From IMG/VR virus record IMGVR_UViG_3300031746_000042, positions 1 through 47,376 of that record: 47,376 nucleotides of DNA, one strand, 5' to 3'. The notes below the pieces were generated by a model. The model saw nothing but the letters and a program-made list of their open reading frames with translations, did not search any database and had not been told where the DNA came from. Below are positions 1-47,376 of the stretch, piece after piece; the stretch's first letter is position 1; every line of letters begins with the position of its first letter. A program made the position numbers and the translations under genes. The DNA is from a virus.

Positions 1-176
1 TTCCCGGCGACCTGGAGGCGGAGGTCAGGGAATACGGTGCCAAGGAAGGTGGTAGCAGTGAACCCAGAGGATCGGAACAGGCAGGAGGATCAAGCGATGG
101 ACGATCAGCGCGAGGGGATCCGAACGCCGATGGCGGCGCCGCTCCGAAAAGAGGGCCGAATCGAGGAGATAATCGG
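1..176. repeat. Terminal direct repeat, left copy
   Basis: Bases 1-176 recur at 47201-47376 with one difference (C at 128, T at 47328). The repeat lies inside an open reading frame that continues across the join. It therefore reads as the overlap of a circular or circularly permuted genome rather than as a gene border. A short true terminal redundancy is also possible. Confidence 0.95.
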
Positions 177-236
177 GGAGACGCCGGCCGGGGTAAAGAC
201 CTGCACATTCCAAAACGGCGTCGCGGCGCACGTTAG
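1..236 (+). CDS. Hypothetical protein, 3' part of gene split by the contig ends
   Basis: This is the continuation of the frame that starts with GTG at 47086. Codons are in phase from base 3 (base 47203 on the other copy) to TAG at 234-236. The C-terminal part is rich in Gly, Ser, Arg and Asp (many RG/GD pairs) and looks disordered. From base 97 on it shares DNA in another frame with the next gene, so about 140 bases are read twice. I recognise no family. Confidence 0.65.
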   Translation, partial: PGDLEAEVREYGAKEGGSSEPRGSEQAGGSSDGRSARGDPNADGGAAPKRGPNRGDNRGDAGRGKDLHIPKRRRGAR

Positions 237-564
237 CGCCGAGGGAATGCGCGTCCTCCAAGAGAACGCTGAGGCGCAGGGGCTGAAATCCCCTGTCGGC
301 CTGCGCATCGCGTACACCACCGACGAGCGCGGCGTGATGGTCGATTTCATGCCGATGTTGGAGGACTTCACGGTGCAGGACGCCGACCGCGCAGCCCTTC
401 ACTTGGGCGTGCAGCGCGCGGCTGGCCAGGGGCGCCTGCTCGTGCAGTATCAGGCGGGTATCAGGACCGCCCTGAATGCCAAGGACGTGCCCCGCGTGCT
501 GATCTTCATCAACGCGTACAACAAGTGTGTGCGTCGGCTGCACGCACTGGGCCGACGTGATTAG
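97..564 (+). CDS. Hypothetical phage protein, 155 aa
   Basis: I chose the ATG at 97 because AGGAGG at 83-88 is well placed before it; a GTG at 37 in the same frame lacks such a site. The protein is mixed alpha/beta and mostly soluble, with a C-terminal segment (VLIFINAYNKCVRRLHAL) that could be an amphipathic helix. It begins inside the gene that crosses the contig join. No family is recognised. Confidence 0.6.
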   Translation: MDDQREGIRTPMAAPLRKEGRIEEIIGETPAGVKTCTFQNGVAAHVSAEGMRVLQENAEAQGLKSPVGLRIAYTTDERGVMVDFMPMLEDFTVQDADRAALHLGVQRAAGQGRLLVQYQAGIRTALNAKDVPRVLIFINAYNKCVRRLHALGRRD

Positions 565-640
565 CAAGATAGCCATTGCGGCGTGGCTCGTCTTCTGCCT
601 TGTGTTGAGCTACGTCGCGCGCAAACGGAGGTGGTTCTAA
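557..640 (+). CDS. Tiny membrane protein, 27 aa
   Basis: A GTG at 557 overlaps the TAG of the previous gene. It opens a 27-residue frame with one hydrophobic stretch (IAIAAWLVFCLVLSYVA) and a basic tail (RKRRW), so the positive-inside rule puts the C terminus in the cytoplasm. The upstream site is weak and expression would depend on coupling to the previous gene. Phages often carry such single-pass microproteins, but this one has no visible function. Confidence 0.35.
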   Translation: MISKIAIAAWLVFCLVLSYVARKRRWF

Positions 641-990
641 CGCCCATACGCAGTTTCACCACAAGGTGTCACGTAGTTCGGCTCTTCGGCGTCACCATCT
701 GGCGTCGCGTCACGTGTCCAATCTGCCATAACCTGATCGGCACGGTTTGGCCGTCAACTACGGAGGACTGCCCCGTCTGCGGCACGCACATGATTCCCGC
801 CAGTTCAGCCCCGGCCCCCGACCTGTTCGCGGTGAACAGGCACATTGACATCAGGGTGGAGGTGCCCGTCGATGTTTCAGCGCGCAGGTTACAACACCAA
901 CTGCGGAGCGCGTTGGGGACGCAGGGCATCAAGGTGTTGGACATACGCCCCAATGCGTGGGTCGCTCCGCGCACGCGAAAGGAGGTGTAA
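583..990 (+). CDS. Zinc-ribbon protein, about 120-135 aa
   Basis: Two knuckles, CPICHN and CPVCGT, about 20 residues apart, form a probable zinc ribbon in the middle of the protein. A beta-rich tail follows. The start is unclear. GTG 583 and GTG 631 are in frame but lack a good site, whereas a clear GGAGGTG (627-633) stands 6 bases before an in-frame ACG at 640. A cytoplasmic regulator or nucleic-acid binder is the likeliest role, but that is inference. Confidence 0.6.
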   Translation: MARLLPCVELRRAQTEVVLTPIRSFTTRCHVVRLFGVTIWRRVTCPICHNLIGTVWPSTTEDCPVCGTHMIPASSAPAPDLFAVNRHIDIRVEVPVDVSARRLQHQLRSALGTQGIKVLDIRPNAWVAPRTRKEV

Positions 991-996
991 CGAACG

Positions 997-1257
997 ATGT
1001 TTTTCGCGCCTAACAGTTGGGAAGAGGTCGTCTTGCGTGTCTTTTTCCTGATCCTCGTGATTGTAGGAGGCGCCTACGTCATCGACAGGATCTGCGCGTA
1101 CGTTTACGACCTCATCAAGACGCGCATAGCGCAGCCAGTGGCACCACCGCCCAAGACGCGTCGCCGGAGGACGCCGGTGGCGGCAGCCGACAGCATCGAT
1201 GCTGTGCAGCCGTCTCCACGTCGTCGTGCGGTTCGACGTACTGATAAGACCGTATAA
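997..1257 (+). CDS. Small single-pass membrane protein, 86 aa
   Basis: AAAGGAGGTG precedes the ATG at good spacing. Residues about 12-33 (VVLRVFFLILVIVGGAYVID) are a transmembrane helix. The rest is a soluble tail rich in Arg and Pro (KTRRRRTP, PSPRRRAVRRTDK). The basic tail implies that the C terminus is cytoplasmic. No family is recognised. Superinfection exclusion or host takeover are possible roles for phage proteins of this build, but nothing here proves either. Confidence 0.6.
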   Translation: MFFAPNSWEEVVLRVFFLILVIVGGAYVIDRICAYVYDLIKTRIAQPVAPPPKTRRRRTPVAAADSIDAVQPSPRRRAVRRTDKTV

Positions 1258-1298
1258 GCAGAAGCTGCCAGATTCTACTGAGGGGAGGTGAATCTGAG

Positions 1299-1514
1299 GT
1301 GGCAACGCGAGTGCTGACCTTGACTGAGACGCAGCTGACGTCTGTGGCCGAATTCCTCGACATCCTCAACGGCACGCAGAGTACGGGCTGTGTGACCGGC
1401 GAGTTCGAGTTCCAGCCTCTGGGAGGCGAGTTCTCCGTTCCTATCACGTATGACCACGCGCGCCGGGAGTACGTCCTAAACGCGCGCGGCGACGAGCGGA
1501 GGCCGGCCCCTTGA
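1299..1514 (+). CDS. Hypothetical protein, 71 aa
   Basis: GGGGAGGTG lies ahead of a GTG start at 1299. The first 35 residues look helical (TLTETQLTSVAEFLDIL) and the rest looks like beta strand. The stop codon TGA overlaps the TTGACA of the next promoter, so this gene ends its transcription unit. No family is recognised. Confidence 0.6.
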   Translation: MATRVLTLTETQLTSVAEFLDILNGTQSTGCVTGEFEFQPLGGEFSVPITYDHARREYVLNARGDERRPAP

Positions 1515-1539
1515 CAGAGTGTAGCCCTCGTGGTATCAT
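1511..1539 (+). promoter_or_regulatory. Sigma-70 type promoter for the XRE regulator
   Basis: TTGACA (1511-1516), a 17-bp spacer and TATCAT (1534-1539) stand 24 bases ahead of the regulator's start codon. The -35 box matches consensus fully and the -10 box matches five of six bases. Confidence 0.75.
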
Positions 1540-1562
1540 ATAAAGGTGGGGGAGGGATAGGA

Positions 1563-1862
1563 GTGGCAAAGCGGCGCCGTACCGGCACAATCATACAAAC
1601 TCGGCGCGACGAACGGCGGTTGAACGTGTACCGTCTTGCCCGCGCCGCAGGCATCGCCGCCAGCACACTGACGAAGATTGAGCAGCGCAAACGTCACCCC
1701 AGCTTACGCACCGCGATTAAGATCGCGCACGTGCTGCGTTGCTGCATCGACGAAATCTTCGACAGCGCCGGCTACGCGCGTCTCGACCCACTCTTGTCCC
1801 CACCCCCCACCGAACCGGCGAAGAGAGGGAGGGTTGCTTCTAATGCCGACCCTCGAAATTGA
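1563..1862 (+). CDS. XRE/Cro-type helix-turn-helix regulator, 99 aa
   Basis: Residues about 10-65 form a helix-turn-helix domain of the Cro/CI-like XRE family (NVYRLARAAGIAASTLTKIE, then HPSLRTAIKIAHVL). The C-terminal tail is Pro-rich and has no protease or dimerisation domain. I chose GTG 1563 because GGGGGAGGG precedes it. The gene has its own promoter and overlaps the helicase gene by 20 bases. It is a candidate repressor for the palindromic sites in the divergent control region, but this link is inference. With no integrase present, it need not imply lysogeny. Confidence 0.8.
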   Translation: MAKRRRTGTIIQTRRDERRLNVYRLARAAGIAASTLTKIEQRKRHPSLRTAIKIAHVLRCCIDEIFDSAGYARLDPLLSPPPTEPAKRGRVASNADPRN

Positions 1863-3498
1863 GCAGGGCGCCGCGGGCAGCCCGCACGCCCTGCTTCTGC
1901 GTACACGGTACGAGGACCGCTTCGCCGCTCGGGCGGCAGGCGGTCGCTGGTCTAAGGAGCGGGGAGCCTGGCGGTTCCCGCTGGGCGCGGACCTCCTGCG
2001 CATCGCCCAAACCGTCCCTCACGTCATTTGCACTCCATCCTGCACCGCGCACCTCCAGGCGGAGCAGGAACGATACGCCACCCTGCGCGACATCGCGGCG
2101 CTGCCGGATGCGGATGTCGGCGAGTTCGGGCGTGACCTCGACCCCCACCAGCGCGTCGCGGTGCTTTACCTGAACACCGCCGGGCGCGCGCTCCTGGCCG
2201 ACGACATGGGCTTGGGCAAGACGCCGACCTCCATTCGCGCCTGTGAACGCGTGGGCGCGTCACGCATCATCGTCGTGGCCGTGAAGAGCCTTCATTATAA
2301 CTGGCTCTGGGAAATCGGCCGCTGGGGTATCGGCGCAGCCGAGATCGTGCCCGCCGCCGCCGCGACCTTGCCTGACGCGCGCTGGCTCGTCACCACTTAC
2401 GAAGGCGTGGTCGCCCACCGCGACCTGTTCTGCCAGCTGCCCGCTGCCGGCCTGGCACTCATTGTTGATGAGGCGATCAAGATCAAGAACCCCAAGGCCA
2501 TACGTACGGAGGCCATCTGGGCCGCTGCTGACCACGCGGAGCACGTCTACCTACTCTCTGGCGCCCCGGTGAACAACAACCTGGCCGAACTCTGGTCGCT
2601 TCTCAGGACGGTGGACGAGCCGCACCACTTGAGCCAGTGGCAGTGGCTTGAAACATGGTTCCACCCAGATATATGCGGTACTTGGAATGTCCGCGAGGTG
2701 TGTTTGCGCGATCCACAGCGATTTCAGACATACTTGGGGGGCTTTTTCATCCGGCGGACGAAGGAACTCCTCAACCTCCCGCCCAAGAGCCGCGAGTTCG
2801 TGCGGCTCCAGCTGGGCGCGGAGCAGAAGCGCATTTACCGCGAACTGGCGACGTACGGCATGGCCAAGCTCGACGCCTTGGGGCCTGGCGCAACGCGTTG
2901 GGTTATTGCGGCGGAAGTGATCGCTCTCATCATGCGGTTGCGCCAGGTTGCCTGCACTCCCGTCTTGATAGGCGGCGCTGATGTCTGGGCCGCCAAGACC
3001 GAGGTATTCAGCGACATCGTGGAGGACTACCACGCTGACCACAAGGTGGTAGCATTCACGACCTTCCGCAAATACGCCGAGATCCTACATAACCGGGCCG
3101 AGCGGAAAGGTGCCGCCCCAGCCCTTATCACCGGGGAGATGTCGGACAAGCGCCGCTGGGATGAAGTGCGGCGGTTCTCCGACGACCCGGCTTGCCGCGT
3201 GCTGGTCGGGACGTTCGGCGCCGCCGGCATGGGCTTGAACCTGCAAGCCGCTGACATCTGCGTCATCGCTGACCACGACTGGGTTCCCAACGTGAACGTG
3301 CAAGCTGAGGATAGACTGCATCGCCGCGGCCAGGACAAGCCAGTGCACGTCATTGTCCTACAAGCGGCAAATACGGTGGACGACTACATAGAGGAGGTGT
3401 TGGCACGGAAGGAAGACCAGATTAGTGAAGGGCTGATGGTCGAAACAGCCCTGCGCGGGCTGCGCAGGGACTTCCAGGAGGTGAGCGAAGTTGGGTAG
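1843..3498 (+). CDS. SNF2-family DEAD/H-box helicase
   Basis: An ATP-driven DNA translocase of superfamily 2, 551 aa. The N-terminal 90 residues resemble the small wing found before phage SNF2 cores (RWSKERGAWRFP). Motif I is DDMGLGKT near residue 121, motif II is VDEAI near 208 (Ile in place of the usual His or Gln), motif III is LLSGAPV, and motif VI is QAEDRLHRRGQ near 487. The ATG at 1843 is preceded by GGGAGGG. The next gene, a Fe-S nuclease, starts 8 bases before this one stops, as in many phage replication modules. A role in replication fork remodelling or recombination is inferred. Confidence 0.9.
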   Translation: MPTLEIEQGAAGSPHALLLRTRYEDRFAARAAGGRWSKERGAWRFPLGADLLRIAQTVPHVICTPSCTAHLQAEQERYATLRDIAALPDADVGEFGRDLDPHQRVAVLYLNTAGRALLADDMGLGKTPTSIRACERVGASRIIVVAVKSLHYNWLWEIGRWGIGAAEIVPAAAATLPDARWLVTTYEGVVAHRDLFCQLPAAGLALIVDEAIKIKNPKAIRTEAIWAAADHAEHVYLLSGAPVNNNLAELWSLLRTVDEPHHLSQWQWLETWFHPDICGTWNVREVCLRDPQRFQTYLGGFFIRRTKELLNLPPKSREFVRLQLGAEQKRIYRELATYGMAKLDALGPGATRWVIAAEVIALIMRLRQVACTPVLIGGADVWAAKTEVFSDIVEDYHADHKVVAFTTFRKYAEILHNRAERKGAAPALITGEMSDKRRWDEVRRFSDDPACRVLVGTFGAAGMGLNLQAADICVIADHDWVPNVNVQAEDRLHRRGQDKPVHVIVLQAANTVDDYIEEVLARKEDQISEGLMVETALRGLRRDFQEVSEVG

Positions 3499-4495
3499 GA
3501 AGAAAGCACTCACAGCACATCCAGCGCGCGCAAATGGTCACAGCTGGCGGCGTACAGCACCACTACCATTCCCGTTGACCGCCGAGGGCTTGCCCGAACT
3601 TCACGCAAGCGCGTTGGAGACGTACCTGGTTTGCCCGCGGCGGTATTTCATGCAGCACGTCTGCGGCCTGGTCCCTAAACAGGTCGAGCAGAAGCTGTTT
3701 GTGGGCGGCCTGGTCCACGCCGGCGTCGCGGCGTTCAACACGCCCGACGCGCCGGTGGATGCCGTCCGCATTGCCATGAACGCGTACATCGACGAGAATC
3801 TGTCGCCCGAGCGGCAGAAGGAGCGTGCTGACGACATCGCATTGGCACACAAGCTCCTCGACGCCTACGCAATCTGGGCGCCGTCGCTACCGTTCCGCGT
3901 CGTGGCCGCTGAGCGACCCTTCGCCTTGCGGCTGCGCAACCCGGATACCGGATACCGCGCCGGGGCCGTCGTCGCGGGCACGCTGGATGCTCAAATCGTG
4001 CCGTTCGAGGGCAAACAGTTGCCCGCGACGGTTGACGTGCGCTGGCCCTTGGAGTACAAGACCGTACGTAACGCGATGGACCCCCTTGTACTGCACATGG
4101 TGCTACAATTCGGGGTCTACGCCTGGGCCAGCCGCGAGATGTTCCCCGAAATGCCGGTCGCCGGCCTGGTGCTCGTCCAGATTCGCAAGGTGGACCCGGC
4201 CAGGGCGCGGAAGGACGTGATTGTGTACAACACGATCACGTTTAACGATACCGGCCTGGCATCGGTGCAGCGACTGCTTTACGCGCTGTACCGACGCATC
4301 CTCGCCGAGCGGGACTGGCTGCCACGGCCGGTCATTCAGGTCTGCTCGTGGCGTTGTCGCGGCCCGTACATCGACCTCTGCGAGGCCCTGAGCCGGGGCA
4401 CGCAGAACGATGTTGACTACATCGTCGAGAACGCGTTCGCTGCCGTCACGCCCGCCGCTGAAGAGCCGGGCAGCCGGTGGGAAGAGGACGCGTAG
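3491..4495 (+). CDS. PD-(D/E)XK nuclease with probable Fe-S cluster (Cas4/RecB-like)
   Basis: 334 aa. Core nuclease motifs are GGLVHAG (His near 75), GTLDA (Asp near 165) and EYKT (Glu/Lys near 188). One Cys near 48 (CPRRYF) and three near the C terminus (CSWRC, then C eight residues on) match the four-Cys pattern that holds a 4Fe-4S cluster in Cas4 and AddB. The TTG start has AGGAGGTG seven bases upstream. The protein probably trims DNA ends for recombination together with the helicase and the Sak4-like ATPase that flank it. No CRISPR genes are nearby, so it is not a Cas4 of an array. Confidence 0.85.
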   Translation: MGRKKALTAHPARANGHSWRRTAPLPFPLTAEGLPELHASALETYLVCPRRYFMQHVCGLVPKQVEQKLFVGGLVHAGVAAFNTPDAPVDAVRIAMNAYIDENLSPERQKERADDIALAHKLLDAYAIWAPSLPFRVVAAERPFALRLRNPDTGYRAGAVVAGTLDAQIVPFEGKQLPATVDVRWPLEYKTVRNAMDPLVLHMVLQFGVYAWASREMFPEMPVAGLVLVQIRKVDPARARKDVIVYNTITFNDTGLASVQRLLYALYRRILAERDWLPRPVIQVCSWRCRGPYIDLCEALSRGTQNDVDYIVENAFAAVTPAAEEPGSRWEEDA

Positions 4496-4516
4496 ACACA
4501 AAGGAGGTTCCCCTGC

Positions 4517-5887
4517 ATGATCACGATCAGGCGTGTGGCTGTCTCAGGCCCGGCGCCGGCAACCATCACACCGCCGACGTTGCCGCCGGCACTCGTCAAG
4601 CCAGTTCCGCAGGCCGTTGCGGCCGCCCCCCGACGTGGAGGCGCCGCGCCTGCCGCACCGGGCACACGCCCGGTGGCGCCCGCACCCGCGGCAGAAGTAG
4701 AAGTGACGAAACCCAAGCGTGGCCGTCCCCCCAAGGCGGTGGTAGTGGAGAGCGCACCAGCTGCGACCCCTCCCGTTCCTACCGTCGCTGTCGCTCCCGG
4801 CATACCGCCGCTCAACTTCACCGGCAGCGTGCGCGGCAGGCTGGTGCCCACCCCCGCCGCCGCAGCCGCTGCGGCTATAGTTGCACACCCCGCAGCCGAC
4901 GCCTTGCTGGCAGGGCTGGAAATGATGGCGGAGGCGGTAGAGGCGGCGGCACCGCCAGTCACCGACCAGGTAGATACCGCCGTAGCACCGATCAAGAAAC
5001 GGCGCGGGCGGGCGGCCGCAATACCCGTACTGGGCGAAGTGGCAGCTAAAGTGGCTTCGCCTGTTGCCGCGCCGTCGCCTGTACGGCTGGTTGCCGCCGC
5101 CCCGGCCAAAGGCCGGATTTCATACTGTGGGGATAGCCCCCAGTACATGAAAATCCTGCTGTACGGGCAGCCGGGCGTGGGCAAGACACACCAATGCTGC
5201 CTATGCCCGACGCCTCTCCTGTTCGTGCCGGAGGAGCACATCTCCGACGCGACTATCCGGCCGGTTCAAGCTCAGCTGGGCGTCCAGATCCCTAAATGGC
5301 CTCTTGACCCTGCCGGGTCAATCGTCGAGCAGCTACGCGAACTGGTTGAGTACCTGGCATTCGAGAAGCATCCGTACCAAACTCTCTGCATCGATGGCGG
5401 CACGGCACTTCAGGATGAGATCCTGCGCCGGGTCGTTGCCGTAGGGGTTGCCGAAGGGGCCGGCCCTAACCGACGTACAATGCGCGATCCTGTGCGGCCG
5501 GAGCAAGGTGACTGGTACGAGATGCAGCTGATCGTCCGCGAGTTCGTGTCAGCCCTGCGCGATCTCCCTATGCACGTCGTCTTCGTGTGCTGGGAGTTCT
5601 GCGACGAGGGGTCGATCAAGACCAAACCCCTTGGCGCGCAGAAGAGCTTCGCGGACAAGGTGCCAGGTTACTTCAACGCCATCGCGCACCTGAGCAGCGC
5701 GGTGAGTTCTCCGGTTGAGGGAGGTGCGCTAGTACATCACCACATTCTCCACATTTCGCCAACCGTTGACCTTATGGGCAAGAACCCCGGCTTCCCGCCG
5801 GCGGTCGCCCTGGCGCATGGGGTTGGCGGACCAAATCTCGGTACGATCATCGAATCCTACGCACGAGGTGATTACTACGATGCCTGA
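4517..5887 (+). CDS. Sak4-like RecA-fold ATPase with Ala/Pro-rich AT-hook arm
   Basis: The C-terminal 250 residues form a RecA-like ATPase of the phage Sak4 type: Walker A GQPGVGKTH near 216, Walker B LCIDGG near 290. Sak4 proteins promote single-strand annealing together with a phage SSB. The first 200 residues are unusual: a low-complexity Ala/Pro/Val arm with a perfect AT-hook (KPKRGRPPKA, near 65) and a second basic patch (KKRRGRAAA, near 160). AAAGGAGG precedes the ATG. The next gene overlaps by 8 bases and encodes the likely SSB partner. Confidence 0.85.
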   Translation: MITIRRVAVSGPAPATITPPTLPPALVKPVPQAVAAAPRRGGAAPAAPGTRPVAPAPAAEVEVTKPKRGRPPKAVVVESAPAATPPVPTVAVAPGIPPLNFTGSVRGRLVPTPAAAAAAAIVAHPAADALLAGLEMMAEAVEAAAPPVTDQVDTAVAPIKKRRGRAAAIPVLGEVAAKVASPVAAPSPVRLVAAAPAKGRISYCGDSPQYMKILLYGQPGVGKTHQCCLCPTPLLFVPEEHISDATIRPVQAQLGVQIPKWPLDPAGSIVEQLRELVEYLAFEKHPYQTLCIDGGTALQDEILRRVVAVGVAEGAGPNRRTMRDPVRPEQGDWYEMQLIVREFVSALRDLPMHVVFVCWEFCDEGSIKTKPLGAQKSFADKVPGYFNAIAHLSSAVSSPVEGGALVHHHILHISPTVDLMGKNPGFPPAVALAHGVGGPNLGTIIESYARGDYYDA

Positions 5888-6419
5888 GCAGCGGTCAGGG
5901 GCGGGAAGCAGCACTATCCTGCAATTCGGTAACGACCTTACACCACTCAAGCAACCGGCCCTAATTCCCGACGGCAACTACCTGCTACGAGTGTCCGTGG
6001 CCGACGATGCGATGCGTGATGGGACGGGCAAAGATGGCAACCCGTACATTGTCGTCGGCGTCAAGCTGACGGTCGAGGGCCACGAGACGCTGGCCGGCCA
6101 TGCGTTCATCGAATCGTTCTTCGTCCGTGGCAGCGACGCGTACAAGCTCGGGAGCTTGGGCCGCGCCGTCCTTGGACCTGACCGCTTGGAGGAGAAGGTC
6201 CGGGAGCATAGCGGCGACTTTGATGTCAAATGGCTTGACGGCGGCCTGATCTACGGCGTCGTCGGCCGGCGGTACGACAAGACCAACGCCATCGACCGCA
6301 ACGCTCTGTTGAAGGCTATGCCGCCCGCTACAAGCCCTGGTGGAGTAGTCGGTACGGCCTTGGACCAGGTTGTCGCTTCCCCGCGTACTCGTGGGGCCGG
6401 CGTCCGCCGGGTGCCGTAG
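5880..6419 (+). CDS. DUF669-like, probable single-stranded-DNA-binding protein
   Basis: 179 aa. Its build (PDGNYLLRVSVADDAM, then GNPYIVVGVKLTVEGHE and ESFFV) matches the DUF669-type proteins that accompany Sak4 ATPases and act like SSB. The start at 5880 lies inside the end of the ATPase gene with GAGGTG before it, so the two are probably coupled. The C terminus is basic (RTRGAGVRRVP) and lacks the acidic tip of bacterial SSB. Confidence 0.65.
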   Translation: MPEQRSGAGSSTILQFGNDLTPLKQPALIPDGNYLLRVSVADDAMRDGTGKDGNPYIVVGVKLTVEGHETLAGHAFIESFFVRGSDAYKLGSLGRAVLGPDRLEEKVREHSGDFDVKWLDGGLIYGVVGRRYDKTNAIDRNALLKAMPPATSPGGVVGTALDQVVASPRTRGAGVRRVP

Positions 6420-6457
6420 ATTCGGAGAGCCGACCACGTTCCGAGGGAGGTGAATGT

Positions 6458-6700
6458 ATGGACGCACAAAACGTGATCCTGTGTCAAATCATCATCGCGC
6501 GGATCGAGAACGGCTTTCTGGTAACGTGTGACCCTTCCAACTCCCGTCCGGCGCGGCACTACTCATGTGCCTACCCGTCTGACGTGCACGCGGCTGTTGA
6601 TGCGCACCTGAACAGGTTGGTGTCAACCGCCGACGCAGTTGCGATGCAAAGCACAGGTACTAGCCGCCGCGACACTTGTGAGCCGCCTCAAGAGGCGTAG
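6458..6700 (+). CDS. Small protein with ENGF motif, 80 aa (paralogue 1 of 3)
   Basis: GGGAGGTG precedes ATG 6458. The core IIIARIENGFLVTCDPSNSR followed by a strand and a helix (DVHAAVDAHLNRL) is shared with the product of 6803-7015 and, more weakly, of 17146-17418. Similar short proteins that read 'xxENGFxVxxD...' are common in Bacillota phages, with no known function. It is probably a small beta-beta-alpha fold. Confidence 0.7.
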   Translation: MDAQNVILCQIIIARIENGFLVTCDPSNSRPARHYSCAYPSDVHAAVDAHLNRLVSTADAVAMQSTGTSRRDTCEPPQEA

Positions 6701-6735
6701 ACCACAGACACAGCCGCGCAGGTCGAGGGCAGTAC

Positions 6736-6779
6736 GGGCACGCGGCATCAACCGTCAGCGCGGTGCGGGCCGCGTGCCC
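6736..6779 (+). ncRNA. Long stem-loop in the leader of the next gene
   Basis: Ten bases at 6736-6745 (GGGCACGCGG) pair perfectly with 6770-6779, closing a 24-nt loop. It ends 23 bases before the ATG at 6803 and lacks a T-tract. It could act as an RNA stability or translation-control element. Confidence 0.5.
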
Positions 6780-6802
6780 TGGACGAAAAGGGGGACAAGC
6801 AT

Positions 6803-7015
6803 ATGAAGAGCTTCGTAATGTACCATCTCACCATCGTAGAGAACGGGTTCATAGTCGGAAGCGACACCGACAACAGCCGTTGGGTGTTCACGTCCCGCTT
6901 TGACGCCCTCGTGTTCCTATCCGAGTGCATGTTGAAGCTGCGGCCTGAGAGCCAGCCTGACACGGTTGAGATACGCAAGATCGCCTACAACGGGGACGCT
7001 CCGGCAGCGAAGTAG
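6803..7015 (+). CDS. Small protein with ENGF motif, 70 aa (paralogue 2 of 3)
   Basis: ATG 6803 follows GGGGGA. The core HLTIVENGFIVGSDTDNSRW aligns with the product of 6458-6700, and is followed by a helix (DALVFLSECMLKL). The two genes are only 100 bases apart, so a local duplication is likely. It is the last gene before the tRNA. Function unknown. Confidence 0.7.
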   Translation: MKSFVMYHLTIVENGFIVGSDTDNSRWVFTSRFDALVFLSECMLKLRPESQPDTVEIRKIAYNGDAPAAK

Positions 7016-7022
7016 CGAGAAC

Positions 7023-7117
7023 GCCGGCGTGGCGGAACGGTAGACGCGGCGCTCTTCTAAAGCAATGCCGCTGCTTTCCACAGCAGCATCCGGGTTCAAG
7101 TCCCGGCGCCGGCACCA
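7023..7117 (+). tRNA. Class II tRNA with Leu-like body and aberrant anticodon arm
   Basis: A 7-bp acceptor stem (GCCGGCG with CGCCGGC) ends in an encoded ACCA. The D-arm GCGGAACGGTAGACGC is Leu-like. A long variable arm (GCTGCT/AGCAGC) and a perfect T-arm (CCGGG-TTCAAGT-CCCGG) follow. The anticodon arm is irregular: the only good fold is GGC-GCT / AGC-AAT-GCC with a 3-nt bulge. The loop CTTCTAA would give UCU; shifting by one gives CUA, and by two UAA. I do not assign an amino acid. It may be a decayed or specialised tRNA. Confidence 0.65.
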
Positions 7118-7123
7118 GTTTGG

Positions 7124-7273
7124 CAGGCGGAGCACGCGCGGCAGCGCGGGTGGGGTAGGTACGGGGCGTCACTTGCGGGGCGGTGTTTCAGGCCGCCAGG
7201 GCCTGCTGGCCCACTAAGCGGGGCGCCACGTGGAGCAACAAGGGGTGCTGGGTTGGAATCCGGCCTCCGCCTG
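7124..7273 (+). ncRNA. tRNA-like structure 1 (about 148 nt)
   Basis: The ends pair for 9 bp (7124-7132 with 7265-7273), plus G-T and A-T pairs outside. A T-arm-like hairpin (GCTGG, 8-nt loop GTTGGAAT, CCGGC; 7247-7264) abuts the closing stem with no gap, as in tRNA. A D-like hairpin (CGCGC-GGCA-GCGCG) follows the 5' strand. Inside lies an arm GGCGGT-GTTTCAG-GCCGCC (7179-7197) with a 7-nt loop that would show UUC. A GGGCC/GGCCC hairpin follows. No CCA is encoded. It differs from a normal tRNA by about 50 extra bases. Confidence 0.45.
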
Positions 7274-7293
7274 TTACAGTTGGAGGTGAGAAA

Positions 7294-7461
7294 ATGGGAG
7301 ACATCGTAGAAGTCAGTGAGGTTGAAGACGTGGCGGAAGGAGACGGGATCGAGTTAGAGCCGGGTGAGGCGAAAGAAGTGGCGCGGGCGGTTGAGGATAA
7401 ACTGGAAGGCATGATCCGCGACGCGATCCGCAAGCAACTCCAAGATCGACACAACTACTAG
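7294..7461 (+). CDS. Small acidic protein, 55 aa
   Basis: TTGGAGGTG precedes ATG 7294. The product is very acidic (VEDVAEGDGIELEPGEAKEV) with a charged helix at the end. It sits between two tRNA-like structures. No family is recognised; DNA mimicry by small acidic phage proteins is known, but nothing specific supports it here. Confidence 0.6.
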   Translation: MGDIVEVSEVEDVAEGDGIELEPGEAKEVARAVEDKLEGMIRDAIRKQLQDRHNY

Positions 7462-7467
7462 GTTTTG

Positions 7468-7615
7468 GCGGGCGAGGCGGCGTGGAGAGACACGCCTGAA
7501 GACTGCTAGGTCGGGGCGTAGGGCGCAGGATGTTCTTTGTCCGAGTGTGGGCTACGGGTCTATAGCCCCAACCCACCGCGACCCCAAAGCCGGTGTAAGT
7601 CCGGCCCTCGCCCGC
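7468..7615 (+). ncRNA. tRNA-like structure 2 (148 nt)
   Basis: A perfect 10-bp closing stem (7468-7477 GCGGGCGAGG with 7606-7615) abuts a T-arm-like hairpin GCCGG-TGTAAGT-CCGGC (7589-7605). A D-like hairpin GGCGTG-GAGAGA-CACGCC (7479-7496) follows the 5' strand. A GGGCTA/TAGCCC hairpin (7549-7568) lies in the middle. There is no long reading frame and no CCA. The order of arms repeats that of the structures at 7124 and 7749. Confidence 0.45.
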
Positions 7616-7630
7616 TGGTTGATGCGTTGT

Positions 7631-7734
7631 GGCCCGCCCCGAGGGGGCGGCGGGGCGGGCCTCCGTTCGTACCGCTCGTCGCCAGCTTGTCCTGGCCGGG
7701 CGCGCTGCACCCCGCGAGGAGAGGCCGGCACAGG
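7631..7734 (+). other. Two strong hairpins between tRNA-like structures
   Basis: Bases 7631-7640 pair perfectly with 7652-7661 (10 bp, only G and C). Bases 7691-7699 pair with 7725-7734 (9 bp with one bulged A). I find no credible gene. The stretch seems to be part of a structured transcript covering 7462-7935; the first hairpin could also serve as a terminator, though no T-tract follows. Confidence 0.5.
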
Positions 7735-7748
7735 GCGTTAAGGTTTAC

Positions 7749-7896
7749 GGCGACGTAGCGTGGCGGTTCCACGCCGGGGGAGCGCAGCGGGGTAGGCCAC
7801 CCGTAAACGGCTCTCCTGTTCGCCTCTTCCGAGAGGAAGGGCGCGCGCATCCTGCAGCTACAGAGATGCGCGGTCGGTTCAACTCCGGCCGTCGCC
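7749..7896 (+). ncRNA. tRNA-like structure 3 (148 nt)
   Basis: A 7-bp acceptor-like stem (GGCGACG with CGTCGCC) is followed by TA, as at tRNA positions 8-9, and by a D-like hairpin GCGTGG-CGGTT-CCACGC (7758-7774). The T-arm GTCGG-TTCAACT-CCGGC (7873-7889) has a canonical T-loop and abuts the acceptor. An 8-bp arm (7844-7851 with 7865-7872, loop of 13) touches the T-arm like a long variable arm. CCTCT-TCCG-AGAGG lies upstream of it. The first 27 bases closely match those of the structure at 7468. No CCA is encoded. Confidence 0.5.
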
Positions 7897-7935
7897 CTCA
7901 ACTTGTTTGCACGATCACAGGAGGAGGTGAAGAAT

Positions 7936-8253
7936 GTGAAACCTAGTTCATGCACGTACCCGTCCGAGTGCTGCGCACTAAAAGCGCGGGACCGGCAACT
8001 GCACTGGCAGCGCATGATGTTACGCGTTGCGGTCAAGCGATTGGGCGGGAAGTTCGAGGTGACAACGGAGGACATGGTAGCCGCACAGGACTTCCTAGTC
8101 ACTCGAACGACGCGGGAAACGCTGGATACCACTGTTTACGGCCTTGAGATCGAGGAAATCCAGCGTGTTCAGGGAAGGCCGGCGTCTAAGTCGGGGCAAC
8201 GGGCCGTGATTATGCCGGCCATGCGGTTCGCTTCGGAATGTGATTCCGACTAA
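7936..8253 (+). CDS. Hypothetical protein, 105 aa
   Basis: AGGAGGAGGTG stands before GTG 7936. The N terminus carries Cys residues (CTYPSECCALKARDRQLHWQ), then a helix and a region like a winged helix (VTTEDMVAAQDFLVTR). It precedes the primase-helicase gene. No family is recognised. Confidence 0.6.
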   Translation: MKPSSCTYPSECCALKARDRQLHWQRMMLRVAVKRLGGKFEVTTEDMVAAQDFLVTRTTRETLDTTVYGLEIEEIQRVQGRPASKSGQRAVIMPAMRFASECDSD

Positions 8254-8297
8254 GTGTCGGACTGGGGCGGGCCTCGTGGAGAGGGGGTGGCCGGACG

Positions 8298-10772
8298 TTG
8301 TACGCGCCGGTGTTCGAGCGGTACACCCGCGTCACAAGCGGGCGGAACTACGCCGGAGAGCGGGCAGCCATCTGTCCGTTCCACGGCGATAATAAACCAT
8401 CACTCTCGTTCAATGATGATACCGGCCTTTGGAAATGTTTCGCCTGCGGCAAAAGCGGCAGCGCCGTTACGTTCGTCCAGGCGGTTGAGCAATGCACCCA
8501 CGACCACGCTGATGCTCTCGTCAACGACCTGCTGAACGTGAGCTTGCCCACACCTACAAAGATCGCCGCTTGGCACGCGACACTCGTAACCACGCCCGAC
8601 GTCCTGCACTACCTCGAAAGCCGCGGTATCGGCGACGTGGAAGTGTTAAAATACTACAACGTTGGGTTTGACGGCGAACGTGTGACGATTCCCATCCACG
8701 ACGAGGAAGGGAACCTGGTCAACGTCCGCCGCATGGCTGCGCAACGCGCGGCGAAGAACAAGGTCATCAACACACCGGGCCACGGCCAGATGCGGCTCTG
8801 GCCCTTGGAAAGCCTGTCGGGCGAAGGCCCGATTATCGTCTGTGAAGGTGAAACCGACTGCCTCAGCATCCTGCATCAAGGGGCGCGCGCCGTAACCTCC
8901 ACCGGCGGGGCCGGCGGCTGGCGCCAGGAGTGGGGCGCGCTCTTCCGCGGCCAGGACGTCGTGATCGCCTTCGACGGCGACGACCCCGGCCGGCGTGGCG
9001 CTGAGAAGGTCTGCGCGTCGCTGGCGGACCACGCCGCATCGGTCACGGTATTGGAAATGCCCGACGCTACGGACGTCAACGACCTGCACTGTGCCGGCCA
9101 CCGGCTGGACAACCTGATCATAGCGGCGACACCGGCTGCGGCGGGTGAGCAGCGCGACGAAGTGCTGGACCTGATGAAGGACATTCCAACACTGGGCGAC
9201 CTCCCGAAAGAGGCGATGATCACAGAGCAGATCGCGTGGACGAAACGGCTGGCCGCCGCGTTGGCGAAGCTCCCCGAAACGCGCCGCGCGTACTACATCG
9301 CGGAAGCTGCCAGGATGCTCAGCGTGTCTACCAAGGTTATTAGGGATGAGATCAGGGCCGTCGAACTTCAAGTTCTTATCCCCACCATTCCGGAGCCGCT
9401 GGCTGAACCACGTCAGGCTGACATGTGCCTGGCGCAGGATTGGACGCGCGGGCGGTTTCACATCGGCGTCTGGCTGCCGACGCAACGTGGCGTCTACACG
9501 TTCCGGCTTATCACCAGCGACCACCGGATGGTCGAAGCGCCGGAGGGCATCGGCGCGCCTGGCGACGCCGCGCGGTGGAGCGTCGATAGCGTCACCGATT
9601 ATAATGTGTTCGCGTGGCTCAACGCGCGCACCGTGACGGTAGATCCCGCCGAGCTACAGGCTGAAATCGAAGGGCTGTTCAGGACGTACATGTGGTATCC
9701 ACACGAGGACGCATACAAGGTGCTATCGTTGTGGGTCATGGCGTCCTACGTGTTTATGCTCTATGATTGCTGCGCCTACCTCGCCATGACGGGCACGAAG
9801 CGCGCCGGCAAGACACGAACGTTAGAGCTTATCGAACATTTGGCGTGGAACGCGCTTAAGGTGTCGTCTTTCTCCGCCAGCTATCTCTTCCGCGCCGTCG
9901 CCGCCGGTCGGAATACGCTGCTGTTCGACGAATCGGACATTCTCAGTGCGGCCGCCCGCGGTGGTCAGGAAGTGGATGAGCGCCTGGCCGTCGTGCTGGA
10001 CGGCTACCGCCGGTCGGGCAAGACCGGACGCGTCGAGGGCGAGAACAACACCCCACGCACGTACCCCACGTACTCGCCCAAAGCCTTCGCCTCAATGTTC
10101 GGCCTTCCCGACATGGTGACGGATCGCGCCATCATGATCGAAGTACTGCGGCGGACATCTGATACTCCTATCACCAGCCTTGTCACTGCCGAGATCGCCC
10201 CTGCATGTCAGGTACTGCGCAACAAGCTCTATTGCTTCGCCCTGGAGAATACGTCACAGCTAAACACGCTGCGCCAAACAGTTACGTCGGCGGCTACCGG
10301 GTTATTCGACCGCGAGTTCGAGATATGGCAACCGTTATTGAGCATCGCAGTGCTGTGCGGCGGCGACGCTTACCAGTGCGCGCTTGGCTATGCGCACGCC
10401 AGCCACGCCTCAAAGAAGGCGGCAGAACGTGAAACCTCCATGACCAGCGCCGCTATCCTGACGTGCCAGCGCCTGCTCATTGAGGAGGAACCGGATCTTT
10501 TGGACGCACAAGGCAAGTGGTACGCGCGGGCGCGCATCCGGCGGCGGGTGGCCGAAATCATGGAGCGTGATGAAGAGCAAGTGCGCCCTGAGCGCATTCG
10601 CATGGAACTGATCAAGACGGGTATTCTTTCCACATCTGGAACCTCAGTAAAGCAGATTTGGTCCGGCACAAGTCGCGGGCAGCGCATCTACTGTTTAAAC
10701 CCAGACCTGGTGATGAAAGCCGCTCAGAGGTTCGACGTGACAGAAATTGGAACAATATTCAGTGATGTATAG
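8298..10772 (+). CDS. Primase-helicase: CHC2 zinc finger, TOPRIM and ATPase domains
   Basis: 824 aa. A CHC2 zinc finger (CPFH at 26-29, CFAC at 47-50) and a TOPRIM domain (VCEGETD near 178, FDGDDPG near 220) form the primase half, which would lay RNA primers. The C-terminal half carries a P-loop (GTKRAGKTRT near 498) and Walker B (LLFDESD near 540), as in phage ATPases fused to primases. The TTG start has AGGGGGTGG seven bases upstream. With the polymerase and helicase it completes a replication set. The ATPase is not a clear DnaB-type helicase, so unwinding is inferred. Confidence 0.9.
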   Translation: MYAPVFERYTRVTSGRNYAGERAAICPFHGDNKPSLSFNDDTGLWKCFACGKSGSAVTFVQAVEQCTHDHADALVNDLLNVSLPTPTKIAAWHATLVTTPDVLHYLESRGIGDVEVLKYYNVGFDGERVTIPIHDEEGNLVNVRRMAAQRAAKNKVINTPGHGQMRLWPLESLSGEGPIIVCEGETDCLSILHQGARAVTSTGGAGGWRQEWGALFRGQDVVIAFDGDDPGRRGAEKVCASLADHAASVTVLEMPDATDVNDLHCAGHRLDNLIIAATPAAAGEQRDEVLDLMKDIPTLGDLPKEAMITEQIAWTKRLAAALAKLPETRRAYYIAEAARMLSVSTKVIRDEIRAVELQVLIPTIPEPLAEPRQADMCLAQDWTRGRFHIGVWLPTQRGVYTFRLITSDHRMVEAPEGIGAPGDAARWSVDSVTDYNVFAWLNARTVTVDPAELQAEIEGLFRTYMWYPHEDAYKVLSLWVMASYVFMLYDCCAYLAMTGTKRAGKTRTLELIEHLAWNALKVSSFSASYLFRAVAAGRNTLLFDESDILSAAARGGQEVDERLAVVLDGYRRSGKTGRVEGENNTPRTYPTYSPKAFASMFGLPDMVTDRAIMIEVLRRTSDTPITSLVTAEIAPACQVLRNKLYCFALENTSQLNTLRQTVTSAATGLFDREFEIWQPLLSIAVLCGGDAYQCALGYAHASHASKKAAERETSMTSAAILTCQRLLIEEEPDLLDAQGKWYARARIRRRVAEIMERDEEQVRPERIRMELIKTGILSTSGTSVKQIWSGTSRGQRIYCLNPDLVMKAAQRFDVTEIGTIFSDV

Positions 10773-10873
10773 GGACGTGTCAGCTTTAAGTCAGGGCTCA
10801 AACCCACGTCATCAACCAAATGCTTCGTCGGCGCAATGTATGCAACTACTTCCGTAGCGTGTATAATGCGGTC

Positions 10874-11052
10874 GCGGCGTGGTTTTGATGGTCATGCTTC
10901 GTCTGCATTGCCCTGTAGGGGCGACCAGGAAATTTTTCTGGCGGGCCTAATTATAGTGAAATGTCGTCAGACGATGTTTTGCGTCACAGAAAAGTACCCC
11001 TCCCCCTCCAGGAGACGTTGCAGACGAAGCATGACCATCAAAACCACGCCGC
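10874..11052. repeat. Perfect 34-bp inverted repeat around a 111-bp core
   Basis: Bases 10874-10907 are the exact reverse complement of 11019-11052. Matching stops cleanly on both sides of each arm. No target-site duplication flanks the outer ends. The core has no gene; read on the minus strand it contains a perfect TATAAT without a good -35. Options are a miniature transposable element, an invertible switch, or a cruciform-forming origin or regulator. Confidence 0.9.
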
Positions 11053-11197
11053 AGCTGTTTTAAACGTGCTACGGAAGATAATGCAGGCATTGCCTGGCGA
11101 AGCATTGGCGGAAACGCAGGCGGTGCGTGGAACAGAAGCCTGTTTTAGGCACCCCGGCAGTTTACAGTTACTGGGCATCGTGCAAGAGTTCCCACCG

Positions 11198-11213
11198 AAC
11201 TCCTACAGGAGTT
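11198..11213 (+). promoter_or_regulatory. Hairpin that hides a Shine-Dalgarno site
   Basis: AACTCCT-AC-AGGAGTT folds into a 7-bp stem whose 3' arm is the AGGAG that serves the ATG at 11219. That ATG is in frame with the GTG 11264 start of the RuvC-like gene, so the longer form may be translated only when the hairpin opens. Confidence 0.5.
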
Positions 11214-11263
11214 ATATTATGACTATACAGCCGTGCATAAACCGCAGATGGGAGGTGCTTCCA

Positions 11264-11803
11264 GTGGAATTCCCAGGTGGCACTCACGGGCGGTGGTGCT
11301 CGAACGTTCCGGCGATCCTGGCTATCGACCCCGGTAAAACGACGGGGTGGGCGCGGTATCCGCTCTACCCGGATGCCAGGGTACTGCCGTTAGTTGGTGA
11401 ATGGTGCAGCGCCCCCGATCTTACGGGGCAGTTGTGCACCATCGCGGCAGAGCTTCTTAAATTCCCTGCCCCCTATTACCTGCGCGTCGTCGTCGTCGAA
11501 GACTTCCGGCTGCACCCTTGGAAGGCAGCGGCGTTGTCCTGGAGTGACATGCCTGCGCCCCAGGTTATCGGCTACGTCAAGGTGCTGTGCGCTACACAGA
11601 ACGTGTCGCCGCTGGTGATGCAGCAGCCTTCCGCGAAGGCGGCCGTTCCCAACGCGCTGCTGAAACGTCTTGGTTGGTACGCCTGCACCCGCGGCAAGCC
11701 GCACGCACGCGACGCGTTGCGGCACCTGGTGTACTACATCATGAAGCGCAGCCCGACGGAGTTCGTGAAGCTCCTGGACCAAGTGGGAGGTGAAACCGCG
11801 TGA
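11264..11803 (+). CDS. RuvC-like Holliday junction nuclease
   Basis: 179 aa from GTG 11264, which has GGGAGGTG upstream. The RNase H fold active site is visible: AIDPGKTTGW (first Asp), VVVVEDF (Glu) and HARDALRHLVYY (last Asp). The fold cuts four-way junctions and may debranch DNA before packaging. An in-frame ATG at 11219 with its own AGGAG would add 15 residues. The gene follows the non-coding inverted-repeat region and overlaps the next gene by 4 bases. Confidence 0.8.
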   Translation: MEFPGGTHGRWCSNVPAILAIDPGKTTGWARYPLYPDARVLPLVGEWCSAPDLTGQLCTIAAELLKFPAPYYLRVVVVEDFRLHPWKAAALSWSDMPAPQVIGYVKVLCATQNVSPLVMQQPSAKAAVPNALLKRLGWYACTRGKPHARDALRHLVYYIMKRSPTEFVKLLDQVGGETA

Positions 11804-12048
11804 TCAAGGCACTATCGTGGAAAGACAATAAGGTGCTCGACGAGTTCCAGCGCCAGTACACGCGGACACGCCGTCCGGTGGCGCCGTCAGCCGTCGCCGC
11901 GGCCCTGGGGAAAGCGTCGGGCCGGCGGTACACCGCAGCGTCCCTCGCGGCGAACATCGAACGCCTGCACGCGGGCGGGATGCTCAAAGCAGTACTGTTG
12001 AAGCGTCCGTTGGGCGGCCACCACTACATTCCGGTCGGGAGGGGGTAG
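11800..12048 (+). CDS. Small winged-helix-like protein, 82 aa
   Basis: GGGAGGTG precedes the GTG at 11800, which overlaps the previous stop. The pattern of helices (SAVAAALGKASGRRYTAASL) and a short beta-wing (MLKAVLLKRPLGGHHYIPV) suggests a winged helix-turn-helix DNA binder. It is probably co-expressed with the RuvC-like nuclease. The family is not recognised. Confidence 0.6.
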   Translation: MIKALSWKDNKVLDEFQRQYTRTRRPVAPSAVAAALGKASGRRYTAASLAANIERLHAGGMLKAVLLKRPLGGHHYIPVGRG

Positions 12049-12054
12049 AGCAGA

Positions 12055-12546
12055 GTGTTTGAGCGTGGTGTGAGCGTCAACTGGCCCGGTTCAGCAGCCG
12101 AAGTGGATGAACTTTGCCGACTGATCGAAGTGTGGAAGGAACGGCTGCGGCTAATGGACTGGCGCATTGATGTCAACGCGCAGGCGCCGCACAAGATTGA
12201 GCCGAAAGACGCCTACGCAACCTGCGCAGCGCAACCTGAGATCCAGTTCGCCCTGATAGCCATAGGCTGGCCCCCAGCTGCCTATGGTGCGGGGTACTCG
12301 CTGGAACAGACCGTTATCCACGAACTCATTCACGCCGTGTTGTCACCGGTGTTCAAGGTGTGGGAACACCTGGTGGAAGACGCCGGCCCGTTCGCCGGCC
12401 CGGTAGCGGTAGCGTTGGCGGCCGCCACGGATCTTGCTGAGGTGGCCGTAGACAAGCTAGCCTGTGCGTTGAGGGGGTTGAGCGATGGCGATCAGAATAA
12501 TGCGGACGACGGGACGCATGGCGCAGGCGGCGAGGGAAGCGTGTGA
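12055..12546 (+). CDS. Putative zinc metallopeptidase with HELIH motif
   Basis: 163 aa. The helix TVIHELIHAVL carries HExxH (His 89, Glu 90, His 93), the zinc site of minimal gluzincin-like or SprT-like peptidases. A later Glu in the helix DLAEVAVDKLACAL could be the third ligand. No signal peptide is visible, so it acts in the cell. The end overlaps the polymerase gene by 62 bases. The substrate is unknown. Confidence 0.65.
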   Translation: MFERGVSVNWPGSAAEVDELCRLIEVWKERLRLMDWRIDVNAQAPHKIEPKDAYATCAAQPEIQFALIAIGWPPAAYGAGYSLEQTVIHELIHAVLSPVFKVWEHLVEDAGPFAGPVAVALAAATDLAEVAVDKLACALRGLSDGDQNNADDGTHGAGGEGSV

Positions 12547-14815
12547 GCGTTGCGGCCTAGCCGACTGCCTGTACGTACCTGGCTGCGGGCCGCTAGCCGC
12601 CCGCGTGGTCATCGTCGGGGAGGCGCCGGGCGATGTCGAGGCCGCACGTGGCGTGCCGTTCGTCGGCCCTGCGGGCCGCCTGCTTGACCAGATACTGGCT
12701 GAGGTCGGCATCGACCGCGAGGAGTGCTACGTCACGAATGCCTGCCTTTGCCGGCCGCGGACGCCCGAAGGCGCGCACCGCAATCCTACAGATGATGAGA
12801 TCGCGTGCTGCCGCGACCGGCTCCTCGACGAGGTGGCCGGCAGGGCGCCGGACCTTGTTATCCTGTGCGGCGCAACGCCGCTAAAGGCAGTGCTGGGCAA
12901 GGGCAAAATCAGCGACGAAAACGGGCTGGTCCAGTGGTGCGAGGACGTGAAGGCCCACGTCATGCCGGTCTTCCATCCCAGCGCGGCGCTGCACAAGCCG
13001 GGCTATTACATTGACATCGTTAAGGCTTTCCGCAAGGCGGCGCAAGTGTTGCATAACCCGTCGTCGGTACGCGTCGGCGCGCCCGGCGTCGAGCGGTTCA
13101 TCCTGGAGACACGCGACGACGTGGACGCACTATGCGCCCGCCTGGCGGAGTTTACCCGCGTGACCATCGACGAGGAGCACGGCAGCCAGGGGCAGCTGTT
13201 GTGCTTGGGCCTTTCCTACCACCCCGGCACGGCGGTCGTCCTGCCCCGGCACCTGTGCGAAGACCGCTACTGCTTGACGCGTCTTGATGAAGTCCTGGCC
13301 AGGATGCAGGTGGTCGGCCAGAACATCAAGTCCGACTTAAAGACGCTTTGGCGGCACGGTATGCCCCGCTTGACGACCGGCGGCGACCTCCTCCTGGCGC
13401 ACTACCTGTACTCCGGGATGCCAGGCGACCATGACCTGGAGAGCATCCTGGTCGAGCTTTTAAACGTGCCGCCGTACAAGCACATGGTGGCACGACATGT
13501 AAAGTGTATGGAGGAGTGCCCACCCGCCTTGCTGCACGAGTATAACGGCTATGACGCCGCGTACACGCATCTGGCATTCCTCGACATCGAGCAGCGGCTG
13601 ACGCCGGAGGAGCGCGCCTTCCTGGAAGGGGTGCTGTACCCCGCCAGTGACGCACTGGCGCGGATGGAGTATGTTGGTGTCCTCGTTGACGTTGCCCGGT
13701 GCGCTGAGGTTGAGGCGACGCTATCCACTCAAATTGCGGCGGCGAAGACGCAGATGTACGCCGCAGCGGGCGGCGAGTTCAACCCCAACTACTGGAAAGA
13801 TGTCTGCAACGTGCTGTACGGTGTGCTCGGGCTGCCTCTCGCACCGCGTGGGAAGATGTCGTCGGATGAAGAGAACCTAACCCGGTTGTCTGAAACCACC
13901 GATAGCCTGGTGCCCGGACTGGTCCTGGAGTACCGCAAGTTGAGCAAGCTCTACAGCACTTACGTGCAAAAGCTGCCGTCGCTCTTGGACAGCGCAAACC
14001 GGCTGCACACAACCTATAACCTCAACACGACGCGAACGGGTCGCTTGTCTTCCAAAGAGCCTAACCTCCAGAACATCCCACATGGCAGCACCATCCATCA
14101 GCTGTACGTGCCGTCGCTCGGCTGCGTCATGGTTCAGGGCGACCTGTCCCAAGCCGAGGTGCGCGTCCTGGCACTTTTCAGCAAGGATAAGGTGCTGCTC
14201 GACGCGGTGGAGGGCGCCGACGTACACCGCAGCATGGCTGCCGCAGTTTTCAAGAAGCAACCGGAGGATGTCACAAGCGTTGAGCGCACGTCGGCGAAGC
14301 GTGCCACCTTCGGCATCATGTACGGCATAACGGCGCGCGGCCTAGCGCGTAGCGTTGGATGCTCCGAGCCAGAAGCGCAGGGGATCATCGACAGGTTCTT
14401 CGCCGCGCTGCCGCAGGTGCGCGAGTGGATCGAATCCACGAAGCGTGAGGCGATGCGCACCGGCGTCGTGCGCACGCCGTTCGGGCGCCGGCGCGTGTTA
14501 AACTTCGGCGCTGAGAACACGGAGGTTATCCTGCGCCAGGCTGTGAACACGCCCATCCAGAGCACGGCCAGCGACATCTGCCTGGCTGGGCTGGTACGGC
14601 ACGACCGACGCCTGCTCGACGATCCCGGCCGGCGCCTGCTCCTGACGGTGCACGATTCGATCAGTGTTGAAGTGCCCGTAGGCACGCACGACCAGGCGTG
14701 CGCTGAACTCAAGCAGGACATGGAGTTCATGTGGGACGGCGTGCACTTCCGCGCCGACGTCAGCTTCGGGCCGTCATGGGGCGCATTAGAAGACTGGGAG
14801 GTGACAGGATCATGA
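12485..14815 (+). CDS. Uracil-DNA glycosylase / family A DNA polymerase fusion
   Basis: 776 aa. The N-terminal 200 residues match family 4 uracil-DNA glycosylase: CERC Fe-S ligands, GEAPG, PFVGPAG, NACLCRP and HPSAA. Next is a 3'-5' exonuclease (TIDEEHG near 226, GQNIKSDLKTL, YNGYDAAYTH). The polymerase has motif A QGDLSQAEVR near 551, motif B RTSAKRATFGIMYG near 602 and motif C VHDS near 723. It would copy phage DNA, proofread and remove uracil in one chain. The ATG at 12485 follows GAGGGGGTT. Confidence 0.93.
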   Translation: MAIRIMRTTGRMAQAAREACERCGLADCLYVPGCGPLAARVVIVGEAPGDVEAARGVPFVGPAGRLLDQILAEVGIDREECYVTNACLCRPRTPEGAHRNPTDDEIACCRDRLLDEVAGRAPDLVILCGATPLKAVLGKGKISDENGLVQWCEDVKAHVMPVFHPSAALHKPGYYIDIVKAFRKAAQVLHNPSSVRVGAPGVERFILETRDDVDALCARLAEFTRVTIDEEHGSQGQLLCLGLSYHPGTAVVLPRHLCEDRYCLTRLDEVLARMQVVGQNIKSDLKTLWRHGMPRLTTGGDLLLAHYLYSGMPGDHDLESILVELLNVPPYKHMVARHVKCMEECPPALLHEYNGYDAAYTHLAFLDIEQRLTPEERAFLEGVLYPASDALARMEYVGVLVDVARCAEVEATLSTQIAAAKTQMYAAAGGEFNPNYWKDVCNVLYGVLGLPLAPRGKMSSDEENLTRLSETTDSLVPGLVLEYRKLSKLYSTYVQKLPSLLDSANRLHTTYNLNTTRTGRLSSKEPNLQNIPHGSTIHQLYVPSLGCVMVQGDLSQAEVRVLALFSKDKVLLDAVEGADVHRSMAAAVFKKQPEDVTSVERTSAKRATFGIMYGITARGLARSVGCSEPEAQGIIDRFFAALPQVREWIESTKREAMRTGVVRTPFGRRRVLNFGAENTEVILRQAVNTPIQSTASDICLAGLVRHDRRLLDDPGRRLLLTVHDSISVEVPVGTHDQACAELKQDMEFMWDGVHFRADVSFGPSWGALEDWEVTGS

Positions 14816-15189
14816 AGCTAGATGACCCCATACGCGCGCAAATGCTCTGGAAGCTGCGAACCGGCTTCGTGTCCCCTGACGGCAGGTTTCATGTGTCGTC
14901 GTTCGGGCTGCACGAGGCGGCGGCGGAGGAGCATGTCAAGGCACTGGCGCCGGACGCTGAATCGCCGGCGCCGTACCGCAGCTGGAAGGACAAGCTGGTT
15001 GAGGAGTACAACTGGATCTCCTGCGGGGCGGACCCGCTTTCACAACTGGCTGCGTGTGTTTGCGCACCCACCAACAAGCGCCGGATCACTGAGGCGCAGA
15101 AAGCGACGCTGCTGCGCTGGGTGAAAGCTCAAGACTACTCGCTGCACCAATACTTCAAGGACGTCGGCGAGGAGGCAGAAGCGCAATGA
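14812..15189 (+). CDS. Hypothetical protein, 125 aa
   Basis: ATG 14812 follows GGGAGGTG and overlaps the polymerase stop. The protein is mostly helical with a central segment rich in Cys (SQLAACVCAPT). Its position right after the polymerase suggests a replication accessory role, but no motif supports it. Confidence 0.6.
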   Translation: MKLDDPIRAQMLWKLRTGFVSPDGRFHVSSFGLHEAAAEEHVKALAPDAESPAPYRSWKDKLVEEYNWISCGADPLSQLAACVCAPTNKRRITEAQKATLLRWVKAQDYSLHQYFKDVGEEAEAQ

Positions 15190-15479
15190 CGCGCAAGGAG
15201 GAGCCCTGCATCGTCCTCATCCTGAGTGATAAGATGCTTCAGGCCAGCATCGGCGACATCCTAACCTACGAGGTCATGGCGGGGATCCGTGAGTTGCTTG
15301 TGCCGCCGAGTGACGTGGTTAAGCAACAGTGTTTACACCCCCGGCTCTTGACGGGTGCGCCGGCAACACTACACATCTCCGTTCAGCGCGAACAGGTGCC
15401 TGCTGAGGACGAGGAAGCCCCACCAAAGTTCTGGACACGAATCAATCTCCGCCTGAGTTTCGACGATGACGCGCAATGA
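15186..15479 (+). CDS. Hypothetical protein, 97 aa
   Basis: The ATG at 15186 overlaps the previous stop (ATGA), a sign of translational coupling. The protein is beta-rich with an acidic C terminus (LSFDDDAQ). No family is recognised. Confidence 0.55.
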   Translation: MTRKEEPCIVLILSDKMLQASIGDILTYEVMAGIRELLVPPSDVVKQQCLHPRLLTGAPATLHISVQREQVPAEDEEAPPKFWTRINLRLSFDDDAQ

Positions 15480-15757
15480 CACATACAGAGGTCGTCACGT
15501 TACTCCGCAAGTGGGCGCGAGAGCAGCAGCAGCTGGCGGCACAGTTGTTATGCACGCCGGTCCACGCCTCAATGGCGCGCAGCCCCGAGCAGCTGGCCGC
15601 CTTCGCGCGGGACGCGCTTACGCACGCGCACAACGCGTGCGCGCTCATTACTGCGGCAAATCTGTTCGAGATTAGGAGGGATCACCTTGGAGAACCTGCT
15701 GGCGGGAAAGACACCGGAGCAGCGGTCGCGCCTGACGCGTTGGGTAAACATCGGTGA
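15476..15757 (+). CDS. Hypothetical helical protein, 93 aa
   Basis: It overlaps the previous stop by 4 bases. Residues 5-60 are helical (VVTLLRKWAREQQQLAAQLL and SPEQLAAFARDALTHAHN). The last 24 codons overlap the next gene, so the true end of function may lie before that. Unknown family. Confidence 0.5.
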   Translation: MTHTEVVTLLRKWAREQQQLAAQLLCTPVHASMARSPEQLAAFARDALTHAHNACALITAANLFEIRRDHLGEPAGGKDTGAAVAPDALGKHR

Positions 15758-16298
15758 GGCGGTCCTACGTGAGGCGGATAGGCGGCTGGATCGTGGTGAT
15801 CGCGGCAGCGTTAGTGACCTGATTCACCAGTACATGGCGTCGGATCGGAATCACGAGCACCCGGCGGTACACTTCAGTTGGGCCGCCCGCGCCTGTGATG
15901 TCCTTGCGCGCCACTACGGCCCCGGCCGCACGCGTATTATGTCACCATTCGACGAGAATCGGCGCCGCGCGCGTACTTGGCGCCGCCAGGAGCGCGTGTT
16001 CGAGCAGCTGGTCGCGGAGCTTATCGGCCCCGAACTACCCACCCCGAACCTGGATAAGATGCTCAAGGTGCACGATAGCAGCCAGGCTATCGGGGAGTTC
16101 ACCGCCTGGCTGCGTGAGCAGGGGATCAGCTTCATGGTATGGCGCCGGCACAACGAGGCCGTCCCCGGTGGGGAGTGGTCGGGGATCGGAGACGACACGG
16201 AACACTTGCTGGCACGTTTCTTCGACGTGGACCTCGAAGCGGCTGATCAGGAACGCCGGGCGCTCCTGGAGTACAGGAAGAAGCGAGGATGGGCTTGA
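15687..16298 (+). CDS. Hypothetical protein, 203 aa
   Basis: A TTG start at 15687 follows AGGAGGG at good spacing. The protein is helical and charged, with several Arg-rich stretches (RRRARTWRRQERVFEQLV) and a short beta region (GISFMVWRRHNE). It might bind nucleic acid. No family is recognised. Confidence 0.6.
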   Translation: MENLLAGKTPEQRSRLTRWVNIGEAVLREADRRLDRGDRGSVSDLIHQYMASDRNHEHPAVHFSWAARACDVLARHYGPGRTRIMSPFDENRRRARTWRRQERVFEQLVAELIGPELPTPNLDKMLKVHDSSQAIGEFTAWLREQGISFMVWRRHNEAVPGGEWSGIGDDTEHLLARFFDVDLEAADQERRALLEYRKKRGWA

Positions 16299-16510
16299 TG
16301 GCGCGAGGTCAGATCGAGCGGACGTACAGCGTACAGTGCATTGCATGTACCGTCAAGCTCCAACGCGCGGCGCACAGTGTGCTCGACTTCGAGGGCGCGC
16401 TGGCCGTAGCCGGGTGGTCCCCGGTCGGCAAGAAATGGTGGGTTTGCCCCACCTGTCCAGGCATCGCCGCAGCAGCGGCACTACGGAGGTATTACCCCAA
16501 TGAACAATGA
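16289..16510 (+). CDS. Zinc-ribbon-like protein, 73 aa
   Basis: CIAC near residue 17 and CPTC near 53 make a plausible zinc ribbon. Between them is a WSPVGKKWW strand segment. The start may be ATG 16289 or ATG 16298; the second is better placed after GAGG. It overlaps both neighbours by about 10 bases. Confidence 0.6.
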   Translation: MGLMARGQIERTYSVQCIACTVKLQRAAHSVLDFEGALAVAGWSPVGKKWWVCPTCPGIAAAAALRRYYPNEQ

Positions 16511-17108
16511 CCACTTCGAGAGCGACATGAAGGCCGGCGTCAGCACCGTTGCGCAGCAAGTGGCCGAACTGTTGGCACAGGGCAAGCCGGTGTGGCTGTA
16601 CATCGTAGGCGTTCCCGGCGCTTGGGGCCGCCGCGTGGTGAAGGTGGAGGACGGCTGCTTGTGTACGACGGGAAGCAAGCTGTTCACGCCAGCGTCACCG
16701 ACGCCGCTGTGCGTCCAGTACATTCCCGGCGAGGACATGTACGTCGTCAGGCGTGGCGCGCCGCTTGTGTATACTTACACGACGCCCCTGCGGTCGGAAG
16801 TCGCCCGCTTCGCCGAGGTGATGGAGTTGATGCTGCGGGAGCACGACCGGAAGCCCCATTGGACGTACATGCCGCAGACGTACTTACTCACCCGCCTGTG
16901 CGACGAGGTGCAGGAACTCATCGCGGCGGCGGCCGCGCCCGAGCCGCGACTGGAGGACATCGCCGCTGAGGCCATCGACGTGGCCAATTTCGCCATGATG
17001 ATTTACGACAACGTGATGGGATGGGGCGGGGCCGAGTACCCCGCGCCGGGCGCGCCGGATACGCCCGGCGGATCGCCCATTGTCGAAGGTGAAGCGGCGG
17101 CCGAGTAG
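16500..17108 (+). CDS. Protein with C-terminal MazG-like pyrophosphohydrolase domain
   Basis: 202 aa. Residues about 95-170 match the all-alpha NTP pyrophosphohydrolase (MazG) pattern: LLTRLCDEVQELI with paired Glu, then DIAAEAIDVANFAMMI with Glu and Asp that hold magnesium. Such enzymes hydrolyse (d)NTPs and can alter nucleotide pools or (p)ppGpp. The first 90 residues are beta-rich and unassigned. The start at 16500 overlaps the previous stop. Confidence 0.7.
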   Translation: MNNDHFESDMKAGVSTVAQQVAELLAQGKPVWLYIVGVPGAWGRRVVKVEDGCLCTTGSKLFTPASPTPLCVQYIPGEDMYVVRRGAPLVYTYTTPLRSEVARFAEVMELMLREHDRKPHWTYMPQTYLLTRLCDEVQELIAAAAAPEPRLEDIAAEAIDVANFAMMIYDNVMGWGGAEYPAPGAPDTPGGSPIVEGEAAAE

Positions 17109-17145
17109 CACGCTCCATAAGGCGTTGAAGGGAGGTGAACAAGCA

Positions 17146-17418
17146 ATGGAGAAGTGTCGTAAAATCGTAGTGTACCGCATCGAAACCGGGATCGTCGTTG
17201 AGCGCACCCGGGAGGGTTGCTACAGCGGCGACAACGAGGTCCACGCGTTCGATAACGTGTGGAACACGGAAACGTTCCTGCACGACGCGGTGGAGAAGCT
17301 CTTTACTCCGCAGGAACTGCGTGACTTGCACACGGCGGAGCGGGCATCGAAGGAGACTGCAATCGGAACGCCGACGCAGATGCCCTCGGGAGCGGCGGGG
17401 TGCCCCTCAACGGAGTAG
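17146..17418 (+). CDS. Small protein, 90 aa (distant paralogue 3 of 3)
   Basis: GGGAGGTG precedes ATG 17146. The core KIVVYRIETGIVVERTREGC followed by a helix (TETFLHDAVEKLFTPQEL) repeats the beta-beta-alpha plan of the products of 6458 and 6803. It is the last gene of the rightward block. Confidence 0.6.
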   Translation: MEKCRKIVVYRIETGIVVERTREGCYSGDNEVHAFDNVWNTETFLHDAVEKLFTPQELRDLHTAERASKETAIGTPTQMPSGAAGCPSTE

Positions 17419-17430
17419 TTCGTAGCGAGA

Positions 17431-17462
17431 AGAGGCCGCGGTGGCTCGGCGCCGCGGCCTCT
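17431..17462. terminator. Bidirectional terminator between convergent blocks
   Basis: Eleven bases (AGAGGCCGCGG, 17431-17441) pair perfectly with 17452-17462, with a 10-nt loop. It lies between the rightward stop (17418) and the leftward stop (17461-17463), which it touches. There is no T-tract, so it may rely on hairpin strength or a factor. Confidence 0.65.
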
Positions 17463-20400
17463 ACCTGAAGAACCCGGTAGGTAGCGGCTTTGTAGGCGGC
17501 CGCTCCTGCTCAATGTCGCTCATCGCCGGGAAGTAGGTGCCCTCCTCACGCTCCCGCTTGTAACGGGCGCCGCTCAGGGCCGCCTCCTGGCGGCGGAGGT
17601 TTTCGAGCACGGCGTAGATCGCCGGCTGCTCCCGGTACAGGCTGGGGAAGCCAGGGACGCGCTTGGTTTGTAGTTCAGGCGCCGTGTTGCCTTGCCCCGC
17701 CGCCACCTGTCCGGCCAGGGCGCGTATCTCGCCCAATGGGCGCACCTGGTTCAGGACGTACATCATCCACCAGGGAATCCGCGGGCCGCCGGGGTATACC
17801 TCGACAGTTTCGCCAGGGTACGCCGGCAGCTTCTGCCCAGTGAGCATGTTCTGACCAGTGGCAAGCTCAAGCGGCCCGCGGAAGAGAGGCGACAGCATCG
17901 CCAGCCCCTCACGCGCCGTGGCGGCGGGATTGGCTTTGAAGACGTTGATGTCCGCCGCCGGGATCTGCAAGTTGAGCGTCTTGATGGTGTCCTTACCCGC
18001 ATCCTTGCCGATGGGCAGCACGGCCATTTCGTGCTGCCACTCCGACATCTCTTCCGGCTTGACGTCGTACCGCTCAGCCAGCGCGTCACGCAGCCGGAGG
18101 TACGACTTGTACTTCCAGGGTTGTGTCAGCATGTTAAAAACCTGGAACGGCGTGTTTTTGAGGCGCCACGTCAGGAACGGTATCAACGTGCCGCGGATGG
18201 CGGCCATGGCCGGCGTAATGTCGTCGTACTCGAAGAGGCACTTGCGCACGGATTCCATAGCGGTAGGGATGTCGTCGCCCACCGCGAGGCGGTTCAGGAA
18301 GTGACCGAACCGGGTCCAGTTGTCGGTCGCCGCGCCGAGACGACGGCCAACGGTAAGGCCCCGGCCGTGTATCAAGTCATCAACCCACGTTACGCCTGAA
18401 ACCCCGCGCTCGATCTCACGCACTACGCTCTCTGTGCTGCCAACGTGCGTGTAGATGCCGCCGCTCTCCCCGCCCTCCAGGCGGAAAGCCTTTAACAACC
18501 CAGACGTTTTGTACGTGTTGCCAAACAGTGTGATCTCTGCGTCCACGCCCTTCGCCAGGCCACGCAAACGTGACAGTGCGAGGGCGAAATAGCGCGGGTT
18601 GCCGCCGCCACCTACCCAGCTGTTAAACACGTTGCCCGCCAGCTGGATAACGTGGAACTGCGGCACCGCCGCGGTTTGCGTGCTGCCCCATATGGAATTC
18701 AGCTTACGCACCGCGCGCCAGAGGCCGGTGAGTTCCGTGGGGTCTTCCATCACACGTTGCATTCCGTGGAGCCACCGGCCTACCTCGGGGTGCACGTAGA
18801 ACTGTCCCGGCACCCCGGCGAACCCCTTCTGCATCACCTGTACCCAATTGGGCGGCACGTCGTCACCGACGCGTATCACGGCCTCACCAATGTCCTGCAA
18901 CTCCTTGAATATCGTCGCCGTCCCCCGCTGGCGGATGCCCGCGAGTTCGCGCGCGGTAGTCAGCACGCGCACGTCCTTGATCGGGTGGAGGCCCGCCGCT
19001 TCGGCCTCTTCCAACGTCAGGAGCTTGCGCGGCTTCTGGAACCCCGCCTCACCCGCAGCGAGGCCGGGAATGCGCTGACGCCGCCCCAAGCCCAACGCTG
19101 CCCGTACCTTTTCAGGCGGGTCCAGGTAGCGATGGTGCAAGTAGTCAGGCAGCGTGTCAAACTTGATGCCTGCCTTAAGGTCGGCGGCGGTCGTCGCCTC
19201 GCTCAGCTGGTGCGCAACCACCGCCGCCCGTTCGGCCTCGGTAATGTCCCCCGGCGTCGAGGCCAGGCGCGCGAAGTCCGGCGGCAGGTCAGTCGCGCCC
19301 GCGACGAGCGCCAGGCGCCGCTCATCCGCCAGGCGCTTGATGACGGCTTCAGGCGTCATCGCCTTGTCCGCGGCCTTCATCAATCCGTTAAGATCGATAC
19401 CCATTCCCTTCGCCAGCTTCTTAGCTGCCGCCGCGTAGGGGGCGCCCACCCTGCCGGCACTGCCAGTCTCCTCCATTGCTTTGCTCAGCCGCGCGAGTGC
19501 GTCGTCGAGCGCCTGCACCTCCGGCGTGGCTACAGCGGCTGCGTGCAGGCGTTGGGGATGTGCGCGCCACCAGGCAGTGTAATCCTTAAGGTACAGGGCA
19601 GCCAGTTCGTCCATCGTCTTCGTGCCGGGGATCTTCCCCGATTCCACGATGGGCGCGGCGGCTTCCGCCGCCTTCGCGCTGATGCCCTTAAACGCCCGCC
19701 GTGCCTGTGACACGGCCTCCTGCCCCTGGCCACGTACAACGCGCTTGGACTTGCGAATCACCGCTTGCGCCGCCTTCAGCGCCTTCATCTCCTCTGCGCC
19801 CACACCAGTCTGCCGGATGTAGCGCGTGGAGACGATTGGTGCCACGACATCAAGCGCGCGGGTCACGCCAGGTATGGCCTTGGCTCCCTTGCCCAGCAGC
19901 CCAAGTGCCCCCGCGTATGCTTTTGCCGGGATAAAGTTGCCGGGATCGGTGATCAGTTCACCGGCAAGCGATTGCAGGAGGCCAGGCTGCCGGTTGCCCA
20001 ATGCTGCCTCCATGTCGCTGAAGGATGGCTTTTCCTTCAGCGTGACGCCCTTCCCCGCTCCCTGCCAGAACTCCGGCTTGAAAAGCATCGCCAGCGTCGG
20101 GCTGGTCCGCTCCTTGTCAGCCCACTGTTCAGGGAGACGCTCCTTCGGCAGGGTGACACTACCGAAGGACGCGCCCGTCGCGGCCGTCTCCGGGTGGGCT
20201 GCGGCGGCTTCCATGACGCCTTGCCTAACGCCATACCCCAGGCGGGACATCTGTGTGCCTAACCAGTCCAACGCCTGCATCGGAGCGCCGAGGATGTTTG
20301 CACCCTCCGGTTCACCGATGCTGTGCAAGCTCAGGGTTTTACGCAGGAACTTCTGCACAAAGTTATCGCCCACACTCCCGCCTGCGGCCTGCGCGCGGGC

Positions 20401-20511
20401 GGCGTCGTTTGCGATCTGGCGGCGGAGGTCGGCCGCCGTTTGGTAGAGGTTTTGGCGTTTGACTTCCTTCCCGCCCGCGCGGGTGAAAAAGTTGTCGGTT
20501 AGGGGGTCCAC
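17461..20511 (-). CDS. Large internal virion (ejection-type) protein, 1016 aa
   Basis: A very long Ala/Gly-rich helical protein at the end of a podovirus structural block. Segments such as LITDPGNFIP and the region near 560-640 resemble internal virion proteins of short-tailed phages, which leave the capsid with the DNA and help span the cell envelope. No transglycosylase site is visible. GGGAGGTTAG (the previous stop) serves as its ribosome site, 3 bases before a GTG start. A tape-measure role is less likely because no tail-tube genes exist. Confidence 0.6.
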   Translation of the reverse strand: MDPLTDNFFTRAGGKEVKRQNLYQTAADLRRQIANDAARAQAAGGSVGDNFVQKFLRKTLSLHSIGEPEGANILGAPMQALDWLGTQMSRLGYGVRQGVMEAAAAHPETAATGASFGSVTLPKERLPEQWADKERTSPTLAMLFKPEFWQGAGKGVTLKEKPSFSDMEAALGNRQPGLLQSLAGELITDPGNFIPAKAYAGALGLLGKGAKAIPGVTRALDVVAPIVSTRYIRQTGVGAEEMKALKAAQAVIRKSKRVVRGQGQEAVSQARRAFKGISAKAAEAAAPIVESGKIPGTKTMDELAALYLKDYTAWWRAHPQRLHAAAVATPEVQALDDALARLSKAMEETGSAGRVGAPYAAAAKKLAKGMGIDLNGLMKAADKAMTPEAVIKRLADERRLALVAGATDLPPDFARLASTPGDITEAERAAVVAHQLSEATTAADLKAGIKFDTLPDYLHHRYLDPPEKVRAALGLGRRQRIPGLAAGEAGFQKPRKLLTLEEAEAAGLHPIKDVRVLTTARELAGIRQRGTATIFKELQDIGEAVIRVGDDVPPNWVQVMQKGFAGVPGQFYVHPEVGRWLHGMQRVMEDPTELTGLWRAVRKLNSIWGSTQTAAVPQFHVIQLAGNVFNSWVGGGGNPRYFALALSRLRGLAKGVDAEITLFGNTYKTSGLLKAFRLEGGESGGIYTHVGSTESVVREIERGVSGVTWVDDLIHGRGLTVGRRLGAATDNWTRFGHFLNRLAVGDDIPTAMESVRKCLFEYDDITPAMAAIRGTLIPFLTWRLKNTPFQVFNMLTQPWKYKSYLRLRDALAERYDVKPEEMSEWQHEMAVLPIGKDAGKDTIKTLNLQIPAADINVFKANPAATAREGLAMLSPLFRGPLELATGQNMLTGQKLPAYPGETVEVYPGGPRIPWWMMYVLNQVRPLGEIRALAGQVAAGQGNTAPELQTKRVPGFPSLYREQPAIYAVLENLRRQEAALSGARYKREREEGTYFPAMSDIEQERPPTKPLPTGFFR

Positions 20512-20514
20512 AGC

Positions 20515-21822
20515 CTAACCTCCCTTCTGTACAGTGGCCAGATACGCCTTCAATGCCTTGGCGCGCTCCGCCGTGATTACGTCGGATTTCACGGCGTCGT
20601 CCAGGCGTGCGATAATCTCGTCCGGGCGCGTACCACTATCCAAGGCGCTTTTGATTTGCGCCGTGTCGCTTTGGTACGCCTGAAGCCCTTCCGGCGTGAG
20701 CAGGTTGTAACCGCTGTTGCTGGACGGCAGGGGCGCTCCCTTAGTGATACCCCACTGCTCCAAGCCTTGCGGCGCGTAGCCGGAAGTCTTCCAAATGTTG
20801 ATCAAGTCCGAGATTTCGGCGCCGCTGCCGCCCAGGTTCGGCAGCGCCGTGCCGGCGCCCACCCCGAACTGTTCTAGCCCCTTGGGCGCGATGCCCATCA
20901 GCTTAAACAAGTCAAGCAGGATGGACATATTCGTGCCATACCCTTGCTGGCCAAGCGCGCCCTTCTCGTAAGGCGTCATACCCTTGGACCAGGGCAGGAG
21001 TGATTGAGTGACAGCTGCCGTCGGCTTACCCGTCACCTGGCCGAACAGCGCCGCACCGGAGGCTTTCGGATCGACGCCAATACCGAACATCTGGCTCAAA
21101 GCCAGCGCGTTCGAGATGTTGTTCTGGCGCTGGCCTTCACCAAACGTCGTGTTGAACTGCCGCTGACCTTCGCCAAACTGCGACCAGTCGAGGTTTGAGG
21201 CGTCTCCCGCCTGGTTTAGGCTACCCGTCAGCCCAATCTGACTGAGGATGTTCTGGATGTTGCCCTGACGCTCACCGTACATCTGCTCACGCAATCCTGG
21301 CAGCAATGACGCCAGCCCCTGGCCGGTACGCGCGGCGATCTCCGCCGCACGGTCGCCGGTCATCGACGAATCCATTATCCCCGTCGCGTTCTGCGACGCC
21401 AGCATCGCGTTGAACGCTTCCTTGGACTGCCCCTGAAACATCTGCTGGATCGCCCCGTACACCGGGTCGGTGTTAGGGTCGTAGTTGAAGTCGCTGCCCA
21501 CGGCTCCGCCCAAGGTCCGCAGCAACTCGCGGTATCGTGGGTCGCCGGAGGCACTGTACGTGTTGGCGCCTGCGGGTGTGGCCGCACGCGTGCCGGCAGC
21601 CACGGCGCCGCCCCCGGCTGCGGAGTTAAGGGCGAAGTCCTGGATGGCGCTAGGATCCGCGTATGACGAGCCGTCGGTGAGTTCCGCCGGCGTGAGACGC
21701 TGGCCACTGTGAGTGTTGACCACCGCGCCAGTAGCCTCATCCCAGTAGTAGTCAGTACCTCGCTTCATACCGTACTTCGATTCCAACTCATCCGTAACCT
21801 TCAGGAGGCCCGCACTCGCCAC
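20515..21822 (-). CDS. Internal virion or tail-associated protein with repeats, 435 aa
   Basis: GGGGAGGTG precedes a GTG start. The middle has the tandem FGEGQRQFNTTFGEGQRQNN. Two related units of about 28 residues lie near 300-328 (MGIAPKGLEQFGVGAGTALP) and 341-368 (SGYAPQGLEQWGITKGAPLP). Gln/Ala/Ser-rich helical proteins like this, placed before the giant ejection protein, are typical of podoviruses. Function is inferred from position and composition. Confidence 0.6.
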   Translation of the reverse strand: MASAGLLKVTDELESKYGMKRGTDYYWDEATGAVVNTHSGQRLTPAELTDGSSYADPSAIQDFALNSAAGGGAVAAGTRAATPAGANTYSASGDPRYRELLRTLGGAVGSDFNYDPNTDPVYGAIQQMFQGQSKEAFNAMLASQNATGIMDSSMTGDRAAEIAARTGQGLASLLPGLREQMYGERQGNIQNILSQIGLTGSLNQAGDASNLDWSQFGEGQRQFNTTFGEGQRQNNISNALALSQMFGIGVDPKASGAALFGQVTGKPTAAVTQSLLPWSKGMTPYEKGALGQQGYGTNMSILLDLFKLMGIAPKGLEQFGVGAGTALPNLGGSGAEISDLINIWKTSGYAPQGLEQWGITKGAPLPSSNSGYNLLTPEGLQAYQSDTAQIKSALDSGTRPDEIIARLDDAVKSDVITAERAKALKAYLATVQKGG

Positions 21823-21838
21823 TCTACCGTCACCTCCC

Positions 21839-22186
21839 CTAGAACACGATCAGGGTCACGACGTTGGCCACCGTCGTGCATTTGAGGTAAATCATCGTCG
21901 CCGTCCACGCCGTCGTGCCGTTATAGACGACACCGCCGCCGGCACGCTTCACGACGATGTACCCTGCCGGCACGCGCCCGAGCGTGTGAGCAAATCCAGT
22001 CTCCGTGTCAACCACGGCGTTTGTCGTTGCAGCCAGGTACACGGCATCGAGTTTGCCCACCCATCCAGTGCCGGCGTCCAACGTGACGGCACGCGACGCC
22101 AGGTTATCCGCCTGTATGCCGCCGCGCACCAGGAACTCAAGCACGCGGGCAACGTCGCCAATGCTACGTGCGATCTGGTGTTGCAT
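21839..22186 (-). CDS. Small tail protein, 115 aa
   Basis: The ATG at 22186 lies 8 bases after the fibre stop, with AGGTGA just before it. The C-terminal half (HTLGRVPAGYIVVKRAGGGV, YNGTTAWTAT, YLKCTTV) is a beta-structured module often found in short phage tail proteins and at fibre ends. It probably sits on the tail next to the fibre. Confidence 0.65.
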   Translation of the reverse strand: MQHQIARSIGDVARVLEFLVRGGIQADNLASRAVTLDAGTGWVGKLDAVYLAATTNAVVDTETGFAHTLGRVPAGYIVVKRAGGGVVYNGTTAWTATMIYLKCTTVANVVTLIVF

Positions 22187-22194
22187 GGTGTCAC

Positions 22195-25104
22195 CTACTT
22201 CTTCAAGCGCACGTCGGGGTAGATGCCAATCACTTGCACCGGCCCCAACGTGCTGAACTTGATGCGAAACCACGGCGTGCGCGCGAGAGTGCCCGCGTCG
22301 ATGGGCAACGGGATCTTGACGCGCTGTGGTGATGCTGTGCCTACGATGGTTGATGGGCTGGACCAGTCCGCGCCATCCCCAAGATCCCGCGCCCGCGTTG
22401 AGACACGCACTCCCAGCGTTGCGCCCGTCGGCACGTCAGCGACTACCCACAACCGCTTCAACTTCAGCTGGCGGGCCATGCTCTCCGCGACGAACTGACG
22501 CGCAGTTAGGGCGCCACTTATCCATTCGGCGGCGATAACCGCACCGTCGTCGGTGGTGCCTTCGTCAATCGTCCAGACCTTGCCATCATCGCCGACGACG
22601 AACAGGTGGTCGTCAGCGGCAAGGTCGGTAGGGCCTGCCGGCGTTGTGCGTATGCAGATGAAGTAGCCGCCAAGCGTGGATTCGACGAACGGCGTAGCGT
22701 TAGCATCCACGCCCGCGGCGGTGACTTTGTACACCTTACCGTATTGCAGATAGCCTGGCGGGACCACCGCAGTCACAGCGGCCAGCGCGCCCGCCTCAAT
22801 CTGGTAGTCGCGGTCCTGGTATACGGTCCACGTTACACCGCCGTCAGTGGAGTAGACACCGCTGATGGGCATCTTCCACGTGGACGCGGCGACTGCAAGT
22901 TCGACCTGTAGGCCATCGATGTAAAACGTTATAGCCTGCGCCGTGCCGGACGTTACGGCGATAAGACGAATCCGCGTGGTCCCGACTGGTGTAAGGAAGT
23001 TCTCAGTCTTGGCGCGCGTCCATGTGATACTATTCAACACTATCACATGCGGCACACTCTCGCCAAGAAACGCTACGGCACTGTAGGCTTGCAACACGAC
23101 CTTGATAGTACCCGCCCCAATGGCGTACAACGATCCACTGTGCACAACACCGGCGGGCGCAGAGACAAAGTTGGTCATAACTCCCTCAGTAACTACGTTG
23201 CCGGGAGTCACGACCTTAATTGAGTATATACCATGCCACGCTTTAGCAGTAGTCCACTCAAGCGTTTCAGTACCGGCCGACCACACAAACCCGCCCAAAC
23301 CCGCCTCTGCATCAGCTTGGTTATCCGAGAGGATATTATATGAATAACTATCAGCACCATAACCGTACTTGTAACGATTACCAATCAGCGCGGCCGGCGC
23401 CTTTATGATAATTACGTACTTGGCCCCGACCGTTAGCGCCGTCGGCAGGCAACCGGGGCACGGCCCCGCAGGCGTCAGCTGTACGTACTTCCACACAAGC
23501 GCGCCGGCGGACGCAAAACGTATGATAACGCCTTGCGCCAGCACAGCGCCTACCGGCTTCCCGTCCCCGTCGGCCGCGTAAAGCTCGACGGTTATGTCGT
23601 CGGCTGGGACGCTGGCTAGCTCGGTAGCCAACGCGACGCGCGCGCCGTTGATGTGCGGTTGTATAGCTACGAAGTTCTGGCCCATGTACGACTGCCCGTA
23701 GAAGTAACCGCTAGCTTGGTAAGATACACCGTATAACGTGCCAAACGCTTGCACGTCTGCCACGACGCCTGCGTCCCATACCAACGCACCGCCGGCATCC
23801 CGAATGCGCAACTGCTTGCTAGCAATAGCGGGTACAGTGTCGCGCGTGATGTAATGTCGCAGCCCACCCGTCACGGTGAACCCTGAAACGGCGTTGTACA
23901 CGGTGGGCGCTGTTACAGTACCTATAGGATATATAGGCGCGCCGGGGAAATACTCGAATACTACGGTGAACTTAGGCCGCAGCAACGGATCGGTCACGTA
24001 ATCGCTGGAGTAAAGTTGTGCTTCTGTGTCGTCCCCCGACCCTGTGTACTTTATCGTCAAACCGTTGTTAGCGTATATGCCATCAATCCACGAACCTATT
24101 ATTGTTTTTATATCGTAGTTCTTCCAACCCGCTGGACTTAGACTAGGCCCCGCCACCGCAGTGCCCGTCACTCCCGGCTGGTTATTATACGTTACCGTCA
24201 ACTCACCCCAAGAGGAACTTAGGGCATACACGTCAGGCGCAATGTTTTTTGGATCGTACACATAAAGTGACATGGTAGCACTAGTGTAGTTGTGCGACGT
24301 GACAAAAGCGACCAGCGCCGCAGGCAGCCCGAGTAGTATGTAATGCCTGAGACTTGTGGCGCTGCGTCCCACACGCAGCATTGTTGCAGTACCGTAGTTG
24401 CTGTCCGGTGATCCCTGGTCTGTATACGTGTCGATCCCCGTACCGTTAGGCTGCAACGTAATTGTAGGATCAATCATGACGGGCCACTGGCGGGCAGGAT
24501 CAGCCAGCCAGACGGGATCGATAGTCATAGTGAGCGCGCCTTGCCCTATAGTTTGCGCTACGGATACCGTAGCGCCGGCGGCGTCTACAGCGGTTGCCGG
24601 CTGTATGATACCTATGGCCACACCGTCGCTGACGACGTTGAAGCCGCCATCCACGCGTGCCCTCAGTACAACATCGTTGCAGCATAGCCCGAACGCGAAC
24701 TCGGTAGGAGCATCGGGCGCGTTGAGCTTGATCGTTTCCTTCACACCTTCGGGGAAAACGCAGTACGACAAGTCAGTGTTGGTCCACACACCGTTGTACG
24801 TGACGACCGGCCCGTCGGCAACAGGGGCGACCGCCACAGCGCCTTGCGGCGTGCAGGTAAGGAACTTCCCAGTCGCCAGGCCGAAGCGGAACTTACCGCC
24901 CGGCCCGAACCTGGACCAGTGCTCACACTTCATACGCAATGCGAAGCCGTTTACGGACGCGTCGCGGTTGACGCAGTGCACGTAATCTTCAAATTGGTTG
25001 GTATCACGGTCGAAGTAGTGCAGGCCCCGCTGTGCAATTAGCCGGCACCCACCGGAATCCTCGACCTCCATGCGTGTCTGCCGGTCAAGCCGCAACACCC
25101 TCAC
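22195..25104 (-). CDS. Tail fibre / receptor-binding protein with DNRLRE domain, 969 aa
   Basis: AGGAGGTG precedes the GTG start. Residues about 220-390 form a DNRLRE-type beta domain (DTYTDQGSPDSNYG, then SSSWGELTVTYNNQPG). A later jelly-roll-like region ends in FYIDGLQVE, as in carbohydrate-binding modules. The C-terminal 200 residues look like a display or propeller domain (DDHLFVVGDDGKVWTIDEGT). Bases about 22950-24500 are richer in A and T than the flanks, which suggests domain exchange. It probably binds the host cell wall. I see no hydrolase motif. Confidence 0.7.
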   Translation of the reverse strand: MRVLRLDRQTRMEVEDSGGCRLIAQRGLHYFDRDTNQFEDYVHCVNRDASVNGFALRMKCEHWSRFGPGGKFRFGLATGKFLTCTPQGAVAVAPVADGPVVTYNGVWTNTDLSYCVFPEGVKETIKLNAPDAPTEFAFGLCCNDVVLRARVDGGFNVVSDGVAIGIIQPATAVDAAGATVSVAQTIGQGALTMTIDPVWLADPARQWPVMIDPTITLQPNGTGIDTYTDQGSPDSNYGTATMLRVGRSATSLRHYILLGLPAALVAFVTSHNYTSATMSLYVYDPKNIAPDVYALSSSWGELTVTYNNQPGVTGTAVAGPSLSPAGWKNYDIKTIIGSWIDGIYANNGLTIKYTGSGDDTEAQLYSSDYVTDPLLRPKFTVVFEYFPGAPIYPIGTVTAPTVYNAVSGFTVTGGLRHYITRDTVPAIASKQLRIRDAGGALVWDAGVVADVQAFGTLYGVSYQASGYFYGQSYMGQNFVAIQPHINGARVALATELASVPADDITVELYAADGDGKPVGAVLAQGVIIRFASAGALVWKYVQLTPAGPCPGCLPTALTVGAKYVIIIKAPAALIGNRYKYGYGADSYSYNILSDNQADAEAGLGGFVWSAGTETLEWTTAKAWHGIYSIKVVTPGNVVTEGVMTNFVSAPAGVVHSGSLYAIGAGTIKVVLQAYSAVAFLGESVPHVIVLNSITWTRAKTENFLTPVGTTRIRLIAVTSGTAQAITFYIDGLQVELAVAASTWKMPISGVYSTDGGVTWTVYQDRDYQIEAGALAAVTAVVPPGYLQYGKVYKVTAAGVDANATPFVESTLGGYFICIRTTPAGPTDLAADDHLFVVGDDGKVWTIDEGTTDDGAVIAAEWISGALTARQFVAESMARQLKLKRLWVVADVPTGATLGVRVSTRARDLGDGADWSSPSTIVGTASPQRVKIPLPIDAGTLARTPWFRIKFSTLGPVQVIGIYPDVRLKK

Positions 25105-25117
25105 GTATGTTCACCTC

Positions 25118-26140
25118 CTACAGCGGGCGGTGCCACAGAAGCGCCGCGCGGAAGCCGAATGCTTTCCACTCCCACCACGACCGCTTGAAACGGTCGTAGA
25201 CGAGAGTACGCCACGCCGTCCAGCACGGTAGTGACACGTACAGGTAACGCCCATCACCGGAAGCTATCAGCACTGCCTCTGTGTAGCGGTTCGTGTCTAT
25301 TTCGGCAAAGAGCGTGTTCGCGGCCAGCGATACGTTAACCGGCTCACCGCCCCACAGGTACTCGTACAGACCACCACGCTCAACCCAGTAGATCGTGTTA
25401 CCAATCATGACAGCCCCCTGGCGGGAACTTGTACCACGCCCGACGAGGCGGTCGAGCCGGTTGAACGGCAACCCTGGCTCCTCGGGGCTGTCGCCCGCAA
25501 CTTCGATGACGTGCGCCGGTTTGAACACACCCAAGGTGCTACCGCTGACCAACGCCGTGATCGGCGACCCATCGGGCGTGTTGAACGCTATAAACCCCGC
25601 GCCGGAAGGCCCGGTACTCGCCCAATCCGCCGGTGCATTCAGGCCGCAGAAGCGCGCCGTCGCACGCGTAGCGGCGATGCCGGCAACCCACAACCTGTTC
25701 TTGTGCAGTACCACGATGTCGCCCGCAGGTGGCGCGCCCGCGGCCGCTGCCAAAGTTGTGCCGTCATACATTCGCAGGCCGTCCACCTGATTCGTGATGT
25801 ATAACTCATCACGATCAGGCCACATCGCCCACGACCAGACGCGCCCGCTGAAACCAGTGTCTAACACCGTCAAGGTCACACCATCGTGCTTCGCCACCGT
25901 GGCTGCGTAACCGACGATCAACTCGTACCGCCCCGCCGCCGTCAGGTACGGCGCCAGGAGCGTCCCAGCACCGCCCAACGTGGCGAAGCGACCACGCCCC
26001 GCCCGGACGGCCAGGGCGGGCGCAAGCCGGCTGGAGAAGTTATCAACGTCGCTGGCCTGTCCCGGCGGTGTGTCCAACGGGACCACCAGGCGGTTAAGCC
26101 CGTCGCTGAAATCCTCTACCACCAACACTTGTTTCGTCAC
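25118..26140 (-). CDS. Tail nozzle / stabilisation-like beta-propeller protein, 340 aa
   Basis: The N terminus (DFSDGLNRLVVPLDTP, DVDNFSSRLAPALAVRAGR) and repeated four-stranded units (for example WPDRDELYITNQVDGLRMYD and IGNTIYWVERGGLYEY) suggest a beta-propeller like podovirus nozzle or DNA-stabilising tail proteins. GTG 26140 starts 4 bases after the previous stop with no clear site of its own, so coupling is likely. Confidence 0.5.
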   Translation of the reverse strand: MTKQVLVVEDFSDGLNRLVVPLDTPPGQASDVDNFSSRLAPALAVRAGRGRFATLGGAGTLLAPYLTAAGRYELIVGYAATVAKHDGVTLTVLDTGFSGRVWSWAMWPDRDELYITNQVDGLRMYDGTTLAAAAGAPPAGDIVVLHKNRLWVAGIAATRATARFCGLNAPADWASTGPSGAGFIAFNTPDGSPITALVSGSTLGVFKPAHVIEVAGDSPEEPGLPFNRLDRLVGRGTSSRQGAVMIGNTIYWVERGGLYEYLWGGEPVNVSLAANTLFAEIDTNRYTEAVLIASGDGRYLYVSLPCWTAWRTLVYDRFKRSWWEWKAFGFRAALLWHRPL

Positions 26141-26143
26141 GAT

Positions 26144-26767
26144 CTAAACTCGCCGCTTATACTGCGCAGACGCCGACCTGTTCAACTGCGCGCGCCTGGA
26201 CGTGTACGTATCGATCTTGACACAAACGCGCTCAAAATCCGCCGTAGCCAGCGCAGCAGCATCAGTCTGCTCGTCGCGTTCGTACGCGATTTTAGCGCCG
26301 TAGTGAACCAGTACGGAATCAAAGAACGGAGGCACCTCCGGTGACGACGCCAGCGTTATCGCCGCCGGCGAACGATACCTGTAGATGTTGACCGTATCTA
26401 CTGCCAAAAGCGACGTCAACTTGAGCTTTCCCGCCCAAACGCGGTAGCCTATACGACCCCCCAAAGACGCCGGGGGGTCGTCGAAGTCGTCCAACGACAA
26501 CCGGACCAGCTTAGTCTGCGGTGCGCTGACTAGTACAACGCGGAAGATCTCGATCATCTCCCCCGTCGCTGTCGGCATCGTGTATTCCAACGTCGGCGGT
26601 GTCACGGCGATAGTAACTAGTTCCTCGATCCGTAGAACGGCCGCCAGGCTGCCCAGCCCTTCGTTGATCCAGCCCAGCACGAGCGTGGCCAACAAAGACG
26701 TATCGTCCACCACGGACGTAACCGCGTCAACAAGCTGTTGACCAGTACGAGCGGCCACCGTCACCAC
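26144..26767 (-). CDS. Head-tail adaptor-like protein, about 205 aa
   Basis: The helical first third (QQLVDAVTSVVDDTSLLATL, WINEGLGSLAAVL) and beta middle (YTMPTATGEMIEIFRVVLV) fit the adaptor proteins that join portal and nozzle in podoviruses. GGGGTG lies before a run of GTG codons, so the true start may be the first, second or fourth codon. Confidence 0.55.
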   Translation of the reverse strand: MVTVAARTGQQLVDAVTSVVDDTSLLATLVLGWINEGLGSLAAVLRIEELVTIAVTPPTLEYTMPTATGEMIEIFRVVLVSAPQTKLVRLSLDDFDDPPASLGGRIGYRVWAGKLKLTSLLAVDTVNIYRYRSPAAITLASSPEVPPFFDSVLVHYGAKIAYERDEQTDAAALATADFERVCVKIDTYTSRRAQLNRSASAQYKRRV

Positions 26768-26775
26768 CCCTTTTC

Positions 26776-27192
26776 CTACCGCGTGCCCGCAATGACCCCC
26801 ATGTGCAGCCAGCCATTGCTGGCTGCACGGTCATTGACATCACCCTCCGGTATGACCTCCACAAACCCCACCTTGAGAGCCAGTGGCGCTAGCTCCTTGG
26901 GCGTGCGCCCGATAACCTGGACGTCTATTGCGGCGCTCAAAGTGTGCAACGAGTTGGACACACCGCCAATCTCGCGGTTGTGGCGTTCACACCGCCCACC
27001 TGACGTGATACGCACCGGCGCCGCGACGAGATCGCGGAATGCCTGCGCACGCACGATCAGGACTGGGAGGTGCACAGTCCATAGAATCAGACCGCAGCAC
27101 TTGCAGGCGAACTCCGCCAGCCGGAAGTTCCTGGCGGCGGCTACCTGTTCCAACAGCCCCCCGAAATCAACGTACAACTTAGGGGGTCGCAT
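26776..27192 (-). CDS. Endolysin, peptidase M15 family
   Basis: 138 aa from ATG 27192. The M15A zinc site is clear: HTLSAAID (His and Asp) and GWLHMG (His). SGGRCERHNREIGG matches the conserved region before it. It would cleave peptide cross-links in peptidoglycan. The start overlaps the holin gene by 14 bases. A longer frame up to 27246 lacks a ribosome site. There is no signal peptide, so release depends on the holin. Confidence 0.85.
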   Translation of the reverse strand: MRPPKLYVDFGGLLEQVAAARNFRLAEFACKCCGLILWTVHLPVLIVRAQAFRDLVAAPVRITSGGRCERHNREIGGVSNSLHTLSAAIDVQVIGRTPKELAPLALKVGFVEVIPEGDVNDRAASNGWLHMGVIAGTR

Positions 27193-27535
27193 TGGCGCGT
27201 TCCCTGCCAACGTTGAAGCCATGTACCGCAGCTTCGACAAGCTCACGCTTGTCGTCTTCGGTAAGGACGATATGACGCTCCGCCAGTCGCTGACGCAGGA
27301 TCTCCAGCGCGGCGTTCAACTTCTCATCGCCGTGCATCTGGATGTAAACCTGCTCCACGAACGCCGCAGCCGTGGCCGCCAACCGTGCCGCCAATGCATA
27401 CTGGTCGGCGGACGTGCGCGTTTTCAGCCAACGGCACACGTCAGGCAGCAGGTACTTGTACACGTATCTGGCCCCCAGCGTCGCCAGCGCCGTGAGCAAC
27501 GCCACCAGGACGTCAATGAATAGATCGTGAAACAT
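27179..27535 (-). CDS. Holin, LLH-like family
   Basis: 118 aa. One N-terminal transmembrane helix (LFIDVLVALLTALATLGARY) is followed by a long charged amphipathic region (ADQYALAARLAATAAAFVEQ), the plan of phage LL-H type holins. AAGGAGGTAGG precedes the ATG. With the XhlA-like gene upstream and the endolysin downstream it forms the lysis cassette, placed inside the structural block. Confidence 0.8.
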   Translation of the reverse strand: MFHDLFIDVLVALLTALATLGARYVYKYLLPDVCRWLKTRTSADQYALAARLAATAAAFVEQVYIQMHGDEKLNAALEILRQRLAERHIVLTEDDKRELVEAAVHGFNVGRERANATP

Positions 27536-27541
27536 GTAGTC

Positions 27542-27739
27542 CTACCTCCTTGCAATGGCCGACATCACAACGTTAACTGCAACGCCAAGCAGGACCAGGA
27601 TCAACGTCCGCTGGATCCATCGAAGGTCGCCTTTCGCCTCACTGACGACCTTCTCCGCGTTATCAAGCCGCGCAGTGACACCACTGTGTCCCGCGCAAAC
27701 GGCGCGGCATTCCTCCTCGTTGTGCCCATCCGCCGCCAC
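27542..27739 (-). CDS. XhlA-like lysis accessory protein, 65 aa
   Basis: A short coiled region (GVTARLDNAEKVVSEAKGDL) ahead of one C-terminal transmembrane helix (LILVLLGVAVNVVMSAI) is the plan of XhlA/hemolysin-like proteins that aid holins. GGAGGGGGTG precedes the GTG start. Confidence 0.7.
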   Translation of the reverse strand: MAADGHNEEECRAVCAGHSGVTARLDNAEKVVSEAKGDLRWIQRTLILVLLGVAVNVVMSAIARR

Positions 27740-27770
27740 AGGTGCACCCCCTCCAAGAGCGAGTAGGCGG

Positions 27771-27795
27771 GGGGCCGGCGGACCAGGCCGGCCCC
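27771..27795 (-). terminator. Hairpin before the lysis cassette
   Basis: GGGGCCGG pairs perfectly with CCGGCCCC around a 9-nt loop. It lies just after the decoration-like gene and before the lysis genes on the minus strand. Without a T-tract it may only reduce read-through or protect the capsid mRNA. Confidence 0.5.
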
Positions 27796-27801
27796 TGCCT
27801 G

Positions 27802-28833
27802 TTACACCGGAGGCAAACCCCAGGCCACGAAACCGACAGCCAGCGTACTGAGGTTAGTCGTGTCAGCTACTTCAGCGGCGACGGCAGCCGCTATCGCGCC
27901 GCCAGTCGCTACTGCGGAGACGTACGCTGCCGCCAGGTACGTGACCTCGAAGTCGGCGGCGTCAGCGATAGCTTCGACGTTGACAGTGTTGTTAGCCGTA
28001 TCGACGCAGCCAGTAACGGCTTTGCGCACGGCAGTAACGGCGAAGTCAAGGACGTCGGCTTCGGCGGGCGTGGCGAGATCGAGCGGCAGGCCGAAGTGAG
28101 TGCCGGGGCCGGCGCCGATCTTAAGCCCGTCGGCGGGCACGTTGTTGAGCGTAATGGAGGTGACAGTGCTGAACGCCTTGACGCCGTACTGCACGCGGTA
28201 CTTGGTAGTGGCGACGGCTTTGTTGCCCGCCGTCGAGGTGATGGACACGGTTTCGGTCTGCGCGGCACCGTGGTACGTGCCAGTGACCAGGAACGCCATA
28301 ACGCCCTCGAAGAGGTTCAACGGGCCGCCACTGTCGTTGTAGACAGTGACGCAGACGTTACGCGGACGGTCAGGATGCGTGATCGCTCCACAGGCCCAAG
28401 TACCCCCAGCTACGGTAGCGAAGGCCGCCACGGCGTGGCCGTTGGTCGGTTCGGAAGCGAGGTCGGCGTTGGGCGAATTGGTGTCCGCCCCACCTTTGAC
28501 GTCGCCGCCGCTGTAGAATGCCCGCATGACCTTCGTGGTCGCGGCGTGCGTGTGCACCGCCTGCACGTTGACGGGCGTGCGCACTAGAACCTTGACCGCC
28601 GCAGCGCCGGCGGTAAGATCAGCCTCGAACAGGTAGCCGCTTTTGGCACCCATGAACGCCACGCCCAGAACGTGCTTTAGCACGTTGGACAGGTCCACAG
28701 ATTCGCCACCCGTTGGGTACGAATCATCGAACGCGATCCGGCCTGTCGTCACGACCAGCGGGTGGTAGCCCGCCTGGCCACGCAGAGCGGACACGGCGGG
28801 AGCCGGAGTATTGAACGTGAGCACAGCGGCCAT
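27802..28833 (-). CDS. Capsid decoration or head structural protein, 343 aa
   Basis: The protein is beta-rich, with many Thr/Ala/Gly residues and internal patches such as VSITSTAGNKAVATTKYRVQ. It starts 4 bases after the stop of the previous gene. The position two genes after the major capsid gene suggests a capsid surface protein. No signature is certain. Confidence 0.45.
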   Translation of the reverse strand: MAAVLTFNTPAPAVSALRGQAGYHPLVVTTGRIAFDDSYPTGGESVDLSNVLKHVLGVAFMGAKSGYLFEADLTAGAAAVKVLVRTPVNVQAVHTHAATTKVMRAFYSGGDVKGGADTNSPNADLASEPTNGHAVAAFATVAGGTWACGAITHPDRPRNVCVTVYNDSGGPLNLFEGVMAFLVTGTYHGAAQTETVSITSTAGNKAVATTKYRVQYGVKAFSTVTSITLNNVPADGLKIGAGPGTHFGLPLDLATPAEADVLDFAVTAVRKAVTGCVDTANNTVNVEAIADAADFEVTYLAAAYVSAVATGGAIAAAVAAEVADTTNLSTLAVGFVAWGLPPV

Positions 28834-28836
28834 GTC

Positions 28837-29280
28837 TTACTTCGTACCTCCATGCGCAGCCGCAGCCAGTACGGTTTTAACCGTATCTATGTTCGCCACA
28901 CGCTTGATGAATCCGCGTGCAAAGAACTTGCTGCGTTCGATAGCTGCGATCTCGCTGGGATCACTAGTTGTGTAGTTGCCGTTGTCGAACTGGATCCGCC
29001 GCCCCTTGATCGAGTGAACCTGACCGTACAAGACTTGCTTGTCAGCAGGCTCTATGACGATGATCAGCTGCGGGTAGATACTGGTGTAAACAGCGGCCAC
29101 CGACGCAGTCGTGACCTCTTCTTCCTCTTCGTCGTCAAGCACGACCTCTTCCTCATCAGGTACGACGACCGGCTCCTCGACCGGCACCTGCGCGGCAACT
29201 GGGGCCGGCGGTACGGCCGGGTGGCCCGGTAGTGTTACAGTCGTACGCGCCGGCGCCATGGACTTTCCCTTTCCCGCCAC
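28837..29280 (-). CDS. Small structural-block protein with acidic linker, 147 aa
   Basis: GGAGGG precedes a GTG start. A Pro/Val-rich N terminus leads into an acidic run (DEEEVVLDDEEEEEVTT). A compact C-terminal domain (KQVLYGQVHSIKGRRIQFDN) with an SH3-like strand order follows. It lies directly after the major capsid gene, so it may be a head fibre or decoration subunit. Confidence 0.55.
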   Translation of the reverse strand: MAGKGKSMAPARTTVTLPGHPAVPPAPVAAQVPVEEPVVVPDEEEVVLDDEEEEEVTTASVAAVYTSIYPQLIIVIEPADKQVLYGQVHSIKGRRIQFDNGNYTTSDPSEIAAIERSKFFARGFIKRVANIDTVKTVLAAAAHGGTK

Positions 29281-29316
29281 TACAATCCCTCCTTCTAACC
29301 CACCTGGAAGCGCGAG

Positions 29317-30462
29317 TTAGCTAGTCACGCCGACTATGACGGCGTGCTTCTTCTCGCAGTTGAGTTGCAACCCCACCTCGGTAAAGTACTCGTCGAGGAA
29401 CCCATCGCGGCTCGGCTCCTGAATGTTGCGGTTGAGGTGGGTATCCGCGCCGACGTACGGACGCAGCGTGACTTCATCGAGGTCAAGCACGACACCTGTG
29501 TCGTTGTAGTCGTGGATGAACCCTTTGTGCTCCATCATGTGGAGCGTCCCGCGAGGCGTCCGGTACTTGATGATGCTCAGACCATAAGTGTCCTCGCCCA
29601 TCTCGATCTCCAGCTTTGCTTTGGCAAAGCCGTTGATCACCGAGATTATGCGCGTGGCTGCGAAGAAGAACTTGTCGCTGGAGCCGTAGGCGAATGCCGT
29701 CTCCAGGAACTGCTCGAACTCAGACTCGGTAAGGGCACCTGTCGCGTCGTAGACGTTGGTGGTAATGTAGGCGAAGATACCCTTGATCGCGCGCACGTGG
29801 TTCACGAGGTCGTTTTTGCCCTCGCCGAACCAGAACGCCTGTTCCTGTTTCAAGTTGTGCTCCTCACCCTTCAAGCGGGTAAGGCGCTTCCGCTCATCCT
29901 CGCCCGTCACCATCCGCGCAGTGGCGGAGTTCCGGCTGACACCGAACGGCGTGCGCAGGATCTGCGTATACGCCGTACGCTTGGTCGGCTGGCCGGAACG
30001 GTAGTCAGGATGCGTCGAGTTCTCAGGCATGGCGTTGCCAAGGATACACAGGTAATCGTCGTCGTTGATCGCGGCGGCGACAGTCGTACCATAGCCACGC
30101 GTGACAGTCAGCGTGTTGGTGTCCACGTTGACGCCGATAACTCGTATGACCTCGCTGCTGCGGAACACCTTCACGAGGTCATGGGGAGCGAAGTACACGC
30201 CGTTATCAACCACAAGCTCGACGGCACCGGCGATGTAACCTCCACCGTGGTTGATCCGGTCAATGTACGGCCCCAGGTCATCCTCGAACCAGATGAACTC
30301 AGGCGAGATCGTCTGCTGCTTGCGCAGCTTGCTGAGCAGAACGATCAACGGCGTTGCGTTTGGGTTCAGCATCAGGATCTCGTCGGCGATGTCCAACGTC
30401 ATGCGCCGGTCGTCAAACTGCGACACAAACACAGGCCCTGCGGTGCCACTTCCACCACCCAT
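29317..30462 (-). CDS. Major capsid protein, SU10-like (HK97 fold)
   Basis: 381 aa. The N terminus (RRMTLDIADEILMLNPNATP, then SPEFIWFEDDL) matches the SU10/DUF5309 major capsid family. It follows the scaffold-like gene in the usual order. GGGGAGGG precedes the ATG at a slightly long spacing. It would form the icosahedral shell. Confidence 0.85.
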   Translation of the reverse strand: MGGGSGTAGPVFVSQFDDRRMTLDIADEILMLNPNATPLIVLLSKLRKQQTISPEFIWFEDDLGPYIDRINHGGGYIAGAVELVVDNGVYFAPHDLVKVFRSSEVIRVIGVNVDTNTLTVTRGYGTTVAAAINDDDYLCILGNAMPENSTHPDYRSGQPTKRTAYTQILRTPFGVSRNSATARMVTGEDERKRLTRLKGEEHNLKQEQAFWFGEGKNDLVNHVRAIKGIFAYITTNVYDATGALTESEFEQFLETAFAYGSSDKFFFAATRIISVINGFAKAKLEIEMGEDTYGLSIIKYRTPRGTLHMMEHKGFIHDYNDTGVVLDLDEVTLRPYVGADTHLNRNIQEPSRDGFLDEYFTEVGLQLNCEKKHAVIVGVTS

Positions 30463-30481
30463 GTGTCAAACCCTCCCCAAC

Positions 30482-30507
30482 CCCCACACCCACGGTGGGG
30501 TGCGGGG
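30482..30507 (-). promoter_or_regulatory. Stem-loop between scaffold and capsid genes
   Basis: Bases 30482-30492 pair with 30496-30507 with one wobble and one extra base. The hairpin lies just after the scaffold stop and about 20 bases ahead of the capsid ATG on the minus strand. It may serve as an RNA processing or stability element that raises capsid yield. Confidence 0.4.
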
Positions 30508-30510
30508 CTT

Positions 30511-31425
30511 CTATTTTACTGGTAACACCTCATCCGCCAAGGGCTGGCGGACGAACGCCAGCGCGCCCTTGCGCGGCGTCGTACTGAACAGCGAGGCTTT
30601 CAGCTGTGCAGCTTCATCACCGACCGCCGCGGGGCCGGTTGACGCGCCTGTTGCGCCCACACCAGCTGCGGCACCTCGCGCTGCCACCGCAGCCACGCCT
30701 TCCTCCACACCGGCGGCCTTGGCCGCCACCATCGCCTCGCCGGCCTTCATCCCACGTGCGATGAAATAGGCCGAACGCATCACACCACGCGGATCCTCAC
30801 CGCCGGCCAACGCCGCTTTGATGGCGGAGTTGTCTTTCACGATGGTGGCGATCTCCGCGTGTAATTCCAAGGCGTCAGGGAACTCGCCCACGAGCGAATC
30901 AAGCGCCGCTGTCGTCTGGTCGCGCTGCATCCGCCCGATTACGGGCGCTAGCCCTTGTAGCAGCTGGGCAAACACAGCGTTGGTATACGCCACTGCCCCA
31001 GCTGCAGGATCATCGTACTGCGTAGGATCGAACGGAACCAACGGGCGCGACAGGTCGGGCTGAGCGGGCGCTGCCGTTGCAGTTGTGCCCGCAGCCGCAG
31101 CTGGTGCCGCGTTGCCTGCACCGGCAGCCAGTATCGCGTCCGCCGATGCAGCAGGCATCCTCCTAGCAATGTGCGTGCGCGCCGCCACATACGCCTTCTC
31201 CAGATCCTCTACAGTCTCGTACTTGTTCGCGTACAGCTTCTTTGCGGGGGTTGCCGCAGCCGCGCCACCGCCAACGGTAGCTGGCGACACCGGGGCGCCT
31301 TGCACCGCCGTGACTCCAGTACCAGCCGCTGCCGCAGCCTGGCCGGGAGGGGGCGTTGCAAGGACGGTAGCCGGTGACACCGGGGCGTCGGGAGTGGTCT
31401 TTGGCTCGTCGGCCACACTACTCAC
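30511..31425 (-). CDS. Scaffold-like protein, 304 aa
   Basis: An Ala/Pro/Thr-rich disordered first half with two APVSPATV repeats is followed by helical segments (AVFAQLLQGLAPVIGRMQRD, LHAEIATIVKDNSAIKAALA). Position between portal and capsid genes and the composition fit a capsid assembly scaffold. I see no protease triad. Confidence 0.65.
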   Translation of the reverse strand: MSSVADEPKTTPDAPVSPATVLATPPPGQAAAAAGTGVTAVQGAPVSPATVGGGAAAATPAKKLYANKYETVEDLEKAYVAARTHIARRMPAASADAILAAGAGNAAPAAAAGTTATAAPAQPDLSRPLVPFDPTQYDDPAAGAVAYTNAVFAQLLQGLAPVIGRMQRDQTTAALDSLVGEFPDALELHAEIATIVKDNSAIKAALAGGEDPRGVMRSAYFIARGMKAGEAMVAAKAAGVEEGVAAVAARGAAAGVGATGASTGPAAVGDEAAQLKASLFSTTPRKGALAFVRQPLADEVLPVK

Positions 31426-31718
31426 CTCGTCTCAGGTTGGTTAAGGGCTATCCTGGCCTTGCGGCCAAGCTCGATCCAAGTGCGCACGATCACACGGAAC
31501 TCGTCGATGAAGCGACATACAGCCTGTGCCTTGGCGATCTCCGCCACGTCGCCCGGCAGCGCGCTCACCAGCTTGCTGAGCGCCGCACTGTGTTGCTGTG
31601 TCAAGCGCGCGTCAACGTGGGTCCACCCAACGCTGGCGCACATCGCCTCAACAGCGACGCCCCGCGCCGCCTCCTCTGCCGGGTTAGGTTGGGACGATCC
31701 GCGCGGCGCGAGGAGCAT
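31422..31718 (-). CDS. Hypothetical helical protein, 98 aa
   Basis: It overlaps the portal gene's end by 35 bases and the scaffold start by 4 bases. The helix-rich chain (AALSKLVSALPGDVAEIAKA) has one or two Cys. The place between portal and scaffold suggests a head assembly helper. The start is uncertain. Confidence 0.5.
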   Translation of the reverse strand: MLLAPRGSSQPNPAEEAARGVAVEAMCASVGWTHVDARLTQQHSAALSKLVSALPGDVAEIAKAQAVCRFIDEFRVIVRTWIELGRKARIALNQPETR

Positions 31719-33549
31719 TTGCCGGCACCACCTTCCGCGGCGCGAGTTCCGGCGTGTGGGGGCCTACTGTGGCCGGCCCTGTTGCAATCCCTGTCGGCCC
31801 CACGCCGGGCGGTGCGCCCACGCCAGGAGGCATTCCTGGCACGGCGGGCATCGCGGGCTGTATATAGTTGTCGGGGTCACGGAACTCAAAGGCTGCCAGC
31901 AACTCAACCATGAACCGCCGCCAATTAATGAGCATCGTAAGCTCCGGGCGGCGGCTCACGGCGGCGATGAACTGGAGCAGCTGCTGCCGTCGCAAATCCT
32001 TGTCCGCGATGGGTTCCACCGCGGACCCGGCGACCATGTAATGGAACTTACCGTCGAGGCCGCCGACTGGGATGTGCCGCATTCCACCGCCGGCTAGACG
32101 CACCGGCTTCGCGCCGGCGACGAACGCTTGGTTCATGTCGATTATCTGGCGCGCAATATCATACACGCCGGTGGTTTCGAGGTTTCCAAGGTAATCGCCG
32201 AACCGGAAGCTACCACCTTCAGTGCGCGCGCGGACGGCAGTGGCCGTCTCACGGTTGCGCACAGCACCGCCGCGCATGAAGTCGTACGCGGCGGTCGCTT
32301 CCTGCATCGCGGCTTTCAACGTGGCTTCCATCTCCGACGACATCATAGGCACTGTGCCCAAGTCCAACGCCTTGATGTCGTTAGCGATGTCAGTAGTTAC
32401 AAGCCGCCCCAGCGGGCGCAGCAACTCCGAGAGATCCGCGTGCGCGGCGGGCGACCCCTCGCGCGCCACAAACGTCTTAAGTAGCCCTAGAATCAATGCG
32501 TCCATGCGCTGGTTATGTAAATCGTTCAACTCGTACTGATGCGTCCTGATCACTTCAGTCGGTGCGATACCGCATAGGTTGGTGATCTCAGGCGTCACCA
32601 CCGCGATCACCAACGGCTTGCCGTTATAGGGGTTCTCCCGATGGGAGATGAAGATGCTTTCATTGACGACGCTGATAATCTCGTCGTCAGTGTAGCATTC
32701 GTCGAGCACCAGCCGACGGTCACGCGCGTGCCCCGGCACACTGCCGCCAAGCGAAACCGCGGCGCGCAAACTCTCGGATGCAGTCTCTTGAGGTGTCGTA
32801 CTGGCGGCGTCCTCGACATCGGGCATGTTGCGGTACTGCTTAGGATTGCGCTCCACAACACGTTTGAGCATCGCCAACGTCGGGTACGAACGGACGATGA
32901 CCCAAGTACATGTCTCGACGCTGTTTCCACCCGGATCCCACCACACGTCTTGCGGCAGGATTGGGGTCACGTCGGGGTCGTCGTAGGTCGTCTGCTCCAC
33001 CCGCTGCCGTTCCTGGCGAACACTTCCGGGGAACATGTCCGCTCGTTGCCGCTCCGCGTCGCTGCCCGGCGACACTGGCGCCCGCTGCCAAACCTTGCGC
33101 TTGTCAACGCGCCAGGATACCAGCGCCGGCGCCATGCCGAACAGCAGCCCGAGGCGCACCCATACCCCCGCTTTTGTAGCGGCGGGGAATCGGATTACGT
33201 CGTGCAGCTGGTAGTCAAGTAGCGCCTCATTGTCCAGCGCGTGCTGCCGCTCGGCGTCGCTATCACCGAACGCCAGTACGCGCACGGTTGGCCGGGATGC
33301 GAACATACCACGCAAGAGCCGCGGCGCCAACGTCTCCATCTCGGCGAACGTCTCCGGCACGAACAGCGTAGCCCGCATGTATTCCGGCGTCAATGACACC
33401 TGCTTCGCCGGCTCTTCAAGGTAGCACTTATAGAGCCGGTAGCTTTCACGCCAGATGCTCCGCAGGGTAGATGTCGCGGAAGCACCCTGCAAGCGGCGCG
33501 TCTTGACAAGCTCTACGTAATCGTCCTTTTCCCTGCGCTTTCGAGCCAA
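31684..33549 (-). CDS. Portal protein
   Basis: 621 aa from a TTG start with GGGGTGG upstream. The N terminus (KTRRLQGASATSTLRSIWRE, then LEEPAKQVSL), a central barrel region and a Pro/Gly-rich C-terminal tail (PAVPGMPPGVGAPPGVGPTG) fit large podovirus portals. Position directly after the large terminase agrees. It forms the dodecameric DNA gate. Confidence 0.8.
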   Translation of the reverse strand: MARKRREKDDYVELVKTRRLQGASATSTLRSIWRESYRLYKCYLEEPAKQVSLTPEYMRATLFVPETFAEMETLAPRLLRGMFASRPTVRVLAFGDSDAERQHALDNEALLDYQLHDVIRFPAATKAGVWVRLGLLFGMAPALVSWRVDKRKVWQRAPVSPGSDAERQRADMFPGSVRQERQRVEQTTYDDPDVTPILPQDVWWDPGGNSVETCTWVIVRSYPTLAMLKRVVERNPKQYRNMPDVEDAASTTPQETASESLRAAVSLGGSVPGHARDRRLVLDECYTDDEIISVVNESIFISHRENPYNGKPLVIAVVTPEITNLCGIAPTEVIRTHQYELNDLHNQRMDALILGLLKTFVAREGSPAAHADLSELLRPLGRLVTTDIANDIKALDLGTVPMMSSEMEATLKAAMQEATAAYDFMRGGAVRNRETATAVRARTEGGSFRFGDYLGNLETTGVYDIARQIIDMNQAFVAGAKPVRLAGGGMRHIPVGGLDGKFHYMVAGSAVEPIADKDLRRQQLLQFIAAVSRRPELTMLINWRRFMVELLAAFEFRDPDNYIQPAMPAVPGMPPGVGAPPGVGPTGIATGPATVGPHTPELAPRKVVPANAPRAARIVPT

Positions 33550-33569
33550 CTGTCACCACCCCAATCCTA

Positions 33570-35000
33570 TCAGTAGCCGGTATACTTGTTGCGCGGCTTC
33601 CACGGTTTCACCACAACCGCTTGTGGTTGCGGCAACAAGTGTGCGAACGGTATCTCCAGCGAGTACCCCGCCGCATCGATTGCATGGTCAGGGCCTTGCG
33701 TATCTTCCGGTAGCTCCACGGTAACTGTGCGTGTTTCGCGCCACCGCAGCTTGCGCAACTCACTGCACAAGTTTGGGCAGCAGTCGCGGAATATGAACAT
33801 CCGAGGCTGTTTCACCACAATGCCTGCATCGTCAATCTCGTACCGCAGCAACTGGCGGAGAAGGTTCGTCCGCGCCTTCCAGCTGCCGCTTCCACGGCGC
33901 GCGGGTCGCAACTGCACGCCGTACCGCTCGTAAATACCTGCCACCGTACCCCCGAAGGCGTCGGAGCGGTTGAATACCGTTGGGTCAGCGACAAGCAGCG
34001 TACGCCCGCGCGCATTGATGCGCTCCGCGTGCCACGGCGGCTCCTGCTCAGCGGCGTAATGCTCGTCGTAGAAGTACACGTTGCTGTCAGCATCTGTCGT
34101 CACCCACATCACCGCGGTTGCGGCCCGCAAGCCGTAGTCAAAGCCAGCGTACCGCTTCCACGTATCCGGTATCTCAAACGGTTCGATGACATGCACCCGG
34201 TCGTTGAACTGTGGGTACACGCGACCTGACTTCGGCACGAACCGCCCGAAGATGCGCGCCTCACGCTCCTCCGGCGGGATTGCCAACAGAAGCCGGCGGC
34301 GCTCCACTTCGGGCAGGTACTTGGCATTGTCCTCCCAAGTGAGGTAGTCAAACCACATCTCGGGGTCGGCCTCACCCGGCGCCGGCTCGGTTATGTACTC
34401 GTACATGACGCCGGTTACTGGCGTCATCGCGCCCCACATGTTGCCTTGATGGCTCATGGTGCGCATTAGGCACTCAGTGTAGATGTCCATGGGCACTTCC
34501 TCGTCGAGGAAGATCCACGACACCGCAGCACCAGTGAACGCGAGGCGACCCTGATCCACTGACTTGAAGGTGATCGTCTGCGACCCGTTGGCGGTCGGGA
34601 TCACCACACGGTCCCAGTAGTCGCGCTGCTTGTCCCGCCAGAATACAGTGTGGGACACGCCTTGCAAGTACTTCTCGAACTTCTCCTGCACGACGTCACG
34701 CTGCACCTCAAACGTCGAGGATACCACCCACCCCGACGACGGGAGCACCATCCTGTACGGATGCGTCCCCGTCACAAACCACATGGCCTCTACGGTCCCG
34801 CCTTCGGTCTTACCCGTCCTGTTGCCACCGAACTCTATGCGGCAACGCTTTGGGCACTGGTGAAACCGCAGCTGGCCGACGTTCGGCTCGTAAAGGCGCA
34901 ACGCAAACCGCGACGTTATAGCTTCAATGGTACGCGCCTGTACGGCACGCGCCAGAAGGTCCACACGCTCAGGCGTTGGCTGCGCTCGTATCACCGACAT
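33570..35000 (-). CDS. Terminase large subunit
   Basis: 476 aa. The ATPase half has Walker A GGNRTGKTE (58-66) and Walker B IFLDEEV near 163-168. The nuclease half has the metal ligands GFDYG, VADPT and DHAIDA. It pumps DNA into the capsid and cuts it. I chose ATG 35000, which overlaps the small subunit gene by 32 bases and has GGTGGGTG before it; a longer frame to 35207 would run through that gene. Confidence 0.92.
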   Translation of the reverse strand: MSVIRAQPTPERVDLLARAVQARTIEAITSRFALRLYEPNVGQLRFHQCPKRCRIEFGGNRTGKTEGGTVEAMWFVTGTHPYRMVLPSSGWVVSSTFEVQRDVVQEKFEKYLQGVSHTVFWRDKQRDYWDRVVIPTANGSQTITFKSVDQGRLAFTGAAVSWIFLDEEVPMDIYTECLMRTMSHQGNMWGAMTPVTGVMYEYITEPAPGEADPEMWFDYLTWEDNAKYLPEVERRRLLLAIPPEEREARIFGRFVPKSGRVYPQFNDRVHVIEPFEIPDTWKRYAGFDYGLRAATAVMWVTTDADSNVYFYDEHYAAEQEPPWHAERINARGRTLLVADPTVFNRSDAFGGTVAGIYERYGVQLRPARRGSGSWKARTNLLRQLLRYEIDDAGIVVKQPRMFIFRDCCPNLCSELRKLRWRETRTVTVELPEDTQGPDHAIDAAGYSLEIPFAHLLPQPQAVVVKPWKPRNKYTGY

Positions 35001-35697
35001 CACCCACCAGTCCCCGCCGCGCGCCCTCCACGACAGCGCGCAGCTGATCGTCGGAAAGACCTTCCAGTTCGTTGAACATCGCTCCGAAACGCTCTGTGGC
35101 CTGGCCAGAGAGGATCTGGCCGTCATGAATTGCGTAGTGACCGGCGGTGGCGGCGGCGCGGATGAAAGCGCCCGCCTTGTGGTCGCCCAACGCTCCCGCT
35201 GCGGCATCGTAAAAGTGGCGGCCGTAGGCGTAGAGATCCCTCGCCAGTTCCTGGCGCAGGTCAGCCAGTACCGCCACCACCTGGTCGTCGGACGCGATGC
35301 GCGCGCACAACGCCCCTATCAACGTCTTCGCGGCGTCGGTGTCGGCGGCGATCAGCAACTCGCCGGCCGCCTCCGCCCGCGTGTAGCTGGGGCGAAGCCA
35401 GTTGCGAATGGTAGCCTTACAGATGCCGAATTCCTTGCCCACCCGCTCCGTAACATCAGGGGAAGTCGGATTCTCCACCGCGAGGTCACGGTAGCGTTCG
35501 AGCACAGCCCGGCGCACGTCCAGGCTGAACCTCCCGAACTTCTTCTTGCCCGAGGTGATGCGCCGGATGTCGGCCACAAGCGCCTTCACCCCCTCGGAGT
35601 AGTCCACCCCGGCGGTGATGGCGGATTCGCGCATGGACAACCGCTCTTCGTGGTAGCCGTGGAGCAGTTTGTCGTATTGCACCCCCGACATCGGCAT
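34969..35697 (-). CDS. Terminase small subunit
   Basis: 242 aa. A helix-turn-helix near residues 75-95 (VTERVGKEFGICKATIRNWL) would bind the packaging site. The C-terminal two thirds are helical, as in ring-forming small terminases. GGGGGGTG precedes the ATG. The gene is first after the late promoter. Confidence 0.75.
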   Translation of the reverse strand: MPMSGVQYDKLLHGYHEERLSMRESAITAGVDYSEGVKALVADIRRITSGKKKFGRFSLDVRRAVLERYRDLAVENPTSPDVTERVGKEFGICKATIRNWLRPSYTRAEAAGELLIAADTDAAKTLIGALCARIASDDQVVAVLADLRQELARDLYAYGRHFYDAAAGALGDHKAGAFIRAAATAGHYAIHDGQILSGQATERFGAMFNELEGLSDDQLRAVVEGARRGLVGDVGDTSAANA

Positions 35698-35719
35698 CTC
35701 GACACCCCCCTAAAGCAGT

Positions 35720-35741
35720 GCGGCCACCCCAAGGTGGCCGC
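35720..35741 (-). terminator. Leader hairpin after the late promoter
   Basis: GCGGCCACC pairs perfectly with GGTGGCCGC around a 4-nt loop, and CTTTA follows on the minus strand. It lies between the promoter and terminase, so it could act as an attenuator rather than an end terminator. Confidence 0.5.
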
Positions 35742-35770
35742 GACTGGTGACAGCTAGCTATCTTACTTAC

Positions 35771-35799
35771 AGTATATAGCCTGAGAAGAGGCGTGTCAA
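35771..35799 (-). promoter_or_regulatory. Strong promoter for the morphogenesis genes
   Basis: On the minus strand TTGACA (35794-35799), a 17-bp spacer and TATACT (35771-35776). The -35 box overlaps the stop codon of the methyltransferase gene. The boxes are identical to those at 38360-38388. Confidence 0.8.
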
Positions 35800-36287
35800 G
35801 CCCGTTCCCACTCCGACGGCTCCAAGACTCGCAGTACCGGCGTGATTGCCGTGCTGCGAGGCAGGAAGACGACGATCATTGACGGGAATGGCGCGCTGTT
35901 AGTGGCTCCGACGAAGCGCAAACGCTTCCGCAGGAACCATATCTCGTCGGCGCGAGAGCAAAAGGCGGCAAACCAGGCCGTGTCCGAGCGCACTGGCAGG
36001 AGACAAACGACCAGGGCACCGCGTTGGGCTTCAAAATGAGCTTTTGCAACCCATTTTCCGACTTCGCGGCCGTACGGTGGGTTCAGAAAGACCCGTTTCG
36101 GCGCCCAAACTTGGCGCAAGCCGTCCACGGCGTCCTTTAACGAGAAAAACGCCGCGCACTTGGCGTTTTCGCTCGTTGCCGCGGCGTCAACCTCGAATGC
36201 GAAGCGTAAATTGAGGTAATTGAAGAGCTTCGGCGGCGTTTCCCACTCGCCCGAGGCCGACGAAAACAGCGTTTCCTGACCTTTCAT
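35796..36287 (-). CDS. Phage DNA N6-adenine methyltransferase (Dam-type)
   Basis: 163 aa. The FLNPPYGR motif is the catalytic loop of N6-adenine methyltransferases, and the opening ASGEWETPPKLFNYLNLRFA with VDAAAT matches the phage Dam family (PF05869). The enzyme probably methylates phage DNA against restriction. The target sequence is unknown. ATG 36287 overlaps the previous stop. No partner nuclease is seen. Confidence 0.87.
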   Translation of the reverse strand: MKGQETLFSSASGEWETPPKLFNYLNLRFAFEVDAAATSENAKCAAFFSLKDAVDGLRQVWAPKRVFLNPPYGREVGKWVAKAHFEAQRGALVVCLLPVRSDTAWFAAFCSRADEIWFLRKRLRFVGATNSAPFPSMIVVFLPRSTAITPVLRVLEPSEWERA

Positions 36288-36655
36288 CGGGCATCCTGCT
36301 GTTCGTGCGCACGGCGCGCCACCTCGGAGAGTGACACCTTCGGAATCTTCGCCTCCGCCGCCGCCACTGCCGCCCGCGCGCCTTCAATCTTGTCTGACGC
36401 CTGTACGTTGGCCGGATACCTGAGATACTGGCCCGCACACGGATGACACAGCCAGACGCGTGGCGTCTGCCGGGGCACTTTATACCCTACGCGTATGATA
36501 GCATCGACGGCCAGCTTGTTGCGCGGCACCGCTACGAACCCGTACCCAAGCGCCAGCCGCTCTACGTCGCTGACGCTGCGAACGGCCACGCTCTGAAACT
36601 CGTGCCAGTGGCTGCATATGTCGCACGAGATCATGTAGATCCGGCGGATTCCCAA
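36284..36655 (-). CDS. Zinc-binding-like protein, 123 aa
   Basis: A TTG start has AGGAGGTC 8 bases upstream. Two Cys pairs, CDIC near 11 and CHPC near 71, could bind zinc. The C-terminal helix is charged (GARAAVAAAEAKIPKVSLSE). It is coupled to the methyltransferase by a 4-base overlap. Unknown family. Confidence 0.6.
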   Translation of the reverse strand: MGIRRIYMISCDICSHWHEFQSVAVRSVSDVERLALGYGFVAVPRNKLAVDAIIRVGYKVPRQTPRVWLCHPCAGQYLRYPANVQASDKIEGARAAVAAAEAKIPKVSLSEVARRAHEQQDAR

Positions 36656-36667
36656 AGTACTGACCTC

Positions 36668-37132
36668 CTACCTCCTCGGCCTATCTTCGCAGAGGGCCAC
36701 GTGCCAAGCCTGAGCACCTACTTGGCAGTTGTACCTGTCATAGGCAAAGATGATGGTGTGCCTTGCCTTGTCTACCCACGCCTTAGACTGAACCTTCCGC
36801 AGTTCACACCACTTGCACCACTGCCGTACTGAGCAGCATTCGCAAGGGAGTTCCTTTCCCCACTCTTGTACCCTAGGTTCAGAGGATGCAGGCTGGCGGT
36901 GGTATGAGCAGTACACGTGGTGGAAGAAGACGAACTCCTTGTTCTGTGCCTTCACTTCTTCCGCAGCCAGCTTCTCAAAGTGCGTGGCGGCCCACTTGAG
37001 AAGCTGTTTGCGCCACCCACAAACACACTCGTGGTCACAGCTGTCGCAGATGTAGAGGCGTCCTGCCTGCTTCTTTTCGTATGTTTCAGGATCGATAGGG
37101 ATTGGTGAATCTGACTCAAAAAAGCCGTCCAT
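36668..37132 (-). CDS. Cys-rich tandem paralogue A, 154 aa
   Basis: GGAGGTG precedes the ATG. The order is YICDSC, CVCGW, LLKWAATHFEKL, a Tyr/Cys block (HHVYCSYH), LPCECCSVRQWCKWCE, KAWVDKARHTI and a final Cys. This whole pattern recurs in the next gene upstream. More than ten Cys and several His suggest two or more zinc sites. No family is recognised. Base content is lower in GC than in the neighbours. Confidence 0.7.
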   Translation of the reverse strand: MDGFFESDSPIPIDPETYEKKQAGRLYICDSCDHECVCGWRKQLLKWAATHFEKLAAEEVKAQNKEFVFFHHVYCSYHRQPASSEPRVQEWGKELPCECCSVRQWCKWCELRKVQSKAWVDKARHTIIFAYDRYNCQVGAQAWHVALCEDRPRR

Positions 37133-37571
37133 CTGAACAACCCACCTCCTGTTGCCTGTCCCTACAGACGGTGCAATGTTGGGCCTGGATGTCTATCATC
37201 CGGTTGTAGTCATAGTTGCTAAGGATAGTGTGAATGGGTTTATCAATCCACGTCTTACCCGCAGTTTCACGTGGCTTGCGCCACGCACACCATTTCCGTA
37301 TTGAGCAGCACTCACAGGGAGACTTCCTGTACCATGCCTCAGATTCGAGCCACCAATAGTTTGTGCAGTATAGGCGGTGGGTAAAGAGGAAACCCCCGTT
37401 ATTAGTGTAAACCTGCTCCCTTGACTCTTCCTCCTTGAACTCCTTGGAGTGCTCAGCAACCCACTTGAGGAGGAATTCACACCACCTGCAGGTGTGGTAT
37501 TCATCGCAGGTGGGGCAGATGTAATACTCCCCTGCCTGTTCCTCTTCAGGACTAAGAGGTTTCTTGGGCAT
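37116..37571 (-). CDS. Cys-rich tandem paralogue B, 151 aa
   Basis: From ATG 37571, 2 bases after the previous stop. It aligns with paralogue A end to end: YYICPTCDEY, CRWCEFLLKWVAEH, HRLYCTNY, SPCECCSIRKWCAWR, KTWIDKPIHTIL and YDYNRM, with a final CTVCRDR. The shared Cys and Trp residues and the fixed spacing point to a structural zinc fold and a recent duplication. The gene ends 17 bases inside paralogue A. Function unknown. Confidence 0.7.
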   Translation of the reverse strand: MPKKPLSPEEEQAGEYYICPTCDEYHTCRWCEFLLKWVAEHSKEFKEEESREQVYTNNGGFLFTHRLYCTNYWWLESEAWYRKSPCECCSIRKWCAWRKPRETAGKTWIDKPIHTILSNYDYNRMIDIQAQHCTVCRDRQQEVGCSDGRLF

Positions 37572-37572
37572 C

Positions 37573-37761
37573 CTACCGCTTGCGCTTGGGGTGGCGGATG
37601 GACGTGGCGACCGTCTTGCCACCCCGCGGGCCGGGCTTGCTCATCACGGCGACGTTGATGAGATGCCCGTCCTTCTTGATGGTACGCTGCCGCAGGGTTT
37701 CCCCACGGCCGGCCCTGGCCCCGGAGACTTCACGCGACTTGTAGTGTTTCGTGTCAGGCAT
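37573..37761 (-). CDS. Small basic protein, 62 aa
   Basis: The ATG overlaps the end of the zinc-ribbon gene upstream. The chain is rich in Lys, Arg and Gly (GPRGGKTVATSIRHPKRKR) and may bind nucleic acid. Unknown family. Confidence 0.55.
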   Translation of the reverse strand: MPDTKHYKSREVSGARAGRGETLRQRTIKKDGHLINVAVMSKPGPRGGKTVATSIRHPKRKR

Positions 37762-37891
37762 CGTCTTCAGCCTCCTCCACAGAGCAGACGTAACGCAGGC
37801 GGTCAGGCGCGGCGCCGCACATCAGGCAACCCTTGTCAGTCCGTGACGTCACTACACCCTTGCAGTGCTCACACTGATATAGCTTGATCAT
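37754..37891 (-). CDS. Zinc-ribbon microprotein, 45 aa
   Basis: ATG 37891 overlaps the previous stop as ATGA, and the gene's own TGA overlaps the next start. The chain MIKLYQCEHCKGVV followed by CLMCG has two CxxC knuckles 17 residues apart, a minimal zinc ribbon. Coupling on both sides makes it a convincing gene despite its size. Confidence 0.65.
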   Translation of the reverse strand: MIKLYQCEHCKGVVTSRTDKGCLMCGAAPDRLRYVCSVEEAEDDA

Positions 37892-38259
37892 CCGTGCCTG
37901 AGACGGATCGGCCCGTAGCGGTCAACGGGGCGTCCGGCTGTGAGGGGGGTCTTGCACGTGGTCCACCCCGTCTTGGACTTCGAGTGTGTGCACCACGTCT
38001 CCAGGTAGGTGCCGGCGGGTAGGCTGGCGTCGGGGGTGTTAAGAGTAGCGTGGAAGCAGGCACCGCCTACAAACTCGATCTCCAGGCCGCGGTTGCCGCA
38101 ACGCATCTGGCTCACGGTCAGGCCCGCGACCCGCTCACACTTCCCCGAAGCGTCGTGACCACCGTTGATGGGATGGGCGGCGGCCTGACCCGTCGGACCT
38201 TCCACGACCGGCGCGGCGGCTGGAACGCACCCCGGACACGATGGACCCTGAATGCCCAT
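37888..38259 (-). CDS. Hypothetical Cys-containing protein, 123 aa
   Basis: The ATG has GAAGGAG about 11 bases upstream. The first 40 residues are Pro/Ala-rich; the rest has scattered Cys (GKCERV, MRCGNRG, GACFHA, ETWCTH) and beta strands, and may be a treble-clef-like fold. A shorter start is possible. It is coupled to the zinc-ribbon microprotein. Confidence 0.5.
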   Translation of the reverse strand: MGIQGPSCPGCVPAAAPVVEGPTGQAAAHPINGGHDASGKCERVAGLTVSQMRCGNRGLEIEFVGGACFHATLNTPDASLPAGTYLETWCTHSKSKTGWTTCKTPLTAGRPVDRYGPIRLRHG

Positions 38260-38320
38260 ACGGCAGCATCTCCTTCAGTCCCTCATAACGAGGGTCTTCC
38301 TGTTCTTCTTTGTCCTTCAA
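38135..38320 (-). CDS. Possible small protein, 61 aa, overlapping the next gene
   Basis: A TTG start at 38320 has AAAGGGGGAAG at fair spacing and is the first frame after the promoter at 38360. The N terminus (KDKEEQEDPRYEGLKEML) looks like real protein; the basic rest shares DNA with the 37888-38259 gene in another frame. It may be a short leader gene. Confidence 0.3.
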   Translation of the reverse strand: MKDKEEQEDPRYEGLKEMLPYGHSGSIVSGVRSSRRAGRGRSDGSGRRPSHQRWSRRFGEV

Positions 38321-38359
38321 GGGTAGACTTCCCCCTTTCCCCTATTCTCTCTATTAAAG

Positions 38360-38388
38360 AGTATATAAGGTATGGGGGGACTTGTCAA
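38360..38388 (-). promoter_or_regulatory. Strong promoter for the leftward early module
   Basis: On the minus strand TTGACA (38383-38388), 17 bp, TATACT (38360-38365). It stands some 40 bases ahead of the first leftward frame (38320). Confidence 0.8.
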
Positions 38389-38399
38389 GTGGCTTATCA

Positions 38400-38474
38400 G
38401 GGCGGTACGGTGACGCATTTCAGCGTCACGTCTTCGGGCTTTCCCCGCGTCCTTCTTTAAACGACGTACCGCCC
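38400..38474. promoter_or_regulatory. Nested stem-loop upstream of the leftward promoter
   Basis: GGGCGGTAC (38400-38408) pairs with 38466-38474, and inside it GTGACGC-ATTTCA-GCGTCAC (38410-38429) forms a perfect 7-bp hairpin. Transcripts from the promoter at 38583 would carry it. It could be a leader RNA, a terminator or a protein site. Confidence 0.55.
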
Positions 38475-38582
38475 TTATTCTCTTCGGCCGGGCGCTGACT
38501 GGGGTGCGCTGGCCTACCCGCTAAAGGAGCCGCGTCCCACTGTCTGGCCCGGCCGATGCCTGATGGGGGTTCTGCCGGCCTT

Positions 38583-38611
38583 AGTGTAGCACGTCTAGGG
38601 TGCGCTGTCAA
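38583..38611 (-). promoter_or_regulatory. Second leftward promoter
   Basis: On the minus strand TTGACA (38606-38611), 17 bp, TACACT (38583-38588). The -10 box matches four of six consensus bases, so it is probably weaker than the promoter at 38360. Confidence 0.6.
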
Positions 38612-38677
38612 GGTAAAATTTTCCAGGGGGTCAATTCGTTCCGGCGGCAAATGGGGGTATCCCACCCATACGGGAGG

Positions 38678-38702
38678 CCGGGGGGCGTGGGGCGCCCCCC
38701 GG
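38678..38702. terminator. GC-only hairpin in the control region
   Basis: Ten bases (CCGGGGGGCG) pair perfectly with 38693-38702 around TGGGG. It could block transcription in either direction between the divergent blocks; no T-tract follows. Confidence 0.5.
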
Positions 38703-38768
38703 TAGGTTACATAACTAGTTGACACTCGTTATGCTGACAGCACTTGCTCCCACGTCCTGGCCACCTGG

Positions 38769-38831
38769 GCATGTACGTATTGCCCTGCACTTCCCCCGCC
38801 GTTTACTAATGCTAACACCTTACGTACATGC
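38769..38831. repeat. 11-bp inverted repeat, spaced
   Basis: GCATGTACGTA (38769-38779) and its exact reverse complement (38821-38831) are 41 bases apart. They may be paired operator sites or part of an origin. Confidence 0.6.
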
Positions 38832-38842
38832 TTACAGCTTAT

Positions 38843-38863
38843 CCCATGCTCTAAAAGCATGGG
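38843..38863. promoter_or_regulatory. Perfect hairpin CCCATGCT/AGCATGGG
   Basis: An 8-bp stem with loop CTAAA lies 12 bases after the spaced inverted repeat and shares its CATGC core. It may be a terminator or a protein site. Confidence 0.5.
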
Positions 38864-38975
38864 TTGAACGTGATAGAAGAACCTGAAAGGACTAGCATTA
38901 CCACGGCGCAGAGAGTATGAGTGAGCTTTACGGACGTGGTTCGCCCAGGCTGGCCGTCATAGCCAAATATGGACG

Positions 38976-39004
38976 TTGATATATAACCCTGGCTGTGGTA
39001 TGAT
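38976..39004 (+). promoter_or_regulatory. Rightward promoter of the control region
   Basis: TTGATA (38976-38981), a 17-bp spacer and TATGAT (38999-39004) precede the small gene at 39049 by 45 bases. Each box differs from consensus by one base. Confidence 0.75.
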
Positions 39005-39048
39005 CTAATCAAGGAGAGGACATACTAGAGGAGCAGGAGGAACAGAAC

Positions 39049-39135
39049 ATGGGTTGTGTGTGCGGAATCCTAATCGCCCTAGCCTTCCTGCTCACCGGAA
39101 CACTTGCAAAGGGGTTGTCCCAGCTTAGCAAGTAG
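39049..39135 (+). CDS. Membrane microprotein, 28 aa
   Basis: CAGGAGGAACAGAAC stands before the ATG. The chain has one hydrophobic helix (GILIALAFLLTGTLA) after two Cys and a short polar tail. It is the first gene after the rightward promoter, so it would be made early. It may act on the host membrane, but its function is unknown. Confidence 0.6.
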   Translation: MGCVCGILIALAFLLTGTLAKGLSQLSK

Positions 39136-39151
39136 GAGGACAGAGGACGCA

Positions 39152-39262
39152 ATGACTCTGCCACCGACAGGGGAATGCCCGGCAACGCATAGAAACTGTG
39201 CGCACAACTTAGGTGGGTTCTGCATAGCACCCACGCACAGCATTCTCGCCAAGTGCGCGTGA
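39152..39262 (+). CDS. Cys-rich microprotein, 36 aa
   Basis: AGGAGG precedes the ATG with a longish gap. Four Cys are spaced as C-x6-C-x7-C-x10-C with NLGGFCIAPTH between, a pattern of small zinc-binding phage proteins that I have seen without a named function. It lies 16 bases after the membrane microprotein. Confidence 0.5.
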   Translation: MTLPPTGECPATHRNCAHNLGGFCIAPTHSILAKCA

Positions 39263-39285
39263 CAACTAAATAGGTGGTGGTTATC

Positions 39286-39477
39286 GTGACCAAGTTGGAA
39301 ACTTGGCGCGACAGGAGCGGAAAGTGGTATGCACGAATCTACCACAACACGCATACTGACGCGCTGACGACAGAAACTAAACATGGCTATAGGATCCGAA
39401 AAGATGCAGTAGCCATGGCAAGGAATAACCTGGAATCCCAAATATGGCCGCTGCCTATCACAATCTTGTGGCACTAA
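39286..39477 (+). CDS. Hypothetical protein, 63 aa
   Basis: AGGTGGTGG precedes GTG 39286. The chain runs strand-strand-helix (SGKWYARIYHN, GYRIRKDAVAMARNNLE) and resembles a small single-domain nucleic-acid binder. It ends the small early unit that begins at 39049. Confidence 0.55.
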   Translation: MTKLETWRDRSGKWYARIYHNTHTDALTTETKHGYRIRKDAVAMARNNLESQIWPLPITILWH

Positions 39478-39535
39478 GTTTCGACGAACCTTGAAAACGA
39501 CGTGCAATGACAAGCTGTCACTTGTCTAGCACGGC

Positions 39536-39551
39536 GCGGGGAAAACCCCGC
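39536..39551 (+). terminator. Hairpin after the small early unit
   Basis: GCGGGG-AAAA-CCCCGC, a 6-bp stem, follows the 39286-39477 gene by 58 bases. No T-tract. Confidence 0.45.
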
Positions 39552-39594
39552 CATACTGGCGCCCTAATCCTCGACAGGGATTGTACACCTAAGC

Positions 39595-39609
39595 AACACG
39601 TCACGTGTT
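39595..39609. promoter_or_regulatory. Operator-like palindrome
   Basis: AACACGT-C-ACGTGTT, two perfect 7-base half-sites with a single centre base. It overlaps a TTGACA box (39608-39613). It has the size expected of a XRE-type repressor site. Confidence 0.5.
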
Positions 39610-39797
39610 GACAGCAGGTGACGCGCCAAAACAGTGTACCATGGGCGCAAAAACGACTAATGACGGCATAGGTGCAGGACTAGCACTAGCCCTGCCGGCC
39701 AGCACAACTAACTGCCAATAGTCTATCCTGACGGCGCGCTTTCCGGTGCAAGGTGGCTCCTTGTACGACAGCGGCGCGCGGCCACAGGGAGGGATAT

Positions 39798-39817
39798 GTT
39801 GCATGGTAACATGCAAC
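39798..39817 (+). promoter_or_regulatory. Hairpin GTTGCATG/CATGCAAC
   Basis: A perfect 8-bp stem with loop GTAA, directly joined to direct repeats TGCAACTACT spaced 14 bases apart. It could be part of an origin or an operator array. Confidence 0.45.
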
Positions 39818-39848
39818 TACTATGCTGCAACTACTGCACTACTACCTA

Positions 39849-39900
39849 GGGACGCGCGCGGCGCCTACTGACCACAAATCGGGCAAACCGCGCGCGTCCC
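39849..39900. repeat. 13-bp inverted repeat before the right block
   Basis: GGGACGCGCGCGG (39849-39861) pairs exactly with 39888-39900 across a 26-nt loop. It stands 52 bases before the first gene of the main rightward block. Confidence 0.65.
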
Positions 39901-39951
39901 ACCAAGTTTTCGACCACATTGCTACCACTACATTCGAGAGGAGGGAAAACC

Positions 39952-40113
39952 ATGGCCGAGAAGAACGGCGCCAAAACCCTTACCCTGGAACGCGTGGTTG
40001 TCGGGACAGGCAAGACGCGCGCGAAGTACCAGTACACGGCCGACAACGGCGACGTGCTGATTTACTACACGCGCAAGGATCGTGGTCCCAGCCTCACCAT
40101 CCCCGCGCTCTAA
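39952..40113 (+). CDS. Small beta-rich protein, 53 aa
   Basis: GAGGAGGG precedes the ATG. The chain has charged strands (LTLERVVVGTGKTRAKYQYT, DVLIYYTRKD) and could be a small OB- or SH3-like fold. It opens the long rightward block. Unknown family. Confidence 0.65.
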   Translation: MAEKNGAKTLTLERVVVGTGKTRAKYQYTADNGDVLIYYTRKDRGPSLTIPAL

Positions 40114-40150
40114 CAATGTGTGAGCCATAACTTACAGGAGGTATCGCCCT

Positions 40151-40603
40151 GTGTACAAGGACGAAAACTGCCGCTGGGACGTGCTCAAAGAGTACATCCA
40201 CCAACTTACCCTCGAATCCATGCAGGACGAAACGGAGGGTGACTGCTCCACGGTGGGACTGTGGGCGGCCAAGTTTGACATCCCGATTCTCGGCCCCAAA
40301 GACGAACCTGACGCACTCCATGTGAAGGAAGCTATCCAGTACTGTTGCCCGCCAGGAACCCCGCCCGTCCTCAATGCCGACGAGCTTGCAGCATTGCGGG
40401 AACAGGGCGCCGTCTATACCGTGAACGACCAGGGGCAAAAAGAGGTCGTCTGGTATGACAAGGTTGAGTACGATTCGGGAGTAGTCATTCCGCGCCACCA
40501 GATAGACGGCCAGGTAAAGCTCGACAAGGACTGGGACGAGCTTGCCGCCCGCCTAACCCCTGAAGACGAAGAGGACGAAGAGGACGAAGAGGACGAAGAC
40601 TAG
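40151..40603 (+). CDS. Hypothetical protein with acidic tail, 150 aa
   Basis: A GTG start follows CAGGAGG. The C terminus is a run of Glu and Asp coded by repeats of GACGAAGAG (about 40565-40600). The body contains several Cys (QYCCPPG). No family is recognised. Confidence 0.65.
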   Translation: MYKDENCRWDVLKEYIHQLTLESMQDETEGDCSTVGLWAAKFDIPILGPKDEPDALHVKEAIQYCCPPGTPPVLNADELAALREQGAVYTVNDQGQKEVVWYDKVEYDSGVVIPRHQIDGQVKLDKDWDELAARLTPEDEEDEEDEEDED

Positions 40604-40639
40604 CACGCGCCGAACCTCTGACAACAGGAGGGACTGTCG

Positions 40640-40798
40640 GTGAACCAGCAACAGAAGGCCGCGTGGTGCAGTCGAATCGGCAAACTCGACGAGCGGGATC
40701 GCATTACCCTGCGCAATCTGCTCGACGATATGGAAGTGGCGGCGGCATACAACCGCCGCGTCATCGTCGTCACAAACTCATCCCCTGGAAGGGAGTAA
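40640..40798 (+). CDS. Small helical protein, 52 aa
   Basis: CAGGAGGG precedes GTG 40640 by 9 bases. The chain (KLDERDRITLRNLLDDMEVA) is helical, then a strand RRVIVVTNSS. It fills the gap between its neighbours. Confidence 0.6.
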   Translation: MNQQQKAAWCSRIGKLDERDRITLRNLLDDMEVAAAYNRRVIVVTNSSPGRE

Positions 40799-40837
40799 CA
40801 CGCCCCCCACAGACCGAATCTGAGGAGGTCAGCGTCA

Positions 40838-41131
40838 ATGCGCTTGCCCGAATGGTACAAGAACCTGCTCTGGCGCGCCTACAAGGGCCGACTGCTCCGC
40901 CGTGACAATACACGGCTGGGCGCCTACGTCAACGGCATACTGGCACACCAAACCACACTCGAACTGTCCGACAGATTGCTAGGCAGGGGGTGCGCCGGGC
41001 GCGACTACTGCGTCCGCGTGTACCCTGACGGCCGCGTGGGTTCCGCGTGTCTCTACGCAAGGGCGCCCCTAGGCGCGCGGTTTCGTGGCTGGCGCGTCAA
41101 GTGCGCCATGCCCAAAGTAGAGGAGGCATAG
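40838..41131 (+). CDS. Basic hypothetical protein, 97 aa
   Basis: TGAGGAGGTC precedes the ATG. The protein is Arg-rich with Cys at several points (GCAGRDYC, GSACLY). It may bind nucleic acid. Unknown family. Confidence 0.6.
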   Translation: MRLPEWYKNLLWRAYKGRLLRRDNTRLGAYVNGILAHQTTLELSDRLLGRGCAGRDYCVRVYPDGRVGSACLYARAPLGARFRGWRVKCAMPKVEEA

Positions 41132-41135
41132 CACG

Positions 41136-41513
41136 ATGGCAAAGGCTCGTTGGCGTCCAGGCGACTTCATAACGAAGGCACTTTGGGAAATGACGCCCCT
41201 ACAGTATCGTGCTCACCGCATCGTCACGATCCGCCGCAATGTTGCCTCCCAGAAATCAAGCTGCACGCGTGCAGAGGCGGAGGCATGTATCGGCCCCACC
41301 GAATATTTCGCGGTGCTGATTCTGGCCGCGCGTCAAGGCTGCCGCATCCCGAACATCGTGCTAGACCGCGTGGGTTGGGATGTCACACAGCGCCTCATTC
41401 GGGAGGCGCTCTCGAATGGATACCCTGACCTTTTCACAGGGTACATGCCGCCCCACGTGCGCAAGATGAACGCGACACCAGGGTGTGATCGGCCCGAATA
41501 CCTGCAACGGTGA
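41136..41513 (+). CDS. Hypothetical protein, 125 aa
   Basis: The ATG lies 4 bases after the previous stop, with GAGGAGG upstream. The chain is helical (AEACIGPTEYFAVLILAARQ) with a basic N terminus. Unknown family. Confidence 0.6.
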   Translation: MAKARWRPGDFITKALWEMTPLQYRAHRIVTIRRNVASQKSSCTRAEAEACIGPTEYFAVLILAARQGCRIPNIVLDRVGWDVTQRLIREALSNGYPDLFTGYMPPHVRKMNATPGCDRPEYLQR

Positions 41514-41552
41514 CTGCGCAAGACGAACAAGACGAATAGGAGGTTAAGCGCC

Positions 41553-41945
41553 GTGACAAAGACGCTTCGCCAGAAGGTGATCGACCTCCATGTGGCACAC
41601 CTCGCCGAACAGCATTCCGACCTTGAAGTTGGCAGCGTCCAGGAGGATGGCTGGTGCGTTTACCTCCTGCGCCACAACCTCTCCTGGTCGGCGCCCGATG
41701 TCTCAGACCCGATCAAGCCTAGGTTGACTGAGGAAGAGGTCGATTCCCTGCGCCAGTACGTGGGCGCTGTCGTGCGCTATGAGGTCGATAGCTGCACCGA
41801 CAGCCGCTATGTTGTTCACTACTTCACCGATGAGAAGGCGATGTGGGCGAAATGGGATGAATACGAGGCCGAACTAGACGCACTCAACGCGCAGCGCGTC
41901 AACGACTACAACAAGGCCGTCCACGAAATCGACCACGACCTTTAG
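41553..41945 (+). CDS. Hypothetical protein, 130 aa
   Basis: AGGAGG precedes the GTG. A beta middle (WCVYLLRHNLSW) is followed by a helical end (KAMWAKWDEYEAELDALNAQ). Unknown family. Confidence 0.6.
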   Translation: MTKTLRQKVIDLHVAHLAEQHSDLEVGSVQEDGWCVYLLRHNLSWSAPDVSDPIKPRLTEEEVDSLRQYVGAVVRYEVDSCTDSRYVVHYFTDEKAMWAKWDEYEAELDALNAQRVNDYNKAVHEIDHDL

Positions 41946-41974
41946 AGCCGGCCTGGTAGAAAGGACGTGCTGCC

Positions 41975-42169
41975 ATGCTTCGGCTCGTGAGAATCCTGTG
42001 CCTGGCGGCAACGGGTATCGGCTCCTGGGGCGCGTACAACATGCACGCCGCTGCTGTGGAGTACCCGCCCTGCGCCGCAACGGCGAACCTCGCGGGCGCC
42101 TTGATAGGCTGCTTGGCGGTCATGGCACTTGCGGTTTTCGTGTACACTCTCCCAACAAGGGGAAGGTGA
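41975..42169 (+). CDS. Membrane protein with two helices, 64 aa
   Basis: AAAGGACG precedes the ATG weakly. Hydrophobic stretches at about 5-20 (VRILCLAATGIGSWGAY) and 38-60 (ANLAGALIGCLAVMALAVFV) suggest two transmembrane passes, or a signal anchor plus one pass. Confidence 0.6.
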   Translation: MLRLVRILCLAATGIGSWGAYNMHAAAVEYPPCAATANLAGALIGCLAVMALAVFVYTLPTRGR

Positions 42170-42173
42170 TACC

Positions 42174-42710
42174 ATGTCGGACAGCAGCGAAATTGTGGCC
42201 TGGACTTACGACGCGGCGATGCATTGCCTGACGTGCGCCGAGAATCACTTCGGCGTCGCCGCCCTCGCCGACGACCAGAACCCGCCCAAAGACAGCGAGG
42301 GTAACGAGGCGCACCCGGTTTTCGCCTCAGACGACGAATCGGGCTGGTATGGCGAAACCTGCGCTGACTGTGAGCGCCGTATCCCCGATGGTTACGACTG
42401 GGAGGAGGACTTCAACCGCTTCAAGCAAAGCATGTCCATCGTCAAGCCAGACCTTCCCGGCGGCCGCGACGTAGAGGTGGCCACCATCACCTTCGCATTC
42501 GAGCCATTGATGGGGACGCCTATAGGGGTTAAGTTCTACTTTGGCAGCTGCGCAGAGCAGGAGGCGCTGCCGCGCCACTGGTTCTTCCTCGCCGACACGC
42601 GGGCGGACCTGAAACACCAGGCGGCCATGTTCCACCACCTGGCGGACGTTATCGAACAGCACCTGCCGCCGAAGCAGGAGGTAAACTGTGGCCCCCGGCC
42701 ACAGTGCTAA
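42174..42710 (+). CDS. Phage protein with Cys pairs, 178 aa
   Basis: GGGAAGGTG precedes ATG 42174. HCLTCAENHF and ETCADCERRI give two CxxC pairs, with SEGNEAHPVFASDD between. This block recurs widely in short phage proteins without a known role. A long C-terminal part is mixed alpha/beta. Zinc binding is likely. Confidence 0.65.
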   Translation: MSDSSEIVAWTYDAAMHCLTCAENHFGVAALADDQNPPKDSEGNEAHPVFASDDESGWYGETCADCERRIPDGYDWEEDFNRFKQSMSIVKPDLPGGRDVEVATITFAFEPLMGTPIGVKFYFGSCAEQEALPRHWFFLADTRADLKHQAAMFHHLADVIEQHLPPKQEVNCGPRPQC

Positions 42711-42731
42711 GGAATAGGAGGTTTCAGCATC

Positions 42732-43034
42732 ATGCAGGTCGTCGTAGCACGTGCCGAGCAGGAGCCAAAGGCCGTCGAGATTGAGAACACCCTGGAGGCA
42801 ATGCAGAAAATCGTCGGGGGGTACATTGAGGCCGTGCCCTGGACGCTCTCTGAGCCGTTCATGGTCATCTGTAACGAGGAAGGCGCCCTGATGGGGCTGC
42901 CCAAAGGTTGGCTGGGCCTCCGAGGTGACATCTTCGTCACCCGTCAGGGGCCAAAGGGTGAGTTCGCCACCCTAAGCGACTTACAAGCAGCAATGGTTAT
43001 CGAGCGCCTGGAGAAGGGAGGAAAGCAACCATGA
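42732..43034 (+). CDS. DUF3846-like protein, 100 aa
   Basis: TAGGAGG precedes the ATG. EAMQKIVGGYIEAV, then MVICNEEGALMGLP and GDIFVTRQG match the DUF3846 pattern of small phage and plasmid proteins. Function unknown. Confidence 0.7.
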   Translation: MQVVVARAEQEPKAVEIENTLEAMQKIVGGYIEAVPWTLSEPFMVICNEEGALMGLPKGWLGLRGDIFVTRQGPKGEFATLSDLQAAMVIERLEKGGKQP

Positions 43035-43618
43035 CCGCGAAGCCGCAAGTGAGTTCCCCGGAAGCGTGCGCTGTGTTGCAAGGGTTCGACCCTGGCCCCG
43101 GCCATCCAGCGGAGGCCAACGCTTGGTATTACCAAGAGGGGCCTGCTCCTGCTTCAGAGCGGAAGTTCTACTACCAGCTTGACACAGCCCTTGAAACCCC
43201 CGCACCTGCCGGCGACCTAACGGGGAACATCTGGCGGGAGGAAAACCCTATAACCCACAACCTCGAACTTGCGGAGCGGTTTCACATCCAGGCGGACGGT
43301 GAGATCCTGAAAGCCCCGTTCGGGCTGATGGAGTGCCTGACGCGGCGCGCCCCGCTTGCCGTGCAGGTGTACGCCGTACTCCTGGACATTGAGGAGCGCG
43401 CCGCGCGTCGCGCGAAGGTTACATACGGATTCCTGCCCGTATTCGGCGGCGCGACCCGCCGCGACTACGCCGCAGGCATTTATGTAGGCGCATATAACGA
43501 GGCGTTGGGCGCCGCGCGGGACATCTTACAGCGCATCCGCCGCGCTGACGCGTGCGCGTGCATCACCATGCGGGCGCAAGCTTACAAAAGGAAGGTGACA
43601 CCATGCCCGAAGACCTGA
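43031..43618 (+). CDS. Hypothetical protein, 195 aa
   Basis: The ATG overlaps the previous stop by 4 bases with GGGAGG upstream. The C-terminal half is helical (LGAARDILQRIRRADACACI). The last residues overlap the next gene. Unknown family. Confidence 0.55.
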   Translation: MTAKPQVSSPEACAVLQGFDPGPGHPAEANAWYYQEGPAPASERKFYYQLDTALETPAPAGDLTGNIWREENPITHNLELAERFHIQADGEILKAPFGLMECLTRRAPLAVQVYAVLLDIEERAARRAKVTYGFLPVFGGATRRDYAAGIYVGAYNEALGAARDILQRIRRADACACITMRAQAYKRKVTPCPKT

Positions 43619-43959
43619 AGCTGCCCAATATCACCGTTGACGGTGTAACCGGGCCAGTTTACAACCCACCGCCCGGCGTAGTTCACCACAAAGGGCGCGA
43701 GTTCACCGCCGGCGGCGGCTTCGTCTCACCGACTTACCTGTTCCTGTACCTGGAGCGAATCGACGGCGTCCTTTGCGTCACAGACTGGCATGGCAACGTC
43801 GTCTCGCGCGACGTAAAGGTGATCGGGGAGCGATACGACCCGCGGTCTTACGTCACCAGCCGCTGGCTCTATGTTCATATCACGATCAACGGTGTCACCT
43901 ACAGCGGCATGGGTGATACCGGCATGTACGTCAAGGCGCGCCGCATAAAAGGGGGCTAA
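43603..43959 (+). CDS. Hypothetical beta-rich protein, 118 aa
   Basis: I chose ATG 43603, with GGAAGGTG upstream. The chain is strands and turns (YLFLYLERIDGVLCVTDWHG, RWLYVHITINGVTYSG). Unknown family. Confidence 0.6.
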   Translation: MPEDLKLPNITVDGVTGPVYNPPPGVVHHKGREFTAGGGFVSPTYLFLYLERIDGVLCVTDWHGNVVSRDVKVIGERYDPRSYVTSRWLYVHITINGVTYSGMGDTGMYVKARRIKGG

Positions 43960-43962
43960 AAG

Positions 43963-44193
43963 GTGGCAAAGCTCTTCGGCGTCCTGTACGGCGACCAATC
44001 ACAGTACGAAGTTACACGCTGCGGGCACCAGGCGATGCACGTCTCTATCCAAACCTGGGATGGGCAGGTCGCGATGGAGGTCCGCGCTGACGGCGGGTGC
44101 GTGGTAACGCACCGGCTGCTTCAGGGCGCGGCTGAGCCAACGGTTCTCTGGTCAGGTAACATCAACACCGGGGAGGAGGAAAAGGTTAAGTAA
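43963..44193 (+). CDS. Small beta-rich protein, 76 aa
   Basis: A GTG start 4 bases after the previous stop. The chain is mostly strands (AMHVSIQTWDGQVAMEVRAD). Unknown family. Confidence 0.55.
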   Translation: MAKLFGVLYGDQSQYEVTRCGHQAMHVSIQTWDGQVAMEVRADGGCVVTHRLLQGAAEPTVLWSGNINTGEEEKVK

Positions 44194-44222
44194 CGCCTAT
44201 CACGTGAAAGGGAGGTGTCACC

Positions 44223-44549
44223 TTGAAAAAGGACGAACTCGCTGCGCTGCCCAAGGGAACGAAGCTCTTCTGCGTCCTGCGGCACAAGTCACGGTCTGGA
44301 ATGCTCCACATCATCGACCTGTTCCGCATCATCACGGACGTTCGCCCTGAATACCCGCCGGACATCCGTTACGTGCGGGTGTTTCAGGATGAGGAACCCA
44401 AGTGCCCGTTCAAGTACACCGGCTTTGACGCCAATTACCAGGGATACAGTGTTCGCGGCGGCAACCAGGACATGGGCTTCCATCTCGTGTACGGGCTTTC
44501 CCGGTGGGCGACCGGCGACCCTTACCACTTCGAGTATAGCTGGGTATAG
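44223..44549 (+). CDS. Conserved phage protein (RSGM...DMGFHLVY type), 108 aa
   Basis: A TTG start has GGGAGGTG upstream. LRHKSRSGMLHIIDLF and GGNQDMGFHLVYGLSR match a pattern I know from many small phage and prophage proteins of unknown function. Confidence 0.7.
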   Translation: MKKDELAALPKGTKLFCVLRHKSRSGMLHIIDLFRIITDVRPEYPPDIRYVRVFQDEEPKCPFKYTGFDANYQGYSVRGGNQDMGFHLVYGLSRWATGDPYHFEYSWV

Positions 44550-44560
44550 GGGGCCAAGAA

Positions 44561-45247
44561 ATGAACCCGTACGTCGCGTGTCGTCAGCTTATCAAGCGGC
44601 GGAATCAACAGACGCCCACCCCGCTTCTGCACGTGGCGGCGGTGGCCCCGCCTGATCGGCCCATGGACGCCGTTCTGTGGGCGGGCTACGACGATGTCCT
44701 GTTCCAGGTGAGCACGTACAACCTCAGCGACGACAGAGCCTGGCACATGCTCAACTGCGCCCTGGAGGTGTGCGGCCTCCCACGTGTGCCTGAGTACCCC
44801 AAGGCGAATACGATGTTTCGCCTCTGGGAAAGCCCCATAAACAACGCTGTTGGGTGGGTTGTTGAGAAAACGCTGTCCCGGCTGTTCGCTGAGTGCCCGT
44901 ACGCATTGCGAAAGCGTTCTGATAACTCCTTGATCCTTTCACCACTGCTCCTTGACAACTACGACTGCATGTTACGCGTGTGCTACGTCTATGACGGTGC
45001 CGTCAGCAACGTAGGTGACGCTCCGACGTACGCCGTAGGCGTAAACGACGAAGCACTGCAACTCCTGCGACAGCTGCATCCGGTCACGATGTACGCCGGG
45101 CCATACTGGTACAAACCTGCGGCGTCGGCACCAGCGACTACATCCGCGCAGCTGTGCAGCGAGTATTTCGTCATCGCGGCGGAAACGGAGCACCACTGGC
45201 TGCCGCGACTTCTGGCGGCAAATCACGGCGGCTGGGGGCGTGCGTAG
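44561..45247 (+). CDS. Hypothetical protein, 228 aa
   Basis: ATG 44561 lacks a strong site. The chain is mixed alpha/beta and has no motif I can name. It is the third longest of the small-gene set. Confidence 0.55.
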   Translation: MNPYVACRQLIKRRNQQTPTPLLHVAAVAPPDRPMDAVLWAGYDDVLFQVSTYNLSDDRAWHMLNCALEVCGLPRVPEYPKANTMFRLWESPINNAVGWVVEKTLSRLFAECPYALRKRSDNSLILSPLLLDNYDCMLRVCYVYDGAVSNVGDAPTYAVGVNDEALQLLRQLHPVTMYAGPYWYKPAASAPATTSAQLCSEYFVIAAETEHHWLPRLLAANHGGWGRA

Positions 45248-45277
45248 TTACCACTTCCACCGAAGGGAGGTGCCACG

Positions 45278-45565
45278 ATGTACATCAAGATTCACCGCGC
45301 CAAGACGGGTGAGACGGTCGGCGAAGGTAGGGGGCGGAAGTTCTCGGCGGCCGTCGCCAGGTTGTACTACATGTGGTATTGCGCGCAGTACGGCAAAGGC
45401 GACCGCCAGCGAACGGTTGCCACTTGCCAGCGCGTCGTTTACTCAGGCACGATGGCCGTCTACCACGTGCAGATGGGCTACCGCCCCGACTTCAGGTCCA
45501 ACACGTACACGCTGGACCCCACGATCATCGTGCGGGTCGATTACAAGCGCGGTGAACTCCGGTGA
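45278..45565 (+). CDS. Hypothetical protein, 95 aa
   Basis: GGGAGGTG precedes the ATG. Beta strands flank a central helix (AAVARLYYMWYCAQYG). Unknown family. Confidence 0.6.
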   Translation: MYIKIHRAKTGETVGEGRGRKFSAAVARLYYMWYCAQYGKGDRQRTVATCQRVVYSGTMAVYHVQMGYRPDFRSNTYTLDPTIIVRVDYKRGELR

Positions 45566-45608
45566 ACGACCTGCGCCAGTACCTAACTAGGCAGAGGAGG
45601 GTCTGAGC

Positions 45609-46427
45609 ATGAGCGGGCAGAAGTGGAGCAGCCCGGAAATGTACACGCGCCTGATCGTGCGCCCGTCACCTGATGGCGTTCTGGCCGCCGCGTTGTGGTG
45701 TCGGCATTATGGCACGCCGACGTGGGCGCTCTTCGTGGACGAAGTGCACGCGGAGGACATCCCGCTACAGATGAGTGCCCACAAGCGCGTCGTCGTCATC
45801 GGCGTCACCCTGACGCCGGACCTGGCCGAATCTCTGCTGCGGGCGGGGTGGGAACTCGACGTGACCGCTGACCCTGAGCAGGAGCTAGGACTTCTTACAC
45901 GCTTGCGGGCGGTGGCAAACGCGATTCGTGGGCGCTACAGTATGCGCAGCGGCGCCGCGTTGTGCGAACTCATGCAGGGTAATGTAGCCGCCGTGGCGTG
46001 GCGTGGTTTAGCGACGACAACGGATGCCGTCGCGCGGGATGTGGCCGACCCTGACAAGACACAGCGGGACTGGCGGGCTGTCACTGCATACCTCGCGCAA
46101 CTTATCTCTTGGGTTGGTCCACGTGCGGTCCTGACACGTCTTGCCACCATGCATGACGACGCGTCGCTTCGAGAGGAGGCCAACGCGTACCTGGAGGAGC
46201 GGGGCGATATGGTCGGCAGCTACACGTGGCAGGACATCCGGGATTTGCTAGTTGCCTCACGTAACGGCTACCGCATTAGCTCCCCGGACCTGTGGACCTT
46301 CTTCACCACTGAGGCCGACGAGGTGCGCGGCGACATCGCGCAGGCCGGAGTGGAAGTCCTCCAGGACGCGCTCGACGCGTTCCTGACAAAGCAGCACGGC
46401 GCGAACTGGGACGGTTCTAGCAAGTGA
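45609..46427 (+). CDS. Hypothetical protein, faintly DHH-phosphoesterase-like, 272 aa
   Basis: AGAGGAGGG precedes the ATG. The start LIVRPSPDGVLAAALWCRHY followed by a strand (HKRVVVIGVTLTPDLAESLL) recalls the N-terminal fold of DHH phosphoesterases (DxDGxxAA). The DHH motif itself is absent, so it may be a non-catalytic relative or unrelated. The C-terminal half is helical. Confidence 0.55.
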   Translation: MSGQKWSSPEMYTRLIVRPSPDGVLAAALWCRHYGTPTWALFVDEVHAEDIPLQMSAHKRVVVIGVTLTPDLAESLLRAGWELDVTADPEQELGLLTRLRAVANAIRGRYSMRSGAALCELMQGNVAAVAWRGLATTTDAVARDVADPDKTQRDWRAVTAYLAQLISWVGPRAVLTRLATMHDDASLREEANAYLEERGDMVGSYTWQDIRDLLVASRNGYRISSPDLWTFFTTEADEVRGDIAQAGVEVLQDALDAFLTKQHGANWDGSSK

Positions 46428-46753
46428 AGGCCAAGCTCGACTTCACCGGCCACTGGTGTACCGTAAAACGCGAACCCAGCGACCCGCACATGAAGAATCA
46501 CAGCCACTTCATGTACTGGGTCAGGAAGACCCTGCTGGCGCAGGGCTACAAGGTCGTCAAGAAGCTTATGGAGAAGGACGGCCACATGGTTGACAGGTAC
46601 GAGTACTACGTGCGCACGCGGCGCTTTCTCTACGCCGAGTGGGGCGCCACGCGCGAGGAGTTCGCCCTGCGTGACCCGCGCTTCGTGTTCTTCGACGACG
46701 CCCGCGACCACTTCAACCGTGAAGGCAAAGCGGGACTCGAACTACTCTGGTGA
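46424..46753 (+). CDS. Conserved phage protein (QGY...KDGHMVD...RTR type), 109 aa
   Basis: GTG 46424 overlaps the previous stop. LAQGYKVVKKLMEKDGHMVD and YYVRTRR match a small conserved protein of Bacillota phages with no known role. Confidence 0.7.
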   Translation: MKAKLDFTGHWCTVKREPSDPHMKNHSHFMYWVRKTLLAQGYKVVKKLMEKDGHMVDRYEYYVRTRRFLYAEWGATREEFALRDPRFVFFDDARDHFNREGKAGLELLW

Positions 46754-46765
46754 GGAGAGATCACT

Positions 46766-47089
46766 GTGAAACTGGAAGACGTGTTTGCTCTCGAAAGCGT
46801 CCGCACAATTGAGGTTAAGGGCGGGCCTACGATGAAGAAGGCAGGTGCCAAGTACTACACACACATCACGGTCAAGCTGGCTATCGGTGCGCAGGAAGTA
46901 CCTGTATTTGTGAGGGGCGAAGGCGAAACGTTGGGGGCGTCGTATGGTACGGCTGTATTCCTGCTGCGCGACGAACTTCACGAGCGCCTAGTCGCCTGCG
47001 CGCAAGCCGCCGCGCAAGCCGTCAGTACCGTGCGTGACACCGCCTTCAAGTTGAGCTTGAAGCTGAAGGATGAGGAGCCGCAGCCGTGA
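46766..47089 (+). CDS. Hypothetical protein, 107 aa
   Basis: GTG 46766 follows GAGGAGAG. Strands (TIEVKGGPTMKKAGAKYYTH, VPVFVRGEG) are followed by a long helix (ERLVACAQAAAQAV). It overlaps the next start by 4 bases. Unknown family. Confidence 0.6.
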   Translation: MKLEDVFALESVRTIEVKGGPTMKKAGAKYYTHITVKLAIGAQEVPVFVRGEGETLGASYGTAVFLLRDELHERLVACAQAAAQAVSTVRDTAFKLSLKLKDEEPQP

Positions 47090-47376
47090 TCCGCGTCATT
47101 CGCGTCACAGGTGCCCCGCTCCAGGAGCAGGGGATCAAGGTGCTGGAGTATGAAACCGACCAGCCCCTTGCGGACGCGCTGGCTGAGATCGAGGCCAGCT
47201 TTCCCGGCGACCTGGAGGCGGAGGTCAGGGAATACGGTGCCAAGGAAGGTGGTAGCAGTGAACCCAGAGGATCGGAACAGGCAGGAGGATCAAGCGATGG
47301 ACGATCAGCGCGAGGGGATCCGAACGCTGATGGCGGCGCCGCTCCGAAAAGAGGGCCGAATCGAGGAGATAATCGG
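47086..47376 (+). CDS. Hypothetical protein, 5' part of gene split by the contig ends
   Basis: A GTG start at 47086 overlaps the previous stop. The N-terminal 40 residues (MIRVIRVTGAPL, then EQGIKVLEYETD and LADALAEIEASF) are a compact alpha/beta unit. The rest is a disordered Gly/Ser/Arg tail that continues at position 1 and ends at 236. Total length is about 174 aa. Confidence 0.65.
   Translation, partial: MIRVIRVTGAPLQEQGIKVLEYETDQPLADALAEIEASFPGDLEAEVREYGAKEGGSSEPRGSEQAGGSSDGRSARGDPNADGGAAPKRGPNRGDNR
47201..47376. repeat. Terminal direct repeat, right copy
   Basis: It is identical to 1-176 except T at 47328 for C at 128. The change is silent in the split gene (GCT/GCC, Ala) but changes Pro to Leu in the gene that starts at 97. 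Confidence 0.95.

What the first reader, a model, noticed from the sequence alone, without database searches (positions are those of the whole stretch)
7124..7896. Cluster of three tRNA-like RNAs of about 148 nt
Three segments (7124-7273, 7468-7615, 7749-7896) each have a 7-10 bp closing stem. A T-arm-like hairpin joins it without a gap, a D-like hairpin sits near the 5' end, and 111-117 nt lie between closing stem and T-arm. The second and third share their first 27 bases closely. A normal tRNA has about 60 nt there. They follow a real class II tRNA. I know no RNA family of this form; they could be tRNA mimics that act as decoys for anticodon nucleases, as processing signals, or as oversized tRNAs.
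Basis: seen in the sequence. Interest (0 to 1): 0.8.

Follow-up and report, generated by a model that had tools for sequence, protein, structure and literature searches.

The report
Oversized tRNA-like RNAs in a phage
An uncultured phage carries, just behind a tRNA gene, a cluster of folded RNAs about 150 bases long, at least one built like a tRNA whose decoding arm is replaced by other hairpins; the nearest known relative in kind is an RNA of phage T4 whose job is still unknown.

Summary
Structured RNAs really are present at 7123-7896, but the three are unequal. RNA3 (7749-7896) has a 7-bp acceptor-like stem, U8-A9, a D-like hairpin and a canonical T-arm (loop TTCAACT). It folds far better than shuffles (z -5.2), and nearly all of this is kept in a related phage. 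RNA2 (7467-7616) has a real fold: 29 substitutions against the relative, four pairs changed on both sides, none broken, fold energy better than in 300 of 300 permutations. Its T-loop is not conserved. RNA1 (7123-7275) is conserved (6 changes in 155) but its fold and T-arm are uncertain. No Rfam family matches any of them, and no reading frame is kept across the cluster.

I find that it has the same plan, a 7-position closing stem abutting a T-arm with a hairpin just before it, with strong covariation in seven phages. The window RNAs share that plan and setting, not its sequence. Most likely they are tRNA-shaped RNAs cut out by host tRNA-processing enzymes and acting as decoys or scaffolds; processing and function are inferred.

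The parts
7023..7117 (+). tRNA-Arg(UCU)-type tRNA gene with a long (class II) variable arm and encoded CCA; anticodon arm has a bulge
   Evidence: ARAGORN; Rfam tRNA 45.4 bits; one change in 95 nt against the relative
7123..7275 (+). RNA1: conserved G+C-rich element with a closing stem of at least 9 bp; the tRNA-like inner fold is uncertain
   Evidence: 6 substitutions in 155 columns, all inside 7185-7207; z -1.2
7294..7461 (+). small ORF of 55 aa with a Shine-Dalgarno sequence, between RNA1 and RNA2; no known family
   Evidence: frame kept in the relative; 21 changes in 159 nt, 10 of them at third positions; no Pfam or PHROG match
7467..7616 (+). RNA2: 11-bp closing stem, D-like hairpin, branched centre, abutting T-arm-like hairpin whose loop is not conserved
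   Evidence: four double compensatory changes, no broken pair; energy beats 300 of 300 permutations
7617..7740 (+). element X: noncoding stretch between RNA2 and RNA3, strongly conserved over its first part, with two predicted hairpins; may belong to the same transcript
   Evidence: 11 changes in 134 columns, most of them in the last 25; structure test inconclusive, P 0.08
7749..7896 (+). RNA3: the clearest tRNA-like RNA (148 nt): 7-bp acceptor-like stem, U8-A9, D-like hairpin, two extra hairpins in place of an anticodon arm, variable-arm-like hairpin, T-arm with loop TTCAACT; no CCA
7873..7896 (+). RNA3 T-arm plus 3' strand of the acceptor-like stem, identical in the related phage
7936..8253 (+). 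ORF of 105 aa behind RNA3; the relative carries one extra ORF between RNA3 and this one
   Evidence: frame conserved; extra ORF at L003:9351-9641

Best explanation
The locus makes tRNA-shaped noncoding RNAs of about 150 nt from the phage's replication-gene operon. RNA3, and less perfectly RNA2, keep the acceptor/T-arm half of a tRNA, the part that RNase P and other tRNA-processing enzymes measure, while the decoding half is replaced by other helices. Host tRNA-processing enzymes then cut them out of the polycistronic transcript together with tRNA-Arg, leaving stable RNAs that cannot decode and that act in trans by occupying a tRNA-binding host protein (a decoy) or as a scaffold. Shown here: a conserved fold (RNA2, RNA3), the tRNA-like half (RNA3), no conserved reading frame, and the same plan in T4 species 1 RNA. 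Inferred: excision by host enzymes, stability, and action as decoy or scaffold. I put about 0.7 on a tRNA-like structured RNA excised from the transcript and about 0.25 on the decoy role itself.
For: Substitutions between two phages keep RNA2 folded (-71.4 against -54.8 +/- 5.2 for permuted changes, 0 of 300 as good) with four double changes. RNA3 z -5.2, perfect 7-bp stem and T-arm kept in both phages, called by ARAGORN with an insert of about 60 nt in both, at a background of 6 calls in fifty 47-kb shuffles. RNA1, RNA3 and tRNA-Arg change less than the protein genes beside them. T4 rnaC has the same plan: 7-position closing stem abutting a T-arm with a hairpin just before it; 23 of 48 pairs show double changes across seven phages, against 7.7 in shuffles, and the Yersinia phage restores two closing-stem pairs that are U.U mismatches in the others. 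rnaC lies behind tRNA-Arg(UCU) and rnaD in T4 and inside tRNA clusters in relatives. It is seen on Northern blots, function unknown (PMC9697503).
Against: Only one relative covers the cluster, so covariation rests on a pair of genomes. RNA2's T-loop is lost in the relative, and RNA1 has no clear T-arm. None of the three encodes CCA. A model of T4 species 1 RNA does not hit RNA1-3. The RNA3 model scores RNA2 at 22.5 bits, but also ordinary tRNAs at 19-20 and unrelated sequence up to 17, so it shows tRNA-likeness, not descent. No transcript data were available.
Confidence: 0.55

Rival explanations
1. tRNA punctuation: the elements act only in cis. Host RNase P or RNase Z cuts at them to separate the mRNAs of the operon, and the released RNAs are by-products.
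For: RNA1, RNA2 and RNA3 alternate with ORFs on one strand, and each ORF start follows an element with its own Shine-Dalgarno sequence. RNA3 has the 12-bp acceptor/T stack.
Against: A cutting signal needs only the acceptor/T half, yet the long centres are conserved too: RNA2's inner stretches stay fixed while its stems covary, and RNA1 is 96% identical.
Confidence: 0.25
2. Structured leaders: RNA1 and RNA3 are 5' UTR elements that control translation of the ORFs at 7294 and 7936.
For: RNA1 ends 18 nt and RNA3 about 40 nt before a start codon.
Against: RNA2 has no ORF directly behind it. In the relative an extra ORF lies between RNA3 and the ORF it would control. No switching alternative fold was identified.
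Confidence: 0.12
3. Decaying or intron-bearing tRNA genes: ordinary tRNAs that gained inserts and are being lost, or that are spliced.
For: ARAGORN models RNA3 as tRNA-Ala(cgc) with a 60-nt insert.
Against: The fitted anticodon stem is poor, all modelled pairs of RNA2 and RNA3 survive divergence, and the insert itself is folded and conserved.
Confidence: 0.06
4. Replication origin acting as DNA, with hairpins next to the primase gene.
For: Noncoding and next to replication genes.
Against: Cumulative GC skew has its extremes at 18.4 and 40.4 kb, not here; one-sided G-C to G-T changes are the kind RNA tolerates.
Confidence: 0.03

Closest known systems
T4 species 1 RNA (rnaC / RNAC) and its orthologues in Straboviridae
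   Same: Size 139 nt against 148-154; tRNA-Arg(UCU) upstream in the same cluster; 7-position closing stem abutting a T-arm; a hairpin just 5' of the T-arm; no anticodon arm, no CCA; not in Rfam.
   Different: No sequence or covariance-model match to RNA1-3. T4 has one long central hairpin and no D-like hairpin, and its closing stem usually carries two U.U mismatches. The window has up to three elements, placed among replication genes.
Class II tRNA
   Same: Acceptor/T half, U8-A9 and variable-arm-like hairpin of RNA3.
   Different: No conserved anticodon arm, 148 nt instead of about 90, no CCA, below the Rfam tRNA threshold.
tmRNA (SsrA)
   Same: A tRNA-like end with a long insert in place of the anticodon arm.
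   Different: A stemmed D-like hairpin, no G3.U70 pair (C3-G70 in RNA3), no tag frame, 148 nt, no Rfam or default ARAGORN call.
GOLLD and ROOL phage RNAs
   Same: Structured phage RNAs of unknown function near tRNA islands (PMC12286853).
   Different: Several hundred nt, no Rfam match here, and no tRNA-like closure in their description.

Membership tests
tRNA (RF00005) | covariance-model score above the gathering threshold | tested here: not met
   only 7023-7114 passes; RNA1-3 give no tRNA match even at E up to 5
tRNA (RF00005) | 7-bp acceptor joined to a 5-bp T-arm with T54, A58 loop | tested here: met
   RNA3 in both phages. RNA2 only in the window, its loop differs in the relative; RNA1 unclear
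tRNA (RF00005) | anticodon arm with a 7-nt loop and U33 | tested here: not met
   no conserved arm of that form in the folds; the ARAGORN intron fit has a poor stem
tRNA (RF00005) | CCA end and aminoacylation | not testable with these tools
   CCA is not encoded in RNA1-3; addition afterwards cannot be tested
T4 species 1 RNA | match to a model built from seven orthologues (R3) | tested here: not met
   R3 finds the window's tRNA-Arg (20.2 bits) but none of RNA1-3
T4 species 1 RNA | 7-position closing stem abutting a T-arm, hairpin directly 5' of it | tested here: met
   RNA3 and T4 with orthologues
T4 species 1 RNA | stable discrete transcript in infected cells | not testable with these tools
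   shown for T4 (PMC9697503); no data for this phage
tmRNA | G3.U70 acceptor pair, tag frame, pseudoknots, Rfam match | tested here: not met
   RNA3 has C3-G70; no Rfam hit and no default ARAGORN call
GOLLD / ROOL | Rfam covariance-model match | tested here: not met
   no match at E up to 5

The most novel reading that the evidence does not exclude
Oversized tRNA-like RNAs without a decoding arm are a widespread class of phage RNA that arose repeatedly from tRNAs (T4 species 1 RNA, this cluster, L072:5830-5951 and perhaps L004:7687-7823) and act as decoys or inhibitors of host tRNA-binding proteins, including tRNA-cutting defence enzymes.
Probability: 0.2. Interest if true: 0.85.

Novelty: new variant of a known kind. 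Interest (0 to 1): 0.55.

Why it matters
T4 RNAC is still described as of unknown function. Showing that it is closed like a tRNA, with covariation, and that an unrelated phage has a cluster of RNAs of the same plan in a similar place, turns an isolated oddity into a possible class. It also gives testable predictions: RNase P cleavage, binding to tRNA-elbow proteins, and protection from tRNA-targeting defence.

Tried and rejected
Rfam at gathering and relaxed thresholds: only the tRNA. More relatives: eight scans of viral contigs and one of genome contigs gave only IMGVR_3300031999_000040 over this region; others were fragments or distant. BLAST against 50,697 phage records: no real match. RNA3 model as proof of common descent with RNA2 and L004: rejected after the filters-off run, where tRNAs score 19-20 bits and noise reaches 17.2. 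RNA2 model hits on RNA1 and RNA3 are at noise, E 2.5-2.9. Generic scan for oversized acceptor/T-arm elements: 3 perfect hits in 1.43 Mb against 1.0 expected, so not significant by itself. L004:7687-7823 next to an integrase may be an attachment site or chance. L072:5830-5951 is better (tRNA-Leu/Ser-type D-arm) but single. The R1 and R3 models found no new members in 78-80 primase-bearing phage loci. Protein frame across the cluster: rejected. Literature searches found no phage tRNA-mimic family of this form in the held library.

Full report
What the window is. The window is a 47-kb IMG/VR virus record. Its genes point to a tailed phage: SNF2-type helicase, PD-(D/E)XK nuclease, Sak4-like AAA protein, DnaG-type primase, a uracil-DNA-glycosylase/family A DNA polymerase fusion, SU10-type portal and terminase. 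Close relatives in public data are few. One contig, IMGVR_UViG_3300031999_000040 (48 kb), covers the region of interest at 91% identity.

Checking the observation. Between the ORF ending at 7015 and the primase gene at 8298 lie tRNA-Arg(UCU) (7023-7117), RNA1, a 55-aa ORF, RNA2, a conserved noncoding stretch (X), RNA3 and a 105-aa ORF, all on the + strand. RNA3 is exactly as described: a 7-bp stem, two unpaired bases TA, a D-like hairpin, then further hairpins, then a T-arm with loop TTCAACT joined to the stem without a gap. Its fold energy is 5.2 standard deviations better than shuffled sequence. RNA2 has an 11-bp closing stem and an abutting hairpin (z -2.9). RNA1 has a long closing stem, but its abutting hairpin does not fit a T-arm well and its energy is ordinary for such G+C-rich DNA (z -1.2). 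A stem abutting a hairpin is common by chance here, but with T54 and A58 in the loop only two + strand places in the genome qualify, both in this cluster, against 0.1 expected.

Evidence that the folds are real. Against the related phage, RNA2 has 29 substitutions and two extra bases. The two-sequence consensus keeps all 52 pairs, with four changed on both sides (T-A to C-G three times, G-C to A-T once) and five on one side. When the same substitutions are moved to random positions of the same base, the consensus energy averages -54.8 kcal/mol (sd 5.2); the real value is -71.4, better than all 300 trials. RNA3 has seven substitutions: five fall in pairs and keep them, and the energy test gives P 0.06. 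RNA1 has six substitutions, all within 7185-7207, too few to test. The whole seven-base loop of RNA2's T-arm-like hairpin differs (TGTAAGT against GCGCGAC) while its stem is unchanged, so that loop is not a T-loop under constraint. Both RNA2 and RNA3 differ by two bases in the D-like loop, which breaks any reading frame across them.

How tRNA-like they are. ARAGORN, when inserts in the anticodon loop are allowed, calls RNA3 in both phages as a tRNA with an insert of about 60 nt; fifty shuffled windows gave six such calls in all. The anticodon stem it fits is poor, so I read RNA3 as a tRNA-like RNA without a decoding arm. A covariance model of RNA3 alone scores RNA2 at 22.5 bits, the best place outside RNA3, but with filters off the window's own tRNA gets 20.1, a T4 tRNA 19.4, and unrelated sequence up to 17.2. 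This supports tRNA-likeness of RNA2 and does not prove descent from a common RNA.

The closest known thing. In T4, two small stable RNAs, rnaD (119 nt) and rnaC or species 1 RNA (139 nt), directly follow tRNA-Arg. I folded rnaC with six orthologues (Enterobacter phages CIP9 and SonariX, Salmonella phages KM16 and Melville, Yersinia phage fHe-Yen9-01, E. coli phage FP43). The consensus is a 7-position closing stem (CGRTTCG/CGTTYCG) directly joined to a 5-bp T-arm, with a 10-bp hairpin just before it and a long central hairpin. Across seven sequences 23 of 48 pairs show changes on both sides, against 7.7 in shuffles and at most 6 in slid controls. The Yersinia phage has T-A and C-G where the others have two U.U mismatches, which completes seven pairs. 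rnaC has no Rfam family. In SonariX part of it is annotated as a tRNA-Met. A 2022 study confirms RNAC and RNAD by Northern blot and calls their functions unknown (PMC9697503). A model of T4 rnaC does not find RNA1-3, so these are not members of that family by sequence; the resemblance is in plan, size and setting.

Other possible cases. In 1.25 Mb around primase genes of 78 other viral loci, ARAGORN with inserts gave one oversized call, L072:5830-5951 in a phage of 34% G+C, with a typical Leu/Ser-type D-arm and a canonical T-arm, just upstream of an ORF that looks like a single-strand DNA-binding protein (that reading of the ORF was not tested). L004:7687-7823 is similar but lies beside an ORF taken for an integrase and may be an attachment site or chance. 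A generic scan gave three perfect hits in 1.43 Mb against one expected, so the wider class remains a suggestion.

Most likely mechanism. Shown: conserved folded RNA (RNA2, RNA3), a tRNA-like half (RNA3), co-orientation with a tRNA and replication genes, and a T4 RNA of the same plan. Inferred: RNase P recognises the 12-bp acceptor/T stack of RNA3 and cuts at its 5' end; the products are stable; the replaced centre prevents decoding and gives each RNA its own binding surface. A trans role as decoy or scaffold fits the conservation of the centres better than a pure cutting signal does, but processing in cis is a serious rival. The neighbouring tRNA-Arg(UCU) does not look like a codon supplement: AGA makes up 7 of 8175 codons counted in 16 large ORFs, and its anticodon arm is imperfect.

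Verdict. A real, partly misread observation: one clear tRNA-like RNA, one firmly structured RNA with a looser likeness, and one conserved element of uncertain fold. The nearest known kind is T4 species 1 RNA, itself unexplained.

Noticed in passing
L098:1409-1547 (T4 rnaC) with L101-L106: T4 species 1 RNA shows a tRNA-like closure (7-position stem abutting a T-arm) with strong covariation across seven phages; it has no Rfam family.
   Followed up: yes
L103:354-448 (SonariX): Annotated as tRNA-Met, but it is part of the species 1 RNA orthologue.
   Followed up: partly
7617-7740: Noncoding stretch between RNA2 and RNA3, conserved except near its 3' end, with a 31-nt G+C-rich hairpin at 7632-7662; may be a fourth RNA or join RNA2 and RNA3 into one transcript.
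   Followed up: partly
7023-7117: Class II-type tRNA with anticodon UCU and a bulged anticodon stem; AGA is almost unused by the phage (7 of 8175 codons), so its role in decoding is doubtful.
   Followed up: partly
12485-14815: Uracil-DNA-glycosylase domain fused to a family A DNA polymerase in one ORF (Pfam).
   Followed up: no
L072:5830-5951: Oversized (122 nt) tRNA-like element in a phage of 34% G+C, just upstream of an ORF that looks like a single-strand DNA-binding protein.
   Followed up: partly
L004:7687-7823: tRNA-like element of 137 nt with an 8-bp acceptor-like stem and canonical T-arm beside an ORF taken for an integrase (minus strand); possibly an attachment site.
   Followed up: partly
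39501-39650: Lowest fold-energy z-score (-4.4) in a coarse scan of the window; lies mostly in a noncoding stretch (39514-39821).
   Followed up: no
L003:9351-9641: The related phage has an extra ORF between RNA3 and the next gene, flanked by short copies of GTGAAACC.
   Followed up: partly
6736-6780: Long G+C-rich hairpin (GGGCACGCGG...CCGCGTGCCC) before the ORF at 6803; the relative lacks 15 nt of its loop side but keeps the stem.
   Followed up: no
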